From: Pseudothermotoga hypogea DSM 11164 = NBRC 106472
Lineage (GTDB): Bacteria; Thermotogota; Thermotogae; Thermotogales; DSM-5069
Reading direction: 5' to 3'
Assembly (NCBI RefSeq): GCF_000816145.1
Contig: NZ_CP007141.1
Coordinates: 868,001 to 932,000, forward strand
DNA length: 64,000 bases
A program made the translations under genes and the position numbers. The notes under the pieces were generated by a model. That model made no database searches. It was not told the DNA's origin and saw only the letters and a list, made by a program, of their open reading frames with translations. Shown one piece after another: positions 1 through 64,000 of this stretch (positions are counted from its first letter, which is position 1; the number at the start of each line of letters is the position of its first letter).

Positions 1-803
1 GTGTTCGGGTTGCGTGTGAAGGCCACACCGGTTCCGGAACGTTCTCCCATGTTCCCGAAGACCATTGCCACTACGTTCACTGCTGTACCCAGCATTTCGT
101 CCTCTCTAATGTTGTTGATCTCTCTGTACTTCACTGCTCTCTCGCTCATCCAGCTTCCAAAGACTGCGTCGATGGCGAGCCAGAGCTGTTCGTACACGTC
201 CTGCGGGAACTTCTTGCCTTCTTCTTCGTAGATCTTCTTGTAGATTTCAACGAGCTTCTTGAGATCATCCGCATCCAATTCGATGTCCATTTTCACGCCT
301 TTCTGCTTTTTCATCTCCTCGAGCGCGTTCTCAAACTTGCTTCTGGCAATACCCAGCGCGGTGTCACCGAACATCTGTAAAAACCTTCTGTAAGCATCGT
401 AGGCGAATCTTGGATTGTTCGTCATCTTGATGAGGCCTTTCACGGTCTCGTCGTTCAAACCTAAGTTCAGTATCGTGTCCATCATGCCGGGCATGGAGAT
501 CGCCGCTCCCGACCTCACCGAAACGAGCAGCGGTCTTTCGGGATCTCCGAAGCCCTTTCCTGTGACCTGCTCGAGTCGCTTCATCGCTTGCTCTACTTCT
601 TCCTTGAGTCCCTCAGGATACGTGCGACCATGCTGATAGTAATACCTGCACACCTCAGCAGAAATTGTGAACCCAGGCGGAACAGGTATACCGAGGTTCG
701 TCATCTCGGCGAGGTTTGCACCTTTACCGCCGAGAATATCCCTCATTTCGGCGTTCCCTTCTGCCACGCCGTTTGCGAAAAAGTACACGAGTTTCTTGTT
801 CAT
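1..803 (-). CDS. ppdK: Pyruvate, phosphate dikinase, N-terminal part (3' end outside window)
   Basis: Interconverts pyruvate, ATP and phosphate with phosphoenolpyruvate, AMP and pyrophosphate in the cytoplasm; in Thermotogota it belongs to glycolysis/gluconeogenesis. About 267 N-terminal residues are visible. They begin [12 protein letters not shown] and contain the ATP-grasp nucleotide-binding start [10 protein letters not shown], then [30 protein letters not shown] and, at the window edge, [10 protein letters not shown], all typical of the family (about 880 residues in full). The ATG at 803 follows a strong site (GGAGGTG, about 808-815). The gene lies 13 bases downstream of an exported protein gene on the same strand and is probably cotranscribed with it. 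The reading frame is open to position 1, so the gene is cut by the window, not broken. Confidence 0.95.
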
Positions 804-816
804 TAACACACCTCCC

Positions 817-2091
817 TCACTTGATGTTCCACTCTGTTATGTAAGCATCGTTGCTGACCGTACCAACAGCTACGAAAGCCGATTGTGAAGCCACCCCGAG
901 GAGCTTTTCGATGATGGGAGCAAAGTCGATGAATACGAAAAGCGAATGCCTGTTGGGATCGAAAAGCTTCAGAGCTTTATCCAGAGAGGCTTTTTCATCA
1001 CTCCTCTGGCTGCTGAAAACTCTAACATGTCTTCCATCGCATTTCACAGTGAAGTTGTCTATTTTCAGTTCGTCTCCTGAAACCTCTCCACGTCCCAGAG
1101 CCTTGGCTATCTCTTGGGCCGTGATCTGTGCCTCCATCACCGCGTAGAGAGATGGCTCAACGGTCACAGCGTCAGACTGCGCTTCAAAGAGGCTCTCCAC
1201 GAACTGACTGAAACCAAAAGACATTGCCATCTTGCCCGAGGCTTTCTCAGAGAGAATCAGGATCTGCTCGGTGATACCGCCGAGATCGCCGGAAATCCCA
1301 AAGACCTGCCCAAGTGAACCAAGTACGTTACCTGCCAGATCACCTGCGACCTGCTCGAGGATAGTCTTCACAGCCCTCGCATTCTGGACGTTTGAAAATA
1401 CGAAAACCTCACCCGAAAGGTTTGGATCTTTGTGTAACTGGTAAGATGGATCTGGTCTCGTCTCGGAAATTATCGCCTTTGCAGCGTCATTCCTGGCCTT
1501 CCACTGCAGAAAACCACTCACTCTGTCTGATTCGACTCTGATCACAAGCAATGATTCAAACTCGGCTTCATCGTAGGCAAGTTTGGGCGAATAACCGACC
1601 GCCCAAACGGACGGATCCTCGAAGTGCTTGTTCACCTCGGCTGGAACCACGCCCCCACCTTTCAAACACAGGCCGGCGAAATCTTTGTTGTTCGAAACCA
1701 CGACGTAAGATTTCTGGGCGCTAACCCAGATCTCTTTGCCCAGAAAATCTGCGATGGCTTTGGCCAGTTTCTCCGTTTCTTTCCCTGGGCCGATTGCCAA
1801 GAAGAAATCTTGATCCTTTTGTATCAACAGTATTTGACCTGACAAAAGTTCGTTGAATTGGTCGATTTTCGCCCCGTACTTCACGAGTTGACTGGCTATG
1901 ACACCCTGAATCATGGACTCAATTCCAAGGCCATTGATGAGCGTGTCAAACAAAGCCACCTTTTTCATCTGCTCATAGTATTTCGCGTTGTCTCTGCTCA
2001 GTAAAAGGAAATCGTAACTCTGCGGGACAAACTGGGTGAGCCCCAGCAACAACGTGCTCACCAGCAATAACAAGAGTATCAGTTTTCTCAT
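817..2091 (-). CDS. Exported protein of unknown function (DUF3352-like in outline)
   Basis: The product is 424 residues. It starts with a clear signal peptide ([20 protein letters not shown]), so it is exported. The rest is soluble, alternating hydrophobic and charged, with no membrane segment and no motif I can name. A pattern of paired modules (about 25-240 and 240-420), each with a short '[15 protein letters not shown]' type strand run, recalls secreted DUF3352-type proteins, but that is an impression and not a match. The start at 2091 is preferred to an upstream in-frame codon at 2118 because GAGGAGGT sits directly before it. A -10-like TATTAT on the minus strand at 2122-2127 lies about 30 bases upstream. 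It is followed after 13 bases by ppdK. Confidence 0.8.
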
Positions 2092-2271
2092 CGCGATACC
2101 TCCTCGTACATTTTTCACCTAATAATACCATAAAATTGGCCAATATCGGCTCAGAATCGCAGCTAAGCCGAAAAGATAGCCAAAAACTTTCGATACCTTT
2201 TTCGGATTCCTTTTATCATCGCATTTCTCATAACCTTACCTGTCATTTTTCCTGTAGACTTCGGCACCCAC

Positions 2272-2301
2272 TTGAAATGAGTGGTCCCAAAGTGTTATTA
2301 T
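2272..2301 (+). promoter_or_regulatory. Promoter of hup
   Basis: TTGAAA at 2272-2277 and TATTAT at 2296-2301 with an 18-base spacer, 57 bases before the hup start. This is a good match to a housekeeping (sigma-70-type) promoter. Confidence 0.6.
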
Positions 2302-2357
2302 ACAAGAAAGAGGGAGATCTGATCTCCCAAAACTGCTGTAAGGAGGGGGGTTGAAGG

Positions 2358-2630
2358 ATGAACAAGAAAGAACTCGTCGACAAGGTCGCGAAGAAAGCCG
2401 GTCTGAAGAAGAAGGACGTCAAGAAGGTCGTCGACACGATGCTGGAGTCCATCACCGACGCTCTGGCAAAGGGCGAGAAGGTCCAGCTCGTCGGCTTCGG
2501 AAGCTTCGAAGTTCGCAAGGCGGCGCAGAGGAAAGGCGTGAACCCACAGACCAAGAAGCCCATCACGATTCCTGCAAGAAAAGTTCCGAAATTCAGACCC
2601 GGCAAAGTTCTGAAGGAAAAGGTCAAGTGA
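2358..2630 (+). CDS. hup: DNA-binding protein HU
   Basis: A 90-residue histone-like protein that bends and compacts DNA as a dimer. The sequence shows the full HU fold: helical dimerisation half (MNKKELVDKVAKKAGLKKKD), the GFGSFEVR strand, the arm with the conserved NPQT and the IPARKVPKFRPGK C-terminal segment. The length is the normal 90 residues. The ATG at 2358 follows a very strong ribosome site (AAGGAGGGGGG at 2340-2350). The gene stands alone on the plus strand, with its own promoter and a terminator directly after it, facing mnmE. Lysine richness is as expected for a thermophile HU. Confidence 0.98.
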   Translation: MNKKELVDKVAKKAGLKKKDVKKVVDTMLESITDALAKGEKVQLVGFGSFEVRKAAQRKGVNPQTKKPITIPARKVPKFRPGKVLKEKVK

Positions 2631-2633
2631 AAG

Positions 2634-2653
2634 AAGGGGGCGCGAGCCCCCTT
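2634..2653. terminator. Bidirectional terminator between hup and mnmE
   Basis: Hairpin GGGGGC-GCGA-GCCCCC (2636-2651), flanked by A-rich sequence on the hup side and CTTTC on the other. It directly follows the hup stop and ends at the mnmE stop, so it can serve both converging genes. Confidence 0.75.
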
Positions 2654-4006
2654 TCATTTGCCAACACAGAAATCTCTGAACATCCGATCGATCAAATCAA
2701 TACTGTACTGCCTTCCAAGAAGAGCATCCAGTGCCTCGAGACAGTTCCTCAGTCTTTCGGCTGCAGCATCGAGCCTTTCTTCATCCACTTCTTTGATTGC
2801 GTTTTCAAGATTCAACTTACAGGACAACAAGAGTTCGTACTGCCTGGTCGTGGTCACGTAACCTTCCATGTTCTCGAACACATCCTGAACTTGCTCGACG
2901 ATTTCCTCTTCGAGTTTCTCAATACCTTCCTTCTTCAGAGCAGATATGACCAAGATGTGTGCATCGGTGCCGAGGGCTTTTCTCAATTTCTCAGGATCCA
3001 CCTTGTCGACAGCATCGATCTTGTTGACAACAACGAGGTACCTTTTGTTCTTTATTAGCTGGAGTATCCTGAAATCGTCCTCGTCAAGTGGTACACTGGC
3101 ATCGAGAACGAAGAGGATCAAATCAGCTTTGCTCGCGGTGTTTATGGCTCTCTCAACACCCACTCTCTCCACCTTGTCGTGCGTTTCCCTTATACCTGCG
3201 GTGTCTACAAGTGTGAAGGTGATCCCTTTGATCGTCACAAACGCTTCTATGGTGTCCCTCGTCGTGCCCGGCAACTCCGTCACGATCGCTTTCTCTTCGT
3301 TGAGCAGTGCGTTCAAAAGTGTGGATTTACCAACGTTCGGTTTACCGACGATCACAATTCTCAAACCTCTTGACAGAGCGAGCCTGCCATCGACGTTCTT
3401 CAAAGACTCGTTGACTCGATCGAACAAACCCAACAATTCGTTTTTCAGCTCTTCCGGTGCTGTGAAAACTTCGTCTGGATAGTCGAACTCCACTTCGATT
3501 CGAGCAAGGACACCGAGCATGTCCTGTCGTAAACGCTCGACAAAATTTGCCAACCTTCCAGACAAGTTCGCCGCTGCGATTTTTACCGCACTCTTCGACG
3601 TGGCTTCCACGATTTGTTTTACGGACTCGGCCTTAGTCAGATCAATTTTCCCATTGAAGAAAGCTCTTTTCGTGAACTCTCCTGCCTCTGCGAGCCTTGC
3701 ACCCAACTTGAGGAACCTCTCCAGAACCATCTGTGTGACGATGGGACCACCGTGGCACATAACTTCAACCATGTCCTCGCCTGTGTAAGAGTAGGGTGAT
3801 CTGTAGAACACTAAGAGCACTTCGTCTATGACTTGGCCATCATCGTCTACGATGAAGTTGTGATAAATTCTGCGTGGCTCAACGGAACTGAGTCTCTTCC
3901 TGAGGGATTCAAGACAGATCTTCCAAGAATCTGGCCCACTCAGACGGACGATCGAAATCGCTCCGATGCCTCTGGGACTGGCTATGGCAACAATCGTGTC
4001 GGACAA
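2654..4006 (-). CDS. mnmE: tRNA modification GTPase MnmE
   Basis: MnmE works with MnmG to modify uridine 34 of the wobble position in certain tRNAs. The 450-residue product has the N-terminal formyl-THF-binding domain (SPRGIGAISIVRLSG near residue 10), the helical domain, and an inserted GTPase domain with G1 GKPNVGKST (221-229), G3 DTAG (268-271) and G4 NKID (about 337). It ends in the diagnostic C-x-G-K tail with Cys447. The start is a TTG at 4006 with GGGAG about 8 bases upstream. It lies 4 bases after yqeY on the same strand, suggesting a yqeY-mnmE transcript that ends at the shared terminator with hup. Confidence 0.97.
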   Translation of the reverse strand: MSDTIVAIASPRGIGAISIVRLSGPDSWKICLESLRKRLSSVEPRRIYHNFIVDDDGQVIDEVLLVFYRSPYSYTGEDMVEVMCHGGPIVTQMVLERFLKLGARLAEAGEFTKRAFFNGKIDLTKAESVKQIVEATSKSAVKIAAANLSGRLANFVERLRQDMLGVLARIEVEFDYPDEVFTAPEELKNELLGLFDRVNESLKNVDGRLALSRGLRIVIVGKPNVGKSTLLNALLNEEKAIVTELPGTTRDTIEAFVTIKGITFTLVDTAGIRETHDKVERVGVERAINTASKADLILFVLDASVPLDEDDFRILQLIKNKRYLVVVNKIDAVDKVDPEKLRKALGTDAHILVISALKKEGIEKLEEEIVEQVQDVFENMEGYVTTTRQYELLLSCKLNLENAIKEVDEERLDAAAERLRNCLEALDALLGRQYSIDLIDRMFRDFCVGK

Positions 4007-4010
4007 ACTC

Positions 4011-4460
4011 TCAGCTCCCGCTGAGAAGTTCAGATACGATCTTGTTCACGAGTTTTCCATCCGCTCTGCCCTTCACCTGGGGCATGATCGCCTTCATGGC
4101 AACGCCCACATCCTTAGGGCCTTTCAGATTCAGTTCGGAGATGACTTTCTTCGCAATCTCTTTTATTTCCTCCTCGCTCAATTGTTTTGGCATGTAAGAC
4201 TGGATCACTTCGATCTCCTGTCTTTCTGCCTGAGCCAAATCCTGTCTGCCGCCCTTCTCGTACATCTCAATGGCTTCCTGCCTTTTCTTTATCTCCTTCG
4301 ACATGATCTGAAGGATATCTTCATCTGTCGCCAAAGTCATCTTCTCAACCTCGAAGTTCTTGATGGCTGTCAGAAGCATCCTCACCGTTCTGAGTTTTAC
4401 TTCGTCTTTCGCTTTCAGTGCTTCCTTTAAATCCTGATTCAGCCTGCTTTTCAGATCCAC
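4011..4460 (-). CDS. yqeY: GatB/YqeY domain protein
   Basis: A 149-residue protein of the YqeY family, which resembles the tRNA-binding C-terminal domain of the amidotransferase subunit GatB; its exact role is not settled in any organism I know. The sequence is all-helical, with the family segments RLNQDLKEALKAKDE at the start, KEIKKRQEAIEMYEKGGRQDL in the middle, and a C-terminal MKAIMPQVKGRADGKLVNKIV that matches the family end. The GTG at 4460 is preceded by GGAGGTGG. It sits between an HD-GYP gene (14 bases upstream) and mnmE (4 bases downstream), all minus strand, consistent with one operon. Confidence 0.93.
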   Translation of the reverse strand: MDLKSRLNQDLKEALKAKDEVKLRTVRMLLTAIKNFEVEKMTLATDEDILQIMSKEIKKRQEAIEMYEKGGRQDLAQAERQEIEVIQSYMPKQLSEEEIKEIAKKVISELNLKGPKDVGVAMKAIMPQVKGRADGKLVNKIVSELLSGS

Positions 4461-4473
4461 GAAACCACCTCCA

Positions 4474-5526
4474 TTACTCTATGACCGAAACTATTCTGAG
4501 ACCTTTTTCCCTTGAAAGATCTATCGTTTCACCACTTTCGATCCTCAAAACGGGTCTCAACGGATTTTTCCTGTTCACCCCGACCACAACGGCCTTTCTC
4601 CCATCGTTCAGAACAACGGTGGTGCCTATCGGATAGAGGCCCAAGACGGAAACCAGAGCCTGAACGACCTTCGGATCGAGCTTGTCAAGAGAGGCAAGTT
4701 TTATGACCTCGGTCATGGCTTTGTAGGGGGTCCAGGAAGGCTTGTAAGATCTGTTCGAAATGAGTGCGTCGTAGATGTCCACGACGCTCACGATGCGTGC
4801 GAACAGACCTATCTGTTCATCGGTTAAGCCCGCGAGATAGCCACTTCCATCGAGCTTTTCGTGATGATCCCTCACGGCGCTTATGACTCTTTCATCGTTC
4901 AAACCAGATTTTCGACATATTCTTTCACCGAACGCAACGTGCTTCTTCATGAGTTCGAACTCCTCGGGACTCAACTTGCGTGGTGCAAGCAGTATCTCTT
5001 TGGGAACCAAAACTTTTCCGACGTCGTGGATCATCGCAGCGAAGGCAAGGTGTGATAGTTGTTCCAACCTTAAGCCCAGCTCCATGCCGACCAACGAACT
5101 TATCATGCTGACGTGTACCTCGTGCGTGTAGGTGTAGTCCTCGTCGGTCTGTTGAACGAGGAAAATCAACGAAATTTTTTCGCCGTAGTTCTTCATGATA
5201 TCGCTCAGCACAGTTTGTGAAACTCTCCAGACTTGCTCACTCTCTATCTTGAACTTTTCAACGGCAGACCTGAACACCTGTTGTATCTCCTGCTTCGCCT
5301 GCTCTATCTTCTGAGGTTCCACCAGCGGTGGAACAACCTCTTCGATCTTCACCCAGATTCTGTTCAAACCGTTGTCTTTTAGTTGCTCAATCTTGTCCGG
5401 TGTGATCCTTTCGCCAGCTTTGATCAAGACCGTGCCGTCTGGATTCCGCACGGTCTCGAGAGATATCTCCACACCCGCGAGCGATTCAACACTCTTCAGT
5501 ACGGATTGCATAGGCTCAAGATCCAA
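4474..5526 (-). CDS. HD-GYP domain protein, probable c-di-GMP phosphodiesterase
   Basis: A cytoplasmic 350-residue protein likely to hydrolyse cyclic di-GMP. An N-terminal part (about 1-130) has no named domain. The HD-GYP domain follows: HD pair in MIHDVGKVLVP (His167-Asp168), then HHEKLDGSGY (221-230), the family HHE..DGxGYP block with Leu in place of the usual Pro after GY, and VDIYDAL near 250. After the domain there is an unusual C-terminal extension (about 290-350) with a small all-beta look (IGTTVVLNDGRKAVVVGV). The start is TTG 5526, inside the end of the M16 gene (11-base overlap), because AGGTGG lies at the right distance; an ATG at 5511 is possible. No membrane segment is seen, so it probably responds to a soluble input. 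Confidence 0.88.
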   Translation of the reverse strand: MDLEPMQSVLKSVESLAGVEISLETVRNPDGTVLIKAGERITPDKIEQLKDNGLNRIWVKIEEVVPPLVEPQKIEQAKQEIQQVFRSAVEKFKIESEQVWRVSQTVLSDIMKNYGEKISLIFLVQQTDEDYTYTHEVHVSMISSLVGMELGLRLEQLSHLAFAAMIHDVGKVLVPKEILLAPRKLSPEEFELMKKHVAFGERICRKSGLNDERVISAVRDHHEKLDGSGYLAGLTDEQIGLFARIVSVVDIYDALISNRSYKPSWTPYKAMTEVIKLASLDKLDPKVVQALVSVLGLYPIGTTVVLNDGRKAVVVGVNRKNPLRPVLRIESGETIDLSREKGLRIVSVIE

Positions 5527-6751
5527 GAACCTTCACCACCTGATCCTCACTTCCCACGGGCACCACGCACGACCAGTGCCACGCCCTCTCAGAAATTTCT
5601 CTCCACAGACTCCTGACCTGCCTCAAGGTCACCGCATCTACTCTTTTCAGCATTTCATCCAGTGGCACGGGTCTACCTCTGGAGATGATGGATTCGATGA
5701 CGTAACCGAAGATGCCCGAGACGCTCTCCGTAATCATCTGGAGCTTGCCGATCAATCGCTGTTTGCCGTAATCGAACTGATCTTTCGAGATATCCTCTTT
5801 CATTATCTTCCTCAGCTCTTCGACGTACCTTTCAAGCTTGTCAGGGCTCGCACATGCGTACACTCCAAAGATTCCCCTATCGTTCCAAAGTTGATTGACA
5901 AGCTCAACATCGTAGACGAGCCCGAGTTGTTCCCTGATCCTCGTGAAGAGTACCGAGCTCATCCCGCTTCCCAGCAGGGTGCTCAAAACCATAAAGGCAG
6001 GGTAACGCTCACTCGTGACTCCAAAGTCCAAAAATGTTCCACCGATCATATGAATCTGTGTCAGATCGTTCTTAGCCTCACAACTGATTCCTTCTGGTTT
6101 GAAACGAGGGCTCACGTCCAAAGGATCCACTTCTTTGTTGTGGCGCTCGAGGATCTGCGTTAACTTTTCCAAAACGTTCTTCGTGATCTTTCCAACCGCA
6201 ACTATTTCGACATTTCCATAGTGCGTAGAATGAAAATTGAGTACTCTATGCCTCGTGAGTTTCTCAACAGTTTCTTTGTAACCAATCACCGGCCTCGAAT
6301 AAGGTTCCTCGAGGTATGTCTCCGCGAAGAGATCCTGAACTCTGCTCTCGTAGTCCTCATCGTAGGTCTTTATTTCTTCAATGATAACAGATTTCTCGAG
6401 CTCGATCGATCTCTCATCAAAGAGCGGACGAAAAACGATCTCCGACAGCACTTCAATCGCTCTCTCGTGATGGCTGTAAGGTACCTTCGCAAGATACACC
6501 GTGAAATCTTTGGTTGTGAAAGCGTTGAGGCTGCCCCCCACGACCTCCAGACTGAATTTCAGCGTGAATTCATCGAACTTCTCCGTCCCTTTGAACGCAA
6601 CGTGTTCAATGAGATGGGCAACACCAGCCTCATTTGGTGATTCGCTCGCAGAGCCAGCCGGTATAACGAACGCAAGAGATAGAGTTTTGACAGATGGAAC
6701 GGGCACGAAATGAAAGTGCCCATTTCGAACTGGTAGCGTTTCAATTTTCAT
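5516..6751 (-). CDS. M16 family zinc peptidase (processing-peptidase-like)
   Basis: A 411-residue single-module M16 peptidase of the inverted-zinc-motif family. The HxxEH motif is HLIEH (46-50), followed by the distal glutamate region IIEEIKTYDED (about Glu125/126). This pattern is that of active beta-type subunits, so catalysis is expected. The C-terminal half carries the usual substrate-clamp domain (GSGMSSVLFTRIREQLGLVY, RIREQLGLVYDV). There is no signal peptide, so it is probably cytoplasmic. The gene is 17 bases downstream of pnp and overlaps the following HD-GYP gene by 11 bases. The pnp-M16 pairing is common in Gram-positive and related genomes. Substrate is unknown. Confidence 0.93.
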   Translation of the reverse strand: MKIETLPVRNGHFHFVPVPSVKTLSLAFVIPAGSASESPNEAGVAHLIEHVAFKGTEKFDEFTLKFSLEVVGGSLNAFTTKDFTVYLAKVPYSHHERAIEVLSEIVFRPLFDERSIELEKSVIIEEIKTYDEDYESRVQDLFAETYLEEPYSRPVIGYKETVEKLTRHRVLNFHSTHYGNVEIVAVGKITKNVLEKLTQILERHNKEVDPLDVSPRFKPEGISCEAKNDLTQIHMIGGTFLDFGVTSERYPAFMVLSTLLGSGMSSVLFTRIREQLGLVYDVELVNQLWNDRGIFGVYACASPDKLERYVEELRKIMKEDISKDQFDYGKQRLIGKLQMITESVSGIFGYVIESIISRGRPVPLDEMLKRVDAVTLRQVRSLWREISERAWHWSCVVPVGSEDQVVKVLGS

Positions 6752-6768
6752 GCGATGTATCCCCCGTG

Positions 6769-8946
6769 TTAGTCTGAGCCTGACCGCGGATTTCTCCTGC
6801 TACGAGTTTGATCTCTTTCGTCTCTGTGAAACCTTTCCGGCCTTGAATGAGAGGTTCTTCTCTCTTCTGTTTCTCCTTTCGCCACCTCCTCGAACTGGAG
6901 CCTACCAAGGTTGTCTATGTTGGACACCTTGACTTTCAGCACGTCACCAATCTTGAGTGCCTTCAAGTTGCTCAGGAGCTTACTTTGATGCAGCAGTCCA
7001 ATCTTTCCAGCTCCAACTTCGAGAAACACGCCGAATGGTTCTATGCGCGTTATCTTACCTTCAAAGACGTCGCCAACCGCTATCTCCTTGACTATTTCAT
7101 TTATCCTTTTGATGGCCGCGTCGACCTTTTCCTCGCCGTTACCGATCACGCTCACACGCCCTGTCTCGTCGTCCACCGATATCTGGACGTCGAACTCCTT
7201 GATGATACCCTTTATTATTCGTCCTCCAGGCCCGATGACCTCACCAACTTTCATCGGATCGATGATGGTGGTCTTGATGACAGGTGCATAGCTCGAGAGG
7301 TTCGATCTTGGCCCGTCGATCGTGCCGTACATCTTGTCGAGCACGAACATTCTCGCCTCTTTTGCCTGCATGAGAGCTTTGTACAAAAGTTCTCTCGAAA
7401 CTCCGGAAACTTTGCAGTCCATTTGGAATGCCGTGATGCCATCACGCGTCCCGGCGACTTTGAAGTCCATGTCTCCCCAGTGGTCCTCTGCGCCCATGAT
7501 GTCGGTCAACACGACCGCAGCATCCGGTTCCAAGATCAATCCCATCGCCACACCGGCAACGTGCTTTTTCACAGGAACCCCTGCGTCCATGAGAGCTAAA
7601 GAACCCGAACACACGGTTGCCATCGAAGAGGAACCGTTGGACTCCAAGATTTCGGAGACGACCCTTATCGTGTATGGAAATTCGTCCTCGTCTGGCAGAA
7701 CAAACTTGAGGGCACGCTCCGCCAGATGTCCATGGCCGATCTCTCTTCTGCTCGGTCCTCTCAAAGGTTTGACCTCACCGGTGCAGAAAGGTGGGAAGTT
7801 GTAGTGCAGCATGAAACGCTTCGTACCCTCTTCGAGAATCGTGTCGACAATCTGTTCATCCATGGGTGCACCGAGCGTCACGATGCCGAGACTCTGCGTT
7901 TCGCCTCTGGTGAACAGTGCCGATCCATGAACTCTCGGAAGCACACTCACCTCGCAGGTTATGGGTCTTATGTCCTTTGGCCCTCTGAGATCGAGTCTTA
8001 TACCCTCCTCAACGATTATTCTTCTCATTTTGTGCTTCAACAAATTTTCGTACAGATCCTTGAGTTGGATTGCGTACTGATTCAGAAGTTCTTCAGGATA
8101 CTTCTGTTTCAACTGCTCCACGATGGACTCGTAATATTCGCCTATGGCCTGCGCTCTGGCCTTTTTGCCCTGCGTGAGCAATCTGCTGCGTAACTCGTTC
8201 GTGTCCACGAGTGCGCGGAAATCTCCTTCGATATCCTCCGGCAGCTTCACTTCCTCGATCTGCACCTTGGTCACGTTGAACTCGCTGAGAATATCCTGCT
8301 CAAATTCGACGATCTGCCTGATCGCATCGTGAGCCTTGAAGAGCACTTCAACCATTTGTTCTTCGCTGACCTCTTTTGCCTCACCCTCCACCATGGTTAT
8401 AGCGTCTGCCGTGCCCGCAACGACGATGTCCAGAGAACTTCTCTCGAGCTCTTCCTCGCTGGGGAAGAAAACAACCTGTCCGTCGATGAGACCGACCCTC
8501 ACCGCAGCGACAACGCCATTGAAGGGAATGTCCGACAAGTTCAACGCCAAAGAGGCCGCCATCACGCCCACGACATCCGGTGGGTTGCCAGGATCCGCGG
8601 AAAGCACAGTCACAACGACCTGAACCTCGTTGCGCAGGTGCTTCGGGAAAAGGGGCCTTATAGGTCTATCGATCGTTCGTGCCGAGAGGATCGCCGTTTC
8701 ACTCGGCTTTCCCTCACGCTTCACGAATCCACCGGGTATTTTGCCTGCCGCATAGAAGCGCTCCTGGAATTCAACCGTGAGTGGTACGAAGTCGATACCT
8801 TCGACTGCCTGATCTGACATGACCGCAGTTGCAAGCACGGAGGTGTCTCCGATCCTTGCAAGAACAGCACCGTTGGCTTGTTTGGCCAACCTTCCGTGCT
8901 CCACGTAGAATTCTCTACCCAAAATGACACGTCGCCAGTATTTCAA
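6769..8946 (-). CDS. pnp: Polyribonucleotide nucleotidyltransferase (PNPase)
   Basis: A phosphorolytic 3'-5' exoribonuclease acting in RNA decay as a ring-shaped trimer. Domains are in the standard order: RNase PH 1 (from [20 protein letters not shown]), an all-helical linker, RNase PH 2 ([12 protein letters not shown]), a KH domain ([12 protein letters not shown]), an S1 domain ([19 protein letters not shown]) and a short Arg-rich tail ([11 protein letters not shown]) that may add RNA affinity. Length 725 is normal. I prefer the TTG at 8946, since AGAGGTGA is 5 bases upstream; a GTG at 8955 overlaps that site. It follows rpsO by about 65 bases, the classical rpsO-pnp order. Confidence 0.97.
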
Positions 8947-9011
8947 AACCATCACCTCTCAACACGAAACTAAAAGCGGGCCAGCGCCCGCCCTCGTTTC
9001 GTCTCGTTTTT

Positions 9012-9275
9012 TCATTTCCTCAGGTTCAACTTCTCGATCAAATTTCTGTAGGACTCAGGGTTCGCTCTCTTCAGATACCTCAACATCTTCCTTCTTCTTC
9101 CGACCATCTTCATCAGGCCTCTTCTGGAATGGAAGTCCTTCGGATGGGCCTTCAAATGCTCGGTCAAATGGTTGATCCTTGCTGTGAGCAACGCAATTTG
9201 GACCTCCACCGAGCCCGTGTCCTTCTCGTTGATTCTGAACTGCTCGATGATCTGTTGCTTCTGCTCCTTGTCCAC
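9012..9275 (-). CDS. rpsO: 30S ribosomal protein S15
   Basis: Primary 16S rRNA-binding protein of the small-subunit central domain. The 87 residues show the family core: [40 protein letters not shown] and [17 protein letters not shown]. The GTG at 9275 is favoured over the GTG at 9281, because the latter lies in the ribosome site GGAGGTG itself, whereas 9275 has the correct spacing. It is followed by pnp on the same strand and preceded by tRNA-Gly only 66 bases away. The leader can fold (see the leader entry at 9276-9341). Confidence 0.97.
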
Positions 9276-9341
9276 AAGCACACCTCCGTCTGCTCAGCCT
9301 TCAGCCCAGAAGGGGTCTGCGCCCACATCCGAGCCGAGGTC
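9276..9341 (-). promoter_or_regulatory. Structured rpsO leader, possible S15 autoregulatory element
   Basis: The 66 bases between the 3' end of tRNA-Gly and rpsO can fold over the ribosome site. ACCUC (minus strand, 9340 to 9336) is fully complementary to GAGGU (9286 to 9282), which contains the site; GCUC (9334 to 9331) pairs with GAGC (9295 to 9292); and inside lies a hairpin CCUUC-6 nt-GAAGG (9313 to 9298). S15 autoregulates by leader binding in several bacteria, with unrelated structures. That this one does so is inference. Confidence 0.35.
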
Positions 9342-9417
9342 TGGAGCGGGCGACGGGGGTCGAACCCGCGGCCCTCAGCTTGGGAAGCTGATGCTCTACC
9401 ACTGAGCTACGCCCGCT
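9342..9417 (-). tRNA. tRNA-Gly (CCC)
   Basis: A 76-base cloverleaf on the minus strand. The acceptor GCGGGCG (from 9417) pairs with CGCCCGC; the D arm is GCTC-AGTGGTA-GAGC; the anticodon arm is TCAGC-TTCCCAA-GCTGA with CCC at positions 34-36; the T arm is GCGGGTTCGACCCCCGT-like with TTCGA. The terminal CCA is encoded (9342-9344). It reads into the rpsO-pnp operon 66 bases on, so it may be cotranscribed. Confidence 0.97.
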
Positions 9418-9428
9418 CACCAAACATT

Positions 9429-9434
9429 ATTATA
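9429..9434 (-). promoter_or_regulatory. -10 element of the tRNA-Gly (and rpsO-pnp) promoter
   Basis: A perfect TATAAT on the minus strand, 11 bases before the mature tRNA 5' end. The -35 is weak (TTCACT, 16-base spacer). It may drive the tRNA together with rpsO and pnp. Confidence 0.6.
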
Positions 9435-9488
9435 CCATCGATCGGCGGACAGTGAACATACCATTTTCAATTTTCCACATCAAAGCTT

Positions 9489-9737
9489 TCAGATCTTGTT
9501 AGATTCTTCTTCGAGCATTTTAAGGACTCGTTCTGCGTTTTTGTCCTCTAAGATCAATCTGAAGAACTCGTACGCCTGCAGATCTGTCTCGTCCGTTCTG
9601 TTCAGAAAGTACGCTTTGACCTTTGTCTTGAAGAGCTCTTTTTCCTCATCGGACATCGAAGCAACGTGCTTGACGATCTCGAGCAACGAACGATCCTGAA
9701 CGCAAGCACTCGCGATCTGCAGGAGTACATCTTCCAT
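9489..9737 (-). CDS. Small acidic helical protein of unknown function
   Basis: An 82-residue product that I do not recognise. It is rich in Glu, Asp and Lys, has no signal peptide or membrane segment, and looks all-helical (EEKELFKTKVKAYFL, AYEFFRLILEDKNAERVLKMLEEE). The ATG at 9737 lies 3 bases after the spoVS stop on the same strand, without its own clear ribosome site, so translational coupling to spoVS is likely. Codon use and composition resemble the neighbours. It could be a partner or regulator of the SpoVS-like protein; nothing in the sequence itself shows this. Confidence 0.7.
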   Translation of the reverse strand: MEDVLLQIASACVQDRSLLEIVKHVASMSDEEKELFKTKVKAYFLNRTDETDLQAYEFFRLILEDKNAERVLKMLEEESNKI

Positions 9738-9740
9738 CCA

Positions 9741-10013
9741 TCAGCTCTGCTTGGTCGTCACGAACACCTTGAAGGATATACCCGTGCGCGTTTCGTTTTC
9801 GATCTTGGCCTCCATGAAACCGGGCACCATGTAGATATCCTTATCGTTCTCGTTGAGGAATCTCCTGGCTACGGCAATCGCTTTGACGGCTTGGTTCACG
9901 GCCCCCGCACCTATCGCCTGGATCTCAACTCTGTCGGCCTTCGATAAAGCGCCTGCTATGGCTCCTGCAACCTTGTTGGGGTTCGAACTCGAACTGACTT
10001 TCAAAATCTCCAT
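9741..10013 (-). CDS. spoVS: Stage V sporulation protein S homologue
   Basis: A 90-residue member of the SpoVS family, small Alba-like proteins thought to bind nucleic acid. The family signature is complete: LKVSSSSNPNKVAGAIAGAL, then EIQAIGAGAVNQAVKAIAVAR and a C-terminal SFKVFVTTK. SpoVS is named for Bacillus sporulation but is also found in non-sporulating thermophiles, where its job is unknown. The ATG at 10013 follows AAGGAGGATT; upstream in-frame codons lack a site. It has its own promoter (10081-10108), whose -35 lies inside galT, and a stem-loop at the very start of the transcript. It is followed after 3 bases by a small coupled gene. Confidence 0.95.
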   Translation of the reverse strand: MEILKVSSSSNPNKVAGAIAGALSKADRVEIQAIGAGAVNQAVKAIAVARRFLNENDKDIYMVPGFMEAKIENETRTGISFKVFVTTKQS

Positions 10014-10048
10014 TCGACCAATCCTCCTTGATCTGTAAAGAATCTCAT

Positions 10049-10072
10049 GCACAACACCTTTTGGTGCTGTGC
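10049..10072 (-). promoter_or_regulatory. Stem-loop at the 5' end of the spoVS transcript
   Basis: GCACAGCACC-AAAA-GGUGUUGUGC on the minus strand: a 10-bp stem (one G-U pair) with a 4-base loop. With the -10 at 10081-10086, transcription would start near 10074, so the stem begins at about position +2. It could protect the mRNA 5' end, or stop readthrough from galT, although the sequence after it (ATGAGATTCTTT) is a weak U-tract. Confidence 0.5.
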
Positions 10073-10080
10073 TACGAGTG

Positions 10081-10108
10081 ATTTTACCACATATTTATGC
10101 TATTTCAA
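10081..10108 (-). promoter_or_regulatory. Promoter of spoVS
   Basis: On the minus strand, TTGAAA (10108 to 10103) and TAAAAT (10086 to 10081) with a 16-base spacer. The -35 lies inside the last codons of galT. Confidence 0.6.
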
Positions 10109-11096
10109 CCGCACGCAAATATTTGGCTGCCTCTTCCGGTGGCATGGGATTTATATAAAATCCCGATCCCCACTCGAATCCCGCAACGTTCGTCAGGCGT
10201 GGAACAATTTCCAAATGCCAGTGATAGTATCCCTCTCCCTCGTTGTCGGTTGGTGCCGTGTGTAACATGAAATTGTACGGCGGGTTGTCCAAGGCAACAA
10301 AGATACGATAGAGAGTGTTCTTCAATATCTTCGCAAAGTTCTTCACTTCTCTCTCGTTTATGTCACCAAAACTGTGCGCGTGACGTTTCGGAAGTATCCA
10401 GGTTTCGCAAGGAAACCTCGCAGCGAAAGGCTCTAACGAAACGAAATCTTCGTTTTCTTCAACGATTCGCTCTTTCCTCTCCAGTTCCTGACTGACAATG
10501 TCGCAGAAGACGCATCTTTCCTTGTAAGAGTAGTACTCCCTGGAACCAGAAAGCTCTTCCTGTACTCTCTTCGGAACTATCGGCAACGCTATGAGTTGAC
10601 TGTGCGGATGCTGTAGAGACGCTCCTGCATCGCGACCATGGTTCTTGAAAATCAAAATGTATTCAACCCTCTTGTCCGCTGAGATGCTCTCATATCGATG
10701 CTTGTAAGCCCAGACCACTTCCTCCACTTGTTTGTAATCCATCAGCGCAAGGTGTGTGTTGTGATCGGGCGTTTCAACGATCACTTCATGATAACCAAAG
10801 CCATCCATCGCGTCGAACATGCCCACACCGTATCTCCTGGGTGAAAGGTTGGGGTTCACCGCCCCAAACTTGTTGGGCACGACCCTCACCCACCAACCGG
10901 GGGAGTTGGGTGCGGTGTCTGGCGGCCTGAACGCAAGGACTTCCGGTGGCGTAGTGTGTTCGTTACCGTAGTCGAAAGGGCAGAACGCGGGTTTCTCTTC
11001 AACCTTTGGGCGGGCAAAATCGTGCGGCCTTTTGGCCCGCTCTGTGGCTATGATGACCCACCTCTTCAACACAGGGTCTTTCCTGAACTCAGGCAT
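10095..11096 (-). CDS. galT: Galactose-1-phosphate uridylyltransferase
   Basis: Transfers UMP between UDP-glucose and galactose-1-phosphate in the Leloir pathway. The product is 333 residues, of HIT-superfamily fold. The catalytic H-P-H triplet is in SLQHPHSQ (163-165, His165 nucleophile by homology). Other family segments are WVRVVPNKFGAVNP near 70-82, a CPFDYGNE block (39-46) and CVFCDI, consistent with a zinc or structural cysteine set, and HWHLEIVPRL near the C-terminus. The ATG at 11096 follows GGAGGAAAAG. It lies 12 bases after glgA and is the last gene of the udk-glgA-galT run. Confidence 0.95.
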   Translation of the reverse strand: MPEFRKDPVLKRWVIIATERAKRPHDFARPKVEEKPAFCPFDYGNEHTTPPEVLAFRPPDTAPNSPGWWVRVVPNKFGAVNPNLSPRRYGVGMFDAMDGFGYHEVIVETPDHNTHLALMDYKQVEEVVWAYKHRYESISADKRVEYILIFKNHGRDAGASLQHPHSQLIALPIVPKRVQEELSGSREYYSYKERCVFCDIVSQELERKERIVEENEDFVSLEPFAARFPCETWILPKRHAHSFGDINEREVKNFAKILKNTLYRIFVALDNPPYNFMLHTAPTDNEGEGYYHWHLEIVPRLTNVAGFEWGSGFYINPMPPEEAAKYLRAVEIA

Positions 11097-11108
11097 TTCT
11101 TTTCCTCC

Positions 11109-12569
11109 TCACACCCTTCTCTTTTTCAAAGCCTCTTGGTAGATTCTCATGTACTGCTTCGCCGACCGCTCCCAGGACACGTCCGTTTGCATCGCGTTCT
11201 GAACGATTTTTTCCCAGTGACGTTTTTCGTTCTTAAAGAAATGGACTGCCTTGGCAATAGCCATGAACAGATGCGCAGGATCGTACTCTCTGAACCCGAA
11301 GCCGTTGCCCAGGCCAGTTTCCGGATCGTATTCCTTGACGGTGTCGGCCAGACCGCCGGTGTAACGGACTATCGGGATGGTACCGTACCTCAGACTGTAC
11401 ATTTGACCCAGTCCGCACGGTTCGTAGCGAGAAGGCATCAGGAACATGTCACATCCTGCGTAAATCTTCTGTGCGAGTTCTATGTCGAACTTTATGTTGC
11501 TGGAAACTTTGCTCGCATACCTTTTCTGAAGCTGCAGGAACATCTCTTCGTACTTTTTCTCACCCGTACCGAGCACAACGAACTGAAGGTCGAAGAGAAA
11601 CATATAATCAGCGATTTTCTCGATCAGATCCAGCCCCTTCTGATCGACCAGTCTGTTTATCATACCGATCAGTGGAACTTCCTCTCTCACCGGAAGGTTC
11701 AGTTCTTTCTGTAGCATCTTCTTGTTTTCATACTTCTTTTCTATGCTGTTGATGTCGTAGTTGACGTATATTCTTCTGTCCGTCGCAGGATTGAACTCCT
11801 CGTAGTCTATCCCGTTCAGTATTCCGTAGAGATCTTCCGACCTGAGTCTCAAAACCCCATCGAGTTTCTCTCCGTACTCTTCCGTCTGTATCTCTTGAGC
11901 ATAAGTGGGACTCACCGTCGTCACGATGTCGCTGAAGAGGATCCCACCTTTGAGGAAGTTGATCTTTCCGTAGAACTCGAGCCCATCTATGTTGAACAAA
12001 TAACCCGGCAAGCCAGCGAACTTCATGTAGCTCGGGCTGAAGATGCCTTGATAGCCGAGGTTGTGAATCGTGAAGACGATCGCCGTGCGACTGAAGAACG
12101 GATCCACCCTGTAGAGTGTCTTGAGATAGACGGGCACCAGCCCGGTCTGCCAGTCGTGCGCGTGCACCACGTCGAACTGTTCCGACAGATGTCTCATGGC
12201 TTGAATCGACGCAGCCGAGAAGAATATAGCTTGTTCGGCAAGATCGGGGCCTTCGTAGACGTTCTCCGCGGAGAAGTAATACTCGTTCGCGATGAAATAA
12301 ACCGCCACACCAGAGCCAGGAAGCTGTGACTTGTAGAGGTCGAAAGTTTCCTTTGTCTGAACGTTCTCCACAGGAATGGATTTGGCAACCTCACTCAGCT
12401 GGTAGCCAAACTTTTGACTGTTCTTGAGCACAACCTTGTGTAAAGGCATGAATATCGTCACCTTCGCCCCACTTCTTTCTACGGCCTTTGGCAGGGCTCC
12501 GAGCACGTCTGCAAGACCTCCCACCTTTGCGAAGGGATAGACCTCGTAAGCGATCATCGCAACCTTCAC
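11109..12569 (-). CDS. glgA: Glycogen (starch) synthase, GT5 family
   Basis: Adds glucose from a sugar nucleotide (ADP-glucose in bacteria) to a growing alpha-1,4-glucan. The N-terminal Rossmann domain begins MKVAMIAYEVYPFAKVGGLADV, carrying the KxGGL motif for the nucleotide sugar; the partner motif in the C-terminal domain is PSRYEPCGLGQMYSLRYGTIP, followed by YTGGLADTV. I chose the GTG at 12569 (486 residues), since AGGTG lies 6 bases upstream and the protein then starts as the family does; GTG 12578 overlaps the site. It follows the exported metallopeptidase gene and precedes galT. Confidence 0.96.
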   Translation of the reverse strand: MKVAMIAYEVYPFAKVGGLADVLGALPKAVERSGAKVTIFMPLHKVVLKNSQKFGYQLSEVAKSIPVENVQTKETFDLYKSQLPGSGVAVYFIANEYYFSAENVYEGPDLAEQAIFFSAASIQAMRHLSEQFDVVHAHDWQTGLVPVYLKTLYRVDPFFSRTAIVFTIHNLGYQGIFSPSYMKFAGLPGYLFNIDGLEFYGKINFLKGGILFSDIVTTVSPTYAQEIQTEEYGEKLDGVLRLRSEDLYGILNGIDYEEFNPATDRRIYVNYDINSIEKKYENKKMLQKELNLPVREEVPLIGMINRLVDQKGLDLIEKIADYMFLFDLQFVVLGTGEKKYEEMFLQLQKRYASKVSSNIKFDIELAQKIYAGCDMFLMPSRYEPCGLGQMYSLRYGTIPIVRYTGGLADTVKEYDPETGLGNGFGFREYDPAHLFMAIAKAVHFFKNEKRHWEKIVQNAMQTDVSWERSAKQYMRIYQEALKKRRV

Positions 12570-12574
12570 GGTTT

Positions 12575-14983
12575 TCACCTCGCTGTTGGAATTATAGCAT
12601 AGTCCTGTTTGACCCTGAGAAAGATGCCGATAAGATCTTCAAAACCGAGTTGGACAAACAATTTTTTATCTCTCAATCCAACCTTCACATAAGGCCTCAG
12701 AGGAAGCTGGTAGGAAAGATGACCATTGAAATCGACCCTCGTCCAGTACTCTTCAGTTTCACCCTGAACCATGCCGAAGCTCAGTGCAAAGCTGTCCAGA
12801 CCCAAAAAGCCATCGAAACTTCCCAGATCCGTTCTGATCGCGGGTAGAACCATTTGTGTTGAAAAATCCAGTCCCGAGGGCCTTACTTTTCCTCGCACCT
12901 CGAACAACAGTTGCTTGAATGCGAATGCCTTCGAAAGTTCGAAACACATGTCGGGCAACAATTCAACGGTGAAGGAAAAGTCCGAGAACCTGTGCAGATG
13001 TATTCGGCCACCAACGCTTCCATAGGCGTACCCGAGTGCGAATTTCGGTGTCAGTCCGCCGGGTTCGATTACAAGACCCAGCTTTGAGAAGAGCACATCG
13101 TTCCTCAGTGCACGATAGTTCGAATCAGACACGATCATGTCGAAAGTAACAGACTCGTTCGTTCCCATGAGAGACATTGTTAAACCGCTCGAGGAACTGA
13201 ACGTCAGGTTGGCCCAGTGAGATCTCATCGTCTTGAGAAAGGCGAGTGTTGCGATGTTGTCGGTCAAATCGTCCCAGAAGCCCATGCACACACCCACACC
13301 CAAATCGTCCCCGACAAGATCAATGTAAGGAAAAGGTAGAGCGAACCTGAACTTCATTGAATCGCGAATCTTTTTTGAAGTCAGTGTCGTTTCCTCGAGT
13401 TTTGAACCGGTCGTGATCAACGTTTCAGTCACGACAGCATTTCGAAGGATCGTTCCTCCTGGCTCAAAAAAGAGCGCATACCCGCCCGGTAGAGGCTTGA
13501 TCGAAAAGATCTTGTCTTCCCACTCCACCGATGCTATACAGTCTTTCACTACCAGTTCGTAAACCCGGTTCGTGGATAGATCGAGCTTATGAGCGCGGAG
13601 TTCTCCGTTCGTTTCTGCTACATAATAGAGTGTGTCGTTAACAATGACTGGTGAGAGCTTAGCTTTCCCGTCCTTCGTCAACCTTGCCAGAGTGCCATTC
13701 TTGAGCAGGTAAAGATCGATGCTGCTTGCCTGCTTAGCCGTGAACACGATGCAGTCTTTCGACGATGCTATCTGTAGTGGAACGAGCCCCTGGGGAATCT
13801 GAAGCTCTTGTTTAGAAGACGTCTTTGAATTGAAAATCTCTATCTTCCTGACATCGTTGTGTTGAACGATCAGTATGAGCCTGTCATCATCCAACCAAGC
13901 CACGTCGATAACGTGCTCGATGCTCGTTTCTCTCAGAGCGCCTTTCCACAAGTACAACCTGTTGACGTACCTGCCGTTTTTCACGGTTCTTCTGACGATC
14001 GCCAGCTCTCGTTTTGAGTTGACCGCAAAACTCACGATGCTGGAAACTTCAACGAGTTTGTGGTTCCTACCCTCAAAGATGTCGTAGAAGTAAATCGCGC
14101 TTGCTTCGTCGTACCCGCTGAAGGCGTAGTACACTCTCCAGAGCTCCACATTGAGCTTGCTCGGGATAAGCGACAAATTCGTCAATCTTTCTCGTTGTAC
14201 GTCAGCTTCTGCAGTCAACCAACTTCGAACCTCCTCGGACGAGGCGAACCGTCTCAAGTGCCTGAAGAAAGTCGCGAATGGATCGTTCGAAAAAGCTTCG
14301 ATCAGTTCGTTCACAGCACCCTGTCTTTTCTTTTCGAGAGACTCCAAGAGCGTGTATCCCAGCGTGTAACTCGCCCCGCCGGGTGTGAAGCGGACCGTGT
14401 TGATGGAAGAAGCGAACTTCAGACCTATATCGCTGGCCAACGCGTTTTTCCTGTACAGCTCGAACAGCACATCGTTCGCCCTGCCCTCACCTTCCTTGGA
14501 TTCATGCATGATCGCCACGCCTTCGTGAAGGTACAAAGGCGTCAAGACCGATTGGACCGCCGCTGGTACAGCGTGACCGAAGAACTCCAACCAGTCGATG
14601 TACGGAGAGAACTGGTTTGCCAGGAAAATGTGTGCGAGCTCGTGAACGAAGCAGAATACGACCCAATCTTCATATTTGGGGGTGAACTGATAAGGGTTCA
14701 TATCGCTCACGTAGATGACGATCGTGTTGTTAACCGTGTTGGCGTAACCGTTGGAAAGATCAGATCTGAGTAAATAGACCCTTGGTCTCGTACGTGGTGG
14801 ACTTTTGAACTCCAGCATGAAGCGTTCAAAAATCTCGTCAGCCACTCGATGAAGTCTGTGCGCCGCCAGTTCCAAGCCATCGTCGTAGAGTATGTCCAAA
14901 TGCTTCGTCGATACCGCGTTGAAAGTGCCCGCCGCCCACAACGACGAACACGAAACGAGAATTAGCAAGATCAATTTCTTCAT
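12575..14983 (-). CDS. Exported HExxH metallopeptidase with C-terminal beta-barrel-like domain
   Basis: An 802-residue secreted protein with signal peptide MKKLILLILVSCSSLWAAG. The first third looks like a gluzincin peptidase: HELAH at 114-118 and, about 40 residues on, LHEGVAIM, giving the third zinc ligand pattern (EGxA). Residues of roughly 255-510 are repeated short beta units (such as DDRLILIVQHNDVRKIEIFN) like a TolB/WD-type propeller. From about 545 the sequence becomes alternating polar/hydrophobic strands up to the C-terminus (YQLPLRPYVKVGLRDKKLFV, FVQLGFEDLIGIFLRV), as in outer-membrane barrels. It overlaps udk by 4 bases. The combined architecture suggests a cell-surface or toga-anchored peptidase; substrate unknown. 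Confidence 0.82.
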   Translation of the reverse strand: MKKLILLILVSCSSLWAAGTFNAVSTKHLDILYDDGLELAAHRLHRVADEIFERFMLEFKSPPRTRPRVYLLRSDLSNGYANTVNNTIVIYVSDMNPYQFTPKYEDWVVFCFVHELAHIFLANQFSPYIDWLEFFGHAVPAAVQSVLTPLYLHEGVAIMHESKEGEGRANDVLFELYRKNALASDIGLKFASSINTVRFTPGGASYTLGYTLLESLEKKRQGAVNELIEAFSNDPFATFFRHLRRFASSEEVRSWLTAEADVQRERLTNLSLIPSKLNVELWRVYYAFSGYDEASAIYFYDIFEGRNHKLVEVSSIVSFAVNSKRELAIVRRTVKNGRYVNRLYLWKGALRETSIEHVIDVAWLDDDRLILIVQHNDVRKIEIFNSKTSSKQELQIPQGLVPLQIASSKDCIVFTAKQASSIDLYLLKNGTLARLTKDGKAKLSPVIVNDTLYYVAETNGELRAHKLDLSTNRVYELVVKDCIASVEWEDKIFSIKPLPGGYALFFEPGGTILRNAVVTETLITTGSKLEETTLTSKKIRDSMKFRFALPFPYIDLVGDDLGVGVCMGFWDDLTDNIATLAFLKTMRSHWANLTFSSSSGLTMSLMGTNESVTFDMIVSDSNYRALRNDVLFSKLGLVIEPGGLTPKFALGYAYGSVGGRIHLHRFSDFSFTVELLPDMCFELSKAFAFKQLLFEVRGKVRPSGLDFSTQMVLPAIRTDLGSFDGFLGLDSFALSFGMVQGETEEYWTRVDFNGHLSYQLPLRPYVKVGLRDKKLFVQLGFEDLIGIFLRVKQDYAIIPTAR

Positions 14984-15597
14984 ACTTCCTTCTCCAGCCT
15001 CTTGGTTATGTAGTTCACAACGACTTCGATCGCCCTGTCGTTGTGACCACCCTTTGGCACTATGATGTCCGCGTAACGTTTCGTTGGCTCAACGTACGCA
15101 TCGTGCATGGGTTTGACTGTTCGCAAGTACTGGTTTACAACGCTCTCGACACTCCTTCCCCTCTCTTTCACGTCGCGCATCAGCCTGCGTATGAACCTGA
15201 TATCGCTCTCCGTATCCACGTACAGAGAAAGCTCGTAAAGTTCTCTGAGCTCCTCATAATACAGCGCGAAAATACCTTCAACCAGGATCACTTTCTTCGG
15301 AACGAAATTCAGCGTTTCAACCTTTCTGGTGTACGTGACGAAATCGTACGTGGGGATCTGGACGGCCTCGCCATGGAGTAACTTTCGAAGGTGTTCAACA
15401 AGCAATCGATGCTCTATCACGTCCGGATGATCGTAGTTCACCAACCTCCGTTCCTCTATTGGTAAATGGCTCATGTCCTTGTAGTAGTTGTCCATGGGTA
15501 AGATCGCGCACCTTTCTTCACCCAGAGAATGAACTATCCTTTTTGCGACGGTCGTTTTTCCCGATCCTGTTCCACCGCCTATACCGATGAGAACCAA
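14980..15597 (-). CDS. udk: Uridine kinase
   Basis: Phosphorylates uridine (and cytidine) to the monophosphate in pyrimidine salvage. The 205 residues start with the P-loop GIGGGTGSGKTTVAKRI. The segments MDNYYKDMSHLP and NYDHPDVIEHRLL form the nucleoside site; VILVEGIFALY and FIRRLMRDVKERGRSVESV are typical of the family. The TTG at 15597 is preceded by GGGGAGGG. The stop overlaps the start of the exported peptidase (ATGA). It is the first gene of a run udk-peptidase-glgA-galT; a functional link between these is not evident except perhaps the supply of UTP for sugar nucleotides. Confidence 0.95.
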   Translation of the reverse strand: MVLIGIGGGTGSGKTTVAKRIVHSLGEERCAILPMDNYYKDMSHLPIEERRLVNYDHPDVIEHRLLVEHLRKLLHGEAVQIPTYDFVTYTRKVETLNFVPKKVILVEGIFALYYEELRELYELSLYVDTESDIRFIRRLMRDVKERGRSVESVVNQYLRTVKPMHDAYVEPTKRYADIIVPKGGHNDRAIEVVVNYITKRLEKEV

Positions 15598-15873
15598 CGC
15601 CTACCCTCCCCGAACCGACAAATTGTCTTGAGATTCGATTTTCCCATAGTTTCGAAAGATTTGCCAGACATAAGCGACATCTCAGATTCTGCTCCGCGAC
15701 AACACATCTTCAACATATATGCTACAATAAATTTTGATGTTCATCCCAATCTCACGAATGAAAACGGTTTTTGCGGGTTTAAGTCGATACAGCGCTCTTC
15801 GGGTGGCGTTAATAATCGTGATTTTTTTGTACGAGGACGTACGTTCAGACCCTGTTCAGGAAGGTGATCTTGC

Positions 15874-16980
15874 TTGGTGAGGGAAGTGTTCAGAGAAAGG
15901 ATCAATACGCTGAGAAAGCTCATCGAAGAGGAGCAGGCCGAAGCGTTGCTGATCTCACGCTGCGACAACTTCGCCTGGGCCACACTCGGTGCGAGGAACT
16001 ACGTGACTATCAACAGCGAGGTTGGAAGCGTTCATCTTCTGCTCGTGGAAGATTCGATCTACATCCTCACAAACAACATCGAACGAAAGAGGATCGAGCA
16101 GGAAGAGTTGAACGAAGACGTTCTGGGCGATGTGGAGTTCGCCGAGTACATGTGGTCCAAGGACCTGTGGGACGTGCTCAAATCCTTCGTTCAAGGGAAA
16201 AAACTCCTCTCTGACACTGGCTGGTTCGATTCGAGGAACGTCTCCGACCAGCTGAAGAACTTCAGGCTCGTCATGAGTGAGCCGGAGATCGAAACCTACA
16301 GATGGCTTGGTGCCAACTGCGACGAGATCTTCTCCAACACGATGTTGAAGTTCTCACCCGAGATGACGGAATTGCAAGTTCAAGCGGAAATGTCGAAGGC
16401 GTTCTTCGAACGCGGTATCGAACCGATACTCATCTTGGTGTTCGGTGAGGAGAGTGCGCAGCTGTACAGACACAACCTTCCCAGGAACGTGAGGGTCGGA
16501 AAGAAGCTCTTCGTGAGCGTGTGCGTCAGAAAGAAAGGCTTGGTTCTCTCCTCAACGAGATCCGTTTTGTTCGGTAGAGACGAAGATTGGATCAAACAAC
16601 ACAGAGACAACTGTTACGTCGAAGCGGCGGCACTCGAAAACTCAAAACCGGGCAAGAAATTGAGCGAGGTGTTCGAAGAAATCAAGAAGGCTTACGTGGC
16701 AGTGAACAAACCGCACGAGTGGTTCCTGCACCATCAAGGTGGGCTTGCAGGTTACAACGCGCGTGAAGTAATAGCGAACGAAGATACTGATTATTCCTTG
16801 AAGGCTGGAAACGTCGTTGCGTGGAATCCAACAATAACCGGTACGAAGTCCGAAGATACGTTCTTGGTCCTCGAAGATGGTTTGGAATGTTTCTCCTATC
16901 CTGAGTCGAGTCGTTGGCCCGCGCTGAATTTGCAAATCGGCTCGTTAACGCTGAAAAGGCCTGACATAGTTGTACTGTGA
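15874..16980 (+). CDS. M24 (creatinase/prolidase-fold) protein lacking metal ligands
   Basis: A 368-residue protein with the two-domain aminopeptidase-P layout: N-terminal creatinase domain (about 1-140, RINTLRKLIEEEQAEALLIS) and C-terminal pita-bread domain (about 145-368). Active relatives bind two metals through Asp, Asp, His, Glu, Glu. Here the Asp-Asp segment reads LFVSVCVRKKGLVLSSTRSV, where both Asp positions appear to be Ser. The GHGIG-like segment is HHQGGLAG, and the TIEPG-like segment is VAWNPTI, so the first Glu is Asn; only the final Glu (SEDTFLV) stands. I therefore expect no aminopeptidase activity. The TTG at 15874 follows GGAAGGTGA; GTG 15877 is equally possible. Twelve bases later comes a membrane serine protease gene. 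Confidence 0.85.
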   Translation: MVREVFRERINTLRKLIEEEQAEALLISRCDNFAWATLGARNYVTINSEVGSVHLLLVEDSIYILTNNIERKRIEQEELNEDVLGDVEFAEYMWSKDLWDVLKSFVQGKKLLSDTGWFDSRNVSDQLKNFRLVMSEPEIETYRWLGANCDEIFSNTMLKFSPEMTELQVQAEMSKAFFERGIEPILILVFGEESAQLYRHNLPRNVRVGKKLFVSVCVRKKGLVLSSTRSVLFGRDEDWIKQHRDNCYVEAAALENSKPGKKLSEVFEEIKKAYVAVNKPHEWFLHHQGGLAGYNAREVIANEDTDYSLKAGNVVAWNPTITGTKSEDTFLVLEDGLECFSYPESSRWPALNLQIGSLTLKRPDIVVL

Positions 16981-16992
16981 GGAGGAGTAGAA

Positions 16993-17850
16993 ATGTACTC
17001 GTTCATATTCGAACTCTTCTGGATGATCTTCATTCTCAGCATGTTCATCCCGTTCTTCAAAGCTTACAGTCAAAAGAGCGCGAGAGAAACTTTGATAAGA
17101 CAGCTCGAGGTGAAACGCAAGAGCAGAGTTATAACGCTCATTCACAGGCAAGAGTCGATGAGCTTCTTCGGTCTCACCTTCGGAAGGTATATAACCATAG
17201 AAGATTCCGAAGAAATCTTGAGGGCAATAAAGTTGACCCCACCAGACATGCCGATCGATTTGATCCTGCACACCCCCGGTGGTTTGGTGTTGGCAGCAGA
17301 GCAAATTGCCCGTGCCCTGGTCAAGCACAAAGGCAAGGTCACCGTCTTTGTTCCTCACTACGCGATGTCCGGTGGAACCATGATAGCCCTGGCTGCGGAT
17401 GAAATAGTCATGGATCCAAACGCCGTGCTGGGACCGCTCGATCCACAACTGGGTGGTTATCCTGCGCCTTCGATACTGAGCGTGCTCGAAAAGAAAAACA
17501 TCAACGAAATAGACGATCAAACTTTGATCCTTGCCGATATCGCCAAGAAGGCCATGAACCAGGTGATGGACTTCGTGACGTGTCTCTTGAAGGAAAAGGT
17601 CGGTGAAGAGAAAGCCAAACAACTGGCAGAGACTCTTTGTAGTGGCAAATGGACTCACGATTATCCTCTGACCGTGGATGCGCTCAAGCAGATGGGAATA
17701 CCCGTTTCTGAAAACATGCCACAGGAAGTCTATCAGCTCATGGACCTCTACAAACAAACCGAACAGAGAAGACCATCGGTTCAGTACATACCCGTCCCGT
17801 ACAGGGGTGGGGAGAGAGGCACGAGTCAAGAATCGAGGAAAAATTCTTGA
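16993..17850 (+). CDS. Membrane-anchored Clp-class serine protease (SDH/SppA-like)
   Basis: A 285-residue protein of the ClpP/crotonase-fold family known as serine dehydrogenase proteinases. An N-terminal membrane helix (YSFIFELFWMIFILSMFIPF, about 2-21) anchors it, and the catalytic domain follows. DLILHTPGGLVLAA forms the oxyanion strand region, and YAMSGGTMIALAADEIVMD carries the serine nucleophile at ML-S-GG as in relatives, with the usual NAVLGPLDPQLG. The protein has no signal-peptidase site, so it probably stays attached to the membrane, perhaps with the domain in the cytoplasm. It is cotranscribed with the M24-fold gene and followed by a strong terminator. Substrate unknown; membrane-protein quality control is a reasonable guess. 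Confidence 0.9.
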   Translation: MYSFIFELFWMIFILSMFIPFFKAYSQKSARETLIRQLEVKRKSRVITLIHRQESMSFFGLTFGRYITIEDSEEILRAIKLTPPDMPIDLILHTPGGLVLAAEQIARALVKHKGKVTVFVPHYAMSGGTMIALAADEIVMDPNAVLGPLDPQLGGYPAPSILSVLEKKNINEIDDQTLILADIAKKAMNQVMDFVTCLLKEKVGEEKAKQLAETLCSGKWTHDYPLTVDALKQMGIPVSENMPQEVYQLMDLYKQTEQRRPSVQYIPVPYRGGERGTSQESRKNS

Positions 17851-17871
17851 GGCTCATGCCAGTAGAACTTC

Positions 17872-17894
17872 GGCCGGCCCCAAGCCGGCCTTTT
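17872..17894 (+). terminator. Terminator after the serine protease gene
   Basis: Perfect stem GGCCGGC-CCCAA-GCCGGCC followed by TTTT, 22 bases after the stop. Confidence 0.85.
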
Positions 17895-17928
17895 GCTCTC
17901 GCTTCACCCCCAGAAAAACTGTAGTGGA

Positions 17929-19581
17929 TCAGATTCCGGTTTCAACCTCGCTCGCCGTGGCGTACCGCAGACCCTTCTTTTTGGCATAGTACATCGCCAT
18001 GTCCGCAAGCCTTATCAATTGATCGAGCTCTCGTGCATCGTCTGGATAGATCGCAACTCCCACGTTCACACCGACCTGGAAACTCTTGTCATCCAGTTGA
18101 ATCGGTTCTTCAACGATCTGGAATACCCTGTTCAAAAGCTGCGCGAAGTTGTTCCCATCGCAGTCGTACAACAACGCCACGAACTCGTCTCCACCGAACC
18201 TTGAAACAACGTCGCTCTCTCTGAAAACTTTCTCGAGTCTCGAACCGAGGACCTTCAAAACGAGATCACCCGTCTCGTGGCCATATTTGTCGTTGACGTT
18301 TTTGAACCTGCGAAGATCCAAGAACAAAAGTGCGACCTTCTTTCGTTCCCTCTTCGCCAAGGACAGAAGTTTTTCGCCGTACTCTTCGAAGGCTCTTCTG
18401 TTCAACAAACCAGTCAGTGGATCGTGGTTGTACAAATACTCCATCATCTTCTGCTGTTGCATGATCTGCTCGTCTTGCTTGATCTTGAGGAAAACCATGC
18501 CGACGTAGTTCGCAAAAAGTTTTGCAATCTGGAGAGATTCTTCGTCGAACGCATCTTCCCGTTCGAAGTTTTCCAGATTGAAGCTCAAAACGATCTCGTT
18601 TCCTATCTGAACCGGCACGACCAAACTGCACACGATCTCTTCAACTCTGCCATGCTTTTTCAGAATCTCCAACGTCTTCTCATCTTCTCTGTTGAAATTC
18701 ACCATATCGCTCTTCTTCTTTATGGGTTTTTCAAGCCATTTCTTCTGAACCGACTCAGGATACTCGATCTTCGAGAGGCCTTCGAGATCGTACCCAACCG
18801 CTGCGACGTAAACGTGTTTGTCTTGCTTTTTGAGCAGAACGCTCCCAGCTTGAGCGTTTGGGACAACCTCTATGGCTTTCTCGAGGATCAGTTGATAGAG
18901 CTTCTCTCCATTTTGACCCTTCAAATAGTACTCGCTGATCTGCGTCAGCGCTTCGTGGAGCTTTCTGAACTTCCTCTCTCGAGACAAGTTGATCCTCAGA
19001 CGAACCATCTGAACAGCCAAGAAAGTTCCCACAGCGAGAAGAACGGATGAAAAGATCGAGAAGCTGTCCAAAGCCGATTTGCGTAGTTTGTATCTCAGAC
19101 CGTACACGAATTCTTTCCCCGTCGGAGAGATCCGAATATGAGTCACACCGAATTTGTCCAACAACTTTTGCGCATCGACAACCGCGAGCACGAGTTTGTC
19201 CGACACGAAATCGCTGAGATCGTCGTTGTAGACTTTGAAATACATGTGGAGTTTTCCGTTCTTCGAATCGATCTTGAAATAATCGAAATCTCCCGATTCG
19301 TTCAGGACCTTCACTTCTTCGATCTCTGGAAAGTAAGACTTCAGTTCCTCAAACAAGATCGAAGCTTCCTCCAAGTTATCTTCACTCAAAAGCTCGTACA
19401 TCTTGGACCATTGAAAGTAAGACAAGCTCAAACAATTGGCGTAATCTTTCACCGACTCGGCGAAAAGCACTCCCAACTCTTGCACGTAGCTTTTAAAGTG
19501 TGACTTGGCACTGAGATGGAAGATCGTCACCAAAACAACGAACACTAAGAGTGCCACTAACAACGGTATGAACTTCGACAT
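17929..19581 (-). CDS. Membrane diguanylate cyclase (GAF-GGDEF)
   Basis: Makes cyclic di-GMP from two GTP. The 550 residues have an N-terminal membrane helix (FIPLLVALLVFVVLVTIF), a probable extracellular sensor (about 30-170), a second helix (FSIFSSVLLAVGTFLAV), a GAF domain (about 215-370, VPNAQAGSVLLKKQDKHVYV) and a GGDEF domain with SRFGGDEF. An RESD five residues before GGDEF matches the RxxD inhibitory site, so product feedback is expected. The ATG at 19581 has GGGGTGAAGG just before it; the ATG at 19605 has none. A paralogue without the membrane part lies at 51252-52295; both share the AQAGSVL and AAVG(Y/F)DLEGL stretches of GAF. Confidence 0.94.
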   Translation of the reverse strand: MSKFIPLLVALLVFVVLVTIFHLSAKSHFKSYVQELGVLFAESVKDYANCLSLSYFQWSKMYELLSEDNLEEASILFEELKSYFPEIEEVKVLNESGDFDYFKIDSKNGKLHMYFKVYNDDLSDFVSDKLVLAVVDAQKLLDKFGVTHIRISPTGKEFVYGLRYKLRKSALDSFSIFSSVLLAVGTFLAVQMVRLRINLSRERKFRKLHEALTQISEYYLKGQNGEKLYQLILEKAIEVVPNAQAGSVLLKKQDKHVYVAAVGYDLEGLSKIEYPESVQKKWLEKPIKKKSDMVNFNREDEKTLEILKKHGRVEEIVCSLVVPVQIGNEIVLSFNLENFEREDAFDEESLQIAKLFANYVGMVFLKIKQDEQIMQQQKMMEYLYNHDPLTGLLNRRAFEEYGEKLLSLAKRERKKVALLFLDLRRFKNVNDKYGHETGDLVLKVLGSRLEKVFRESDVVSRFGGDEFVALLYDCDGNNFAQLLNRVFQIVEEPIQLDDKSFQVGVNVGVAIYPDDARELDQLIRLADMAMYYAKKKGLRYATASEVETGI

Positions 19582-19674
19582 TCCTTCACCCCACTCACGA
19601 ATCATTCATACCAGAGGTATCGTTCTCTTTCAGTGAGTATAATAACGCGCTGAGCTTGCAACTTTCGACACCTA

Positions 19675-20403
19675 TCACGAGGCAACCACGACGAGCCTCT
19701 TGGCGTTCAGATCGTAAGCTGTCCCGTCCAGTGAACCGTACAGTTCAACGTTCGAAAAACCACACGTTTGAAGCATCATCTTCAACTCTTGTCCACTGTA
19801 CACGTAGTGCTGCAAACTGTACACTTTGTAGCCTCCAGCCTCCAGAACGATCCATTGATTCCTCATTCTCGCCATGCCTGGCTCGAAACTGTGTTTCTCT
19901 ATGAGCATCTTTGAACCTTGCTCACTCACGACTGAGTCTCTGTAGTTTAGTAGGAGCACTTCTTTTGACACCATTTCCATCAGTAACTTGCCATCATTTT
20001 TCAAACTCTTCTTGATGTTTCTCAACACCTTCATGTTTTCTTCCTGATCTTCGAAGTAGCCGAACGAAGTGAACATGTTGATCACAAGATCGAAATGATT
20101 TGGCCTAACGAAGTCTCTCATGTCAGCATGAACGAATTCCACGTTGTCAAGGTCTGAGCACAATTCTTTGGCTTTGCCCAGAAGAAAGCTTGACGCATCG
20201 ACAGCGGTCACGTTGAATCCAAGCCTTGCAAACTCAAAGGCATGCCTTCCTGGCCCACAACAAAGATCGAGTACGTTTCCGCTTCGAATACCACTCAATG
20301 TAACGATTCTTTCTACTTCTTCTTTCGCTGATTGGAAACGCGCTGGTCGAAACAGCCAATCGTACATGTCTTTCCAGAAATCTTCGTTCGCGAACCAACT
20401 CAC
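19675..20403 (-). CDS. Class I SAM-dependent methyltransferase
   Basis: A 242-residue cytoplasmic methyltransferase. Motif I is VLDLCCGPGRHAFEFARLG, followed by the acidic end VTAVDAS; motif II/III are HADMRDFVRPNHFDLVINM. The substrate is not shown by the sequence. The GTG at 20403 is preferred over the GTG at 20412, as the latter lies inside the ribosome site GGGGGTGAGG. It ends about 94 bases before the diguanylate cyclase start on the same strand and is divergent from the ABC operon. Related Thermotoga proteins are annotated only as generic methyltransferases. Confidence 0.9.
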   Translation of the reverse strand: MSWFANEDFWKDMYDWLFRPARFQSAKEEVERIVTLSGIRSGNVLDLCCGPGRHAFEFARLGFNVTAVDASSFLLGKAKELCSDLDNVEFVHADMRDFVRPNHFDLVINMFTSFGYFEDQEENMKVLRNIKKSLKNDGKLLMEMVSKEVLLLNYRDSVVSEQGSKMLIEKHSFEPGMARMRNQWIVLEAGGYKVYSLQHYVYSGQELKMMLQTCGFSNVELYGSLDGTAYDLNAKRLVVVAS

Positions 20404-20489
20404 ACTCCTCACCCCCTTTGTATCGGAAAGTATAACATTTTCTCATCTCAATCTGAAATCGAATCTTTCGCTGAATGTGTGCCTCTCGC

Positions 20490-20519
20490 TTGACAGTTTT
20501 CAAAACAGCATGATAGAAT
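20490..20519 (+). promoter_or_regulatory. Promoter of the dpp/opp operon
   Basis: TTGACA at 20490-20495 and TAGAAT at 20514-20519 with an 18-base spacer, 38 bases before the first gene. This is the best sigma-70-type promoter match I found in the window. Confidence 0.75.
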
Positions 20520-20556
20520 AAGTGCCAATAACTTCTGTTTAGGAGGTGAGGTGTGA

Positions 20557-22104
20557 GTGCGTAGGTTTGTGGTGTTACTCGCGGTTCTTCTCTCTGTGGC
20601 CATCTTCGCGGCGAAGTACGGAGGCACAGTGAGGTTTCTCATCGGAGTGGACGTCACCACACTTTTGCCCGGCAACATCCCAGATTCGATCAGCACCATC
20701 GTTGGGATGCACATCTTCGAAGGGCTCGTCGACTATGATGAGAACCTCAGAATCATCCCCGTGCTCGCCGAGAGATGGGAAATCCTTGACAATGGTACCG
20801 CCTACGTCTTTCATCTTCGCAAGAACGTCAAGTTCCACGACGGAGCAGATTTCAACGCTCACGCTGTGAAGAAGAACTTCGACTATCTCTTCTCCGCGAA
20901 CCTCAGGAACGTCGGTCAGTACAAAGGCATCATCAAGGAAGTTCAAGTGATCGACGACTACACGGTCAAGATCGTGCTTTTCCAGCCGAACTCGACCTTC
21001 CTCTACAGGCTCGCTCAGTCGAGCGGTTGGATGGTCTCACCGCAGGCCATCGAAAAGTTCGGACACGATCCAGCACTGATGTCTAAGAACCCCATAGGCA
21101 CTGGTCCATTCATGTTCAAAGAATGGAAGGCCGGGGAGAGCGTCGAGCTTGTGAAGAATCCCAACTACTGGCGTCAGGGTTTGCCTTATCTGGACAGAAT
21201 AATCTTCAGAGTCGTAGCGGAGGACGTCTCACGCGTGAACCAAGTCAGGGCGGGGGACGCAGACTTCATGTACAACCCACCACCCGCTCTGTTTGCGGCA
21301 CTTCAGCAGGACAAATCGCTGAAAGTCGAGGTCGTGCCAACCGTGAGGACGATCTTCATAGGTTTGAACACTTCCAGAGCTCCTCTGAACGACGTGAGGG
21401 TCAGGCAAGCGCTCAACTACGCTGTGGACAAAGAAAAGCTCTGCAGGGTACTCATGAAAGGCCTCGCAAAGCCATCGGATTCACCGCTTTCGAGCAGGAC
21501 TTTCGGTTATTTCTCAACGGGAGGTTATCCATACGATCCTAACAAAGCGAAACAACTGTTGAAAGAAGCCGGTTATGAGAATCTCAAGCTCGAACTCATA
21601 ACACCGAAAGGAAGATACCTAAACGATTACGAAACCGCGGTGGCCATCCAGGGTATGCTCAAAGAGGTGGGCGTCACGGTGGACGTGAAGCCGATGGAAT
21701 GGGGAAGCTACGTAAGCAAGATACTTTCAAGAAAACCCGAAGATTGGGACTATCAGATGTTCTTACTCGGCTGGGCTCCTGGAACCGCGGAGGGTCACCA
21801 GGTGTTGTTCCCCCTCTTCCACTCTTCAAACCGCATGGACAGTCCCAATGCAACGATGCGTTACAACAACTACTTCTACAGCAATCCAAAGGTTGACGAG
21901 CTCATAGACAAGATCGCGGTGGAAACAGACGAGAAAAAGCTTTTAGAATATTTCAAGGAAGCACAAAAGCTCGTTGTTCAGGATGCTCCTTGGATCTTCC
22001 TCTACGAAATGAACATCGCTGCGGTGATGCGCAAAGAATTACAGGGCGTCAAAATCTATCCCACCGAACGTGTGAGCTTGGCAGAAGCTTGGATCGATCG
22101 TTGA
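20557..22104 (+). CDS. ABC transporter substrate-binding protein, family 5 (oligopeptide/oligosaccharide)
   Basis: A 515-residue periplasmic binding protein of the SBP_bac_5 family. The signal peptide is MRRFVVLLAVLLSVAIFAAK, with an AxA-like end and no lipobox Cys, so it is probably a freely secreted, soluble protein. Family hallmarks are the early YDENLRIIPVLAERWEIL and TYVFHLRKNVKFHDGADF-like stretch, IGTGPFMFKEWKAGE, NPNYW, and RQALNYAVDKEKL. In Thermotogota members of this family bind peptides or oligosaccharides, so ligand cannot be assigned. The GTG at 20557 follows AGGAGGTGAG. It leads a five-gene operon and is followed by a perfect stem-loop. Confidence 0.95.
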   Translation: MRRFVVLLAVLLSVAIFAAKYGGTVRFLIGVDVTTLLPGNIPDSISTIVGMHIFEGLVDYDENLRIIPVLAERWEILDNGTAYVFHLRKNVKFHDGADFNAHAVKKNFDYLFSANLRNVGQYKGIIKEVQVIDDYTVKIVLFQPNSTFLYRLAQSSGWMVSPQAIEKFGHDPALMSKNPIGTGPFMFKEWKAGESVELVKNPNYWRQGLPYLDRIIFRVVAEDVSRVNQVRAGDADFMYNPPPALFAALQQDKSLKVEVVPTVRTIFIGLNTSRAPLNDVRVRQALNYAVDKEKLCRVLMKGLAKPSDSPLSSRTFGYFSTGGYPYDPNKAKQLLKEAGYENLKLELITPKGRYLNDYETAVAIQGMLKEVGVTVDVKPMEWGSYVSKILSRKPEDWDYQMFLLGWAPGTAEGHQVLFPLFHSSNRMDSPNATMRYNNYFYSNPKVDELIDKIAVETDEKKLLEYFKEAQKLVVQDAPWIFLYEMNIAAVMRKELQGVKIYPTERVSLAEAWIDR

Positions 22105-22108
22105 CATC

Positions 22109-22130
22109 GAGGGTGGCACCCGCCACCCTC
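22109..22130 (+). repeat. Intercistronic stem-loop after the binding-protein gene
   Basis: Perfect 9-bp inverted repeat GAGGGTGGC-ACCC-GCCACCCTC starting 5 bases after the stop, without a T tract. Such a structure would guard the 3' end of the binding-protein message and reduce readthrough into the permease genes; see the similar one at 43182-43203. Confidence 0.75.
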
Positions 22131-22151
22131 ATTGAAGGAAGGTGATCAGCC

Positions 22152-23069
22152 TTGCTCAAGTTCGTCGTCAGAAGACTTCTGCTTCTGATACCTGTTGTCA
22201 TAGGTGTTTCAATAGTTTCTTTCTCCATCATGCACATGATTCCGGGTGATCCGGCGCGCATCATCGCTGGTGAAGGTGCGACGGTCGAGGACATCATGTC
22301 GATACGTATAAAGTACGGTCTGGACAGACCTCTAATCGAGCAATACCTCAGATTCATGAAGGGAATAATCACGAACGATCTGAGATCCATCAGAACAGAA
22401 AGGCCCATACTCACCGAGTTGCTTCCAAGATTCGCAAACACGGCTCAGCTCGCACTCGTGAGCATAATCATCTCCTCCGTGATTGGTGTGACGCTCGGCA
22501 TCGTGTCGGCGGTGAAACGGAACAGCTGGATCGACACGTTCTCCATGGTCTTCTCACTCGTGGGTGTTTCGATGCCAATCTTCTGGCTCGGAATTCTTCT
22601 GATCATTCTCTTCGCGGTCACACTCAGATGGCTTCCATCTGGCGGAAAGGGTGGTATAGAGCATTTGATACTGCCGGCGTTGACGCTCGGGCTCGCCACC
22701 TCGGCGATCATAGCGAGGATGACGCGCGCGAGCGTGCTCGAGGTGTTGAACCAAGATTACGTGAGAACCGTCGTGGCGTTCGGTCTTCCTAAGAGAAAAG
22801 TGATTTACAAATACGTTCTGAGGAATGCGTTGATCCCCGTTGTGACCGTGATAGGGCTTCAGTTCGGATACCTTCTGGGTGGTGCGGTGCTCACTGAGAG
22901 CGTCTTCGGATGGCCCGGTCTTGGAAGGTTCGTGGTCGACTCGATCTTCAGCAGAGACTACATCGCGGTACAAGTTGGAATAATGATGATCGCAACAACC
23001 TTCGTGCTCGTGAACCTACTCGTGGACCTTGTGTATGCACTCATAGACCCAAGGTTGAGGCGAGGTTGA
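22152..23069 (+). CDS. ABC transporter permease, DppB/OppB type
   Basis: A 305-residue inner-membrane permease with six hydrophobic segments and the N-terminal family motif MLKFVVRRLLLLIPVVIGVS. The EAA loop with its Gly (RTVVAFGLPKRKVIYKYVLR) contacts the ATPases, and GGAVLTESVFGWPGLGRFV is the family-specific run. The start is TTG at 22152, with GAAGGTGATC upstream. It overlaps the next permease (stop TGA, start ATG in TGATG). Together with the second permease it should form the pore for the ligand delivered by the binding protein at 20557. Confidence 0.95.
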   Translation: MLKFVVRRLLLLIPVVIGVSIVSFSIMHMIPGDPARIIAGEGATVEDIMSIRIKYGLDRPLIEQYLRFMKGIITNDLRSIRTERPILTELLPRFANTAQLALVSIIISSVIGVTLGIVSAVKRNSWIDTFSMVFSLVGVSMPIFWLGILLIILFAVTLRWLPSGGKGGIEHLILPALTLGLATSAIIARMTRASVLEVLNQDYVRTVVAFGLPKRKVIYKYVLRNALIPVVTVIGLQFGYLLGGAVLTESVFGWPGLGRFVVDSIFSRDYIAVQVGIMMIATTFVLVNLLVDLVYALIDPRLRRG

Positions 23070-23925
23070 TGCGCATGAAGAAGAGAACTTCTTCCTTGAT
23101 CATACTGAAACGCATGGCGAGGAACAAAGGTGCGATCTTCGGTTTGATCGTCGTTCTTCTCATCGTTTTCGTGGCCATCTTTGCCCCTGTCATCGCCCCA
23201 AAGGATCCTTACAAACAAGATCTTTTGGCAAGTTTGGAACCACCGTCTTGGAAACATCCCTTCGGCACGGACGTGTTTGGAAGGGACGTGTTGAGCAGAG
23301 TGATCTACGGAGCAAGGACTTCCCTCTCCATTTCGTCGCTCGCTGTACTGATAGCCTTCATCCTTGGAGCAACGGTTGGTACGATCGCTGGTTACTTCGG
23401 TGGCGTGTTGGACGAAGTGTTGATGAGAATCCTCGACGTGCTCATGGCGTTTCCTGACATACTTTTGGCCATCGCGATAGTCGCCGCACTGGGTCCTGGA
23501 AAGATCAATCTGGTGGTGGCGATCGCGATATATTCCTTCCCACAGTTTGCAAGGGTCATGCGCGCTTCCGCGTTGACGATCAAAAGTTCCGAGTACGTAG
23601 AAGCGGCAAAAGCGATCGGTGAATCTAACCTCTCCATAATGGTGCGATACGTTCTGCCCAACGCACTGGCACCGCTGCTCGTTCAGGCAACGTTGAGAAT
23701 GGCGACCGCTGTGCTCACCATCTCAGGCTTGAGCTTTTTGGGGCTCGGAGTGAAACCACCCGAGGCCGAATGGGGAACCGACCTTGCCATGGCGAGGGTG
23801 TATCTTGAAATAGCGCCACATCTGGGCATATTCCCAGGCCTGGCGTTGTTCATAACGGTGCTCGGTTTTAACCTCTTCGGCGACGGCTTGAACGACGCGC
23901 TGAACCCTCGCCTGAAGGACAGGTG

Positions 23926-23926
<1 letters not shown>
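23069..23926 (+). CDS. ABC transporter permease, DppC/OppC type
   Basis: A 285-residue partner permease. The N-terminal cytoplasmic tail and first helix (ILKRMARNKGAIFGLIVVLL) are followed by the family marker FGTDVFGRDVLSRVIYGARTSL, several helices, the coupling EAA loop KSSEYVEAAKAIGESNLSIM and the C-terminal GLGVKPPEAEWGTDLA. The ATG at 23069 overlaps the stop of the previous gene by one base; a second ATG at 23075 is possible. The stop in turn overlaps the ATPase start. Nothing unusual was seen. Confidence 0.95.
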
Positions 23927-24908
<982 letters not shown>

Positions 24909-24912
<4 letters not shown>

Positions 24913-25883
24913 AGTTGCTGAAGGTTGAAAGACTAATCAAGGACTTTTCGATCAAACTGGGATTCTTCGGTGGCAAGCATGTAATAAGGCCCATCAACGA
25001 CGTTTCTTTCGAGATAGACGAAGGTGAGACACTGGGTGTTGTGGGAGAGTCCGGTTGTGGAAAGACCACGTTGGGCCGGACGGTCATAAGACTCTACGAA
25101 CCCAGCGGTGGAAAGATCTATTTCGACGGCGTGGAGATCACGAACCTCAAGGAAAGACAGTTCAGGAATTTCAGAAGAAACATGCAGATCGTTTTTCAAG
25201 ATCCTTTTTCATCTCTCAATCCAAGAATGACAGTCTACGACACCCTCGCAAGACCGTTGCGCATACACAAGGTTGTGTCTAAGTCCGAAGAGAAGGATCT
25301 CATCGTTTCAACGCTCGAGAGCGTGGGACTCAAATCAGAGCACCTCGGCAGATTCCCACACGAATTCTCCGGCGGACAGAGACAGAGGATTGCGATCGCA
25401 AGAGCTATAATAACCAAACCGAAGTTCATCGTCCTCGATGAACCAACCAGTGCACTCGACGTTTCCGTTCAAGCGCAGATAGCGAACCTGTTGAAGGAGC
25501 TCAAGCAAAAACTGAAGCTGACGTATCTTTTCATCTCCCACGATCTTTCCGTCATCCAGTTTTTGAGTGACAAGATCGCGGTGATGTACCTCGGACAGAT
25601 CGTGGAGATGGGAACAGCAGAGACTGTGATCAGAGAAACGCTCCATCCTTACACGAAACTCTTGTTCAGTTCGATTCCCGTCCCGGATCCAGAAAAAAGA
25701 ATGAAGTTTTCCATCGATGTCAGCGAGGTACCGTCGCTGGCGAACATCACCAAGGGTTGTCCGTTCTTCGATAGGTGTCCTTCAAGGATGAAAGAATGTA
25801 AGGAGTTCAGACCGAAGTTGGTGAACGTGAAAGAAGACCATGCCGTCGCATGCTTCTTGTACCACAACGAGATACACCAATGA
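24909..25883 (+). CDS. ABC transporter ATPase, DppF/OppF type
   Basis: A 324-residue second ATPase; it would pair with the DppD-type subunit. Walker A is GESGCGKTT, the Q-loop FQDPFSSLNP, the signature FSGGQRQRIAIA, Walker B FIVLDEPTSALDV, and the H-loop ISHD. The C-terminal half has the cysteine cluster GCPFFDRCPSRMKEC. It is the last gene of the operon. The stop codon lies in the terminator stem, so termination follows at once. Confidence 0.95.
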
Positions 25884-25904
25884 GCGGCTCGCGCCGCTCT
25901 TTCT
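25882..25904 (+). terminator. Terminator of the dpp/opp operon
   Basis: Stem GAGCGGC-TCGC-GCCGCTC followed by TTTCTC. It overlaps the stop codon of the last gene. Confidence 0.75.
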
Positions 25905-25914
25905 CACAAAAAAT

Positions 25915-26187
25915 GGTGCCACGGACCCACCTTCGACAAGCCCAAACCGAGGCATAACTGAGCTTCCAGCTCCAGCCAGGCTCCCCTGCGGCACACGGTG
26001 CTACCGCTTATGGCTGCTTCCTTCCGGACCTGACCAGGTTCACGGCGCACCGTTGCACAGGACCCAGCCTTCATCGCCTTCCGCCCAGTCTGTGTCTCGA
26101 CATGGACCGCCTCCGGTGGGAGTTCGGCCCCGCGTGTGGCGGATTTCGGGTACAGGGGACCGCCAGCCCCCCGCCTACCGTGACACC
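25915..26187 (-). ncRNA. ffs: Signal recognition particle RNA (large bacterial form)
   Basis: On the minus strand the Ffh-binding core reads GGUCAGGUCCGGAAGGAAGC, with the GGAA tetraloop motif, flanked by a pairing domain. The two ends are perfectly complementary: GGUGUCACGG at 26187 to 26178 and CCGUGGCACC at 25924 to 25915, so the RNA is about 273 bases. That is the large form with an Alu domain, as in Bacillus and Thermotoga, not the 110-base enterobacterial form. After the 3' end comes ATTTTTTG, a short U tract. A TATAAT stands 6 bases upstream of the 5' end. Confidence 0.95.
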
Positions 26188-26192
26188 AAACA

Positions 26193-26198
26193 TATTAT
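26193..26198 (-). promoter_or_regulatory. -10 element of the SRP RNA promoter
   Basis: TATAAT on the minus strand, 5 bases before the deduced 5' end of the RNA. A weak TTCGAG lies 18 bases further upstream. Confidence 0.65.
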
Positions 26199-26281
26199 AC
26201 ACGAGCACTCGAACTTCTCGAACGTTTGGTCGATGAAATTGTGTGGTACAATGAGATCAACAAAACTTGGGGGGTGAGACT

Positions 26282-26863
26282 ATGAAGCAAGCTGGTTTGT
26301 TGGCAGGTGTGGGGCTGTTGTGCTCTTACCTTCTCTCCATGATACCTGGCGCAGGATGGGTCTTCTCGCTCGTCGGACTGGTGTTGTTCCTGGTTGGTGT
26401 TCACAAGATCTCACAGTTGACTAACCAGAGGGAGATCTTTAATCTTTTCTTGCTTCCCGTGATCCTCGGCTTCGTCGGGATCACCATAGCCTCCATCATG
26501 GTGATCGGTGCAGTGATGCGTACGATGATGACAGGTGGCTTCGGCATCGCTTCGCTCGGAGTTACGACGATTCTGGTGATGGTTGTTTCTGTGGTTCTCT
26601 TGATCATCAGCTTGATCTCGTACGTGAAAGCGTACAGATTGCTCGCACAGGTGACGAACATGAACATCTTCAACACCGTGGCGAGCCTGTACAAGTGGGG
26701 TGCGATCCTGCTAATCGTGTTCGGTGTCGGTGCGATACTCATGTTCGCAGGCGTGATCGTCGCCATGGTCGGTTTCTTCTCGATGGAGGAAAGATCTGCA
26801 TCTCAGTGGCGAGTTCACAGGACCGTTTCGTGTTTGCAACAGCACGGTCCGTATGCATATTAA
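26282..26863 (+). CDS. DUF996-type membrane protein
   Basis: A 193-residue membrane protein with about five hydrophobic helices (for example GAGWVFSLVGLVLFLVGVHK and WGAILLIVFGVGAILMFAG), and the KISQLTNQREIFNLFLLPVI stretch that recalls DUF996 proteins of archaea and thermophiles. Function is unknown. The ATG at 26282 follows GGGGGGTGAG. The last 24 residues (after FFSMEE) are polar and unlike the family end as I remember it; the +1 frame remains open to 26927. A frameshift near 26790, natural or by sequencing, is possible. It may end at the terminator at 27095. A possible -10 TACAAT stands at 26247-26252. Confidence 0.75.
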   Translation: MKQAGLLAGVGLLCSYLLSMIPGAGWVFSLVGLVLFLVGVHKISQLTNQREIFNLFLLPVILGFVGITIASIMVIGAVMRTMMTGGFGIASLGVTTILVMVVSVVLLIISLISYVKAYRLLAQVTNMNIFNTVASLYKWGAILLIVFGVGAILMFAGVIVAMVGFFSMEERSASQWRVHRTVSCLQQHGPYAY

Positions 26864-27094
26864 TGGGAGCGCTCTCAGAAAGATTGATGTGGCGAGATCC
26901 ATAGTCTCGATGTGGTCCTCATTTTAATTCATCGTGAGGCGTGTGCTCCTGAGTATTCTGTGGATTTTAGAAAGTTGAGCCACAACGATGCCACGACAAG
27001 TTCACACGTCAAATCCACAGACGATGAAAACGTTCTCTAAACAGATTCGGATCTTGAACAGTGAGAGCTTCTTCACGAAAAACGATCGAGAAAG

Positions 27095-27116
27095 GCCTCC
27101 TTACGGAGGCTTTTTT
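27095..27116 (+). terminator. Terminator after the DUF996 gene
   Basis: Stem GCCTCC-TTAC-GGAGGC followed by six T on the plus strand. It lies 230 bases after the DUF996 stop; the bases between them (26864-27094) hold no gene I can support. It is 14 bases from the stop of the converging FAD-protein gene. Confidence 0.8.
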
Positions 27117-27130
27117 CATTCCAAAACGAT

Positions 27131-28456
27131 TCAGAGCCTGAGCGCCCTTATGTAACCCATCGAAGTTGCGTACTGAATCGATCTGGTCCAACCGCTGCAA
27201 TCACCTATCACGTGCAAATGTTCCACCACATCGTTACAGAACTTGTTGGAGTAGAATTTCACCTCAACCGCGTACAGCAAATTGTCGAAGTACGCGACAC
27301 CTCTTATCACTCGATCGAGGTTGTCTATGAAGTCCACGAGCGATTCTCGTATCTTCGATGGAAATACAAGATTCGCATCTCCCAGTATGAAACTGTCTTC
27401 GTGTAGCGTCGGCTGAACCCTTCCGAGTCGTTTTGTTCTTCTGTATTCCTTGAAATCTCCGTAAGTTTGCAGGATAACTTTTTCTCTGTCGCCTGCGAGA
27501 ATGTTCGCAAGCTTGGCCAGGTTCTTACCGTAGCCTGTTGGATCCTTGAAGGGTTCTGTGAACCTCGTGGTGACGAGAACGGCGAAGTTCGTGTTCTGTG
27601 TCTTGTGATGGGTGTCGGAATAACCGTTCACCGTGGTGAAATCTTCGTACTTTTCGAGCGTCACTTTACCTGCGGGGTTCTGACAGAACAACCTGCACAT
27701 GTAACCGGTCCTGGTTTTGTATCTGACCTTCACCTCGTACATGTCGAAGAACTCTTCCATCACGTGGTTCGGAAGCTCGTACCTGACACCTATGTCAACG
27801 TAATAATTCTCCCTGACGAGCTGCGGATACTTTTCCTTGATGCGGTCCATCAATCTGTGGCCACTCCTGCCGACGGCGACCACGAGTTCGTCGAACACGA
27901 ACTCGCCTTTGTTTGTGATGACTTTATGTTTTGAACCCAGTTCGACATCTTCAACGATCGTGTCGAACACGAAGTGCACGTTCTTGAAGGACGAGAAGTG
28001 CTCGAACAAATTGTTGTTCGTGTCTTTGAGTACATCCGTTCCCAAGTGGAAGAAATAAGCCTTGATCGGTTCAAAACCGTGATCGTAGAACTTTCTGTAT
28101 GTCTCATCGTCCGCGAAGGATTCGCCGAACTCTATCTTTTTTCCATCCTTCTCGAAAGATTTGAGATACTCTATAGGATCGATTCTCTCCTTCAGCGTGG
28201 GCCGATAACCTGAATGGCTCAAGTACAACTCGACGATCTTGTACTGCACCTCAAAAGGTATATCCAGTTCGCCACCCATGCCCCTGCTCACGAAGATCTT
28301 TCCGTCCATTCGCACACCGGAAATGGTGTTGTGGGCGTGGTCCTTCCCTCTTTCGAACACGACGATCTCGTAATCGTCGATCTTCTTAGATTCGATCAAA
28401 CCCTGCAGAAAACCGATCGCAGCAGCTCCAAATCCCACGATGCCCATCTTTTTCAT
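27131..28456 (-). CDS. FAD-dependent dehydrogenase-like protein (COG2509 type)
   Basis: A 441-residue flavoprotein. The N-terminal dinucleotide fold is MGIVGFGAAAIGFLQGL, with the acidic end of the second strand in IVVFERGKD, then a segment VSRGMGGELD. ELVVAVGRSGHR (about 225) and a C-terminal LHVIGDCSGWTRSIQYATSMG are the second and third FAD contact regions of the family. The substrate is unknown. The ATG at 28456 is preceded by GGAGGGATCG; an upstream codon at 28501 lacks a site. It is divergent from the P-type ATPase and converges with the DUF996 transcript. Confidence 0.88.
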   Translation of the reverse strand: MKKMGIVGFGAAAIGFLQGLIESKKIDDYEIVVFERGKDHAHNTISGVRMDGKIFVSRGMGGELDIPFEVQYKIVELYLSHSGYRPTLKERIDPIEYLKSFEKDGKKIEFGESFADDETYRKFYDHGFEPIKAYFFHLGTDVLKDTNNNLFEHFSSFKNVHFVFDTIVEDVELGSKHKVITNKGEFVFDELVVAVGRSGHRLMDRIKEKYPQLVRENYYVDIGVRYELPNHVMEEFFDMYEVKVRYKTRTGYMCRLFCQNPAGKVTLEKYEDFTTVNGYSDTHHKTQNTNFAVLVTTRFTEPFKDPTGYGKNLAKLANILAGDREKVILQTYGDFKEYRRTKRLGRVQPTLHEDSFILGDANLVFPSKIRESLVDFIDNLDRVIRGVAYFDNLLYAVEVKFYSNKFCNDVVEHLHVIGDCSGWTRSIQYATSMGYIRALRL

Positions 28457-28616
28457 TTCCACGATCCCTCCACTTGCGCAACGATTTCCACATCCATTCA
28501 ATATACTACATGGGCAGGTCTCACGTGTGTTGAGTTTAAGACATGCTTTCGCAAGAATTGTGCAACGATTCGACCTTAGACTTTAACTTGGGTCAAAAGC
28601 GAGGGGTGATGGCGCG

Positions 28617-31244
28617 TTGAAAGATTTCTACAGGCTCAGTGCAGAAGAGGTTTGCCGAGAACTTTCGGTCGATCCACAAAAGGGTCTGTCCACTGAAGAG
28701 GCGAAGAGAAGACTACAGCAGTACGGTCCAAACGAACTTGCGGAAAAGAAGAGACGCACGATCCTTCAGATGTTCCTCTCACAGTTCACGGACTTTCTTA
28801 TCATCATCCTGCTCGCCGCGGCGGGTATCTCCATCCTCGTCGGTGAAGCCGTTGACGCGATACTCATCATGATCATCGTGGTACTGAACGCCACACTGAG
28901 CACGATACAGGAATCCAAGGCGGAAAAGTCTTTACAACTGCTCAAGAAAATGGCTGCGCCAACCGCACGCGTCTTGAGAGATGGAGTCATTCAAACTGTT
29001 CCATCGCACGAATTGGTCCCGGGAGACATAGTCATCTTGGAAGCTGGCAACTACGTTCCCGCCGACGGAAGATTGATCGAATCGGTGAACCTATCGGTCA
29101 GTGAAGCTGCGCTCACGGGAGAGTCTCAACCGGTGGAAAAATTGATCGACGCAATAGACAAACCAAACCTGCCCATTGGCGATAGAACGAACATGGTCTA
29201 CTCTGGCACAGTCGTCAGCCGGGGACGCGGAAAAGCGATCGTGACAGCCACTGGAAACGAGACGGAGATCGGTAAGATAGCCAAGATGCTCACAGAAATG
29301 GAGGAAGAAGAAACCCCGCTGCAGAGGAACCTCGAAAAGCTTGGAAAACAGATCGGCATGATCGTGCTCGTGATATGCGCGATCGTCTTTGTCGTGGGAA
29401 TTTTGGAGGGTAACCCTGTTCTTGAGATGTTCCTCACGGCCGTCAGTCTCGCCGTCGCAGCGGTTCCGGAAGGTTTGCCCGCCGTCGTGACGATCGTGCT
29501 CGCCTTAGGTATGTACAACATGGTGAAGAGGCACGCGATCGTGCGAAAGTTACAAGCCGTTGAAGCGCTCGGGTCTGTGAACGTGATCTGCTCGGACAAA
29601 ACAGGAACCCTCACCAAGAACGAGATGACCGTGGTGAAGTACTACCTGCACCCAGAACACTGGTTGAAACACGAAGTATCCAATGAGCCTGCGGGTGTTT
29701 TGAAAGAAGCGCTCACGGCCGCGGCACTTTGCAACGATGCGTTCATAGCGTTCAAAGACAACAGCAGAGCAACATCGGGTGATCCCACCGAAATCGCCCT
29801 CGCGCTCGCCGCATGGGACTTCGGTTTGAAAAAGACAGAGTTGGAAGAAAAGATGCCGCGCGTCCATGAAATACCCTTCGATTCCGACAGAAAGATGATG
29901 ACGACCGTCCACAGGAAAGACCACACTTTCGTTTCTTACACGAAGGGTGCTCCCGACGTCGTGCTTTCGAAGTGCACGAAGTACGTTTCGATCTCAGGCG
30001 AAGTGAAAGAAATGAGCGAAAAGGACAGAGAACAGATTCTGCAGGCTAACCAGCGAATGGCTCAGGATGGCCTGCGCGTTCTTGCGGTGGCTTACAAGAG
30101 CGTAAAGGAAGGTCAGTATCAAGATCTCGAGCAAGACATGGTGTTCCTCGCACTGATCGGCATGATAGATCCTCCAAGGCCAGAGGTGAAAGATGCCCTC
30201 GAGAAGTGCAGAACCGCTGGGATAAAGGTGATCATGATCACGGGCGATCACAAGGCAACCGCACAGACGATAGCGAAAGAGTTGGGAGTAATTGACTCTG
30301 AAGGTAAAACGCTCACGGGTAGTGAACTTTTGAATATGGATATCGACGAGCTGGTGAAGGTCGTGGAAGAGGTGAAGGTCTACGCGAGGGTTTCACCGAG
30401 CGATAAACTGAAGATCGTGGAGGCGCTCAAGAAGAAAGGTAAAATCGTGGCGATGACGGGAGACGGTGTGAACGATGCACCGGCTTTGAAGAGAGCGGAC
30501 ATAGGTGTCGCGATGGGTATCACGGGAACGGATGTTTCGAAAGACGCCGCGGACATGGTGCTCACCGATGATAATTTTGCGAGCATCGTGGCTGCCGTTG
30601 AAGAGGGAAGAAAGATCTTCGACAACATCAGAAAAGTCGTCTACTATCTGCTCTCGTGCAATATCAGCGAGGTGGCGACGATATTCGTCTCGATCCTGCT
30701 CAGATTGCCTCTACCCCTCATTCCGGTCCAGATTCTCTGGATGAACCTGGTCACCGACGGACTTCCAGCACTTGCGCTCGGGGTCGAACCTGCAGAACCT
30801 GACGTCATGAACAGACCACCGAGAGATCCGAAAGAGGGTATCATGAGCAAGGACGTGATGAAAAAGATATTCATCGGAGGCTTGTTGCTCTCGATGTTGA
30901 CACTCTTCGTCTACGGTTGGGCCCTGATGGAACACGACGAGATAAGACTGCTCAGAACGATGGTCTTCTTCACCCTGTGCACGGGCCAGCTGTTCCACGC
31001 GCTGAACTCAAAATCTTTGAAACATTCGCTCTTCAAAGTGGGCATAAAGAACAATCCACGCTTGCTCTTAGCGTGTGCTGTATCCTTCCTGCTCCTACTT
31101 GCGGTCATATATCTTCCAGGTCTGCAGGACGTCTTCGGTACCACCACGCTGGCAGGTCATCAACTCTTGGTCAGCTCTCTGGCAGCTTTTATGATCGTGC
31201 CACTCTTCGAACTCGTCAAGTGGTTCGATCGAAGAAAGAGCTGA
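28617..31244 (+). CDS. Cation-transporting P-type ATPase, Ca2+ (PacL/SERCA) type
   Basis: An 875-residue P2A-type pump that exports a cation, probably Ca2+, driven by ATP. The N-terminal cation ATPase domain is followed by TGES (actuator loop, LTGESQPVEK), the M4 ligand motif AVPEGLPAVVT, the phosphorylation site DKTGTLT (Asp327), MTGDGVNDAPALK in the P domain, and the M6 ligand run NLVTDGLPALALGVEP, which includes the Asn and Asp of Ca2+ pumps. About ten membrane segments are present. The start is TTG 28617 after GAGGGGTGAT. It stands alone with a terminator. Manganese is a possible alternative ion. Confidence 0.94.
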   Translation: MKDFYRLSAEEVCRELSVDPQKGLSTEEAKRRLQQYGPNELAEKKRRTILQMFLSQFTDFLIIILLAAAGISILVGEAVDAILIMIIVVLNATLSTIQESKAEKSLQLLKKMAAPTARVLRDGVIQTVPSHELVPGDIVILEAGNYVPADGRLIESVNLSVSEAALTGESQPVEKLIDAIDKPNLPIGDRTNMVYSGTVVSRGRGKAIVTATGNETEIGKIAKMLTEMEEEETPLQRNLEKLGKQIGMIVLVICAIVFVVGILEGNPVLEMFLTAVSLAVAAVPEGLPAVVTIVLALGMYNMVKRHAIVRKLQAVEALGSVNVICSDKTGTLTKNEMTVVKYYLHPEHWLKHEVSNEPAGVLKEALTAAALCNDAFIAFKDNSRATSGDPTEIALALAAWDFGLKKTELEEKMPRVHEIPFDSDRKMMTTVHRKDHTFVSYTKGAPDVVLSKCTKYVSISGEVKEMSEKDREQILQANQRMAQDGLRVLAVAYKSVKEGQYQDLEQDMVFLALIGMIDPPRPEVKDALEKCRTAGIKVIMITGDHKATAQTIAKELGVIDSEGKTLTGSELLNMDIDELVKVVEEVKVYARVSPSDKLKIVEALKKKGKIVAMTGDGVNDAPALKRADIGVAMGITGTDVSKDAADMVLTDDNFASIVAAVEEGRKIFDNIRKVVYYLLSCNISEVATIFVSILLRLPLPLIPVQILWMNLVTDGLPALALGVEPAEPDVMNRPPRDPKEGIMSKDVMKKIFIGGLLLSMLTLFVYGWALMEHDEIRLLRTMVFFTLCTGQLFHALNSKSLKHSLFKVGIKNNPRLLLACAVSFLLLLAVIYLPGLQDVFGTTTLAGHQLLVSSLAAFMIVPLFELVKWFDRRKS

Positions 31245-31250
31245 GCTCTT

Positions 31251-31281
31251 GGCCCGGTCGCAAGACCGGGTCTTTTCTTTT
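31251..31281 (+). terminator. Terminator after the P-type ATPase
   Basis: Stem CCCGGTC-GCAA-GACCGGG followed by TCTTTTCTTTT. Confidence 0.85.
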
Positions 31282-31328
31282 CAGAGGATAACCCGACCAT
31301 CACGTAGAAATACTTAGATGGTGAGATC

Positions 31329-31994
31329 ATGAAAGGGCTCGTTCTTACAATCGTGTTCCTTTTGATATTCACAGTCTACTGTTTTGCGAACGAGATGCTC
31401 ATCGAAGCGATAGAAAAGTTTGCCGTGGAAAAATTTGGCCCGGAGGCGACCATAGTTTCTCTGCACATCAGAAGTTCTCCGAGTTCCTTTGACAAGATCC
31501 AGCTGATTTCACACAATCGTTCGAAAAGTTTTTTCCGTTTCCTGTTCAAAGCTTATCGAGAAGAGAAGTTCTGTGGTTATGTGCGCATCGAATGTGAGCT
31601 TGCGATCTTTGCCAATGTTCTGGTCGTGAACAGAACGGTCAGATCCAACGAAGTCTTGAGCGAAAACGATGTGACGTTTCAGAAGGTGAACCTCCTAGCC
31701 CTGAACGTGGAACACTGCACGGACATCGACCAAGTAGTTGGAAAGATCGTTCGAAAGATGTTCAGACAGAACGAACCTTTGGACGCGAGGTACTTGATGA
31801 AACCACCGGATGTGAGAGCCGGACAGCTATTGACAGCCAGAATGACCATTGGCCCGGTCGTTGCAACGGCGCAGGTGCGCGCCATGCGTGACGCTTACAT
31901 AGGCGAGAAGATCTCCGTCAGAAACGTTTCGAGCGGTGTGCTCATAGAAGGCTTGCTCCAGGAGGATCTCACCGTTCTGGTGATTGGAGGTTGA
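31329..31994 (+). CDS. flgA: Flagellar P-ring assembly protein FlgA
   Basis: A periplasmic chaperone for building the flagellar P ring. The 221-residue product has a signal peptide (MKGLVLTIVFLLIFTVYCFA) and a C-terminal SAF-type domain. The typical segments are VVNRTVRSNEVLSENDV, MFRQNEPLDARYL (family LRxGQPIxxRxL-like) and YIGEKISVRNVSSGVLIEG. The ATG at 31329 is preceded by GGTGAG. The stop lies just 5 bases before flgH starts. This gene is the first of flgA-flgH-flgI-flgJ, so the organism builds both P and L rings, consistent with an outer envelope. Confidence 0.93.
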   Translation: MKGLVLTIVFLLIFTVYCFANEMLIEAIEKFAVEKFGPEATIVSLHIRSSPSSFDKIQLISHNRSKSFFRFLFKAYREEKFCGYVRIECELAIFANVLVVNRTVRSNEVLSENDVTFQKVNLLALNVEHCTDIDQVVGKIVRKMFRQNEPLDARYLMKPPDVRAGQLLTARMTIGPVVATAQVRAMRDAYIGEKISVRNVSSGVLIEGLLQEDLTVLVIGG

Positions 31995-31998
31995 GGCC

Positions 31999-32592
31999 AT
32001 GAGGAGATTTCTTATCTTCGCACTGATGCTTTTCACAGCGATCATTCTCGCAACGTCCTTGTGGAACAGTTCCACCAACACGCAGTTCAGATACATCATC
32101 TCGGACAGAAAGGCGAGTCGCGTGGGTGACATCGTCACGATCGTCGTGCGCGAAAGTCCGCAGTTCAGCACTTCGCTCAGCACCGAATCTCTGGAGAAGG
32201 CTTTGATGAACCTGATCACAGGCACGGTGAAAGGCATCACGAACTTCGACTTGTCCAAGTTCATTCCCATAAACAACAACACGAACATCGACAGAAGCGC
32301 AAAGACCAGTACCAACGTCATCATGACCATGTCTGCCGTCGTGGTCGCCATAGAGAATGGAAACTTCGTCATAGAAGGAAACAGACAACTCAAGGTCGGC
32401 AATCAGCTCAGCGAAGTGACGATAAGAGGCACCGTCAGACCCGACGACATCGCCGCGAACAACACGATCGACTCTTCGAAGATCGCCAACTGTCAGATTT
32501 GGGTCAACGGACAGCTCGTTTTCAGGCAGAAGCCCGACGAGGAATCATGGCTCGATGCATTTCTCTCTGCCATCGCCAGATTCTTGCTGTGA
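31999..32592 (+). CDS. flgH: Flagellar L-ring protein FlgH, no lipobox
   Basis: Forms the ring that carries the rod through the outer envelope. The 197 residues begin with a hydrophobic leader (MRRFLIFALMLFTAIILATS) but contain no Cys near the cleavage point, while FlgH of most diderms is a lipoprotein. The rest matches the family: SDRKASRVGDIVTIVVRES, and the C-terminal NLKVGNQLSEVTIRG-like run, here RQLKVGNQLSEVTIRGTVRP. The ATG at 31999 has GGAGG at 31986-31990, inside flgA. It overlaps nothing downstream; flgI follows after 10 bases. Confidence 0.9.
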   Translation: MRRFLIFALMLFTAIILATSLWNSSTNTQFRYIISDRKASRVGDIVTIVVRESPQFSTSLSTESLEKALMNLITGTVKGITNFDLSKFIPINNNTNIDRSAKTSTNVIMTMSAVVVAIENGNFVIEGNRQLKVGNQLSEVTIRGTVRPDDIAANNTIDSSKIANCQIWVNGQLVFRQKPDEESWLDAFLSAIARFLL

Positions 32593-32602
32593 GGTGGTGG
32601 GC

Positions 32603-33595
32603 GTGAGAAAGATATTTCTCGTGCTGACATTGACACTGACGTGCATCGCTTTCTCCACCGCAAGGATCAAAGACATCGCGAACTTCAGAGGCGTGAGAGA
32701 CAACCAGCTGTTCGGCATAGGCATCGTGGTGGGACTGAACGGCACGGGTGATTCGGGTAAGATAAGTTCTACCGTACTCAGCAACATAGCGAAAACACTC
32801 GGTGTGACCATGAATCCAGAGGACATCAAAACGAGGAACAGTGCGATGGTGATGGTCATCGCTGACATTCCTGCGTTTTTCAAAGAGGGCATGAGGCTGG
32901 ATGTCGTGGTGGCATCCATAGGGGACGCGAAGTCGTTGGAGGGTGGCATTCTGCTACAAACACCACTGTTCGGTGCGGATGGAAACGTCTACGCAGTGGC
33001 CCAAGGAAGCGTCAGCGTGGGTGGAGCGGAAGTCAAGGTCTCGGCGAATTTGCAATCGAAGTACAAGGTCGTGGGGTTCATTCCATCTGGCGCCATCGTG
33101 GAACGTGAGATACCCTTCGAGTTCGCTCAGTCCAACTCGGTGACCTTGCATCTGAAACGACCCGACTTCACGACCGCCGCGAGGGTGGCACAGGCGATAA
33201 ACACCACTTTTGAAAGGAGAATAGCGAAGGCGATCGATGCTTCGACGATAAAGATAGACGTACCTTCTGCGTTCGAAGACGATGTGATATCCTTCCTCGC
33301 ACTCGTAGAGGAAATCGAAGTCTCAGTGGACATGCCCGCACGAGTGGTTGTGAACGAAAAGACGGGCACGGTGGTGTTCGGCGGAAACATAAAGATCCTC
33401 GACTTCACTCTCTCTTACGGGGTTTTCAACGTCACGATCAAAAATGGCAAACTTCCGGAACAGGAAACGGAAGCCACGGTGGGTGCGCTCGTTTCCGCGC
33501 TCAAGAGTCTCGGTGCCACACCACAGGACATCATAGCGATACTCGAGTCCATGCACAAAGCTGGTGTGTTGCTTGCCGAGCTGGTGGTGATGTGA
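32603..33595 (+). CDS. flgI: Flagellar P-ring protein FlgI
   Basis: Forms the periplasmic ring around the flagellar rod. The 330 residues have a signal peptide (MRKIFLVLTLTLTCIAFSTA) and the FlgI pattern: RIKDIANFRGVRDNQLFGIG, VVGLNGTGDSG, LSNIAKTLGV, SLEGGILLQTPLFGADGNVY, AQGSVSVGG, GAIVEREIPF and VDMPARVVVNEKTGTVVFGG. The start is GTG 32603 with GAGGTGGTGG upstream. The FlgJ-like rod-binding gene starts directly at the stop codon. Confidence 0.96.
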   Translation: MRKIFLVLTLTLTCIAFSTARIKDIANFRGVRDNQLFGIGIVVGLNGTGDSGKISSTVLSNIAKTLGVTMNPEDIKTRNSAMVMVIADIPAFFKEGMRLDVVVASIGDAKSLEGGILLQTPLFGADGNVYAVAQGSVSVGGAEVKVSANLQSKYKVVGFIPSGAIVEREIPFEFAQSNSVTLHLKRPDFTTAARVAQAINTTFERRIAKAIDASTIKIDVPSAFEDDVISFLALVEEIEVSVDMPARVVVNEKTGTVVFGGNIKILDFTLSYGVFNVTIKNGKLPEQETEATVGALVSALKSLGATPQDIIAILESMHKAGVLLAELVVM

Positions 33596-33871
33596 ATGGT
33601 GCAGACAATTTCTACGATCAACAGAGGTTCTGATAAACTCTGGAACGCCTGTGCGGACTTCACCGCGACGATCTTTTACGATGTTCTCAAGAAGATGTAC
33701 GAGTCCATACCCAAGTCGAACTTGTTCAGAAGAACGCTCGCAGAAAGCTGGTTCATGAACATGACCCTGTACGAATATTCGAGGCAGGCGGCGAGGCACG
33801 AACTCTCTTCCCTGACGAACATGATCTACGAAGCTTTGGCGAAGAAGGCTTACGGTAAGACTTCAACTTAA
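33596..33871 (+). CDS. flgJ: FlgJ-like rod-binding protein
   Basis: A 91-residue protein resembling the N-terminal rod-binding domain of FlgJ, without the muramidase domain found in proteobacteria. The visible pattern is [20 protein letters not shown] followed by [20 protein letters not shown], as in the FxxxLxKxM...xxFxxMLxxxxA family layout, and it comes directly after flgI (ATG at 33596 adjacent to the stop at 33593-33595). It would cap or guide rod assembly. Its last 9 bases overlap the 3' end of prfA on the other strand. Assignment rests on position and pattern, not on a computed match. Confidence 0.8.
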
Positions 33872-34915
33872 GATGCGCTTTGCGGTCTCTGCGAGTTCGA
33901 ACTCCAGCAGTTTAGAAACCAACTCGTCCAGATCGCCGTCCAATATTTCCTTGAGCCTGTAACTTGTGTAATCGATCCTATGGTCGGTCACGCGGTTTTG
34001 CGGAAAGTTGTAGGTCCGGATCTTTTCGCTTCTCTCGGCTGTCTTTATCTGGCTTTTCCTTTGCTGGGAGATCTTTTGCATGAGCTCTTCCTGTTTCAGC
34101 TGAAAGAGTTTGGCCCTGAGTATGGCGAGAGCCTTCTCTCTGTTTTGATGCTGCGATCTTTCGCTTTGACAGCTCACGGTGATACCCGTTGGAAGGTGCG
34201 TTATCCTCACGGCAGATTCAGTTTTGTTCACGTACTGTCCCCCATGACCTGAAGCCTTGAAGGTGTCTATCTCCAGATCTTTCGGGTCTATCTGGACTTC
34301 CACGGTCGTGACCTCGGGCAGTATCGCGACGGTGGCGGTGGAGGTGTGTATCCTACCGGAAGATTCCGTGATCGGGATCCTCTGGACCCTGTGTACCCCA
34401 CTTTCCCATTTCAGATGTTTATAAACAGATTTCCCTCTGACGAACAACACGACTTCTTTGAACCCGCCAAGACCGGTGTCGTGAAAGTCTGCGAGCTCCA
34501 CTTCCCAGCCCTTGCGCTCCGCATAGCGGCTGTACATTCTGTACAGATCTGCGGCGAAGAGTGCGGCTTCTTCTCCCCCTGTGCCTGCCCTTATTTCCAT
34601 GATGATACTGTCGTAGTCGTCGCTCGGAAGCAGGAGCGAAATCAACTGCGAGAGCTTCTGCTCGTGTTCCTGTTTCGTCTCAGCGAGCTCTTTCTCGGCA
34701 GAAGGATCCTCCGCAATGACCTGTTGCCAGAACTCGATATCTCTTTCGAGCTCTTCAAGCCCTTCGTGAAGCTGAACGATCTCTTCAAGTTTTGAATATT
34801 CTATGGACAATCTCTTCATCTCTTCGACGTCGATATCGGCTCTTGCGAGCTCGATCTGCAATTCTTGAAGTCTTTCCTTCGCCTTCTCAACAAGAGATTT
34901 GACCAACTCTTTCAT
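33863..34915 (-). CDS. prfA: Peptide chain release factor 1
   Basis: Recognises UAA and UAG stop codons and triggers peptidyl-tRNA hydrolysis. The 350 residues contain the hydrolysis motif in [19 protein letters not shown] (GGQ), the region [15 protein letters not shown] of the codon-recognition domain, and C-terminal [15 protein letters not shown]. The N-terminal part is the expected helical domain. The start ATG at 34915 overlaps the pilT stop by 4 bases. The 3' ends of prfA and the FlgJ gene overlap by 9 bases with no visible terminator. Confidence 0.96.
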
Positions 34916-35970
34916 CCTATCTTTCTCCTCATTTCCTCTGGATTGCGACAGTACTCGTAAAGCTGGTTTTTGTCTATCAAACCTGAAAAGTAAGCCTTCA
35001 GCAGGGCATCGTCGAAGAGGATCATACCCTGCTTGGCACTCGCCTGCATGATCGATTCTATCTGGTGCAGCTTGTTCTCCCTTATCAAGTTCTTCACCGC
35101 CGTTGTTCCCACAAGTATCTCCAACACTGGCACGACACCTCTACCCGAAGCGTGCCTCAGCAATCTTTGATACACGATCGCGATGAGGGTGTTCGCCACC
35201 TGAAGCGCAATTTGTTTCTGCTGATGTGCCGGAAACACATCTATGATCCTTTCCGGGGCGCTCGCGGCGCTGTTGGTGTGTATCGTGCTCAAAACCAGAT
35301 GTCCTGTCTCTGCAGCGGTGAGTGCCAGCGCCATAGTTTCCAGATCTCTCATTTCGCCGACGAGTATGACGTCTGGATCTTGCCTCAACGCATACTTGAG
35401 ACCATCGTAGAAACTGTTCGTGTCCTGACCGAGTTCTCTTTGGTGGATGATCGATCTCTTGTTGGTGAAAACGTACTCGATGGGATCTTCGATGGTGATG
35501 ATGTGGTACGGAAAGTTCTCGTTGATGTAGTCTATCATTGCCGCCAGAGTCGTGGACTTACCGCTGCCGGTGGGCCCAGCGACGAGAATCAGACCAGAAT
35601 CTCTGTTGGCAAAGTCTTTGAGTATCTCAGGTAAACCCAACTCACTGAAGGTCCTTATCCTGCTGGTGATCAGCCTCAGTGCGAGGGCGGGGTTTTTTCT
35701 CTCGTGGTAAAGATTTCCTCTGACCCTAATTTTGTCTCCCACGGAAAAGGCGAAATCTACCTCTTTCTTGTCTTCGCTTCTTGTGATGTTCAACTGCTCG
35801 AAAATCTTCTGAACCGCGTCGAGCAGATCCTTTGCACTGACGGGTGCGTACTGCTTTTGAACCACGAGCACCCCGTCGATCCTGTAGATCGGAGGAACTC
35901 CAACCGACAAATGAACATCGGAAGCGCCCTTCGCGAAGGCCTCGGACACCAGGGAGTGAATATCGATCAT
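34912..35970 (-). CDS. pilT: Twitching motility ATPase PilT
   Basis: A hexameric ATPase that retracts type IV pili, located at the cytoplasmic face of the membrane. The 352-residue product starts [20 protein letters not shown]. Walker A is GPTGSGKST (132-140), the Asp box is [10 protein letters not shown], the Walker B region is [16 protein letters not shown], and the His box is [12 protein letters not shown]. The C-terminus keeps the retraction-type run ([17 protein letters not shown]). It lies between ileS and prfA with 4-base overlaps at both ends. No pilin genes are in the window. Confidence 0.95.
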
Positions 35971-38702
35971 TTTCGCTCACCCTCGAGCACCGAAACGCAC
36001 CTTGGACATATTCCGGGGAAACGGCCGTCCGAATTGGTCAACGGATGGTATTTCCAGCACCTCTCACACTTCTGCCCTTCAGCTTTGCTCACCAAAACTT
36101 GTATCCTTTCTTCTCCCTTTTCCAGTTCGACCTGAGACACTATGAAGATCTCTTCGAGCACGTCTCTGTATTTCTGCAACAATGAAAAGAGTTTCTCATC
36201 ACCGATTTTCAGTGTGAGCTTCGCATCCAAAGAATGACCTATCAGGTCGGCTTGCCTTGCGTCCTCGAGAGACTTCAGCGCGATGTCTCTGACTTCGAAC
36301 AGTTTTTCGAAATCCTGCATGAGTCTCTCATCGATCCAGTCTTTCCTGTACTCCGGCCAGCTTTCCGCGTGTATCGTTTCGAATCTTCTATCTTCCGAAC
36401 ACAGATGAGAGTAAGCCTCCTCGCATGTGAAGGTGATTATCGGTGAAAGCATGATCAAGAGGGATCTGAGAATCTCTCTGAGCACCGTCTGAGCAGATCT
36501 TCTCTTGAGAGAGTTCTTCCCTTCAACGTAGAGTCGATCCTTCACGATGTCCAAATACACCGCGCTCAGTTCGACTGAGCAGTACTTCACCAAGATGTTG
36601 TACACTTTCGATATCTCGTAGCTCTCATAAGCTTCCGTGACAGTCTTGATTATCTGTTGCAACCTTCCGAGTGCCCACTTATCTACCGGCAGGAGCTTTT
36701 CGTAAGGCACGACATCTTTCGGTGTGAAGTCGTAAAGGTTGCCCAGAAGGTATCTGATCGTGTTTCGAATCTTTTTGTAAACCTCCACTTGCTGCTTGAG
36801 TATGTTGTAGCTTATGCGTATGTCGTTGAAGTAATCGCTGCTCGCGAGCCAGAGCCTTAGAACGTCTGCGCCGTACTTCGAACACACTTCCAGCGGATCG
36901 ACCACGTTCCCCAAGGACTTGCTCATCTTCTTTCCTTCTTCGTCCTTGATGAACCCGTGGGTCAGAACCGTTCTGTACGGTGGCTGACCATGTTTGACGA
37001 CGGACAGCACCAGAGACGAGTTGAACCAACCTCTGTGCTGATCGCTCCCTTCCAGATACATGTCTGCAGGGAAAGTGAGCTCGGGCCTCGCGTTGAGCAC
37101 AGCCTCGAACGATGCTCCAGAGTCTATCCACACATCGAGAGTGTCGTACGTCTTTTCCAAATCATTCGAGCCACAGTTCTTGCAAGCGTAGCCATCCGGC
37201 AAAAGTTCCTTTTCACTCGTCTCAAACCAAGCGTTGGTACCTTTCTGCCTGACAATACTTGCAAAGTGCTCGATGAGTTGTGGATCCAGATTCACATGTC
37301 CACAGGACTTACACCTGAACGCGGGGATCGGAATGCCCCACACTCTCTGTCTGGAAATACACCAGTCCGGCCTTTCTTCGATCATCGCAGCTATCCTGTT
37401 CTTACCCCAATCGGGGATCCACTCGACCATGTCGATCTGTTCCAAAAGCTTCTTTCTCAAATCGTTCTTGTCGATGGAAATGAACCACTGCTCGGTCGCC
37501 CTGAATATGACGGGATTCTTGCATCTCCAGCAGTGAGGATAAGAGTGCGTTATCGTCGAAGCGTGCAGTAGCACACCCAAGCTTTTCAGATCTTCCATGA
37601 TGATCTTGTTTGCGTCGAACACGTTCAAGCCTTCGTACTTACCAGCCTCACCTGTGAAACGCCCTTTTTCATCAACGGGTGAAAGCACATCGAGCTTGTA
37701 TATCTTGTATCCGTACTCGTAGTCCTCTTCACCGTGACCGGGAGCCACATGGACGCAACCGGTCCCAGTCTCCATGTCAACGAAGTCGGCGAGTATGATC
37801 CTTGAATCTCTCTGAGACAGCGGGCTGATCGCGATTCTGCCTTCCAGCAAGCGTCCACTGAACTTTTCAAGGACCGAATAGTGCTTTAAACCGATCTCAC
37901 TTGCGAACTGCTCGAGCAATCTCTCCGCGATGATCCAGATCTCAGAATCAACGTTCAACCTCACGTAGGTCTCCTCAGGATGCACAGCGATGCCCGTGTT
38001 GGCTGGCAAGGTCCACGGTGTGGTTGTCCATATCACGATGTACTCGTCACTGTCCTTCATCTTGAATTTAACGTAGATGGATGGAGAAACATGATCACGA
38101 TACTCTATTTCCGCCTGAGCGAGTGCAGTACCACAAGTGAAACACCACAAAACAGGCTTCTTCTCCCTGTACACATAACCATCTTCGACGAATTTCTTCA
38201 AAACAGTGTAGACCCTGTACTCGTACTCAGGTTCAAGCGTGGCATAATAGTTCTCCCAATCGCCTATCACGCCGAGTCTCTGAAACTGACGTTTCTGAAT
38301 CTCTATCTGCTCTTTGGCGAACTTCTCACATTCTCGCCTGATCTCCTGTGGCGTCATCTTCTCTACTTTTTCCTTGAGCATGCTCGTCACGCGATGCTCG
38401 ATGGGCAAACCGTGCGTGTCCCAACCCGGCACATACGGAACCTTGAATCCTCTCAATGTCTTGTACCTCATCACCATGTCCTTCAGAATCTTGTTCATCG
38501 CCGTGCCTATGTGTATCGCGCCGTTCGCGTACGGAGGACCATCGTGCAAAACGAACGCAGGACGATTCTCCCTTGTTTTCAGGATGTATCTGTGAATGTC
38601 GATCCTCTTCCAACGTTCGAGGATCTGCGGCTCTTTCTCAACCAAATTCGCCCGCATCGGAAACGCGGTGTTCGGTAAGTTCAGAGTCTCTCTGTAATCC
38701 AA
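35967..38702 (-). CDS. ileS: Isoleucine-tRNA ligase
   Basis: Charges tRNA-Ile. The 911-residue product has the bacterial layout: [19 protein letters not shown] with HIGT in the HIGH position (Thr for His), the editing domain ([24 protein letters not shown]), KMSKS in [14 protein letters not shown], the anticodon-binding helices, and a C-terminal zinc finger CERCWKYHP...CPRC. The start is TTG at 38702, which gives [19 protein letters not shown], with AAGGAGGT 7 bases upstream; the GTG at 38711 overlaps that site. It overlaps pilT by 4 bases. Confidence 0.96.
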
Positions 38703-38715
38703 AACCGACACCTCC

Positions 38716-39075
38716 TTACAGATTCAAAAGCTCCTCGATCGTTCGCTTCAGTTCCGTCAGATCGGCCGACTTGACAACGTAAGCATCGGCCGCCCAAGAG
38801 GAAAGATCGTACTTGTAGTGCGAATAAGCCGTCAGCAAAACGATCTTCAACCCGGGTTGCTGCTTTCTCAACTCGCCGGCGACTTCTATGCCGTTCTTTC
38901 CAGGCATCTCGATGTCCAGAACCACCAGATCGAACGGCTTTTCGTTACACTTCTGGAGGCACTCCTCTGCGTTCATCGCAGTTTCCACTTCGTATCCCTC
39001 ATCTGTGAGTTCCTCGCTCAGGAGAAACCTTATGTTCTCTTCGTCATCCACCACGAGTATCTTAGCCTTGGACAT
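38716..39075 (-). CDS. Single-domain response regulator (CheY-like)
   Basis: A 119-residue receiver with no output domain. The phosphoacceptor is Asp54 ([17 protein letters not shown]), the acidic pair is DDE at 10-12, Thr82 and Lys102 complete the switch set. Its start overlaps the end of the histidine kinase gene by 14 bases, so the kinase is the likely partner. As there is no DNA-binding part, output is by protein contact, as in CheY, or by phosphotransfer. Confidence 0.94.
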
Positions 39076-41722
39076 TTTCCTTTCCTCCCTTCACGGGAAT
39101 TTCGAAGAAGAACTCCATGCCGTTGTTCTTCGGCTCGGCCCAGATTCTACCACCGTGTTCGTCCTCGACGATCTTCTTGCATATGGGTAGTCCCAAGCCC
39201 GTACCCTGCGTCTTGGTCGTATAGAACGGGGTGAAGATCTTCCTCAACTCTTTATCGGAAAGAGGCTCGCCCATGTTGAAGACCGACACAACCACTCTGT
39301 CGGCCTCCTGGAAAGATCTGACCACGATCTTACCATTGGGAGGCGAGGCCTCTATGGCGTTCTGAACGAGGTTTATGAGAACTCTCTTCAGCTTCGCCCT
39401 GTCCGCAACGACCTCTGCTGCGCTGGAAAGCTTTGTCTCTATTATAACATTCGCTTTCTTTGCTTTCTCCTGCATGATATAAACGACCTCTTCTATCAGC
39501 TCGTTCATGTCAAACCTGGTGAACTCAAGAATGGACTTCGGTTTGCTGAACTCCAATATTTCTGTCACGATCCTTTCGAGGTTCTCAACTTCTTTCGATA
39601 TGACGTCCAGATACTTTTCGACCGTCTGAGTGTTGGACAGATTCCTCCTCGCCCGGTTGATGAACCCTCCTATCACCGTGATGGGATTCCTGAGTTCGTG
39701 TGCCACACGTGCCGCAACTTCCCCCAGCAACATGAGTTTCTCTCTTTCCTTCTGTTCCTGCTCCATCCTGACCTTCTGCGTGACGTCTTCGAGCGTGACG
39801 ATCACACCGGTGATGGTTTCGTTCATCGGGTCCCAGAGTGGCGAGTACTTGACGTTGAGAAAGATTTCCCCCTGTGGTCCTTCTATGCGGTATTCGGACA
39901 GCTCGACAGCCTCACGTCTCTCCTGCACCGTCATGGCAACCCCAAGGAGATCCTGAAACACCGCTCCGAGTTCGAAATAATGTTCTCCGGCGATTCTTTC
40001 CTGTGGCAATCCAACGATGTTGGAGAACATTCTGTTGCACTGAAGGATGCGCCCGTTTTTGTCGATGACAGCGATACCAGTTGACAGGTTCTGCAGAATG
40101 TTTTCCGTGAATCTGTGAAGGTAATCTATCACGTTCTTCTGTTTCTCTAAGCTGTCGGTCTTTTTCCTCAGCTCTTCGTAGTTCATCACGTTTTCTATGG
40201 CGAGTCCCGCGCTGTCAACGACTATTCGAAGAACCTCAATGTCTACCTCGCTGATGGGCTTCTTCGTGAACTTGTTGTCCAGCACGACGACGCCTATCGT
40301 ATCCCACCGACCAACGAGGGGTAATACGAGAAACTCGTCCACACCCAGCAGATTCACAAGATCCCGAACTGAAGGTTCAAAACTTTCCAGCAGCGATGGT
40401 GTGACATGGATTATCCTTCTTCTCAACACGACTCTCTCGAGGATCGGATGATCCTTGTAATGGAACATCCTTCCGTCTATGCGAGCGGTGAGGCCTCCCT
40501 TCGCATCGAGTATCATTGCCTCCTCGCGCAGATACTGTGAGAAGTCACCGTAAATCATGGCACGCTTTTCGGCTTCTTTCCAGATTTCCTCGATATTTTC
40601 CCCATCTTCCGGCCCCAACCACATCTTGCCGACGAGTGTGTCAGTCTTCCTATCCCGGATCAACAGAAGTGCTCGGTTGAATGCGAAACCTCGACCCGAC
40701 GTGAGTCCGAGCAGCAGGATTTTGTACACGTTCACGAGATCGTAGCTCGCCCTCATCGCGTTGCTGAGGCTGTGCACCAGGTCCATTTTCTTGAGATACT
40801 CCTGCTGTTGCTGGATCAATCTCTCGTACTCTTTCGTGCTCAAAGTCAAACGTTCTATCTGTTCTTTGAGACTCTGCTGGTACTCGACACGCGTGTGCGC
40901 GAGGCTGTACCTCTTCACCATGTCGTTGAGCGTCGCCAGATCGAGTTCATCGAAACTGTACCTGCTGCGATAACCAGTAGGAGCGATCTTGTTCACGGCG
41001 ATGATTATGCCCAAGATGGTATCACCGAGTCTCGCGGCGCACGCGATCGCCGACTTCACCTTGATGCCAAGAAAATCGAGCTGGGTCTTCGTCAGCACGA
41101 TGCCACGCTCAGACTTTTCCACCTTCGTCACGAAGCTGTGGTTAGCGGGCAATCTTTCGTAGATCAGTTGATTTTTGTCCACACCCTCGGCGTCCTTGAA
41201 GATATAACCTTCTTTGTCCTTCACCAAGTACAGTACGGCTTCCGCGTTCAGCGCCTTCTTCATCACAGACAGCGTGCCTTTCAACAGCGAGTCTGGATCG
41301 CCACAACTGTGAAACACGTCGGTCAGTTCACTGAGCAGCTCGTATTTTTCCATCGTTTCTCGCATCGAAACGATCTTCTCGGCAACCCACAACGTTTTCG
41401 ACAGTTCTTTCAGCAACTCCTGCAAAGCTTCTGTCTTCTTCACTTTTTTCAATACGACCGCTCCTATGACGTTCGCATCGTGCTCGAGGAGAAAGCAACT
41501 TTCCAACTTCTCAAGCTCATCTCTGCCGAACTTCTCCTGACCAACCCTTTCTTGTCCGTGAGTTGAACCCACCAACCTGAACTGCGATTTGTAGTCCTCG
41601 AAGAGGAACACATCGCACGCTTCTGCTTGCACCTCTTCACAGAGCAGATGCGCCAGTTTGTCCATCGCGTGACTTTGGTACCCCGATTCAAGAAACTCCA
41701 TGATCAGATCGAAAAACCTCAA
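39062..41722 (-). CDS. Soluble multi-GAF/PAS histidine kinase
   Basis: An 886-residue sensor kinase with no membrane segment, so it senses a cytoplasmic cue. The N-terminal 500 residues hold two or three GAF modules (about 1-110, 125-265 and 330-520) with a coiled-coil-like stretch near 290-320; a PAS domain (about 545-660, NLSTGIAVIDKNGRILQCNR) leads to the HisKA helix with His675 in RVAHELRNPITVIGG. The catalytic ATPase part has NLVQNAIEASP, and TKTQGTGLGLPIC. The start is TTG 41722, overlapping the Mut7-C stop (TTGA). The partner is most likely the receiver that follows. Confidence 0.92.
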   Translation of the reverse strand: MRFFDLIMEFLESGYQSHAMDKLAHLLCEEVQAEACDVFLFEDYKSQFRLVGSTHGQERVGQEKFGRDELEKLESCFLLEHDANVIGAVVLKKVKKTEALQELLKELSKTLWVAEKIVSMRETMEKYELLSELTDVFHSCGDPDSLLKGTLSVMKKALNAEAVLYLVKDKEGYIFKDAEGVDKNQLIYERLPANHSFVTKVEKSERGIVLTKTQLDFLGIKVKSAIACAARLGDTILGIIIAVNKIAPTGYRSRYSFDELDLATLNDMVKRYSLAHTRVEYQQSLKEQIERLTLSTKEYERLIQQQQEYLKKMDLVHSLSNAMRASYDLVNVYKILLLGLTSGRGFAFNRALLLIRDRKTDTLVGKMWLGPEDGENIEEIWKEAEKRAMIYGDFSQYLREEAMILDAKGGLTARIDGRMFHYKDHPILERVVLRRRIIHVTPSLLESFEPSVRDLVNLLGVDEFLVLPLVGRWDTIGVVVLDNKFTKKPISEVDIEVLRIVVDSAGLAIENVMNYEELRKKTDSLEKQKNVIDYLHRFTENILQNLSTGIAVIDKNGRILQCNRMFSNIVGLPQERIAGEHYFELGAVFQDLLGVAMTVQERREAVELSEYRIEGPQGEIFLNVKYSPLWDPMNETITGVIVTLEDVTQKVRMEQEQKEREKLMLLGEVAARVAHELRNPITVIGGFINRARRNLSNTQTVEKYLDVISKEVENLERIVTEILEFSKPKSILEFTRFDMNELIEEVVYIMQEKAKKANVIIETKLSSAAEVVADRAKLKRVLINLVQNAIEASPPNGKIVVRSFQEADRVVVSVFNMGEPLSDKELRKIFTPFYTTKTQGTGLGLPICKKIVEDEHGGRIWAEPKNNGMEFFFEIPVKGGKENVQG

Positions 41723-42171
41723 AGTCCCAACCTCCTGAACAAAGTCTCAGCGTGCTCGACGTGTGAGCCTGCCCAGTACACTCTGCCACACACAGGACAC
41801 GAATAGAACTCGTTCTGTGTCTGTTGAACGTACAGCGGCACCTTCGCCTTTATTTCTTCCTCGCTCGCCCTGACGAGTTCAGCATTGCACAAACTGCACC
41901 TGCTCATGCGTTTCGAATTCTTCAGATCTATCTTCTTCGAGAGTTCCACCAGTTGTTCTCGCCAGTCGTCCGAAGAAACGTAGTAGCAACGAATACCTTT
42001 TTCTACGGCCTTTCTGAGCAAGTCTCTGTCTCTCGTTATCAGGACACGGTTGGTTTCTTTGCAGAATTCGAGTATCTCTTCTTCGTCCATATCTGAAACG
42101 TAAGCCGTATCGAAACCGAGCAATCTGAGCTTTCTGGCCAGCTTTCCAAGCATTCTGTCAGCGAAGAACAT
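41719..42171 (-). CDS. Mut7-C RNase domain protein (DUF82, PIN-like with zinc ribbon)
   Basis: A 150-residue protein with the Mut7-C layout. The first half is a PIN-like fold with the acidic residues at FFADRMLGKLARKLRLLGFD, DMDEEEILEF and ITRDRDLLRKAVEKG (D at each site). The second half is a zinc ribbon (CSLCNAEL and CPVCGRVYW). Members are predicted ribonucleases; substrate is unknown. The ATG at 42171 has GGTGG six bases upstream; TTG 42177 is less likely. The gene precedes the histidine kinase with a 4-base overlap. Confidence 0.9.
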   Translation of the reverse strand: MFFADRMLGKLARKLRLLGFDTAYVSDMDEEEILEFCKETNRVLITRDRDLLRKAVEKGIRCYYVSSDDWREQLVELSKKIDLKNSKRMSRCSLCNAELVRASEEEIKAKVPLYVQQTQNEFYSCPVCGRVYWAGSHVEHAETLFRRLGL

Positions 42172-42202
42172 TTTCAACCACCATCAAAAACATTGTACAA
42201 CA

Positions 42203-42226
42203 ACAAAAGCCCTCCGTGTGGAGGGC
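42203..42226 (-). terminator. Terminator of the LacI-type sugar operon
   Basis: On the minus strand GCCCTCC-ACAC-GGAGGGC followed by TTTTGTTGTTG. It lies 20 bases after the isomerase stop. Confidence 0.8.
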
Positions 42227-42245
42227 ACATTTTCCAAGACTCACA

Positions 42246-43163
42246 TCAAACAAACTTCTTGAGAAACTGCAAGCCCATGAGCAAACCTTTTTTCGATTTG
42301 TCCAAACTCCCTGCCCAGATGGGATCTTCGTGTTCTATGCTGATCACGAAATCGTATCCAACCTTCCTGAGGTTCAAAATGAAGCTGGGCCAATCTATCT
42401 CACCGAGACCGGGCATCCTGTAGATCCACCAGCTCTTGCCGTGTGCGTTGGTTCCAAAGTGTCCAAAAATGCTCTGTTCGTGCAACATATTTCTCTTGAT
42501 TTCCACGTCCTTCGCGTGCACGTGGAAGATCCTTTCTGCGAACTCTTCCACCACCTTCAGATAGTCCACGCCCAGCCAGTAAAGGTGAGACGGATCGAGG
42601 TTCAGTCCGAAGGAACTTGGGGTGATCCTGAATATTTCTCTCCAGAGTTCTGGTGAATAGAAGATGTTTCCTATCTTCTCTTCGGCCTGCCAACCGACCA
42701 TTGGGCAATTCTCTATCATGAGCTTGACGTTCTTGCTTTCGGCATAACTTATCAGCGGTTTAAAGACCTTTTCGAACTCCTTCAAATTCTCCTCGACGCT
42801 CTTTGTGATGTCCCTTCCTATGAAGGTCCCAACGAGTTCCACACCGAGCAAGTTCGCCACGTCGATGACCTTTTTCAAATGCTCATTTATCGCTCTTCTT
42901 TTCTCAAGGTTCGCATCCAGATTGTTGTCGTAGTAAGCCAGGGAGGAGATGATCAGACCGTGCTTTTCCAGAAGCGCTTTGATCCTTTCAGCGTGTTTTT
43001 CATCGAACTTGTCCACGTCGATCGTGGTTGAAGAAAAATCCCTCTCGTTCACCAAGGGCCAGGCAGCAACCTCCAACGCCTCGAAGCCAGCACTGCCAGC
43101 CCATTCGATGATCTCTTCGAATTTCGTATTCCCCAACGCGACCGTCAAGAATCCGATCTTCAT
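42246..43163 (-). CDS. Sugar phosphate isomerase/epimerase (AP endonuclease-2 TIM-barrel family)
   Basis: A 305-residue TIM-barrel protein of the xylose-isomerase-like family, which acts on sugars, keto-inositols or their phosphates using a divalent metal. Visible features are MKIGFLTVALGNTKFEEIIE, a glutamate-and-histidine set such as IENCPMVG (about 157), NLDPSHLYWLGV (about 200) and HVHAKDVEIKR (about 230), and IEHEDPIW near the end. These match the metal ligands Glu, Asp, His and Glu of the family. The ATG at 43163 has GGAGGTGTT upstream. It is the last gene of the LacI-led operon. The exact substrate is not identifiable. Confidence 0.88.
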   Translation of the reverse strand: MKIGFLTVALGNTKFEEIIEWAGSAGFEALEVAAWPLVNERDFSSTTIDVDKFDEKHAERIKALLEKHGLIISSLAYYDNNLDANLEKRRAINEHLKKVIDVANLLGVELVGTFIGRDITKSVEENLKEFEKVFKPLISYAESKNVKLMIENCPMVGWQAEEKIGNIFYSPELWREIFRITPSSFGLNLDPSHLYWLGVDYLKVVEEFAERIFHVHAKDVEIKRNMLHEQSIFGHFGTNAHGKSWWIYRMPGLGEIDWPSFILNLRKVGYDFVISIEHEDPIWAGSLDKSKKGLLMGLQFLKKFV

Positions 43164-43181
43164 CGCAACACCTCCAGCAAA

Positions 43182-43203
43182 GAGGCGGGCAGAAGCCCGC
43201 CTC
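43182..43203 (-). repeat. Intercistronic stem-loop after the sugar-binding-protein gene
   Basis: On the minus strand GAGGCGGGC-TTCT-GCCCGCCTC, a perfect 9-bp stem beginning 6 bases after the binding-protein stop. The following bases (TTTGCTGG) are a poor U tract, so a role in message stability or partial termination is likelier than full termination. Confidence 0.75.
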
Positions 43204-43209
43204 AACCTC

Positions 43210-44157
43210 TCAGAACACTGAGTCTGGGAAGTAGTAGTCCTTCGCGTTCTCTCTGGTCACGGTCTCGGTGGAGAGTATGATCTTCCTCGGGATACCCTTC
43301 TGGTAGAAACCGTTCAGAGATTGACCCTTGAGACCCATCACTGCCAGGTTTATCGCCGTCGCGATCATGTTGGGTGGGTATGTGAAGTTCACTTCGATGA
43401 GTGGATGACCGTCCATGATCATCTTGACGATGTTCTTCTCGCAAGCTCCACCCACCAAGACGATATTCTTGTCTCTGCCAGCTTGTCTGAGGGCGATCAA
43501 CACTCCATGTAGCATGTCGTCGTCCCCTGTCCAGACTGCATCGATCTGTGGGAACTTGGTGAGCAGAGTCTGCATGACTTCGAACGCCTTCTCCCTCGAC
43601 CAATAGCCTGGTTGCTCTGCGATGATCTTCAGATCTGGATAAGGCGCTATGGCATCCTTGAAGGCCTTGACCCTTTCATCGTCGATCGTGGAAGGAATAC
43701 CCCTGATCACGACAACGTTACCTTTACCCTTCAGCTTCTCAGCGATATACTTTCCGGCGAGATAGCCATACATGTAGTTGTCGCCAGCGATGTAGACGTT
43801 GTACTCTTCGGAGTTGATACCCCTATCGACTATGACCGTGTACACACCCTGTCTGAAGGCCTGAACACAGATGGGTGTGAGTGGAGCAGACTCGTACGGG
43901 TTGATGACCAGTGCGTTGATGCCGCGTGCGAGCAAGGCTTGTACTTGCGCGATCTGCTCGCTCGGTTCTCTGGCGGTCACCAGGTAGAACTCCACATCCG
44001 GATCGTTCTGGTACTGCTTGATCGCGTACTGTGCCCACCAGACCATACCACCGGTCCAACCGTGGTCCGCCGCCGGGATCGCGACTCCGATCTTGTACTT
44101 CGCCGCGAAGCTCACCAGCGTTAGGACCAGCATCAACACGACCAACAGCTTCTTCAT
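43210..44157 (-). CDS. Sugar ABC transporter substrate-binding protein (ribose/galactose class)
   Basis: A 315-residue periplasmic protein of the peripla_BP_4 type. The signal peptide is MKKLLVVLMLVLTLVSFAAK, without lipobox Cys. The mature start KIGVAIPAADHGWTGGMVWW is the usual first strand with ligand-contacting residues, followed by QIAQVQALLARGINALVINP, TVIVDRGINSEEYNVYI and GDDDMLHGVLIALRQAGRDK. The ATG at 44157 follows GGAGGTGTTCG. It is flanked by hairpins both upstream (44178-44190) and downstream (43182-43203). The ligand, a monosaccharide or cyclitol by family, is not known. Confidence 0.94.
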   Translation of the reverse strand: MKKLLVVLMLVLTLVSFAAKYKIGVAIPAADHGWTGGMVWWAQYAIKQYQNDPDVEFYLVTAREPSEQIAQVQALLARGINALVINPYESAPLTPICVQAFRQGVYTVIVDRGINSEEYNVYIAGDNYMYGYLAGKYIAEKLKGKGNVVVIRGIPSTIDDERVKAFKDAIAPYPDLKIIAEQPGYWSREKAFEVMQTLLTKFPQIDAVWTGDDDMLHGVLIALRQAGRDKNIVLVGGACEKNIVKMIMDGHPLIEVNFTYPPNMIATAINLAVMGLKGQSLNGFYQKGIPRKIILSTETVTRENAKDYYFPDSVF

Positions 44158-44177
44158 ACGAACACCTCCCTCTCTTT

Positions 44178-44190
44178 GCCCCAAAGGGGC
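44178..44190 (-). repeat. Short stem-loop before the sugar-binding-protein gene
   Basis: GCCCC-TTT-GGGGC on the minus strand in the 35-base gap between the permease stop and the binding-protein start. It has no U tract, so I see it as an mRNA-processing or stability hairpin. Confidence 0.45.
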
Positions 44191-44192
44191 GA

Positions 44193-45137
44193 TCATTTTC
44201 TCAGATTCTGCAACAACACTGCCGCGATGATGATCAAACCCTTGACCATACCCTGCAGATACACCGCCACGTTCAACATCACCAACATGTTGTTGACGAC
44301 TCCGAGTATCAAGGCACCGAAGAAAGTTCCGAAGATGGTGCCCTTACCACCGCTCAGACTCGTTCCACCGATGACTGCAGCTGCGATGGCGTCGAGCTCG
44401 AAACCAGAACCTGTGGACGAAGAACTGACGGAAGCCATCATGGATGACAACAGGATGGCGGATGTCGCCACAGAAACGCCACTGATGATGTACGTGATCG
44501 TTCTGATCGTATCCACCTTTATCGCGGAATACACTGCGGCGGTCTCGTTCGCCCCGACGGCGTACACGTACCTGCCGAATCTGGTTTTGTCCAAAACGAT
44601 GTACGCCAGCACCGCATAGACAACAAACACGATCATGGGCAGAGGTAAACCTGCAACGAACTTCATTCCGAAGCTCGAGAAGGTGCGAGAAAAGCTCATG
44701 TAGACTCCTCCGTTTGCAAAGTTCAGCACCAAGGATCTGTATATCGCCATACCACCGAGCGTTGTGATGAACGCGGGAATCTTTCCTTTCGTGGTCAAAA
44801 GTCCCATGCCCAGACCAAGCAGTGCGGCAAGAGCGTAGGTGAGCAGGATCGAAGCCAACGTTGGTCCAACACCGTTGCCCAACTTGTTGCTCGTGGTGAT
44901 AGCGAAGGCCCCCAGGAGCGCGAGCATGGAACCAACCGACAAATCGATTCCACCGGCGATCATGACGAAGGTGATGCCTATCGCGATGATCCCAACGTAG
45001 GAAGTCTGCCAGAAGATGTTCAAGATGTTCCTCGGTTTCAAGAACGCGGGTGTCATGATTCCGGAAAAGATCATCAAACCAATCAGGACAAGAACGATCA
45101 TGTACTTTCCGAGAAAGTTTCTAAGCTTGATACGCAC
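44193..45137 (-). CDS. Sugar ABC transporter permease (RbsC class)
   Basis: A 314-residue inner-membrane permease with about eight to ten hydrophobic segments. Family motifs: FVMIAGGIDLSVGSMLAL, PAFITTLGGMAIYRSL, VYAVGANETAAVYSAIKVD, and the C-terminal AAVIGGTSLSGGKGTIFGT. The start is GTG 45137 within AAGGAGGTCG, with only a short spacer; the ATG at 45101 is an alternative but would remove the first helix. It overlaps the ATPase gene end by 17 bases. Confidence 0.94.
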   Translation of the reverse strand: MRIKLRNFLGKYMIVLVLIGLMIFSGIMTPAFLKPRNILNIFWQTSYVGIIAIGITFVMIAGGIDLSVGSMLALLGAFAITTSNKLGNGVGPTLASILLTYALAALLGLGMGLLTTKGKIPAFITTLGGMAIYRSLVLNFANGGVYMSFSRTFSSFGMKFVAGLPLPMIVFVVYAVLAYIVLDKTRFGRYVYAVGANETAAVYSAIKVDTIRTITYIISGVSVATSAILLSSMMASVSSSSTGSGFELDAIAAAVIGGTSLSGGKGTIFGTFFGALILGVVNNMLVMLNVAVYLQGMVKGLIIIAAVLLQNLRK

Positions 45138-46626
45138 CGACCTCCTTCACGCCCGTCGCGTGGTAGATGAGCTCCTTCTCGTTCAGATCTTCCCCTTTCG
45201 CCTCTGCCACGATCCGTCCGTTGCGCATGACCAAAACCCTGTTGCAGAGGCCTATCACCTCTGGCAGGTCCGAAGAAACAACGACGAAACTGCATCCGAG
45301 TTCACTTATCATCTGGTGCATGATCTGGTAGATCTGATGTCTCGCGTTCACATCGACTCCACGTGTCGGCTCGTCGAAGAGGAAGATCTTCGCTCCCGTT
45401 TCCACCAGCTTGGATATCACCACCTTCTGTTGGTTTCCGCCACTGAGCGTGCCCACCGTTTGCCAAGGACTCCTCACCTTGATATCGAACTTCTTTTCGT
45501 AGCTTTTGAACGTGTCTACTTCCTTCCTCACGCGCACCAAGAGCTTAGAGAATTTCTCCAAAGACATCATGGTCGTGTTCTTGAAGGCTTCCAAGATCTG
45601 AATGATGCCCGCATTTTTTCTGTCCTCAGGTAAGTAAACAAGACCCAAGTTCTTCGCATCTTGAGGATCCTCTATCTGCACCTTCTTTCCGAACAGATGC
45701 ACCTCGCCAGATTTGACCTTTCTGATACCGACGAGCGCTTCCATGAGCTCCGTTCTACCAGAACCGACCAGTCCGTAGAAACCCAGTATCTCGCCCCTGT
45801 GAAGTTCGAAGCTGACCTCCTTGACAATTCCGTCGGCGGTCGAAAGGTCTCTCACCCGAAGAACTATCTCCGTTCCCGGTACGGGCTTTTCGGGGAACAT
45901 CTCGTCGAGTTTCCGACCCACCATGAGCTCGGCTATCTGTTTCTCGCTCAAACCTTGTATTTCTCCCTGATAGACCTTTCTGCCATCCCGCAGCACGATC
46001 AGTTCCTCGGCGATTTGACGCACCTCTTTGAGTCTGTGCGATATGAAGATCACCGTTATTCCCTTCTGTTTCATGTTTCTGACGATCTGGAAAAGCTTCA
46101 ACACTTCTTCATCGGTGAGAGAGGAAGTTGGCTCGTCCATGATCAAAACTTTCACTCTCTTGGATATGGCTTTGATGATCTCCACCATCTGTTTCTGCGC
46201 GGGAGAAAGCTGTGAAACATAAACTGTAGGATCTATGGAGAGATCCAGTTGTGCCATGAGATGTTTGGTCTCTTCGATCATCTTTCTCTTCGAGAGGAGA
46301 AAGCCACGTGTCATTTCGTCTCCGAGGAAGATGTTTTCGTACACTCTCAAGCTCTCGACCAAATTCAACTCTTGGGGAATCAGGATGATCCCCAAAGCTT
46401 TTGCCCTGAGTGGGTTCAAAACGACCTTGTTACCCTCGAAGTGGATCTCACCTTCCACAGGTTGAAGAAAACCGGAAAGAATCCTCATGAGTGTGGATTT
46501 TCCCGCTCCGTTTTCACCCACCACGCCGTAGATCTTCGCCGGTTCGAAATCGACGTCCACGTTGTGTAAGACCCTCACGTTGGAAAAATTCATGCACACG
46601 TTTCTCGCAGAGAGGATCGCTTTCAT
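45121..46626 (-). CDS. Sugar ABC transporter ATPase (RbsA/MglA class)
   Basis: A 501-residue double ATPase cassette. The first half has Walker A GENGAGKST, signature LSPAQKQMVEI and Walker B LIMDEPTSSLTD. The second has a degenerate Walker A, GLVGSGRTELM, signature LSGGNQQKVVISK and Walker B IFLFDEPTRGVDV, exactly as in MglA/RbsA, where only the first site hydrolyses ATP well. The ATG at 46626 overlaps the stop of the dehydrogenase gene by 4 bases. Serves the permease at 44193. Confidence 0.95.
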   Translation of the reverse strand: MKAILSARNVCMNFSNVRVLHNVDVDFEPAKIYGVVGENGAGKSTLMRILSGFLQPVEGEIHFEGNKVVLNPLRAKALGIILIPQELNLVESLRVYENIFLGDEMTRGFLLSKRKMIEETKHLMAQLDLSIDPTVYVSQLSPAQKQMVEIIKAISKRVKVLIMDEPTSSLTDEEVLKLFQIVRNMKQKGITVIFISHRLKEVRQIAEELIVLRDGRKVYQGEIQGLSEKQIAELMVGRKLDEMFPEKPVPGTEIVLRVRDLSTADGIVKEVSFELHRGEILGFYGLVGSGRTELMEALVGIRKVKSGEVHLFGKKVQIEDPQDAKNLGLVYLPEDRKNAGIIQILEAFKNTTMMSLEKFSKLLVRVRKEVDTFKSYEKKFDIKVRSPWQTVGTLSGGNQQKVVISKLVETGAKIFLFDEPTRGVDVNARHQIYQIMHQMISELGCSFVVVSSDLPEVIGLCNRVLVMRNGRIVAEAKGEDLNEKELIYHATGVKEVGAYQA

Positions 46627-47654
46627 ACGATCTTCACTGCCTGCCCTTTCTTGGCAGATTCGAAAATCTTTTCTACGACTTTCACCGCGATGTATCCATC
46701 TTCAGCTTTGACTATGGGCTCCTCCAATCCTAAGCAAACTTTCGCAAAGTGATCCACCACGGGCATCTTCCAATACGGATCTTCGTTGGTGAACAAAGGT
46801 TTCAAGACGATCTCACCGTGCATCCTCACGGGTTTTTCGAGATAGATATCTATCCTCGTTGGATCAATCTGTCCCACCTTCATCGTTCCTTTCTCTCCGT
46901 ACACGACGATGTAATTTTCTTCCAAACCTTTCGTGATCCAGTTCGAATCGAGCGTGGCTAAAGCGGAGTTGGAAAGCTTCAGAAGCGCGCTCGCCACATC
47001 TTCTACCGTGGCACGTTTTTCGAGCGTAGCGAGAAAGCCTGCACACTCGACGATCTCCAAGTTGGTGATGTACCTTATCAGATCCACCTTGTGAACTCCA
47101 AGATCTCCCAGAGCTCCAAACATCGCGATGTCCTTGTCGAAGAACCACGATGCGTTCGGAGACCAATTCTCTGGTCCTGCGTGACCGAACATGGTTTTGA
47201 CGAGTCTTATCTCACCGAGCAAACCAGACTGAACGATCTCCTTCGCTTTGATATGGTGTGGGAAGAACCTCTGAGACTGATTGACCATCAAGACTTTCTC
47301 ATTTTTCTTGGCCGTTTCTATCATTTTCAAAGCCTCTTTTGAGTTCGTAGCCATAGGTTTTTCGACCAGAACGTTCTTTCCCTTCTCCAGGGCTGCGATG
47401 GAAACCTTCGCGTGCAAAGCGTTTGGAACAGCCACGATGACGGCATCTATCTCTTCCTTCTCCAGCATTTGTTGATAATCTTCGTAGAATCTCACCTTTT
47501 GGTCTTCGAGCTTTTTCTTGAAGTACTCCAACCTCTGCTCGCTCGGATCGGCTATCGCCACGAGCTTTGTGTACTCGGAAAGAATGGTGTTCGGAATGTG
47601 CAGCACTTCGGAAATCTTCCCCGCTCCAACGACACCGACCTTCAACTTCCTCAT
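46623..47654 (-). CDS. Gfo/Idh/MocA family oxidoreductase
   Basis: A 343-residue NAD(P)-dependent dehydrogenase. The Rossmann start is KVGVVGAGKISEVLHIPN, with the ARADP-like VAIADPSEQRL; the substrate-domain motif is VLVEKPMATNSKEALKMI (EKP). The family oxidises sugar or inositol hydroxyls, e.g. myo-inositol 2-dehydrogenase. GALGDLGVHKVDLIRYI (about 186) supplies the His and Asp common in the active site. It is translated in coupling with the ATPase and follows the deacetylase by 12 bases. The combination with the TIM-barrel isomerase in the same operon recalls inositol or unusual-sugar pathways. Confidence 0.92.
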   Translation of the reverse strand: MRKLKVGVVGAGKISEVLHIPNTILSEYTKLVAIADPSEQRLEYFKKKLEDQKVRFYEDYQQMLEKEEIDAVIVAVPNALHAKVSIAALEKGKNVLVEKPMATNSKEALKMIETAKKNEKVLMVNQSQRFFPHHIKAKEIVQSGLLGEIRLVKTMFGHAGPENWSPNASWFFDKDIAMFGALGDLGVHKVDLIRYITNLEIVECAGFLATLEKRATVEDVASALLKLSNSALATLDSNWITKGLEENYIVVYGEKGTMKVGQIDPTRIDIYLEKPVRMHGEIVLKPLFTNEDPYWKMPVVDHFAKVCLGLEEPIVKAEDGYIAVKVVEKIFESAKKGQAVKIV

Positions 47655-47666
47655 GTGTCCACCTCC

Positions 47667-48296
47667 TCAAATTGTTTCCAGATCTACGAGCCTCTTTCTG
47701 TAAGGTGATAGAGGAAACCTGCTTCCCAGGTGCTTGAACACCTCGGCGTACGCACAACCAACTTGAATGCCCCTGAAACCTGGAGGAAAGACTATCGACG
47801 GCATGATCTCCTTTTCGAAGACGTCTTTTTCGAAAGCATTCCTCATTAGTTCGATCGCCCTCTTTTTGAACTCGTACGAACCAGACACATCGATTGCCAC
47901 ATCGAACTGAAAGTCCAAGCTCGAAGCTGGGATTTCAAAAAGATAGATCTGTTTTTCGAGCTTCCTTGCGAGCTTCACCGTGTGATTTGAAACGACCTCA
48001 TGATCGTAGAGAATCTCACTTTGCCAGTGAGTGAACACCACGTCGGGATTGAAACTCCTCATGAACTTCTCAAGTTCTTCAGAGAAACGCTGCTCATCTA
48101 TCTGCCCGTAAGAGAACTCGAAGTGTTCCGCCTGAGCTCCCAGCAACTTCATCGCTTCAGAATAGCCATCTATTCTGTCTCCACAAACGCTCAAAGCGCA
48201 AACTTCATGATGAAGCTTTGAAAACTCTCTGATCGTTCCACCCGCACCTATGATCGGATCGTCGCCGTGCGCAGCAACGACCAAGATCTTCTTCAC
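47667..48296 (-). CDS. PIG-L/LmbE family deacetylase
   Basis: A 209-residue zinc N-deacetylase fold, acting on N-acetyl-sugars or related amides in characterised relatives. The N-terminal zinc motif reads VAAHGDDPIIGAGGTI, that is AHGDD instead of the usual AHPDDE; the second zinc His region is LYDHEVVSNHTVKLAR. Thus the metal ligands are kept, while the Pro is Gly and the following Glu is Pro. The start GTG 48296 overlaps the lacI stop (GTGA). In this operon it would remove an acetyl group from the imported carbohydrate. Whether the changed motif alters activity is unknown. Confidence 0.88.
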   Translation of the reverse strand: MKKILVVAAHGDDPIIGAGGTIREFSKLHHEVCALSVCGDRIDGYSEAMKLLGAQAEHFEFSYGQIDEQRFSEELEKFMRSFNPDVVFTHWQSEILYDHEVVSNHTVKLARKLEKQIYLFEIPASSLDFQFDVAIDVSGSYEFKKRAIELMRNAFEKDVFEKEIMPSIVFPPGFRGIQVGCAYAEVFKHLGSRFPLSPYRKRLVDLETI

Positions 48297-49288
48297 GTTT
48301 TCACCTTCTTCAAGCTCGACTGTCTGACGACCAACCTCGGTGTGAAAACATAGCGCTTTATCTTGGAATTGCCCTTGATCAGTTCGAACAAGAGCTTTGC
48401 CGCGACTTCACCCATCTCTTCGACCGGCTGGTGAATCGAGCTCAGAGGAGGATCGACGATCTCGCACAGTTCTTTATCGTTGTCGAAGCCTATCACCGCA
48501 ACATCTTCAGGTATCCTCAGACCCTTCTCCTTCAACGCCTTGATCGCACCTATCGCAACCAAATCGTTCATGCAGAAGACACCATCGATTTGAAAACCCA
48601 ATTCGAGCAATCTCTTCATGCCTTCGTACCCCACGGACTCGTTGTAACCCACGGGCTCGACCACGGGTTTCAAACTCGCCTCGTTCATGGCGGCTTCGTA
48701 GCCTCTGGCTCTCTCCAGCGAAACGTAGAGCTCATGAGTCCCACCGAGGTGCACTATGTTCTTACAACCATTCTCAATGAGATGTTTTGTGGCCATGTAG
48801 GCACCGTAGCGGTTGTCCAAGACGATCGAAACGACGTTGTCAAGTTCATAAAATTTGTCGAAGACGACCACGGGAATGTAAGTCGAAATCTCCTCCACAA
48901 GATCGTCGCTCACACGAGAATTTCCTATGATGATTCCATCTATGCCGAAGAACCTCGCATTTTTTATGAGCTTTTCTTCCCTTTCCAGATTTCTGAAAGA
49001 ATCCATCAAGATGACCAATGAATCCTCACCACAGGCTTTTTCAACACCACGTGTGAGACTCGCGAAGAACGGGTTTATGATGTCGGGTACGATGAGACCT
49101 ACTGTGAGTATCTTGCTCTTGCGTGCCATACTCCTCGCATGGTAGTTGGGGGTGTAACCTAACTGCCTTGCAACCCTCAGAATCTCCTTTCTCTTGGCCT
49201 CACTCACACGTCCTTTTCCGTTGAGAACCTTTGAAACTGTGGAGATAGACACGTTGGTCAGCCTTGCTATCTCCGAGAGATTGGCCAT
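48293..49288 (-). CDS. LacI family transcriptional regulator
   Basis: A 331-residue repressor, the first gene of the operon it probably controls. The N-terminal helix-turn-helix is LSEIARLTNVSISTVSKVLN with the hinge NYHARSMARKS; the effector-binding domain is of the ribose-binding-protein fold (GLIVPDIINPFFASLTRGVE, VVFDKFYELDNVVSIVLDNR and a C-terminal SSIHQPVEEMGEVAAKLLFE). The ligand is probably the sugar imported by the transporter below it. ATG 49288 has GGGAGAAGG upstream. I found no clear palindromic operator in the 700 bases before it. Confidence 0.95.
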   Translation of the reverse strand: MANLSEIARLTNVSISTVSKVLNGKGRVSEAKRKEILRVARQLGYTPNYHARSMARKSKILTVGLIVPDIINPFFASLTRGVEKACGEDSLVILMDSFRNLEREEKLIKNARFFGIDGIIIGNSRVSDDLVEEISTYIPVVVFDKFYELDNVVSIVLDNRYGAYMATKHLIENGCKNIVHLGGTHELYVSLERARGYEAAMNEASLKPVVEPVGYNESVGYEGMKRLLELGFQIDGVFCMNDLVAIGAIKALKEKGLRIPEDVAVIGFDNDKELCEIVDPPLSSIHQPVEEMGEVAAKLLFELIKGNSKIKRYVFTPRLVVRQSSLKKVKT

Positions 49289-49985
49289 CCTTCTCCCACC
49301 CGTGCTACAGTGTCAAGAACCTTTCAAATCACCACATGTTCAAACGAAGTCTTTACAAGATCATCTTTGCCTTTGAGAAAATGCTCGTTGACTCACTGGC
49401 AAGATAACGGTACATAACATCGTGAATGGCTCATAAATACTTAGGTCTAACGCTTTCCCAAACTTCCGTGAAAAATTATACGAAACCTTACAGTGAACGT
49501 CAAAGAGTAAAGATTCCCATCTCTGTCTGAAAGGAGTCGTTTTCAAGCCTTATAGAACTATCTTGAGTCTGATTCTGATTTTTTCTTGAGTTTTCTCCTT
49601 GTTTCTATCTGTTGGTAGAAAACTTACTCCGCTCGATAACCGGGCGTCTTGAAAGTTGCTTTTTGGAATTTGCTTCGTCAAAGAAATTCTTCAAAGTTCA
49701 TCGCTGGCGGTTACGCGTTCACCCCAGCTCATCACCAAGAATTTGTTGCAAAGGAGCAAGACGCAGGTTAGGTTTTGGATACTTTTTGACTTCGTATCAT
49801 CGCTCAAAATCTCGTGGTACGACAAAGATAGAGAAATACAACTTATCACAACAGAGAAGTCTTGACGGATGGTATTAACCGATGGTATCATATTCACAAA
49901 GAACACGGAGTTGAAGTTAACGACGGTTGCCGGAGGTTGAAATGTTCTGAGCTGTGAAACCGCATGGGTTCTCGATGAACATAAA
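49289..49985. other. Gene-poor AT-richer stretch upstream of lacI
   Basis: About 700 bases without a gene I can support. It is richer in A and T than its surroundings. Open frames are short and mutually overlapping (for example 49656-49865 plus). A possible plus-strand promoter lies at 49862-49891, and within it an octamer GATGGTAT repeated directly with 13-base spacing (49868-49888). The minus strand upstream of lacI shows no good -10/-35 pair. It may be the residue of lost genes, as it adjoins the broken reading frames near 50250. Confidence 0.5.
49862..49891 (+). promoter_or_regulatory. Possible promoter with an internal direct repeat
   Basis: TTGACG at 49862-49867 and TATCAT at 49886-49891 with an 18-base spacer. 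The spacer contains GATGGTAT twice (49868 and 49881). It would read towards the weak ORF at 49986. Confidence 0.3.
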
Positions 49986-50303
49986 TTGAGAACTTTCTAT
50001 TACGAACCTCACGAAATCAAAGGTTACAAGCTGTACAGAAGGGTGCTCGTCTTAGAAAAAGGAGGACTCCTTGGTAAGATAGCACACTTCAAGCTGATCG
50101 ACTTCATCGTCTTGGACATGCCCCTCTCGGAGCTTCTTCCCCTCATCAAGCCTCTGCCAGATGTCATGATGCAGAGGTTTCTGCTCCCTGGAAATGGAAA
50201 GATGATAACGAAATCTTTCTGCCTTGGTTTGAAGGGTTGGGCCCACGATGGATTCGAGTGTAGGGACTTCTCAAATCCAAAAGCGCTGCGATCAGTTTTG
50301 TAG
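49986..50303 (+). pseudogene. Possible gene fragment of unknown type (plus strand)
   Basis: A 105-codon plus-strand frame from TTG 49986; the frame is in fact open from 49941. Residues up to about 85 look protein-like (YKLYRRVLVLEKGGLLGKI, HFKLIDFIVLDMPLSELLPL), but there is no ribosome site and no family I recognise. Its last 20 codons run antisense into the body of the HD-domain gene, crossing the point at which that gene loses homology. I therefore read it as a fragment whose 3' part was replaced by a rearrangement at about 50250, although chance cannot be excluded. Confidence 0.3.
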
Positions 50304-50964
50304 CTCTTTCAAAATCTGCGCACCAGATCCGGGCATCGCTGCTGAAGTGATGTTCGTTGTCCAATAGGTCCAACAAACTTCTAACGTCCTTGAGCACGTC
50401 GATCGCAGCCTTCCTGACTTCATCGTTCAAGCCTTTGTCTCTTTCCAAAGACTGGATCATCGATTTCAAAGTTTCCTCGTTGAATATCTCCGAGGTTCTG
50501 AGGAAAGCCAAAGAGATGGCGTCTGCTGCTTTGATGCAGTTCGCCAGCAGTGCAACGCTTTCATCTGGTATCATGTTGAACGCCGTGTGGTGATACATCA
50601 AAGCTTTCGCGCAGTCTTTGTCCACAAAATCTATGTGCGAAGCCAAAAGATGAGATACAAAGGAATGAGTGTCCTTTTTGTCGAGGGTCAAAACGATCTT
50701 TTCCAAATCCGGTATGTTCCTGAAGGCATCTATGAACACATCGTAATTTTCGATGGATGCCTTCAAAATCAAACCTACATCGTGCAAGAGTCCAGCCAAG
50801 TAAACATGATCGGGATGATGAGTCAATCCAAGTGAGCGAGCGAGATGCCTCGTTATCTTCGCCACCTGCACAGAATGCGCTATGAAGTTCTTGTACTCGT
50901 GGACACCAAGACTAGCGAACAATTCCACGAACGCGTTCAGCGGAATCGAATTGAGTTCTTCCAA
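50164..50964 (-). pseudogene. HD-domain protein, C-terminal HD-GYP domain apparently lost
   Basis: A 266-codon frame. The N-terminal HD module is intact-looking: HSVQVAKITRHLARSLGL and YLAGLLHDVGLIL (His-Asp pair), then MYHHTAFNMIP. From residue about 220 it has DFERATKLIAALLDLRSPYT followed by RIH, which is the linker and first residues of an HD-GYP domain in related proteins (DxRxPYTxxHS). At that point the frame changes to a low-complexity tail (RGPNPSNQGRKISLSSFHFQ), and no other frame continues the domain. The gene is thus probably truncated near 50250. The start is TTG 50964 (GAGGTGAG upstream), and a TATAAT stands at 50985-50990. Confidence 0.65.
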
Positions 50965-50984
50965 GATGTCTCACCTCGCTTTGA

Positions 50985-50990
50985 ATTATA
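50985..50990 (-). promoter_or_regulatory. -10 element upstream of the HD-domain gene
   Basis: TATAAT on the minus strand, about 20 bases before the TTG start. No good -35 is seen. The remaining bases up to 51251 hold nothing else I can support. Confidence 0.45.
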
Positions 50991-51251
50991 CACGAAGAAT
51001 ATTGGATGACGTTCACATCTGTCGAATCTCGCGTGTGAAATCTATGAGAACGAACCTCGGCAGGTCGGAAAAACCACCTTCCTGAAACCTTTATGCGAAG
51101 GAACAATTTGAGGTTCATTCTCTTGAGCGTGATACAAAGATGCGTTCGAACTCACGGAAACGACGAAAGTTTATTTCTGAGATCTTTAGAAAATTGGAAG
51201 GATCGCGAGATACTTTCGTACAAAGTCTTTCTTGTGAAAATCTTGCCGAAA

Positions 51252-52295
51252 TCATGGGTTGGCCACAACGACCTTCAATCCATGCCTCTTTGCACGGTAA
51301 AGCGCTTCGTCGGCCTTTCTGACGAGTTCACTCACACTGTTTCCATCCTCAGGGAAGGAACTGATCCCAACTTCCGTACTTATATTCAGCGTGACCCCTT
51401 TCAGTTCGATGGGTTCCTCTATGGCCTGTATCAACCTTCCTGCCAGAGTCTTCGCGTTTTCTTTCGAACAGTCGTAAGCCAAGACCAAGAATTCGTCTCC
51501 ACCAAACCTGCACACCAGATCACCGGCTCTTAGGCATTTCGCTATTCTGGACGCGGTCACTTTCAGAACTTCATCACCAACGAGGTGTCCATGAACATCG
51601 TTGACTCTCTTGAAACCGCTCAGATCCAAGAACAGAATGCTGAGTTCTCTGTTCTCTCTTTTGGCAAGGCTCAGCATTTTCTCTGATAGCTCATCGAACA
51701 TCCTCCTGTTTGGAAGATTGGTCAACGAATCGTGGTAAGACATACGTTCAAGCTCTTCTTTCTGTCGCTGAATGCGTTTCTCCAATTCAAGCCTATTGAA
51801 AATGACAGCCAGCAAGTTCGCCAAGAGTTTTGCGATCTTGATCGAAATTTTGCCAAAGGCGTCTTCTCGTTCCATGTTGTCGAGGTTCAACGTGAGCCTG
51901 AGTTCTTTTCCAATCCTGATTGGTATGATCAAAGTCGATTTTATCTCATCTAATCTTCCAGATTTTTTCAACACGTCAAGTCGTTCATCTTTTATGAGCG
52001 TGTCAACTGAGCGTGCCATACCAACGATTCTGATCACAAAGTCCATTTCTCCCAAGCATGTTTCCTGCTCTTCCACCGAGAAGGATATCGTCCTTAATCC
52101 CTCAAGATCGAATCCAACCGCGGCGACGTACTTGAAACGATCTTGCTCCCTCACAAGAACAGATCCAGCCTGAGCGCCCGGGACGATCTCGATCGCGCTC
52201 TGAAGGATGTCTTGATAAACGTTCTCTACGTTCTCACCCAACAGTTTTCCAGTCAAGTTCAAAACTGCTTGGAGTAATCGTTCACAATCGTGCAA
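51252..52295 (-). CDS. Soluble diguanylate cyclase (GAF-GGDEF)
   Basis: A 347-residue cytoplasmic enzyme expected to make cyclic di-GMP. The GAF domain (about 10-165) contains VPGAQAGSVLVREQDRFKYV; the cyclase domain begins near SYHDSLTNLPNRRMFDELSE and has CRFGGDEF. RAGD five residues upstream is an intact RxxD inhibitory site. It is a paralogue of 17929-19581 lacking the membrane sensor. The TTG at 52295 lies 8 bases after the HD-GYP gene stop; AAGGAG is 12 bases away, so translation may depend on coupling. Synthase and hydrolase are thus in one transcript. Confidence 0.92.
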   Translation of the reverse strand: MHDCERLLQAVLNLTGKLLGENVENVYQDILQSAIEIVPGAQAGSVLVREQDRFKYVAAVGFDLEGLRTISFSVEEQETCLGEMDFVIRIVGMARSVDTLIKDERLDVLKKSGRLDEIKSTLIIPIRIGKELRLTLNLDNMEREDAFGKISIKIAKLLANLLAVIFNRLELEKRIQRQKEELERMSYHDSLTNLPNRRMFDELSEKMLSLAKRENRELSILFLDLSGFKRVNDVHGHLVGDEVLKVTASRIAKCLRAGDLVCRFGGDEFLVLAYDCSKENAKTLAGRLIQAIEEPIELKGVTLNISTEVGISSFPEDGNSVSELVRKADEALYRAKRHGLKVVVANP

Positions 52296-52302
52296 CTGTG
52301 GT

Positions 52303-54657
52303 TCACGCTCCTTGCTCCAATATCTTCAGGAACACTTCCACAACTTTTGGATCGAATTGCCTTCCGCTCTGGTTCTTAATGTATTCGATCGCTTCTTGCT
52401 TTGTCCAAGCCTTTCGATAAGGTCTATCGCTGGTGAGCGCATCGTACACATCCACAACCGCGAAGATCCTCGCTGAGAGCGGTATTTCTTCACCTTTCAG
52501 ACCGAACGGATAACCATTTCCGTCCCAGCGTTCGTGATGGTACAACGGTATGTCCAAAGCAGATTTGAGATATTCGATCTTCGAAAGCATCTCTTGAGCG
52601 TACAGCGGGTGCATTTTCATGATTTTCCATTCTTCTTCATCCAACTTTCCAGGTTTCAAAAGAATTCGATCCGGTATGGCGAGCTTTCCTATATCGTGCA
52701 ACAGTGCACCACGACGTATGTGGATCAATTGTTCTTTTTCTATGCCCATGGCTTTCGCGATTTGCACCGTCAGATTTGCCACTCTTTCACTGTGTCCATA
52801 AGTTTCTGCATCCCTCATGTCTATGGCTCGAGCCAACGCTTCTATGGTTTCATCGTACGCCTTCAACAGTTTGGTGTTTGCCTCCTGAAGATCTCTCAAC
52901 AAAAGGATTCGCTCGATCGCTATCTTGATCTGGTTGACGATGGCGGTGAAGAAATCCAACCACTCTCGGTCCGGCTCAAAAACATCACTTCGATAAACTT
53001 CGAACAGGCAACACAAAGGACGATTTTCCAACAACAGTACTGTGCTGTGATACCACTGAAATTTCTCTTCTTGAAGGATTTTCTTTCTTGATGGCTCATT
53101 GGGCAAATCTCTCTCTTTGAGATTTTTTTCTCCATCGGCATCGAGAAAACCCGCCACAAGATCATTCAATGTCTCCTCGAGCACGTTCGTTTTGAAACCT
53201 TTCTTGGCAACCTGCTCGAATTTTCGATCCTTTGTGTTATACAAGGCCAAAAATGCCGAGTCGACGTTCAGAGCTCGAACGACTTGATCGAGTATTTCTC
53301 TTAAAACTTGTGTCAAATCATTCGAAAAGAGAATTACTTTGTCTATCATTTGAAGTGTGGAGAGCTTTTCAAAACTCCTTTGAAGGTCTTCAAACAGTTG
53401 TGCGTTCTCCAAAGCCGAAGCTGCCGCGCTGGCCAAAAGTTGAAGTGCCTGTATCCTCTTTTCGTTGAAAAAACCACTCTTGTCGCTGCGTACTACGAGA
53501 GTTCCGTACACACGCTTGGCATTCACCAAAGGAAACGCTGCGACTGTTCTTATGCCGAACAGCTTAGCTTTCCCTCTCCAAACTTCATACGTTGAGTCCG
53601 TGAGAGTGTCCTCGATCAGGACGAGATTTCCACTTTTGATAGACCTCCCAGCCGCTCCACGTCCGTATGGACTATCGTCCCACCGGGCGATGATGTTCTT
53701 CAAGCTTGGATCATCCTCTGGATATTTGCCCATGACCCTGACGCTTTCGTCCGGTGCGGCGTATCCGACCCAGGCGGAGTGCGCTCCGAAGAGTTCTACA
53801 CAGGCTCTCGCAATCATTGTTGCCCTTTCTTTGACGTTCAAATCACTTTTGATCAAATGTTCTAAGATATCTGTCAAGGTTTTGAAGACGCTCAGTTGCT
53901 CTTGAAGCTCGTTCTCCAGTTGTCTTTTCTCCGTCACGTCCAAGCCAGCGCTTATGATGGCCTGGATGTGCCCATTTTCATCTTTCAAATACCCGTTGTG
54001 CCAGAGAATTAGCCTTTCTTCGTTTTTCTTGTTGACGATGGGATTCTCATAGACCTCAACCGGTTTGAGCTCACCGTTTTTGATCTTTTCAAAGACATCT
54101 CTAACTTCGTCCCTGATACGATCCGGCAGAAAGTTATCGAACCAGTTCTTCCCCACGATCTCGTCCATCTCATGTCCGAGTAATTCACAAGCCTTTTTGT
54201 TCGCGAGCACAACCTTTCCATTCGTGTCCAAGCCGAGTATCACAACGGGTGCCAGATCCAGATAGGATTTGAACTTTTCATAGAGGTCTTTGTACTTTTC
54301 TTCGAGCTCTCTCAACGCTCGGTTCTGCCTGTCGAACAAATCTTTCGCACGACCCACCAGCACAGCAAAGAAAAAATAAACCAAGATCGCCAGACCCACC
54401 TGAAACAGATCGGCCCTTTTGAAGATTCGATTGGCAACGATCACAAGAGCTGAACTTGTAATCGCGGCTGTTAATGCTCCTCTGATACCTTGACTCACCG
54501 CGAAATGCAACACTGGAAAGGCAAGAAGACTCGCCACGAGGATAACGTTCACTTTCGTGAAGAAGAGTGAGAAAGTGAAAGTATAGTAAGCAATGGCCAG
54601 CAGATTTATCGTCAATTTTGAAAATCTAATTCGCTCTCTGATCGTGACCTCTCCCAA
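52303..54657 (-). CDS. Membrane PAS-GAF-GAF-HD-GYP protein, probable c-di-GMP phosphodiesterase
   Basis: A 784-residue sensor-effector. The N-terminus has four or five hydrophobic helices (about 14-105), followed by a coiled segment and a PAS domain (about 120-250, DLAPVVILGLDTNGKVVLAN). Two GAF domains follow (about 265-415 and 430-575), then an HD-GYP domain (about 585-784) with HDIGKLAIPDRILLKPGKL and YHHERWDGNGYPFGLKGEEI. The full HHE...GYP set is present, so hydrolysis of c-di-GMP is expected. The start is TTG 54657, with only a weak site (TAGGA). It leads a two-gene unit with the diguanylate cyclase below. Confidence 0.92.
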   Translation of the reverse strand: MGEVTIRERIRFSKLTINLLAIAYYTFTFSLFFTKVNVILVASLLAFPVLHFAVSQGIRGALTAAITSSALVIVANRIFKRADLFQVGLAILVYFFFAVLVGRAKDLFDRQNRALRELEEKYKDLYEKFKSYLDLAPVVILGLDTNGKVVLANKKACELLGHEMDEIVGKNWFDNFLPDRIRDEVRDVFEKIKNGELKPVEVYENPIVNKKNEERLILWHNGYLKDENGHIQAIISAGLDVTEKRQLENELQEQLSVFKTLTDILEHLIKSDLNVKERATMIARACVELFGAHSAWVGYAAPDESVRVMGKYPEDDPSLKNIIARWDDSPYGRGAAGRSIKSGNLVLIEDTLTDSTYEVWRGKAKLFGIRTVAAFPLVNAKRVYGTLVVRSDKSGFFNEKRIQALQLLASAAASALENAQLFEDLQRSFEKLSTLQMIDKVILFSNDLTQVLREILDQVVRALNVDSAFLALYNTKDRKFEQVAKKGFKTNVLEETLNDLVAGFLDADGEKNLKERDLPNEPSRKKILQEEKFQWYHSTVLLLENRPLCCLFEVYRSDVFEPDREWLDFFTAIVNQIKIAIERILLLRDLQEANTKLLKAYDETIEALARAIDMRDAETYGHSERVANLTVQIAKAMGIEKEQLIHIRRGALLHDIGKLAIPDRILLKPGKLDEEEWKIMKMHPLYAQEMLSKIEYLKSALDIPLYHHERWDGNGYPFGLKGEEIPLSARIFAVVDVYDALTSDRPYRKAWTKQEAIEYIKNQSGRQFDPKVVEVFLKILEQGA

Positions 54658-54801
54658 ATCAATCCTACCATGAGAGTGGAAAGGCCCTTCATACTGGAAA
54701 CCGACACCTTCGAACTAAGGATAGACACAACGTTCAACTCCTCACATTTTCAGTCAGAAGAAAGAAGAGTTTTTCGAAATCTGAGCGTTGCTTTTCCGTG
54801 A

Positions 54802-56720
<1,919 letters not shown>

Positions 56721-56734
<14 letters not shown>

Positions 56735-57674
56735 CTATCCTGGTATCGTCGGTCTGGCACCCATGGCGGGTATCAGCAACAAAGCTTTTAGAACCGTCTG
56801 TCGACTCTGGGGAGCTCAATTCAGTTTCAGCGAGATGATCAGCGCAGAGAGCGTTCTTCTCGATCTTGACGTCGTCGATGAGATGCTTCCTTTCGAAGAA
56901 GAAAACTCCGCCGTTCAACTCTATGGGTCTGATCCGAAAAAACTCGCCCTCGCCGCCAAGAAGGTTCAGCACAGAGCCAGCTGGATCGATCTGAACGCGG
57001 CCTGTCCTGTGAAAAAAGTGATCAAGAAGAACGCTGGAGCCGCACTGTTGAAAGACCTCGAAAGGCTCAGAGACATAGTCGTGGCCATGAAGAACGCGTG
57101 TGAAAAGCCGATCACGGTGAAAATTAGGATCGGTTTTGAAAAGAACGAGCTTGAAAAGATCATGGACGTGCTGGTTTCGGCGGGAGTGGACGGCGTCGAG
57201 GTGCATGGAAGGACCGCAGTCCAAATGTACTCTGGAAAGGCACAGTGGAATCTGAATTTGGAAAGGTGGAACGTTCCAACCGCCATCTCTGGAGATCTCT
57301 ACACAGTTGAGGATATTCGAAGAGCACTCGAGATCTCTAAAGCGAGCGCCGCATTGGTGGCCAGAGGTGCGCTCAGAAAGCCTTGGATCTTTCACGAGTT
57401 TTTCCACACCAAAGCACCGACTGTCGAACAGATCAGGGATATGTTCTTGTTCCACGCGAGACTTTTGAAAGAGCGCGAAGGGGAAAAGTCTTTTTACAAG
57501 TTGAGACAGTTCGTGGCAGGCTACACCCACGGCTTCTTCGGTGGTCGTGAATTTCGAGAGAGATTCATGAAACTGGAGGGTTTCGACGCGATAGAATCTG
57601 CGATTCGCGAGTTTTTTAATCGATTTTTAATGAGCGTGGGCGAGAATACCGTTCGAGATAGAACCAATGCGTGA
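56721..57674 (+). CDS. dus: tRNA-dihydrouridine synthase
   Basis: FMN-dependent enzyme that reduces uridine to dihydrouridine in the tRNA D loop. The TIM barrel starts GIVGLAPMAGISNKAFRTVC; the catalytic Cys95 is in NAACPVKKVIKKNAGAALL; EVHGRTAVQMYSGKAQWN carries the FMN and substrate contacts. The 317 residues fit the family. The C-terminal helical domain ends FDAIESAIREFFNRFLMSVG; a degraded copy of exactly this coding stretch recurs 1,150 bases downstream, in front of htrA (58731-58830). The ATG at 56721 lies within the end of nadD. Confidence 0.95.
57581..57650 (+). repeat. 70-base direct repeat, copy 1 (inside dus 3' end)
   Basis: Copy 1 of a pair with 58731-58800 at a constant offset of 1,150 bases. 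By direct count 52 of 70 positions agree, including GTTTTTTAAT at the centre. It encodes the last residues of Dus. Confidence 0.8.
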
Positions 57675-57825
57675 CCTCGTCCGTTACCACCACGATCATA
57701 ATTTCTGCGACACGCATCAACGCTGTGAAGGATTCTTCGACCATCTCGTCGAGACCGGCAAGGCTCGAAAAGTTCATTTTGAGTGAGTTCACAATCGTGC
57801 CGAAATCGTCAACGATACCTCTCAT
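57619..57825 (-). CDS. Possible small protein, unknown (weak)
   Basis: A minus-strand frame of 69 codons from ATG 57825, largely after the dus 3' end and overlapping it by about 55 bases. The N-terminal half is unusually protein-like (SLKMNFSSLAGLDEMVEESF, ALMRVAEIMIVVV), somewhat like the first helices of an anti-sigma or HATPase-type protein, but the conserved Asn box is absent. The ribosome site is poor. I list it only because this 323-base gap (57675-57997) has no other content; it could be a remnant or a chance frame. Confidence 0.2.
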
Positions 57826-57997
57826 CGACAATTCCCGCCGTCAGAGTGCCCCCCGACACTCATCAACGTGAACGATGTGATTGCGAAACAGGGTCGTGGG
57901 AAAGATCGATTTCATCCGATGGTCTGTACACGGTGAGAACGTGGCGTTGACGTACAGTTTCGTGTGCGAGGGTCGAAAGACTGAGGAGGTGATTTTT
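57675..57997. other. Gap between dus and the first lipoprotein gene
   Basis: 323 bases without a firm gene. It contains a weak 69-codon minus frame, and an inverted pair CTGTAC (57923) / GTACAG (57951) with a 22-base loop before the lipoprotein start. I see no terminator for dus and no good sigma-70-type promoter. Confidence 0.5.
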
Positions 57998-58699
57998 GTG
58001 AGAAGCACGGCTGTGTTGGTTCTTGTGGCTGCGCTGACGTTGCTCTTGTTGGCTCTGAGTTCCTGTGCGAAATGGATATTAATCGTGGTCGACGGTAAAG
58101 TTTATCCGATCGAGGTCGAAGAGACTTCGAATGCCTCGGAGCTCAAGGACCCCACGAACCAAGATTTCATGGAACTCGCGAACTGGTGCGCAGAGCAGGA
58201 AGACGTCGTGATGTTTTGGTACGATTTGGCTGATCCGCCAGTTGGATTCCACGACAGAGCGACGCTCTTTGTAGGTGCAACCGATGTAATCGACAAGAAC
58301 GTGTATGTGAACAACGTTTTCATCGCCAATTACGAGGACACAGCGATCGATGAAATCATATCGATCATCAGCGAACAACCGAGAGAAGACTTTCCTGGCG
58401 AACTGAAACTGCGCCTCGTCGCGACAGACCTCTCTGCCACGGTGTACGATCTCTTCGTAGACGAAGTGAAAGCGAAAGATGCGACGGCCAAATACGTACT
58501 CGTCGAATTCGAGGAAGTTCAGAGCAACGTTTACAAGGTCACGAAGGTTCAAGTGTCGGAGAACTTCGAAAACATGGATGTACCGAAGAATATTCCAGCG
58601 AGTGAACTGAACACTAAGGGCTTCGCGTTCTTCAAAATACGAGACGGCGAAGTCGTGGATAATCGAGTGATCGAACCTTTGAAAAAAGTACAAAGGTGA
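57998..58699 (+). CDS. Lipoprotein of unknown function, paralogue A
   Basis: A 233-residue envelope lipoprotein. The leader MRSTAVLVLVAALTLLLLAL ends in the lipobox LSSC with Cys23 as the lipid site. The mature part has no domain I know, but it is clearly related over its whole length to the lipoprotein at 60260: shared landmarks are NWCAEQEDVVMFWYDL, DKNVYVNNVF, KYVLVEFEE, VYKVTKVQV and TKGFAFFKIRDGEVVDNRVI. The GTG at 57998 follows GAGGAGGTGA; the longer frame from 57881 has no site. It lies between dus and htrA, in the 1.15-kb interval framed by the two copies of the dus end. Confidence 0.88.
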   Translation: MRSTAVLVLVAALTLLLLALSSCAKWILIVVDGKVYPIEVEETSNASELKDPTNQDFMELANWCAEQEDVVMFWYDLADPPVGFHDRATLFVGATDVIDKNVYVNNVFIANYEDTAIDEIISIISEQPREDFPGELKLRLVATDLSATVYDLFVDEVKAKDATAKYVLVEFEEVQSNVYKVTKVQVSENFENMDVPKNIPASELNTKGFAFFKIRDGEVVDNRVIEPLKKVQR

Positions 58700-58730
58700 G
58701 AAACAGCTTCTCTGCGTTCGTGAATTCAAA

Positions 58731-58830
58731 GTTCGATGTCATGGAATTTGCCGTCTGCCAGTTTTTTAATGGATTTCTAATGAACGTGAGTGACAATATC
58801 ATTGTCAAAGAAGATGGAGCAAAAGTTTGA
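58731..58830 (+). pseudogene. Degraded copy of the dus 3' end (repeat copy 2) in front of htrA
   Basis: Reading frame FDVMEFAVCQFFNGFLMNVS (from 58733) corresponds residue by residue to the Dus end FDAIESAIREFFNRFLMSVG, and stops with TGA at 58828-58830. At base level 58731-58800 matches 57581-57650 in 52 of 70 positions by direct count. There is no start and no upstream part, so it is a remnant. It directly precedes htrA by 18 bases and should contain the htrA promoter region. Confidence 0.7.
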
Positions 58831-58848
58831 GTCGAGGAGGTGTCGCAC

Positions 58849-60216
58849 ATGAGGAAAGCTTTCGTGATGCTGAGCGTGCTCGTGGCGTTGGTTTCAAGCT
58901 TTGCGTTGGTTAATCCCGACTATCAAAGTCCCATCGTGGCGGTGGTGGAAGCCTGCGCACCGGCCGTCGTGAAAGTGGAGGCCGTCAAGACCGTCACTTC
59001 TCCATACTTCGATCCGTTCATCGAAGAGTTCTTCAGACGTTGGTTCGGTTATTCTCCGTTCGGTGGGACGCAGAGGGCGACGAGCATAGGTTCTGGCTTC
59101 ATCTTCGACAAGGAAGGTTACATACTGACCAACGAACATGTCGTGGGTGGAGCCTCAGAGATAACGGTGACGCTCCTGGACGGTTCTTCCTACAAAGCTG
59201 AGTACATTGGTGGCGATTCGGAACTGGACATAGCCGTGCTGAAGATCAGCGCTCAGAGAGAGTTACCAACTGTGCCATTTGGAGACTCCGACAGGGTGAA
59301 GATTGGTGAGTGGGTCATAGCCATAGGGAACCCTCTGGGGTTCCAACACACTGTGACCATCGGTGTTGTGAGTGCGACGGGTAGAAGGATTCCAAAACCT
59401 GATGGATCTGGATACTACACCAACTTGATCCAAACCGATGCGGCGATCAACCCAGGCAACAGCGGTGGGCCACTTTTGAACATACACGGTCAGGTGATAG
59501 GTATCAACACCGCGATCATCAACCCACAGCAAGCGGTGAACCTCGGCTTCGCCATACCGATCAACACCGTGAAGAGGTTCATCAACCAGCTGGTCGAGAC
59601 TGGAAAGACTCAGAAAGCCTATCTCGGCGTCAGGATCACCACCGTGACGAACGAGCTCGCCAAAGCACTCGGGCTGAAGGTCAACAAAGGTGCCCTGATC
59701 GTACAGGTTTTGGAAGGCTCTCCCGCCGACAAAGCCGGCTTGAAAGACAACGACGTGGTCGTCAAATTCGATGGTGTTGACGTCAGTTCCGACGCCGAAC
59801 TGGTCTCGCTCATACACAGCCACGTGCCGGGTGACATCGTCGAGATCGTCGTGAACAGGAACGGCAAAGAGATCAAGTTCGTCGTGACGCTGGGCGCCGC
59901 TTCGGACGAACAAGCTCCATCGAGCATCTCAGCAAAAGAATTTGTAGGTTTGATCGTCGACGAAATAACCCCCGCCGACAGAGAAACTTATTCTATACCC
60001 ACCAGCGTGAACGGTGTGATCGTGAGACAGAACAAAGGCTCGCTCGGTTTACAGGTCGGCGACGTGATCGACCAAGTCGCGGTGAGTGGACAACGTTACA
60101 CGATCAGATCGTTGAGTGACTGGAATCAAGCCGTGGAAAAAGTCAAAAAGGGAGACTTCGTAGCGATCTTCGCCGTTAGAAAGAACGCAAGGTTGGTCTT
60201 CAGTTTCACGTACTGA
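58849..60216 (+). CDS. htrA: HtrA/DegP family periplasmic serine protease
   Basis: An envelope protease and chaperone for misfolded proteins. The 455-residue product has a signal peptide (MRKAFVMLSVLVALVSSFAL), the trypsin-like domain with triad His97 (TNEHVV), Asp127 (ELDIAVLKI) and Ser205 (INPGNSGGPLL), a first PDZ domain (about 245-345, with YLGVRI and GSPADKAGLKDNDVVVKFDG) and a second, shorter PDZ (about 362-452). The ATG at 58849 follows GAGGAGGTG. It is bounded upstream by the dus-end remnant and downstream by a terminator. Two related lipoprotein genes flank it. Confidence 0.96.
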   Translation: MRKAFVMLSVLVALVSSFALVNPDYQSPIVAVVEACAPAVVKVEAVKTVTSPYFDPFIEEFFRRWFGYSPFGGTQRATSIGSGFIFDKEGYILTNEHVVGGASEITVTLLDGSSYKAEYIGGDSELDIAVLKISAQRELPTVPFGDSDRVKIGEWVIAIGNPLGFQHTVTIGVVSATGRRIPKPDGSGYYTNLIQTDAAINPGNSGGPLLNIHGQVIGINTAIINPQQAVNLGFAIPINTVKRFINQLVETGKTQKAYLGVRITTVTNELAKALGLKVNKGALIVQVLEGSPADKAGLKDNDVVVKFDGVDVSSDAELVSLIHSHVPGDIVEIVVNRNGKEIKFVVTLGAASDEQAPSSISAKEFVGLIVDEITPADRETYSIPTSVNGVIVRQNKGSLGLQVGDVIDQVAVSGQRYTIRSLSDWNQAVEKVKKGDFVAIFAVRKNARLVFSFTY

Positions 60217-60239
60217 AGAGGCGCTCTGCGCCTCTTTTC
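60217..60239 (+). terminator. Terminator after htrA
   Basis: Stem AGAGGCGC-TCT-GCGCCTCT followed by TTTC, starting at the stop codon. It sets htrA apart from the following lipoprotein gene. Confidence 0.75.
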
Positions 60240-60259
60240 AAAAACTTGGGGGTGGTGTG

Positions 60260-60910
60260 ATGAAGAGTTTGAAATGGTTTTTGATTGCAACATCAGCGAT
60301 CGTCGCCTTGATACTGGTTTCGTGCGCTCCTCTACCTTCGATCATATCCAGCGTCACGCAAAACATCGTCGAAGTCACCGCCAACAGCACTGACAGCGAT
60401 CTGTTGAACCTCGCCAGTTGGTGTGATTCAAAGCCTGACATTTTGATGCTCTGGTATGATTTTGATAATCAACCCACTGGTTTCACAAACAGAAGCCTTG
60501 TCTTTTCAGTTAATGCAGCCGATAAGAACGTTTATCTGAACAACGAGTTCGTTGGAAACTACGATATGACTGATTTGGATACAATTAAAAACACAATCGA
60601 CGACAGCAAAACAACTTTCGATGGAACACTGATTCTATACCTGAGAGCCGACGATCTACTCGGAACGAGTTGGGATCTGATCATAGGTGAGGCTGGTCAA
60701 ACAAAGGTGCCAGTTACGAACTATGTGCTTGTCGAGTTTAAGAGAGAAGGCAGTGTCTACAAAGTGACCAAGGTTCAGGCAGGTGGTGACTGGCAAAATT
60801 TCACTGTTCCTAAGGACATGACATTGACGGACATTGAAACCAAAGGTTTCGCCTTCTTCAGAATCGATGATGACAAAGTCGTAGATGCACGAGTCATATA
60901 TCCACAGTGA
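60260..60910 (+). CDS. Lipoprotein of unknown function, paralogue B
   Basis: A 216-residue lipoprotein with leader MKSLKWFLIATSAIVALILV and lipobox LVSC (Cys22). It is a paralogue of 57998-58699: SWCDSKPDILMLWYDF, DKNVYLNNEF, NYVLVEFKRE, VYKVTKVQA and TKGFAFFRIDDDKVVDARVI align in order. The closing third is the most conserved. The function is not known; the Trp-Cys and WYD residues are shared and may form a conserved core. The ATG at 60260 has GGGGGTGGTG upstream. It is followed after 15 bases by the PEGA protein gene, so the two are likely cotranscribed. Confidence 0.88.
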   Translation: MKSLKWFLIATSAIVALILVSCAPLPSIISSVTQNIVEVTANSTDSDLLNLASWCDSKPDILMLWYDFDNQPTGFTNRSLVFSVNAADKNVYLNNEFVGNYDMTDLDTIKNTIDDSKTTFDGTLILYLRADDLLGTSWDLIIGEAGQTKVPVTNYVLVEFKREGSVYKVTKVQAGGDWQNFTVPKDMTLTDIETKGFAFFRIDDDKVVDARVIYPQ

Positions 60911-60925
60911 TGAGGGGGGATACGG

Positions 60926-62746
60926 ATGAAAAGATCTTTGATCGTGGTACTCGCATTGTTGGTCGCAGTCATGGCTTTTGCAGACATGCAGCTCAAGAAC
61001 ATAATAATCGTTCCACAACCAAGCGAACTCGAAGTCAAGGTGTGGTTGAACAAGCCAGAGGGTGCGGTGTATCAAGTCGGTGAGTCGCTGAACATCTACT
61101 TCAAAGCCAACAAGAGTTGCTACGTCTTGATCTACAACATCCGTACCGACGGCAAGATCACGCTCCTGTTCCCGAACAAATACGATTCGAACAACTACAT
61201 CGCGCCGAACGTGACTTACAAACTGCCCATATCCAACTTGTACTCCTTCAAGGTCGCCCCACCTGAAGGAAAAGAATTCATCCAGATCATAGCCAGCACG
61301 AGCTTTATTCCCATCATTCAACAGCTCAGAGATCTCGGCACAAAACAGACGTTCCCGTTGCTCAGCGAAGATGCGGAAAACTACGTGCAAAAACAGATCT
61401 TGCCTTATCTGTCTGGCGAATGGGCCAGCGACATAACTTACTTCTACGTTGGAAGGGCTCCAAGAACCGGCGTCGCACAACTCGAATCCAACCCAACGGG
61501 TGCACACGTCTACGTCGATGGAAAGTACATTGGAAGAACTCCTGCAAGGGTTGAACTCGACGAAGGTCAGCACTTTGCGACTTTCTACTGGCAGAACCAA
61601 GTACGAACGGAGACCTTCTTTGTCACCGCTGGAAGAACGGTGCTTGTGACGGCTAACTTCATACAGAAGACGATGCTGAACATAAACACCACCCCACCCG
61701 GAGCTCAGATATTCCTCGATGGCTCTTTCATAGGCGTGAGCCCGATCCAAATCGAGGTTCAACCGGGTCAACACACCGTTTTGGCAACGATGCCGGGTTA
61801 TTCCGCTGCACAGCAGAGTTTCACCGTTGCACCGGGTGAGACGAAGACCATCAATCTGGTGTTGAATCCGGAACAAGCGACTTTGAAAGTGTTTTCGAGC
61901 CCGGCGGGCGCTTCGATCTACGTCAACGGTCAATACCGAGGTGTTGCGCCTTCAGCTGGATTGACTCTGACACTGGCACCGGGCACTTACAGTGTTGAAG
62001 CGAGACTATCGGGTTATCAAGATGCTTCCATGACGGTAACGCTCAATCCAGGCGAGACGAGAACCATAACGCTCACGCTCGTACCACGAAAAGCGACGCT
62101 CAACATATTCACCAACCCAGTCGGTGCATCTATTTACGTGAACGGTAACTACATTGGGACCACAAGAACAACTGGTCTTTCTGTGCAGGTCGATCCCGGC
62201 ACACACACGATCATCGCCACGATGAGTGGCTATCAAGACACGACCGTGACTGTGAACGTTGGATCTGGTGAGACCAAGCGTGTCGATATAACTCTACCAC
62301 CCATCATCAGAACGGGGTTCTTACTCATCTACACGAACCCCACGAACGCTTCAATATACGTCGATGGCAGATACGTAGGTGTGGCCGGTCCTACAGGATT
62401 GAGAGTGGAAGTGGATGCAAACGTGGTGCACAGAGTCGTTGCGAGTTTGCCGGATTACGAGGACGCCTCCGTGGAAGTTCAAGTGTCGCCGAACGAGACA
62501 AGAACTGTTAATCTCACGCTCGAGCCGATCGTGAAGGTTGGCACGGTGAGCATCAACAGTTCGCCTTCCAACGCGCTCGTGTACATAAATGGATATCTCA
62601 AAGGCATCACACCGCTGAGGTTGGACCTGGAATACGGCACGTACCAACTCGTCGTGATCAAGGGTGGTTACTACGCGGAAGTGCTCACTCTCAAAGTGGA
62701 CAGAAAGTCCGTCAGTGTGAGCGTGACACTCAGACCGATACAGTGA
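60926..62746 (+). CDS. Exported DUF4384-like and PEGA-repeat protein
   Basis: A 606-residue exported protein with signal peptide MKRSLIVVLALLVAVMAFA. Residues about 30-165 resemble a DUF4384 domain (GESLNIYFKANKSCYVLIYN, GKITLLFPNK). Six PEGA repeats follow at about 183-246, 250-315, 318-386, 390-456, 465-533 and 540-606, each with the pattern SxPxGAxIYVxGxxxG and GxTPxxxxLxxGxYxVxxxxxGY; the first and last are the most divergent. PEGA modules are thought to bind envelope polysaccharide or act as surface rods. The ATG at 60926 follows GAGGGGGG. It ends at a terminator shared with the converging CBS gene. Confidence 0.9.
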   Translation: MKRSLIVVLALLVAVMAFADMQLKNIIIVPQPSELEVKVWLNKPEGAVYQVGESLNIYFKANKSCYVLIYNIRTDGKITLLFPNKYDSNNYIAPNVTYKLPISNLYSFKVAPPEGKEFIQIIASTSFIPIIQQLRDLGTKQTFPLLSEDAENYVQKQILPYLSGEWASDITYFYVGRAPRTGVAQLESNPTGAHVYVDGKYIGRTPARVELDEGQHFATFYWQNQVRTETFFVTAGRTVLVTANFIQKTMLNINTTPPGAQIFLDGSFIGVSPIQIEVQPGQHTVLATMPGYSAAQQSFTVAPGETKTINLVLNPEQATLKVFSSPAGASIYVNGQYRGVAPSAGLTLTLAPGTYSVEARLSGYQDASMTVTLNPGETRTITLTLVPRKATLNIFTNPVGASIYVNGNYIGTTRTTGLSVQVDPGTHTIIATMSGYQDTTVTVNVGSGETKRVDITLPPIIRTGFLLIYTNPTNASIYVDGRYVGVAGPTGLRVEVDANVVHRVVASLPDYEDASVEVQVSPNETRTVNLTLEPIVKVGTVSINSSPSNALVYINGYLKGITPLRLDLEYGTYQLVVIKGGYYAEVLTLKVDRKSVSVSVTLRPIQ

Positions 62747-62762
62747 CGGACTCAGAACAACT

Positions 62763-62784
62763 GAAGGGGGCGAAAGCCCCCTTC
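62763..62784. terminator. Bidirectional terminator between the PEGA and CBS-ACT genes
   Basis: Stem GAAGGGGGC-GAAA-GCCCCCTTC, with AATCTTG on one side and AGTTGTTC on the other. It overlaps the stop of the CBS-ACT gene. U tracts are weak in both directions. Confidence 0.6.
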
Positions 62785-63430
62785 AATCTTGTCTCACATC
62801 GATGATGGAAACGTTCACAACACCCTCCAAGAGTTTCTTCTCGAAGTTTTCTCTGTCCAAAGATGGCTTCACCTTGATCACGACGCTGTACTCTTCTTCA
62901 GACTTTTCGTACGTGCTCACGGCTATGACGTCTCCACCGCATTGGTTCATCAGGTTCAGAATCCTTGCCAGGATGCCTGGAACGTTTCGAACCTTGAAGA
63001 CGTACCTGAAGCCCTTCTCCCGCGCGCCGAGCATGTTGATGAACACTTTGAATATGTCGGTCTCGGTGACGATACCAACGAGTCTTTCTTCCTCCATCAC
63101 CAAGAGTGAGCCGATCTTTTTGTCCGTCATGATCTTCGCCGCCTCTTCTATAGGTGTGTTGGGATGAACATGAACCACATCCTTCTTCATGATCTGCTTG
63201 ACTGTGAGTTTACCCAGCAGAGTGGTGAGTTCCCACACATCCAACGTGGTCGCCTGTGAGGGGGAAGCTTTCAGCAGGTCTTTTTCAGCGATGATACCGA
63301 CGACTCTATCGTTCTTCACCACAGGCAGTCTTCTGATGCCCTTCGTCCTGATGATCTCCATGGCTTCTTGAAAGGTCGTCTCCGGTGAAACGGTGACGAC
63401 GTTCGTGGTCATGATGTCCTTCACGAACAT
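62783..63430 (-). CDS. CBS-pair and ACT domain protein
   Basis: A 215-residue cytoplasmic regulator. Two CBS domains (about 1-60 and 78-130) carry MTTNVVTVSPETTFQEAMEI, GIRRLPVVKNDRVVGIIAEK and GSLLVMEEERLVGIVTETDI. They usually bind adenine nucleotides. A C-terminal ACT-like part (about 140-215, VFKVRNVPGILARILNLMNQ) would bind an amino acid. This arrangement is common in thermophiles, named AcuB-like in some annotations. The ATG at 63430 follows GGAAGGGGG; the frame from 63511 has no site there. Target enzyme unknown. Confidence 0.9.
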   Translation of the reverse strand: MFVKDIMTTNVVTVSPETTFQEAMEIIRTKGIRRLPVVKNDRVVGIIAEKDLLKASPSQATTLDVWELTTLLGKLTVKQIMKKDVVHVHPNTPIEEAAKIMTDKKIGSLLVMEEERLVGIVTETDIFKVFINMLGAREKGFRYVFKVRNVPGILARILNLMNQCGGDVIAVSTYEKSEEEYSVVIKVKPSLDRENFEKKLLEGVVNVSIIDVRQD

Positions 63431-63523
63431 GGTAAAACCCCCTTCCGAGAGATTGTTTAAAAAGCCGGCGTTGAAGATCCATCTTTTCATTAATGATACA
63501 CCACATCTCAAAGTTCTGTGGCA

Positions 63524-63550
63524 ACAAAAAGGACCCCGCGAGGGGTCCTT
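63524..63550 (-). terminator. Terminator of the Omp-alpha-like gene
   Basis: On the minus strand stem AAGGACCCC-TCGC-GGGGTCCTT followed by TTTTGTTGCC, 22 bases after the stop. Confidence 0.85.
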
Positions 63551-63571
63551 GAGTTCCTTCCAGAGACCACG

Positions 63572-64000
63572 TTACGGATTTGCACCACCCATCAACATAC
63601 CAATCAGTCCTATCACCGCACCGGCCGCACCAACGATGATGCCTATCAAGCCCATGTTGTAAGCCTCGTTGATCTTCTTCGCCTGCTCAACCGTCGCCGC
63701 TTCTATGTCGCTCATCCAAGGTTTGGAATCGATCTTCTTGGACAGGTTAGCGATGTTCTGTTCGGCTTGAGAAACTTTCTGACTCAGAGATGTCAACTGA
63801 CCTGCGAGCGTTCCAACGTTGCCTTCGAGCACGCCCACCTTCTTCGCCGCGCTGGTAGCGTCGGCAACATCTTTCTTGAGTTTTTCAACGTCGGTCACGA
63901 GCGAAGCGACTTGACCTTCGAGCAGGGACAATCTTGCATCGAGCTGGCGGGACGTTGCGTCGAGCGCCTTCCTCAAGCTGTCGACATCCGAAGCAAGCTT
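63572..64000 (-). CDS. Omp-alpha-like coiled-coil toga protein, C-terminal part
   Basis: The last 142 codons of a gene whose 5' part lies beyond position 64000; the frame is open to the edge (SDVDSLRKALDATSRQL). It is a long heptad coiled coil (LSLLEGQVASLVTDVEKLKK, LAGQLTSLSQKVSQAEQNI), followed by a C-terminal hydrophobic helix (GLIGIIVGAAGAVIGLIGML) and a short tail. This is the end of Omp-alpha proteins of Thermotoga, in which an N-terminal SLH domain binds the wall, the rod spans the periplasm and the last helix sits in the toga membrane. The SLH part is not visible here, so the assignment stays partial. Confidence 0.8.
   Translation of the reverse strand, partial: KLASDVDSLRKALDATSRQLDARLSLLEGQVASLVTDVEKLKKDVADATSAAKKVGVLEGNVGTLAGQLTSLSQKVSQAEQNIANLSKKIDSKPWMSDIEAATVEQAKKINEAYNMGLIGIIVGAAGAVIGLIGMLMGGANP

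Follow-up and report, generated by a model that had tools for sequence, protein, structure and literature searches.

Leaders that bind ribosomal protein S15 are a standard example of evolution producing unrelated RNAs for one protein, and the tRNA-tufB operon of E. coli is a tRNA-mRNA operon in which tRNA processing frees the downstream mRNA. The S15 site on 16S rRNA is bipartite, combining a three-way junction with a GU/GC motif, and leaders mimic either part (excerpts of PMC4684408 and PMC10931766); the GU/GC motif that S15 recognizes lies in helix 22 (PMC4684408, excerpt). S15 autoregulation has been validated in a Firmicute, Geobacillus, whose leader, Gk-mRNA, has a multi-stem junction together with GU/GC (PMC4684408, excerpt). 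The rpsO leader of Thermotogota described here resembles that of E. coli (RF00114) in placing a putative S15 target with a U.G/C-G step upstream of rpsO (PMC10931766, excerpt), but the E. coli leader is a pseudoknot enclosing the Shine-Dalgarno sequence (SD) and the start codon, whereas the Thermotogota leader is a simple hairpin that leaves the downstream SD open. With the mycobacterial leader it shares a structure upstream of the initiation site, a U-G/C-G motif and an open SD (PMC10931766, excerpt), although the mycobacterial RNA is a kissing-loop pseudoknot and the Thermotogota leader a single hairpin. From Gk-mRNA, compared by description only, it differs in that Gk-mRNA has a multi-stem junction. 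Unlike in tRNA-tufB, the predicted tRNA cut site in one Thermotogota family (f1) adjoins a conserved, putatively regulatory hairpin and takes the place of a promoter still present in relatives. S15 leaders as a kind are well known, and we claim no novelty for a tRNA-mRNA fusion as such; what is new is a single hairpin without junction or apical loop, and the exchange of a promoter for a tRNA in one family. We found no report of a Thermotogota S15 leader in the literature searched, which included parts of PMC7247131, PMC4684408, PMC5100602, PMC3636130 and PMC3766115.

The window analysed is a 64,000-nt stretch of the 2.17-Mb genome of Pseudothermotoga hypogea, in which a promoter-like site, tRNA-Gly(CCC), the leader, rpsO and pnp follow one another on the minus strand (Table 1). 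As rpsO start, the ORF caller chose GUG 9281, an in-frame codon abutting the SD; the start is likely GUG 9275, 6 nt past GGAGGU. Within the gap between rpsO and pnp, 8960-9006 on the minus strand forms a strong hairpin (-30.2 kcal/mol, z -5.8), placed similarly to the RNase III/terminator region in the rpsO-pnp gap of E. coli. In most loci of Thermotogota, the 80 nt past rpsO give stable folds (z against mononucleotide shuffles mostly < -2), family f6 and locus L070 being without them.

Table 1 Features of the tRNA-rpsO unit of P. hypogea, in window positions.
Feature	Position	Strand	Basis or remark
Promoter-like site of the tRNA-rpsO unit	9429..9456	(-)	TTCACT-16-TATAAT, TG preceding the -10; consensus scan
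tRNA-Gly(CCC), 75 nt, CCA encoded (A of CCA = 9342)	9342..9416	(-)	ARAGORN, Rfam tRNA
rpsO 5' leader, 66 nt	9276..9341	(-)	
Predicted rpsO mRNA 5' end	9341	(-)	inferred from the CCA-GACC junction and the published T. maritima RNase Z specificity (PMC7479834, excerpt)
Conserved hairpin of the putative S15 leader (P1, internal GU/GC motif, P2), 42 nt	9298..9339	(-)	covariation; covariance model match
P1 5' strand CCUCGGC	9333..9339	(-)	partner GCUGAAGG at 9305-9298, one A bulged
P1 3' strand GCUGAAGG	9298..9305	(-)	
Motif 5' strand CUCGG	9329..9333	(-)	pairs C-G, U.G, C-G, G.U, G-C
Motif 3' strand CUGGG	9305..9309	(-)	
P2 and loop: GAUG, bulged U, GGG / CCC, CUUC	9309..9329	(-)	
Shine-Dalgarno GGAGGU	9282..9287	(-)	outside the conserved hairpin
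rpsO (uS15, 87 aa from likely start GUG 9275)	9012..9275	(-)	homologous in 99/103 Thermotogota genomes
pnp	8955-6769	(-)	

The Thermotogota rpsO leader is a single hairpin kept across the phylum with strong covariation. Leaders were extracted from all 99 of the 103 genomes in which rpsO was found, and 58 were picked from 93 for clean 5' ends and diversity (alignment A1). Most rows of f3, f6, g27, g28 and f11 and half of f8 were kept out of A1 and left for the model search, and three f7 leaders were excluded from the MAFFT sets; f1, the family of the window, is perhaps the Pseudothermotoga group, and g13 is perhaps Thermotoga. In the 58 leaders a stem P1 with one bulged base is followed by an internal motif, CUCGG/CUGGG or CUUGG, and by a stem P2 with a small bulge, and the partner of the ACCU at the 5' end is an AGG ahead of the ribosome site rather than that site. 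Over the 17 pairs, 83.7% of cells are paired and 10 pairs vary on both sides; double-change cells number 147 against a shuffle mean of 55.8, and the covariation (0.379 vs 0.183) is reached by none of 500 shuffles. Slid registers of the 3' strand reach at most 61.8% pairing, compared with 83.7% in register, and RNAalifold recovers 11 of the pairs from A1. Among 97 model-aligned leaders, in an alignment that leans to the structure, covariation is 0.374 vs 0.169 (0/500 shuffles). Two P1 columns illustrate the exchange of bases within A1: column 17/56 holds U-A 25, C-G 18, G-C 5 and A-U 1 times, and column 18/55 holds A-U 25, U-A 19, G-U 5 and G-C 4 times. Folding energy does not single out the 80-nt leader (z -0.93, 39/200 shuffles as stable). 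The hairpin does not include the SD, which follows it after 9-12 nt in f1, 4-13 nt in most other families and 28 nt in L102. In L102 and L091 (f7, g19), the S15-type hairpin lies farther upstream and an additional small hairpin precedes the SD; in g13, the hairpin is shortened.

A covariance model built on Thermotogota leaders, SD included (R1), matches 97 of the 99 rpsO loci at E<=1, 58 of the 99 being training rows, and misses L069 and L091. The window leader scores 55.8 bits, with a genome-wide E of 9.1e-10. Over 103 whole genomes R1 finds matches in 85, the top match being the rpsO leader in every one (85/85), and eight weak second matches follow at E 0.08-0.86; the 18 genomes without a match include four also without an rpsO match and several with a short hairpin, and the filters of the whole-genome search are stricter. 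The S15 family RF00114 matched neither the window at the gathering threshold, nor 9240-9345 at E<=10, nor any of six relatives, and against Rfam 15 the leader has no match, lax thresholds yielding unrelated weak matches only.

The internal motif is the part of the hairpin that points to S15. Its outer pairs C20-G53 and G24-C49 are invariant in the 58 rows, as are U21 and U50, whose partners are always a purine (G 48/A 10 and G 30/A 28). The motif is symmetric, with two stacked G.U/G-C steps flanking one odd pair, and its order, 5'-GG/5'-CU, matches 16S helix 22 of the same genome (GGGAGAC vs GUCUCCU; GGG against CCU), where we take the step in standard E. coli numbering to be G666.U740/G667-C739. 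Scored in fixed columns over 97 rows (A3), the GU/GC step is present on both sides in 42, on one side in 35 and on neither in 20, so that 77 rows carry at least one step. Rows without the step mostly carry A-U (or G-C) replacements and come from f8, f10 and parts of f2 and f9, with some misaligned g13 rows among them; in g13 the odd middle pair is apparently absent, leaving CUGG/CUGG, as judged by eye because the model misaligns these rows. The lack of a full step in 20 of 97 rows weakens strict helix 22 mimicry, and the conserved fold contains no mimic of the three-way junction. To judge from its sequence and conservation, the structure most likely serves S15 autoregulation, so that the proposal of S15 control made in a sequence-only reading of this locus holds in outline. 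At 42 nt, this one hairpin would then be the smallest S15 target found in nature.

Leaders of Clostridia share much of this architecture. They lie directly upstream of rpsO, begin with ACC and carry P1, a doubled GU/GC motif (typically CUAGG/CUUGG) and P2, followed by GG(C/G)GAU and a free SD, but their apical CUCC..RCG loop, near-invariant in the Clostridia alignment (A5), is absent from the A1 rows. A5 comprises 26 of 33 Clostridia-type leaders, five without a 3' anchor and the poorly aligned L218 and L237 being left out and ten 5' ends hand-trimmed; the same P1-motif-P2 plan, typically GCUAGG..CUUGGC, shows covariation above all 500 shuffles. Run on 78 named non-Thermotogota rpsO loci, R1 gives 23 matches at E<=5, 20 of them just upstream of rpsO, a position that R1 favours because it contains the SD. 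It finds the leader of Vallitalea (L145) at E 5e-4, in which CUCAG/CUUAG and P1 are obvious. The L145 leader is intermediate, joining the Thermotogota-type CUCAG/CUUAG motif to a Clostridia-type CUCCGA apical loop. In the opposite direction, a model built from Clostridia leaders without the SD (R2) gives 17 matches at E<=10 when run on the 99 Thermotogota loci. Fourteen fall on leaders and are mostly weak, two of them having E 0.002 and 0.012, and the window leader is absent. Leaders make up ~1.5% of the bases and strands searched, and the naive binomial of 1.6e-23 ignores their richness in hairpins. R2 also matches 16 further non-Thermotogota loci at E<=1 (85 loci given). A shared origin or a transfer is likely, if not proven, and the common architecture suggests that Thermotogota hold one branch of a broader class of S15 leaders. 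There is precedent in the L20 and L21 leaders of Thermotogales, which may derive from Firmicutes (PMC3766115, excerpt). A phylum-wide leader that shares its doubled GU/GC motif with Clostridia would make at least part of the diversity of S15 leaders a matter of old shared descent or transfer.

In f1, a tRNA gene stands in the place of the rpsO promoter. In all 11 genomes, 2 nt separate the hairpin from the encoded CCA of tRNA-Gly(CCC), which is followed by GACC in 10 and GCCC in one. Outside f1, 82 of 86 leaders have a -10 hexamer (at least 5/6 matches) at a distance of 3-15 nt before the first paired base of the hairpin, compared with 0 of 11 inside, where no promoter was found between tRNA and hairpin; shifted controls gave 1-12 of 82-86. 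Most f1 genomes show a -10 box ahead of the tRNA, and at a fixed offset it is found in six of the 11. RNase Z (tRNase Z) of T. maritima is reported to cut directly downstream of CCA (PMC7479834, excerpt), so that after such a cut G9341 would be the first base of the mRNA. With the -10 box at the hairpin outside f1 and the tRNA inside it, the 5' end would lie at the hairpin everywhere, and tRNA maturation probably replaces the transcription start there as the source of the rpsO mRNA 5' end. The earlier suggestion that tRNA processing also sets the mRNA 5' end is supported in outline: the tRNA is placed so that 3' processing would create that end, with a CCA-G(A)CC junction in 11/11 genomes. The only close copies of tRNA-Gly(CCC) in the genome are two tRNA-Gly genes with anticodons UCC and GCC, so the CCC gene is apparently single. 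In f3 genera g12 and g13 (L026, L027, L028, L019, L035-L038), tRNA-Gly(CCC) also precedes rpsO, but the leader there has its own TATAAT box and is set apart from the tRNA by a hairpin resembling a terminator. In the remaining families, the 700 nt upstream of rpsO contain no tRNA gene on the rpsO strand, four loci having shorter upstream sequence. The exchange of promoter for tRNA with an unmoved 5' end is a clean natural experiment, and if the mRNA must start at the hairpin, evolution kept that start by two different means.

The reading we prefer, and consider reasonably probable, is an operator hairpin bound by S15 for translational autorepression, combined in f1 with a 5' end made by tRNA processing. 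The 66-nt leader would fold into one hairpin beginning ~2 nt from the mRNA 5' end. When S15 is in excess over 16S rRNA, free S15 would bind the GU/GC motif and stabilize the hairpin, and the complex, ~10 nt upstream of the SD, would block or trap the 30S subunit, so that S15 would repress its own translation. As the SD is not within the hairpin, S15 would have to act by steric hindrance or by trapping. In f1, tRNA-Gly(CCC) would occupy the ancestral position of the rpsO promoter and the tRNA promoter would drive a single tRNA-mRNA transcript; a tRNase Z cut behind the encoded CCA would then release the mature tRNA and an mRNA beginning GACC, the same end that the transcription start would give in other families. 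The sequences themselves show the conserved fold with its covariation, its near-exclusive link to rpsO, the GU/GC motif and the exchange of promoter for tRNA; from these we infer S15 binding, repression, the block at translation initiation and, in P. hypogea, tRNase Z cleavage.

The strongest competitor, though unlikely, is that the hairpin binds no S15 and guards the mRNA against 5'-end-dependent decay, a protection that would matter most where tRNA processing leaves a 5' monophosphate. In nearly all families the hairpin starts within a few nucleotides of where the mRNA is predicted to begin, which agrees with this. Any stem would protect, however, and in the 58 rows the motif tolerates far less change than the stems, and the best R1 matches are restricted to rpsO. 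We give little credence to an extension of S15 autoregulation in which S15 on the hairpin would alter tRNase Z cleavage, so that excess S15 would lower both rpsO translation and the maturation of tRNA-Gly(CCC).

The sequence-only reading had proposed a branched fold in which ACCUC (9340-9336) pairs with GAGGU (9286-9282) and hides the SD, perhaps as a repressed state, with GCUC/GAGC and CCUUC/GAAGG nested inside. All of these complementary segments are present in the leader, but this is not the conserved fold, and we regard it as very doubtful. The full ACCUC/GAGGU-type helix occurs in 6 of 10 f1 rows and 12 of 19 f10 rows, compared with 0 of the 29 others, so that the pairing is not maintained even within f1, and the full GCUC/GAGC helix occurs in 2 of 58 rows. 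Compensatory change in ACCUC/GAGGU, which had been named as support for the fold, did not appear: the 14 pairs of the fold are 60.9% paired with 20 double-change cells, a level reached by 93 of 500 shuffles, and covariation does not exceed shuffles in the 58 leaders. The SD is moreover invariant for another reason, and a second GGAGGU within the rpsO coding sequence also fits ACCUC. At 37 °C the masking fold reaches -13.4 kcal/mol against -22.5 kcal/mol for the conserved hairpin of the window leader. At 75 °C by extrapolated parameters the conserved hairpin is marginal, and for the window sequence alone a fold containing ACCUC/GAGGU is the minimum free energy (MFE) structure, at a pair probability of ~0.15. 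The fold is possibly a minor or hot-temperature conformer of P. hypogea alone. The three helices of the masking fold were rejected as not conserved, with ACC already used by P1. That the nearly symmetric CUCGG/CUUGG motif is instead a DNA palindrome bound by a regulator, or an attenuator, is most improbable, since P1 covariation keeps pairing while sequence changes, which points to RNA, and a terminator scan of the leader found none.

Two further observations concern the SD complement. The second GGAGGU, at 9202-9207 on the minus strand, is the partner of ACCUC in the MFE structure of a 140-nt fold. In f8 leaders (for example L046, L056, L059 and L079), the lower clamp of P1 is lost and a free 5' ACC faces the GGU of the SD, and in these leaders the ACC/SD pair could be real.
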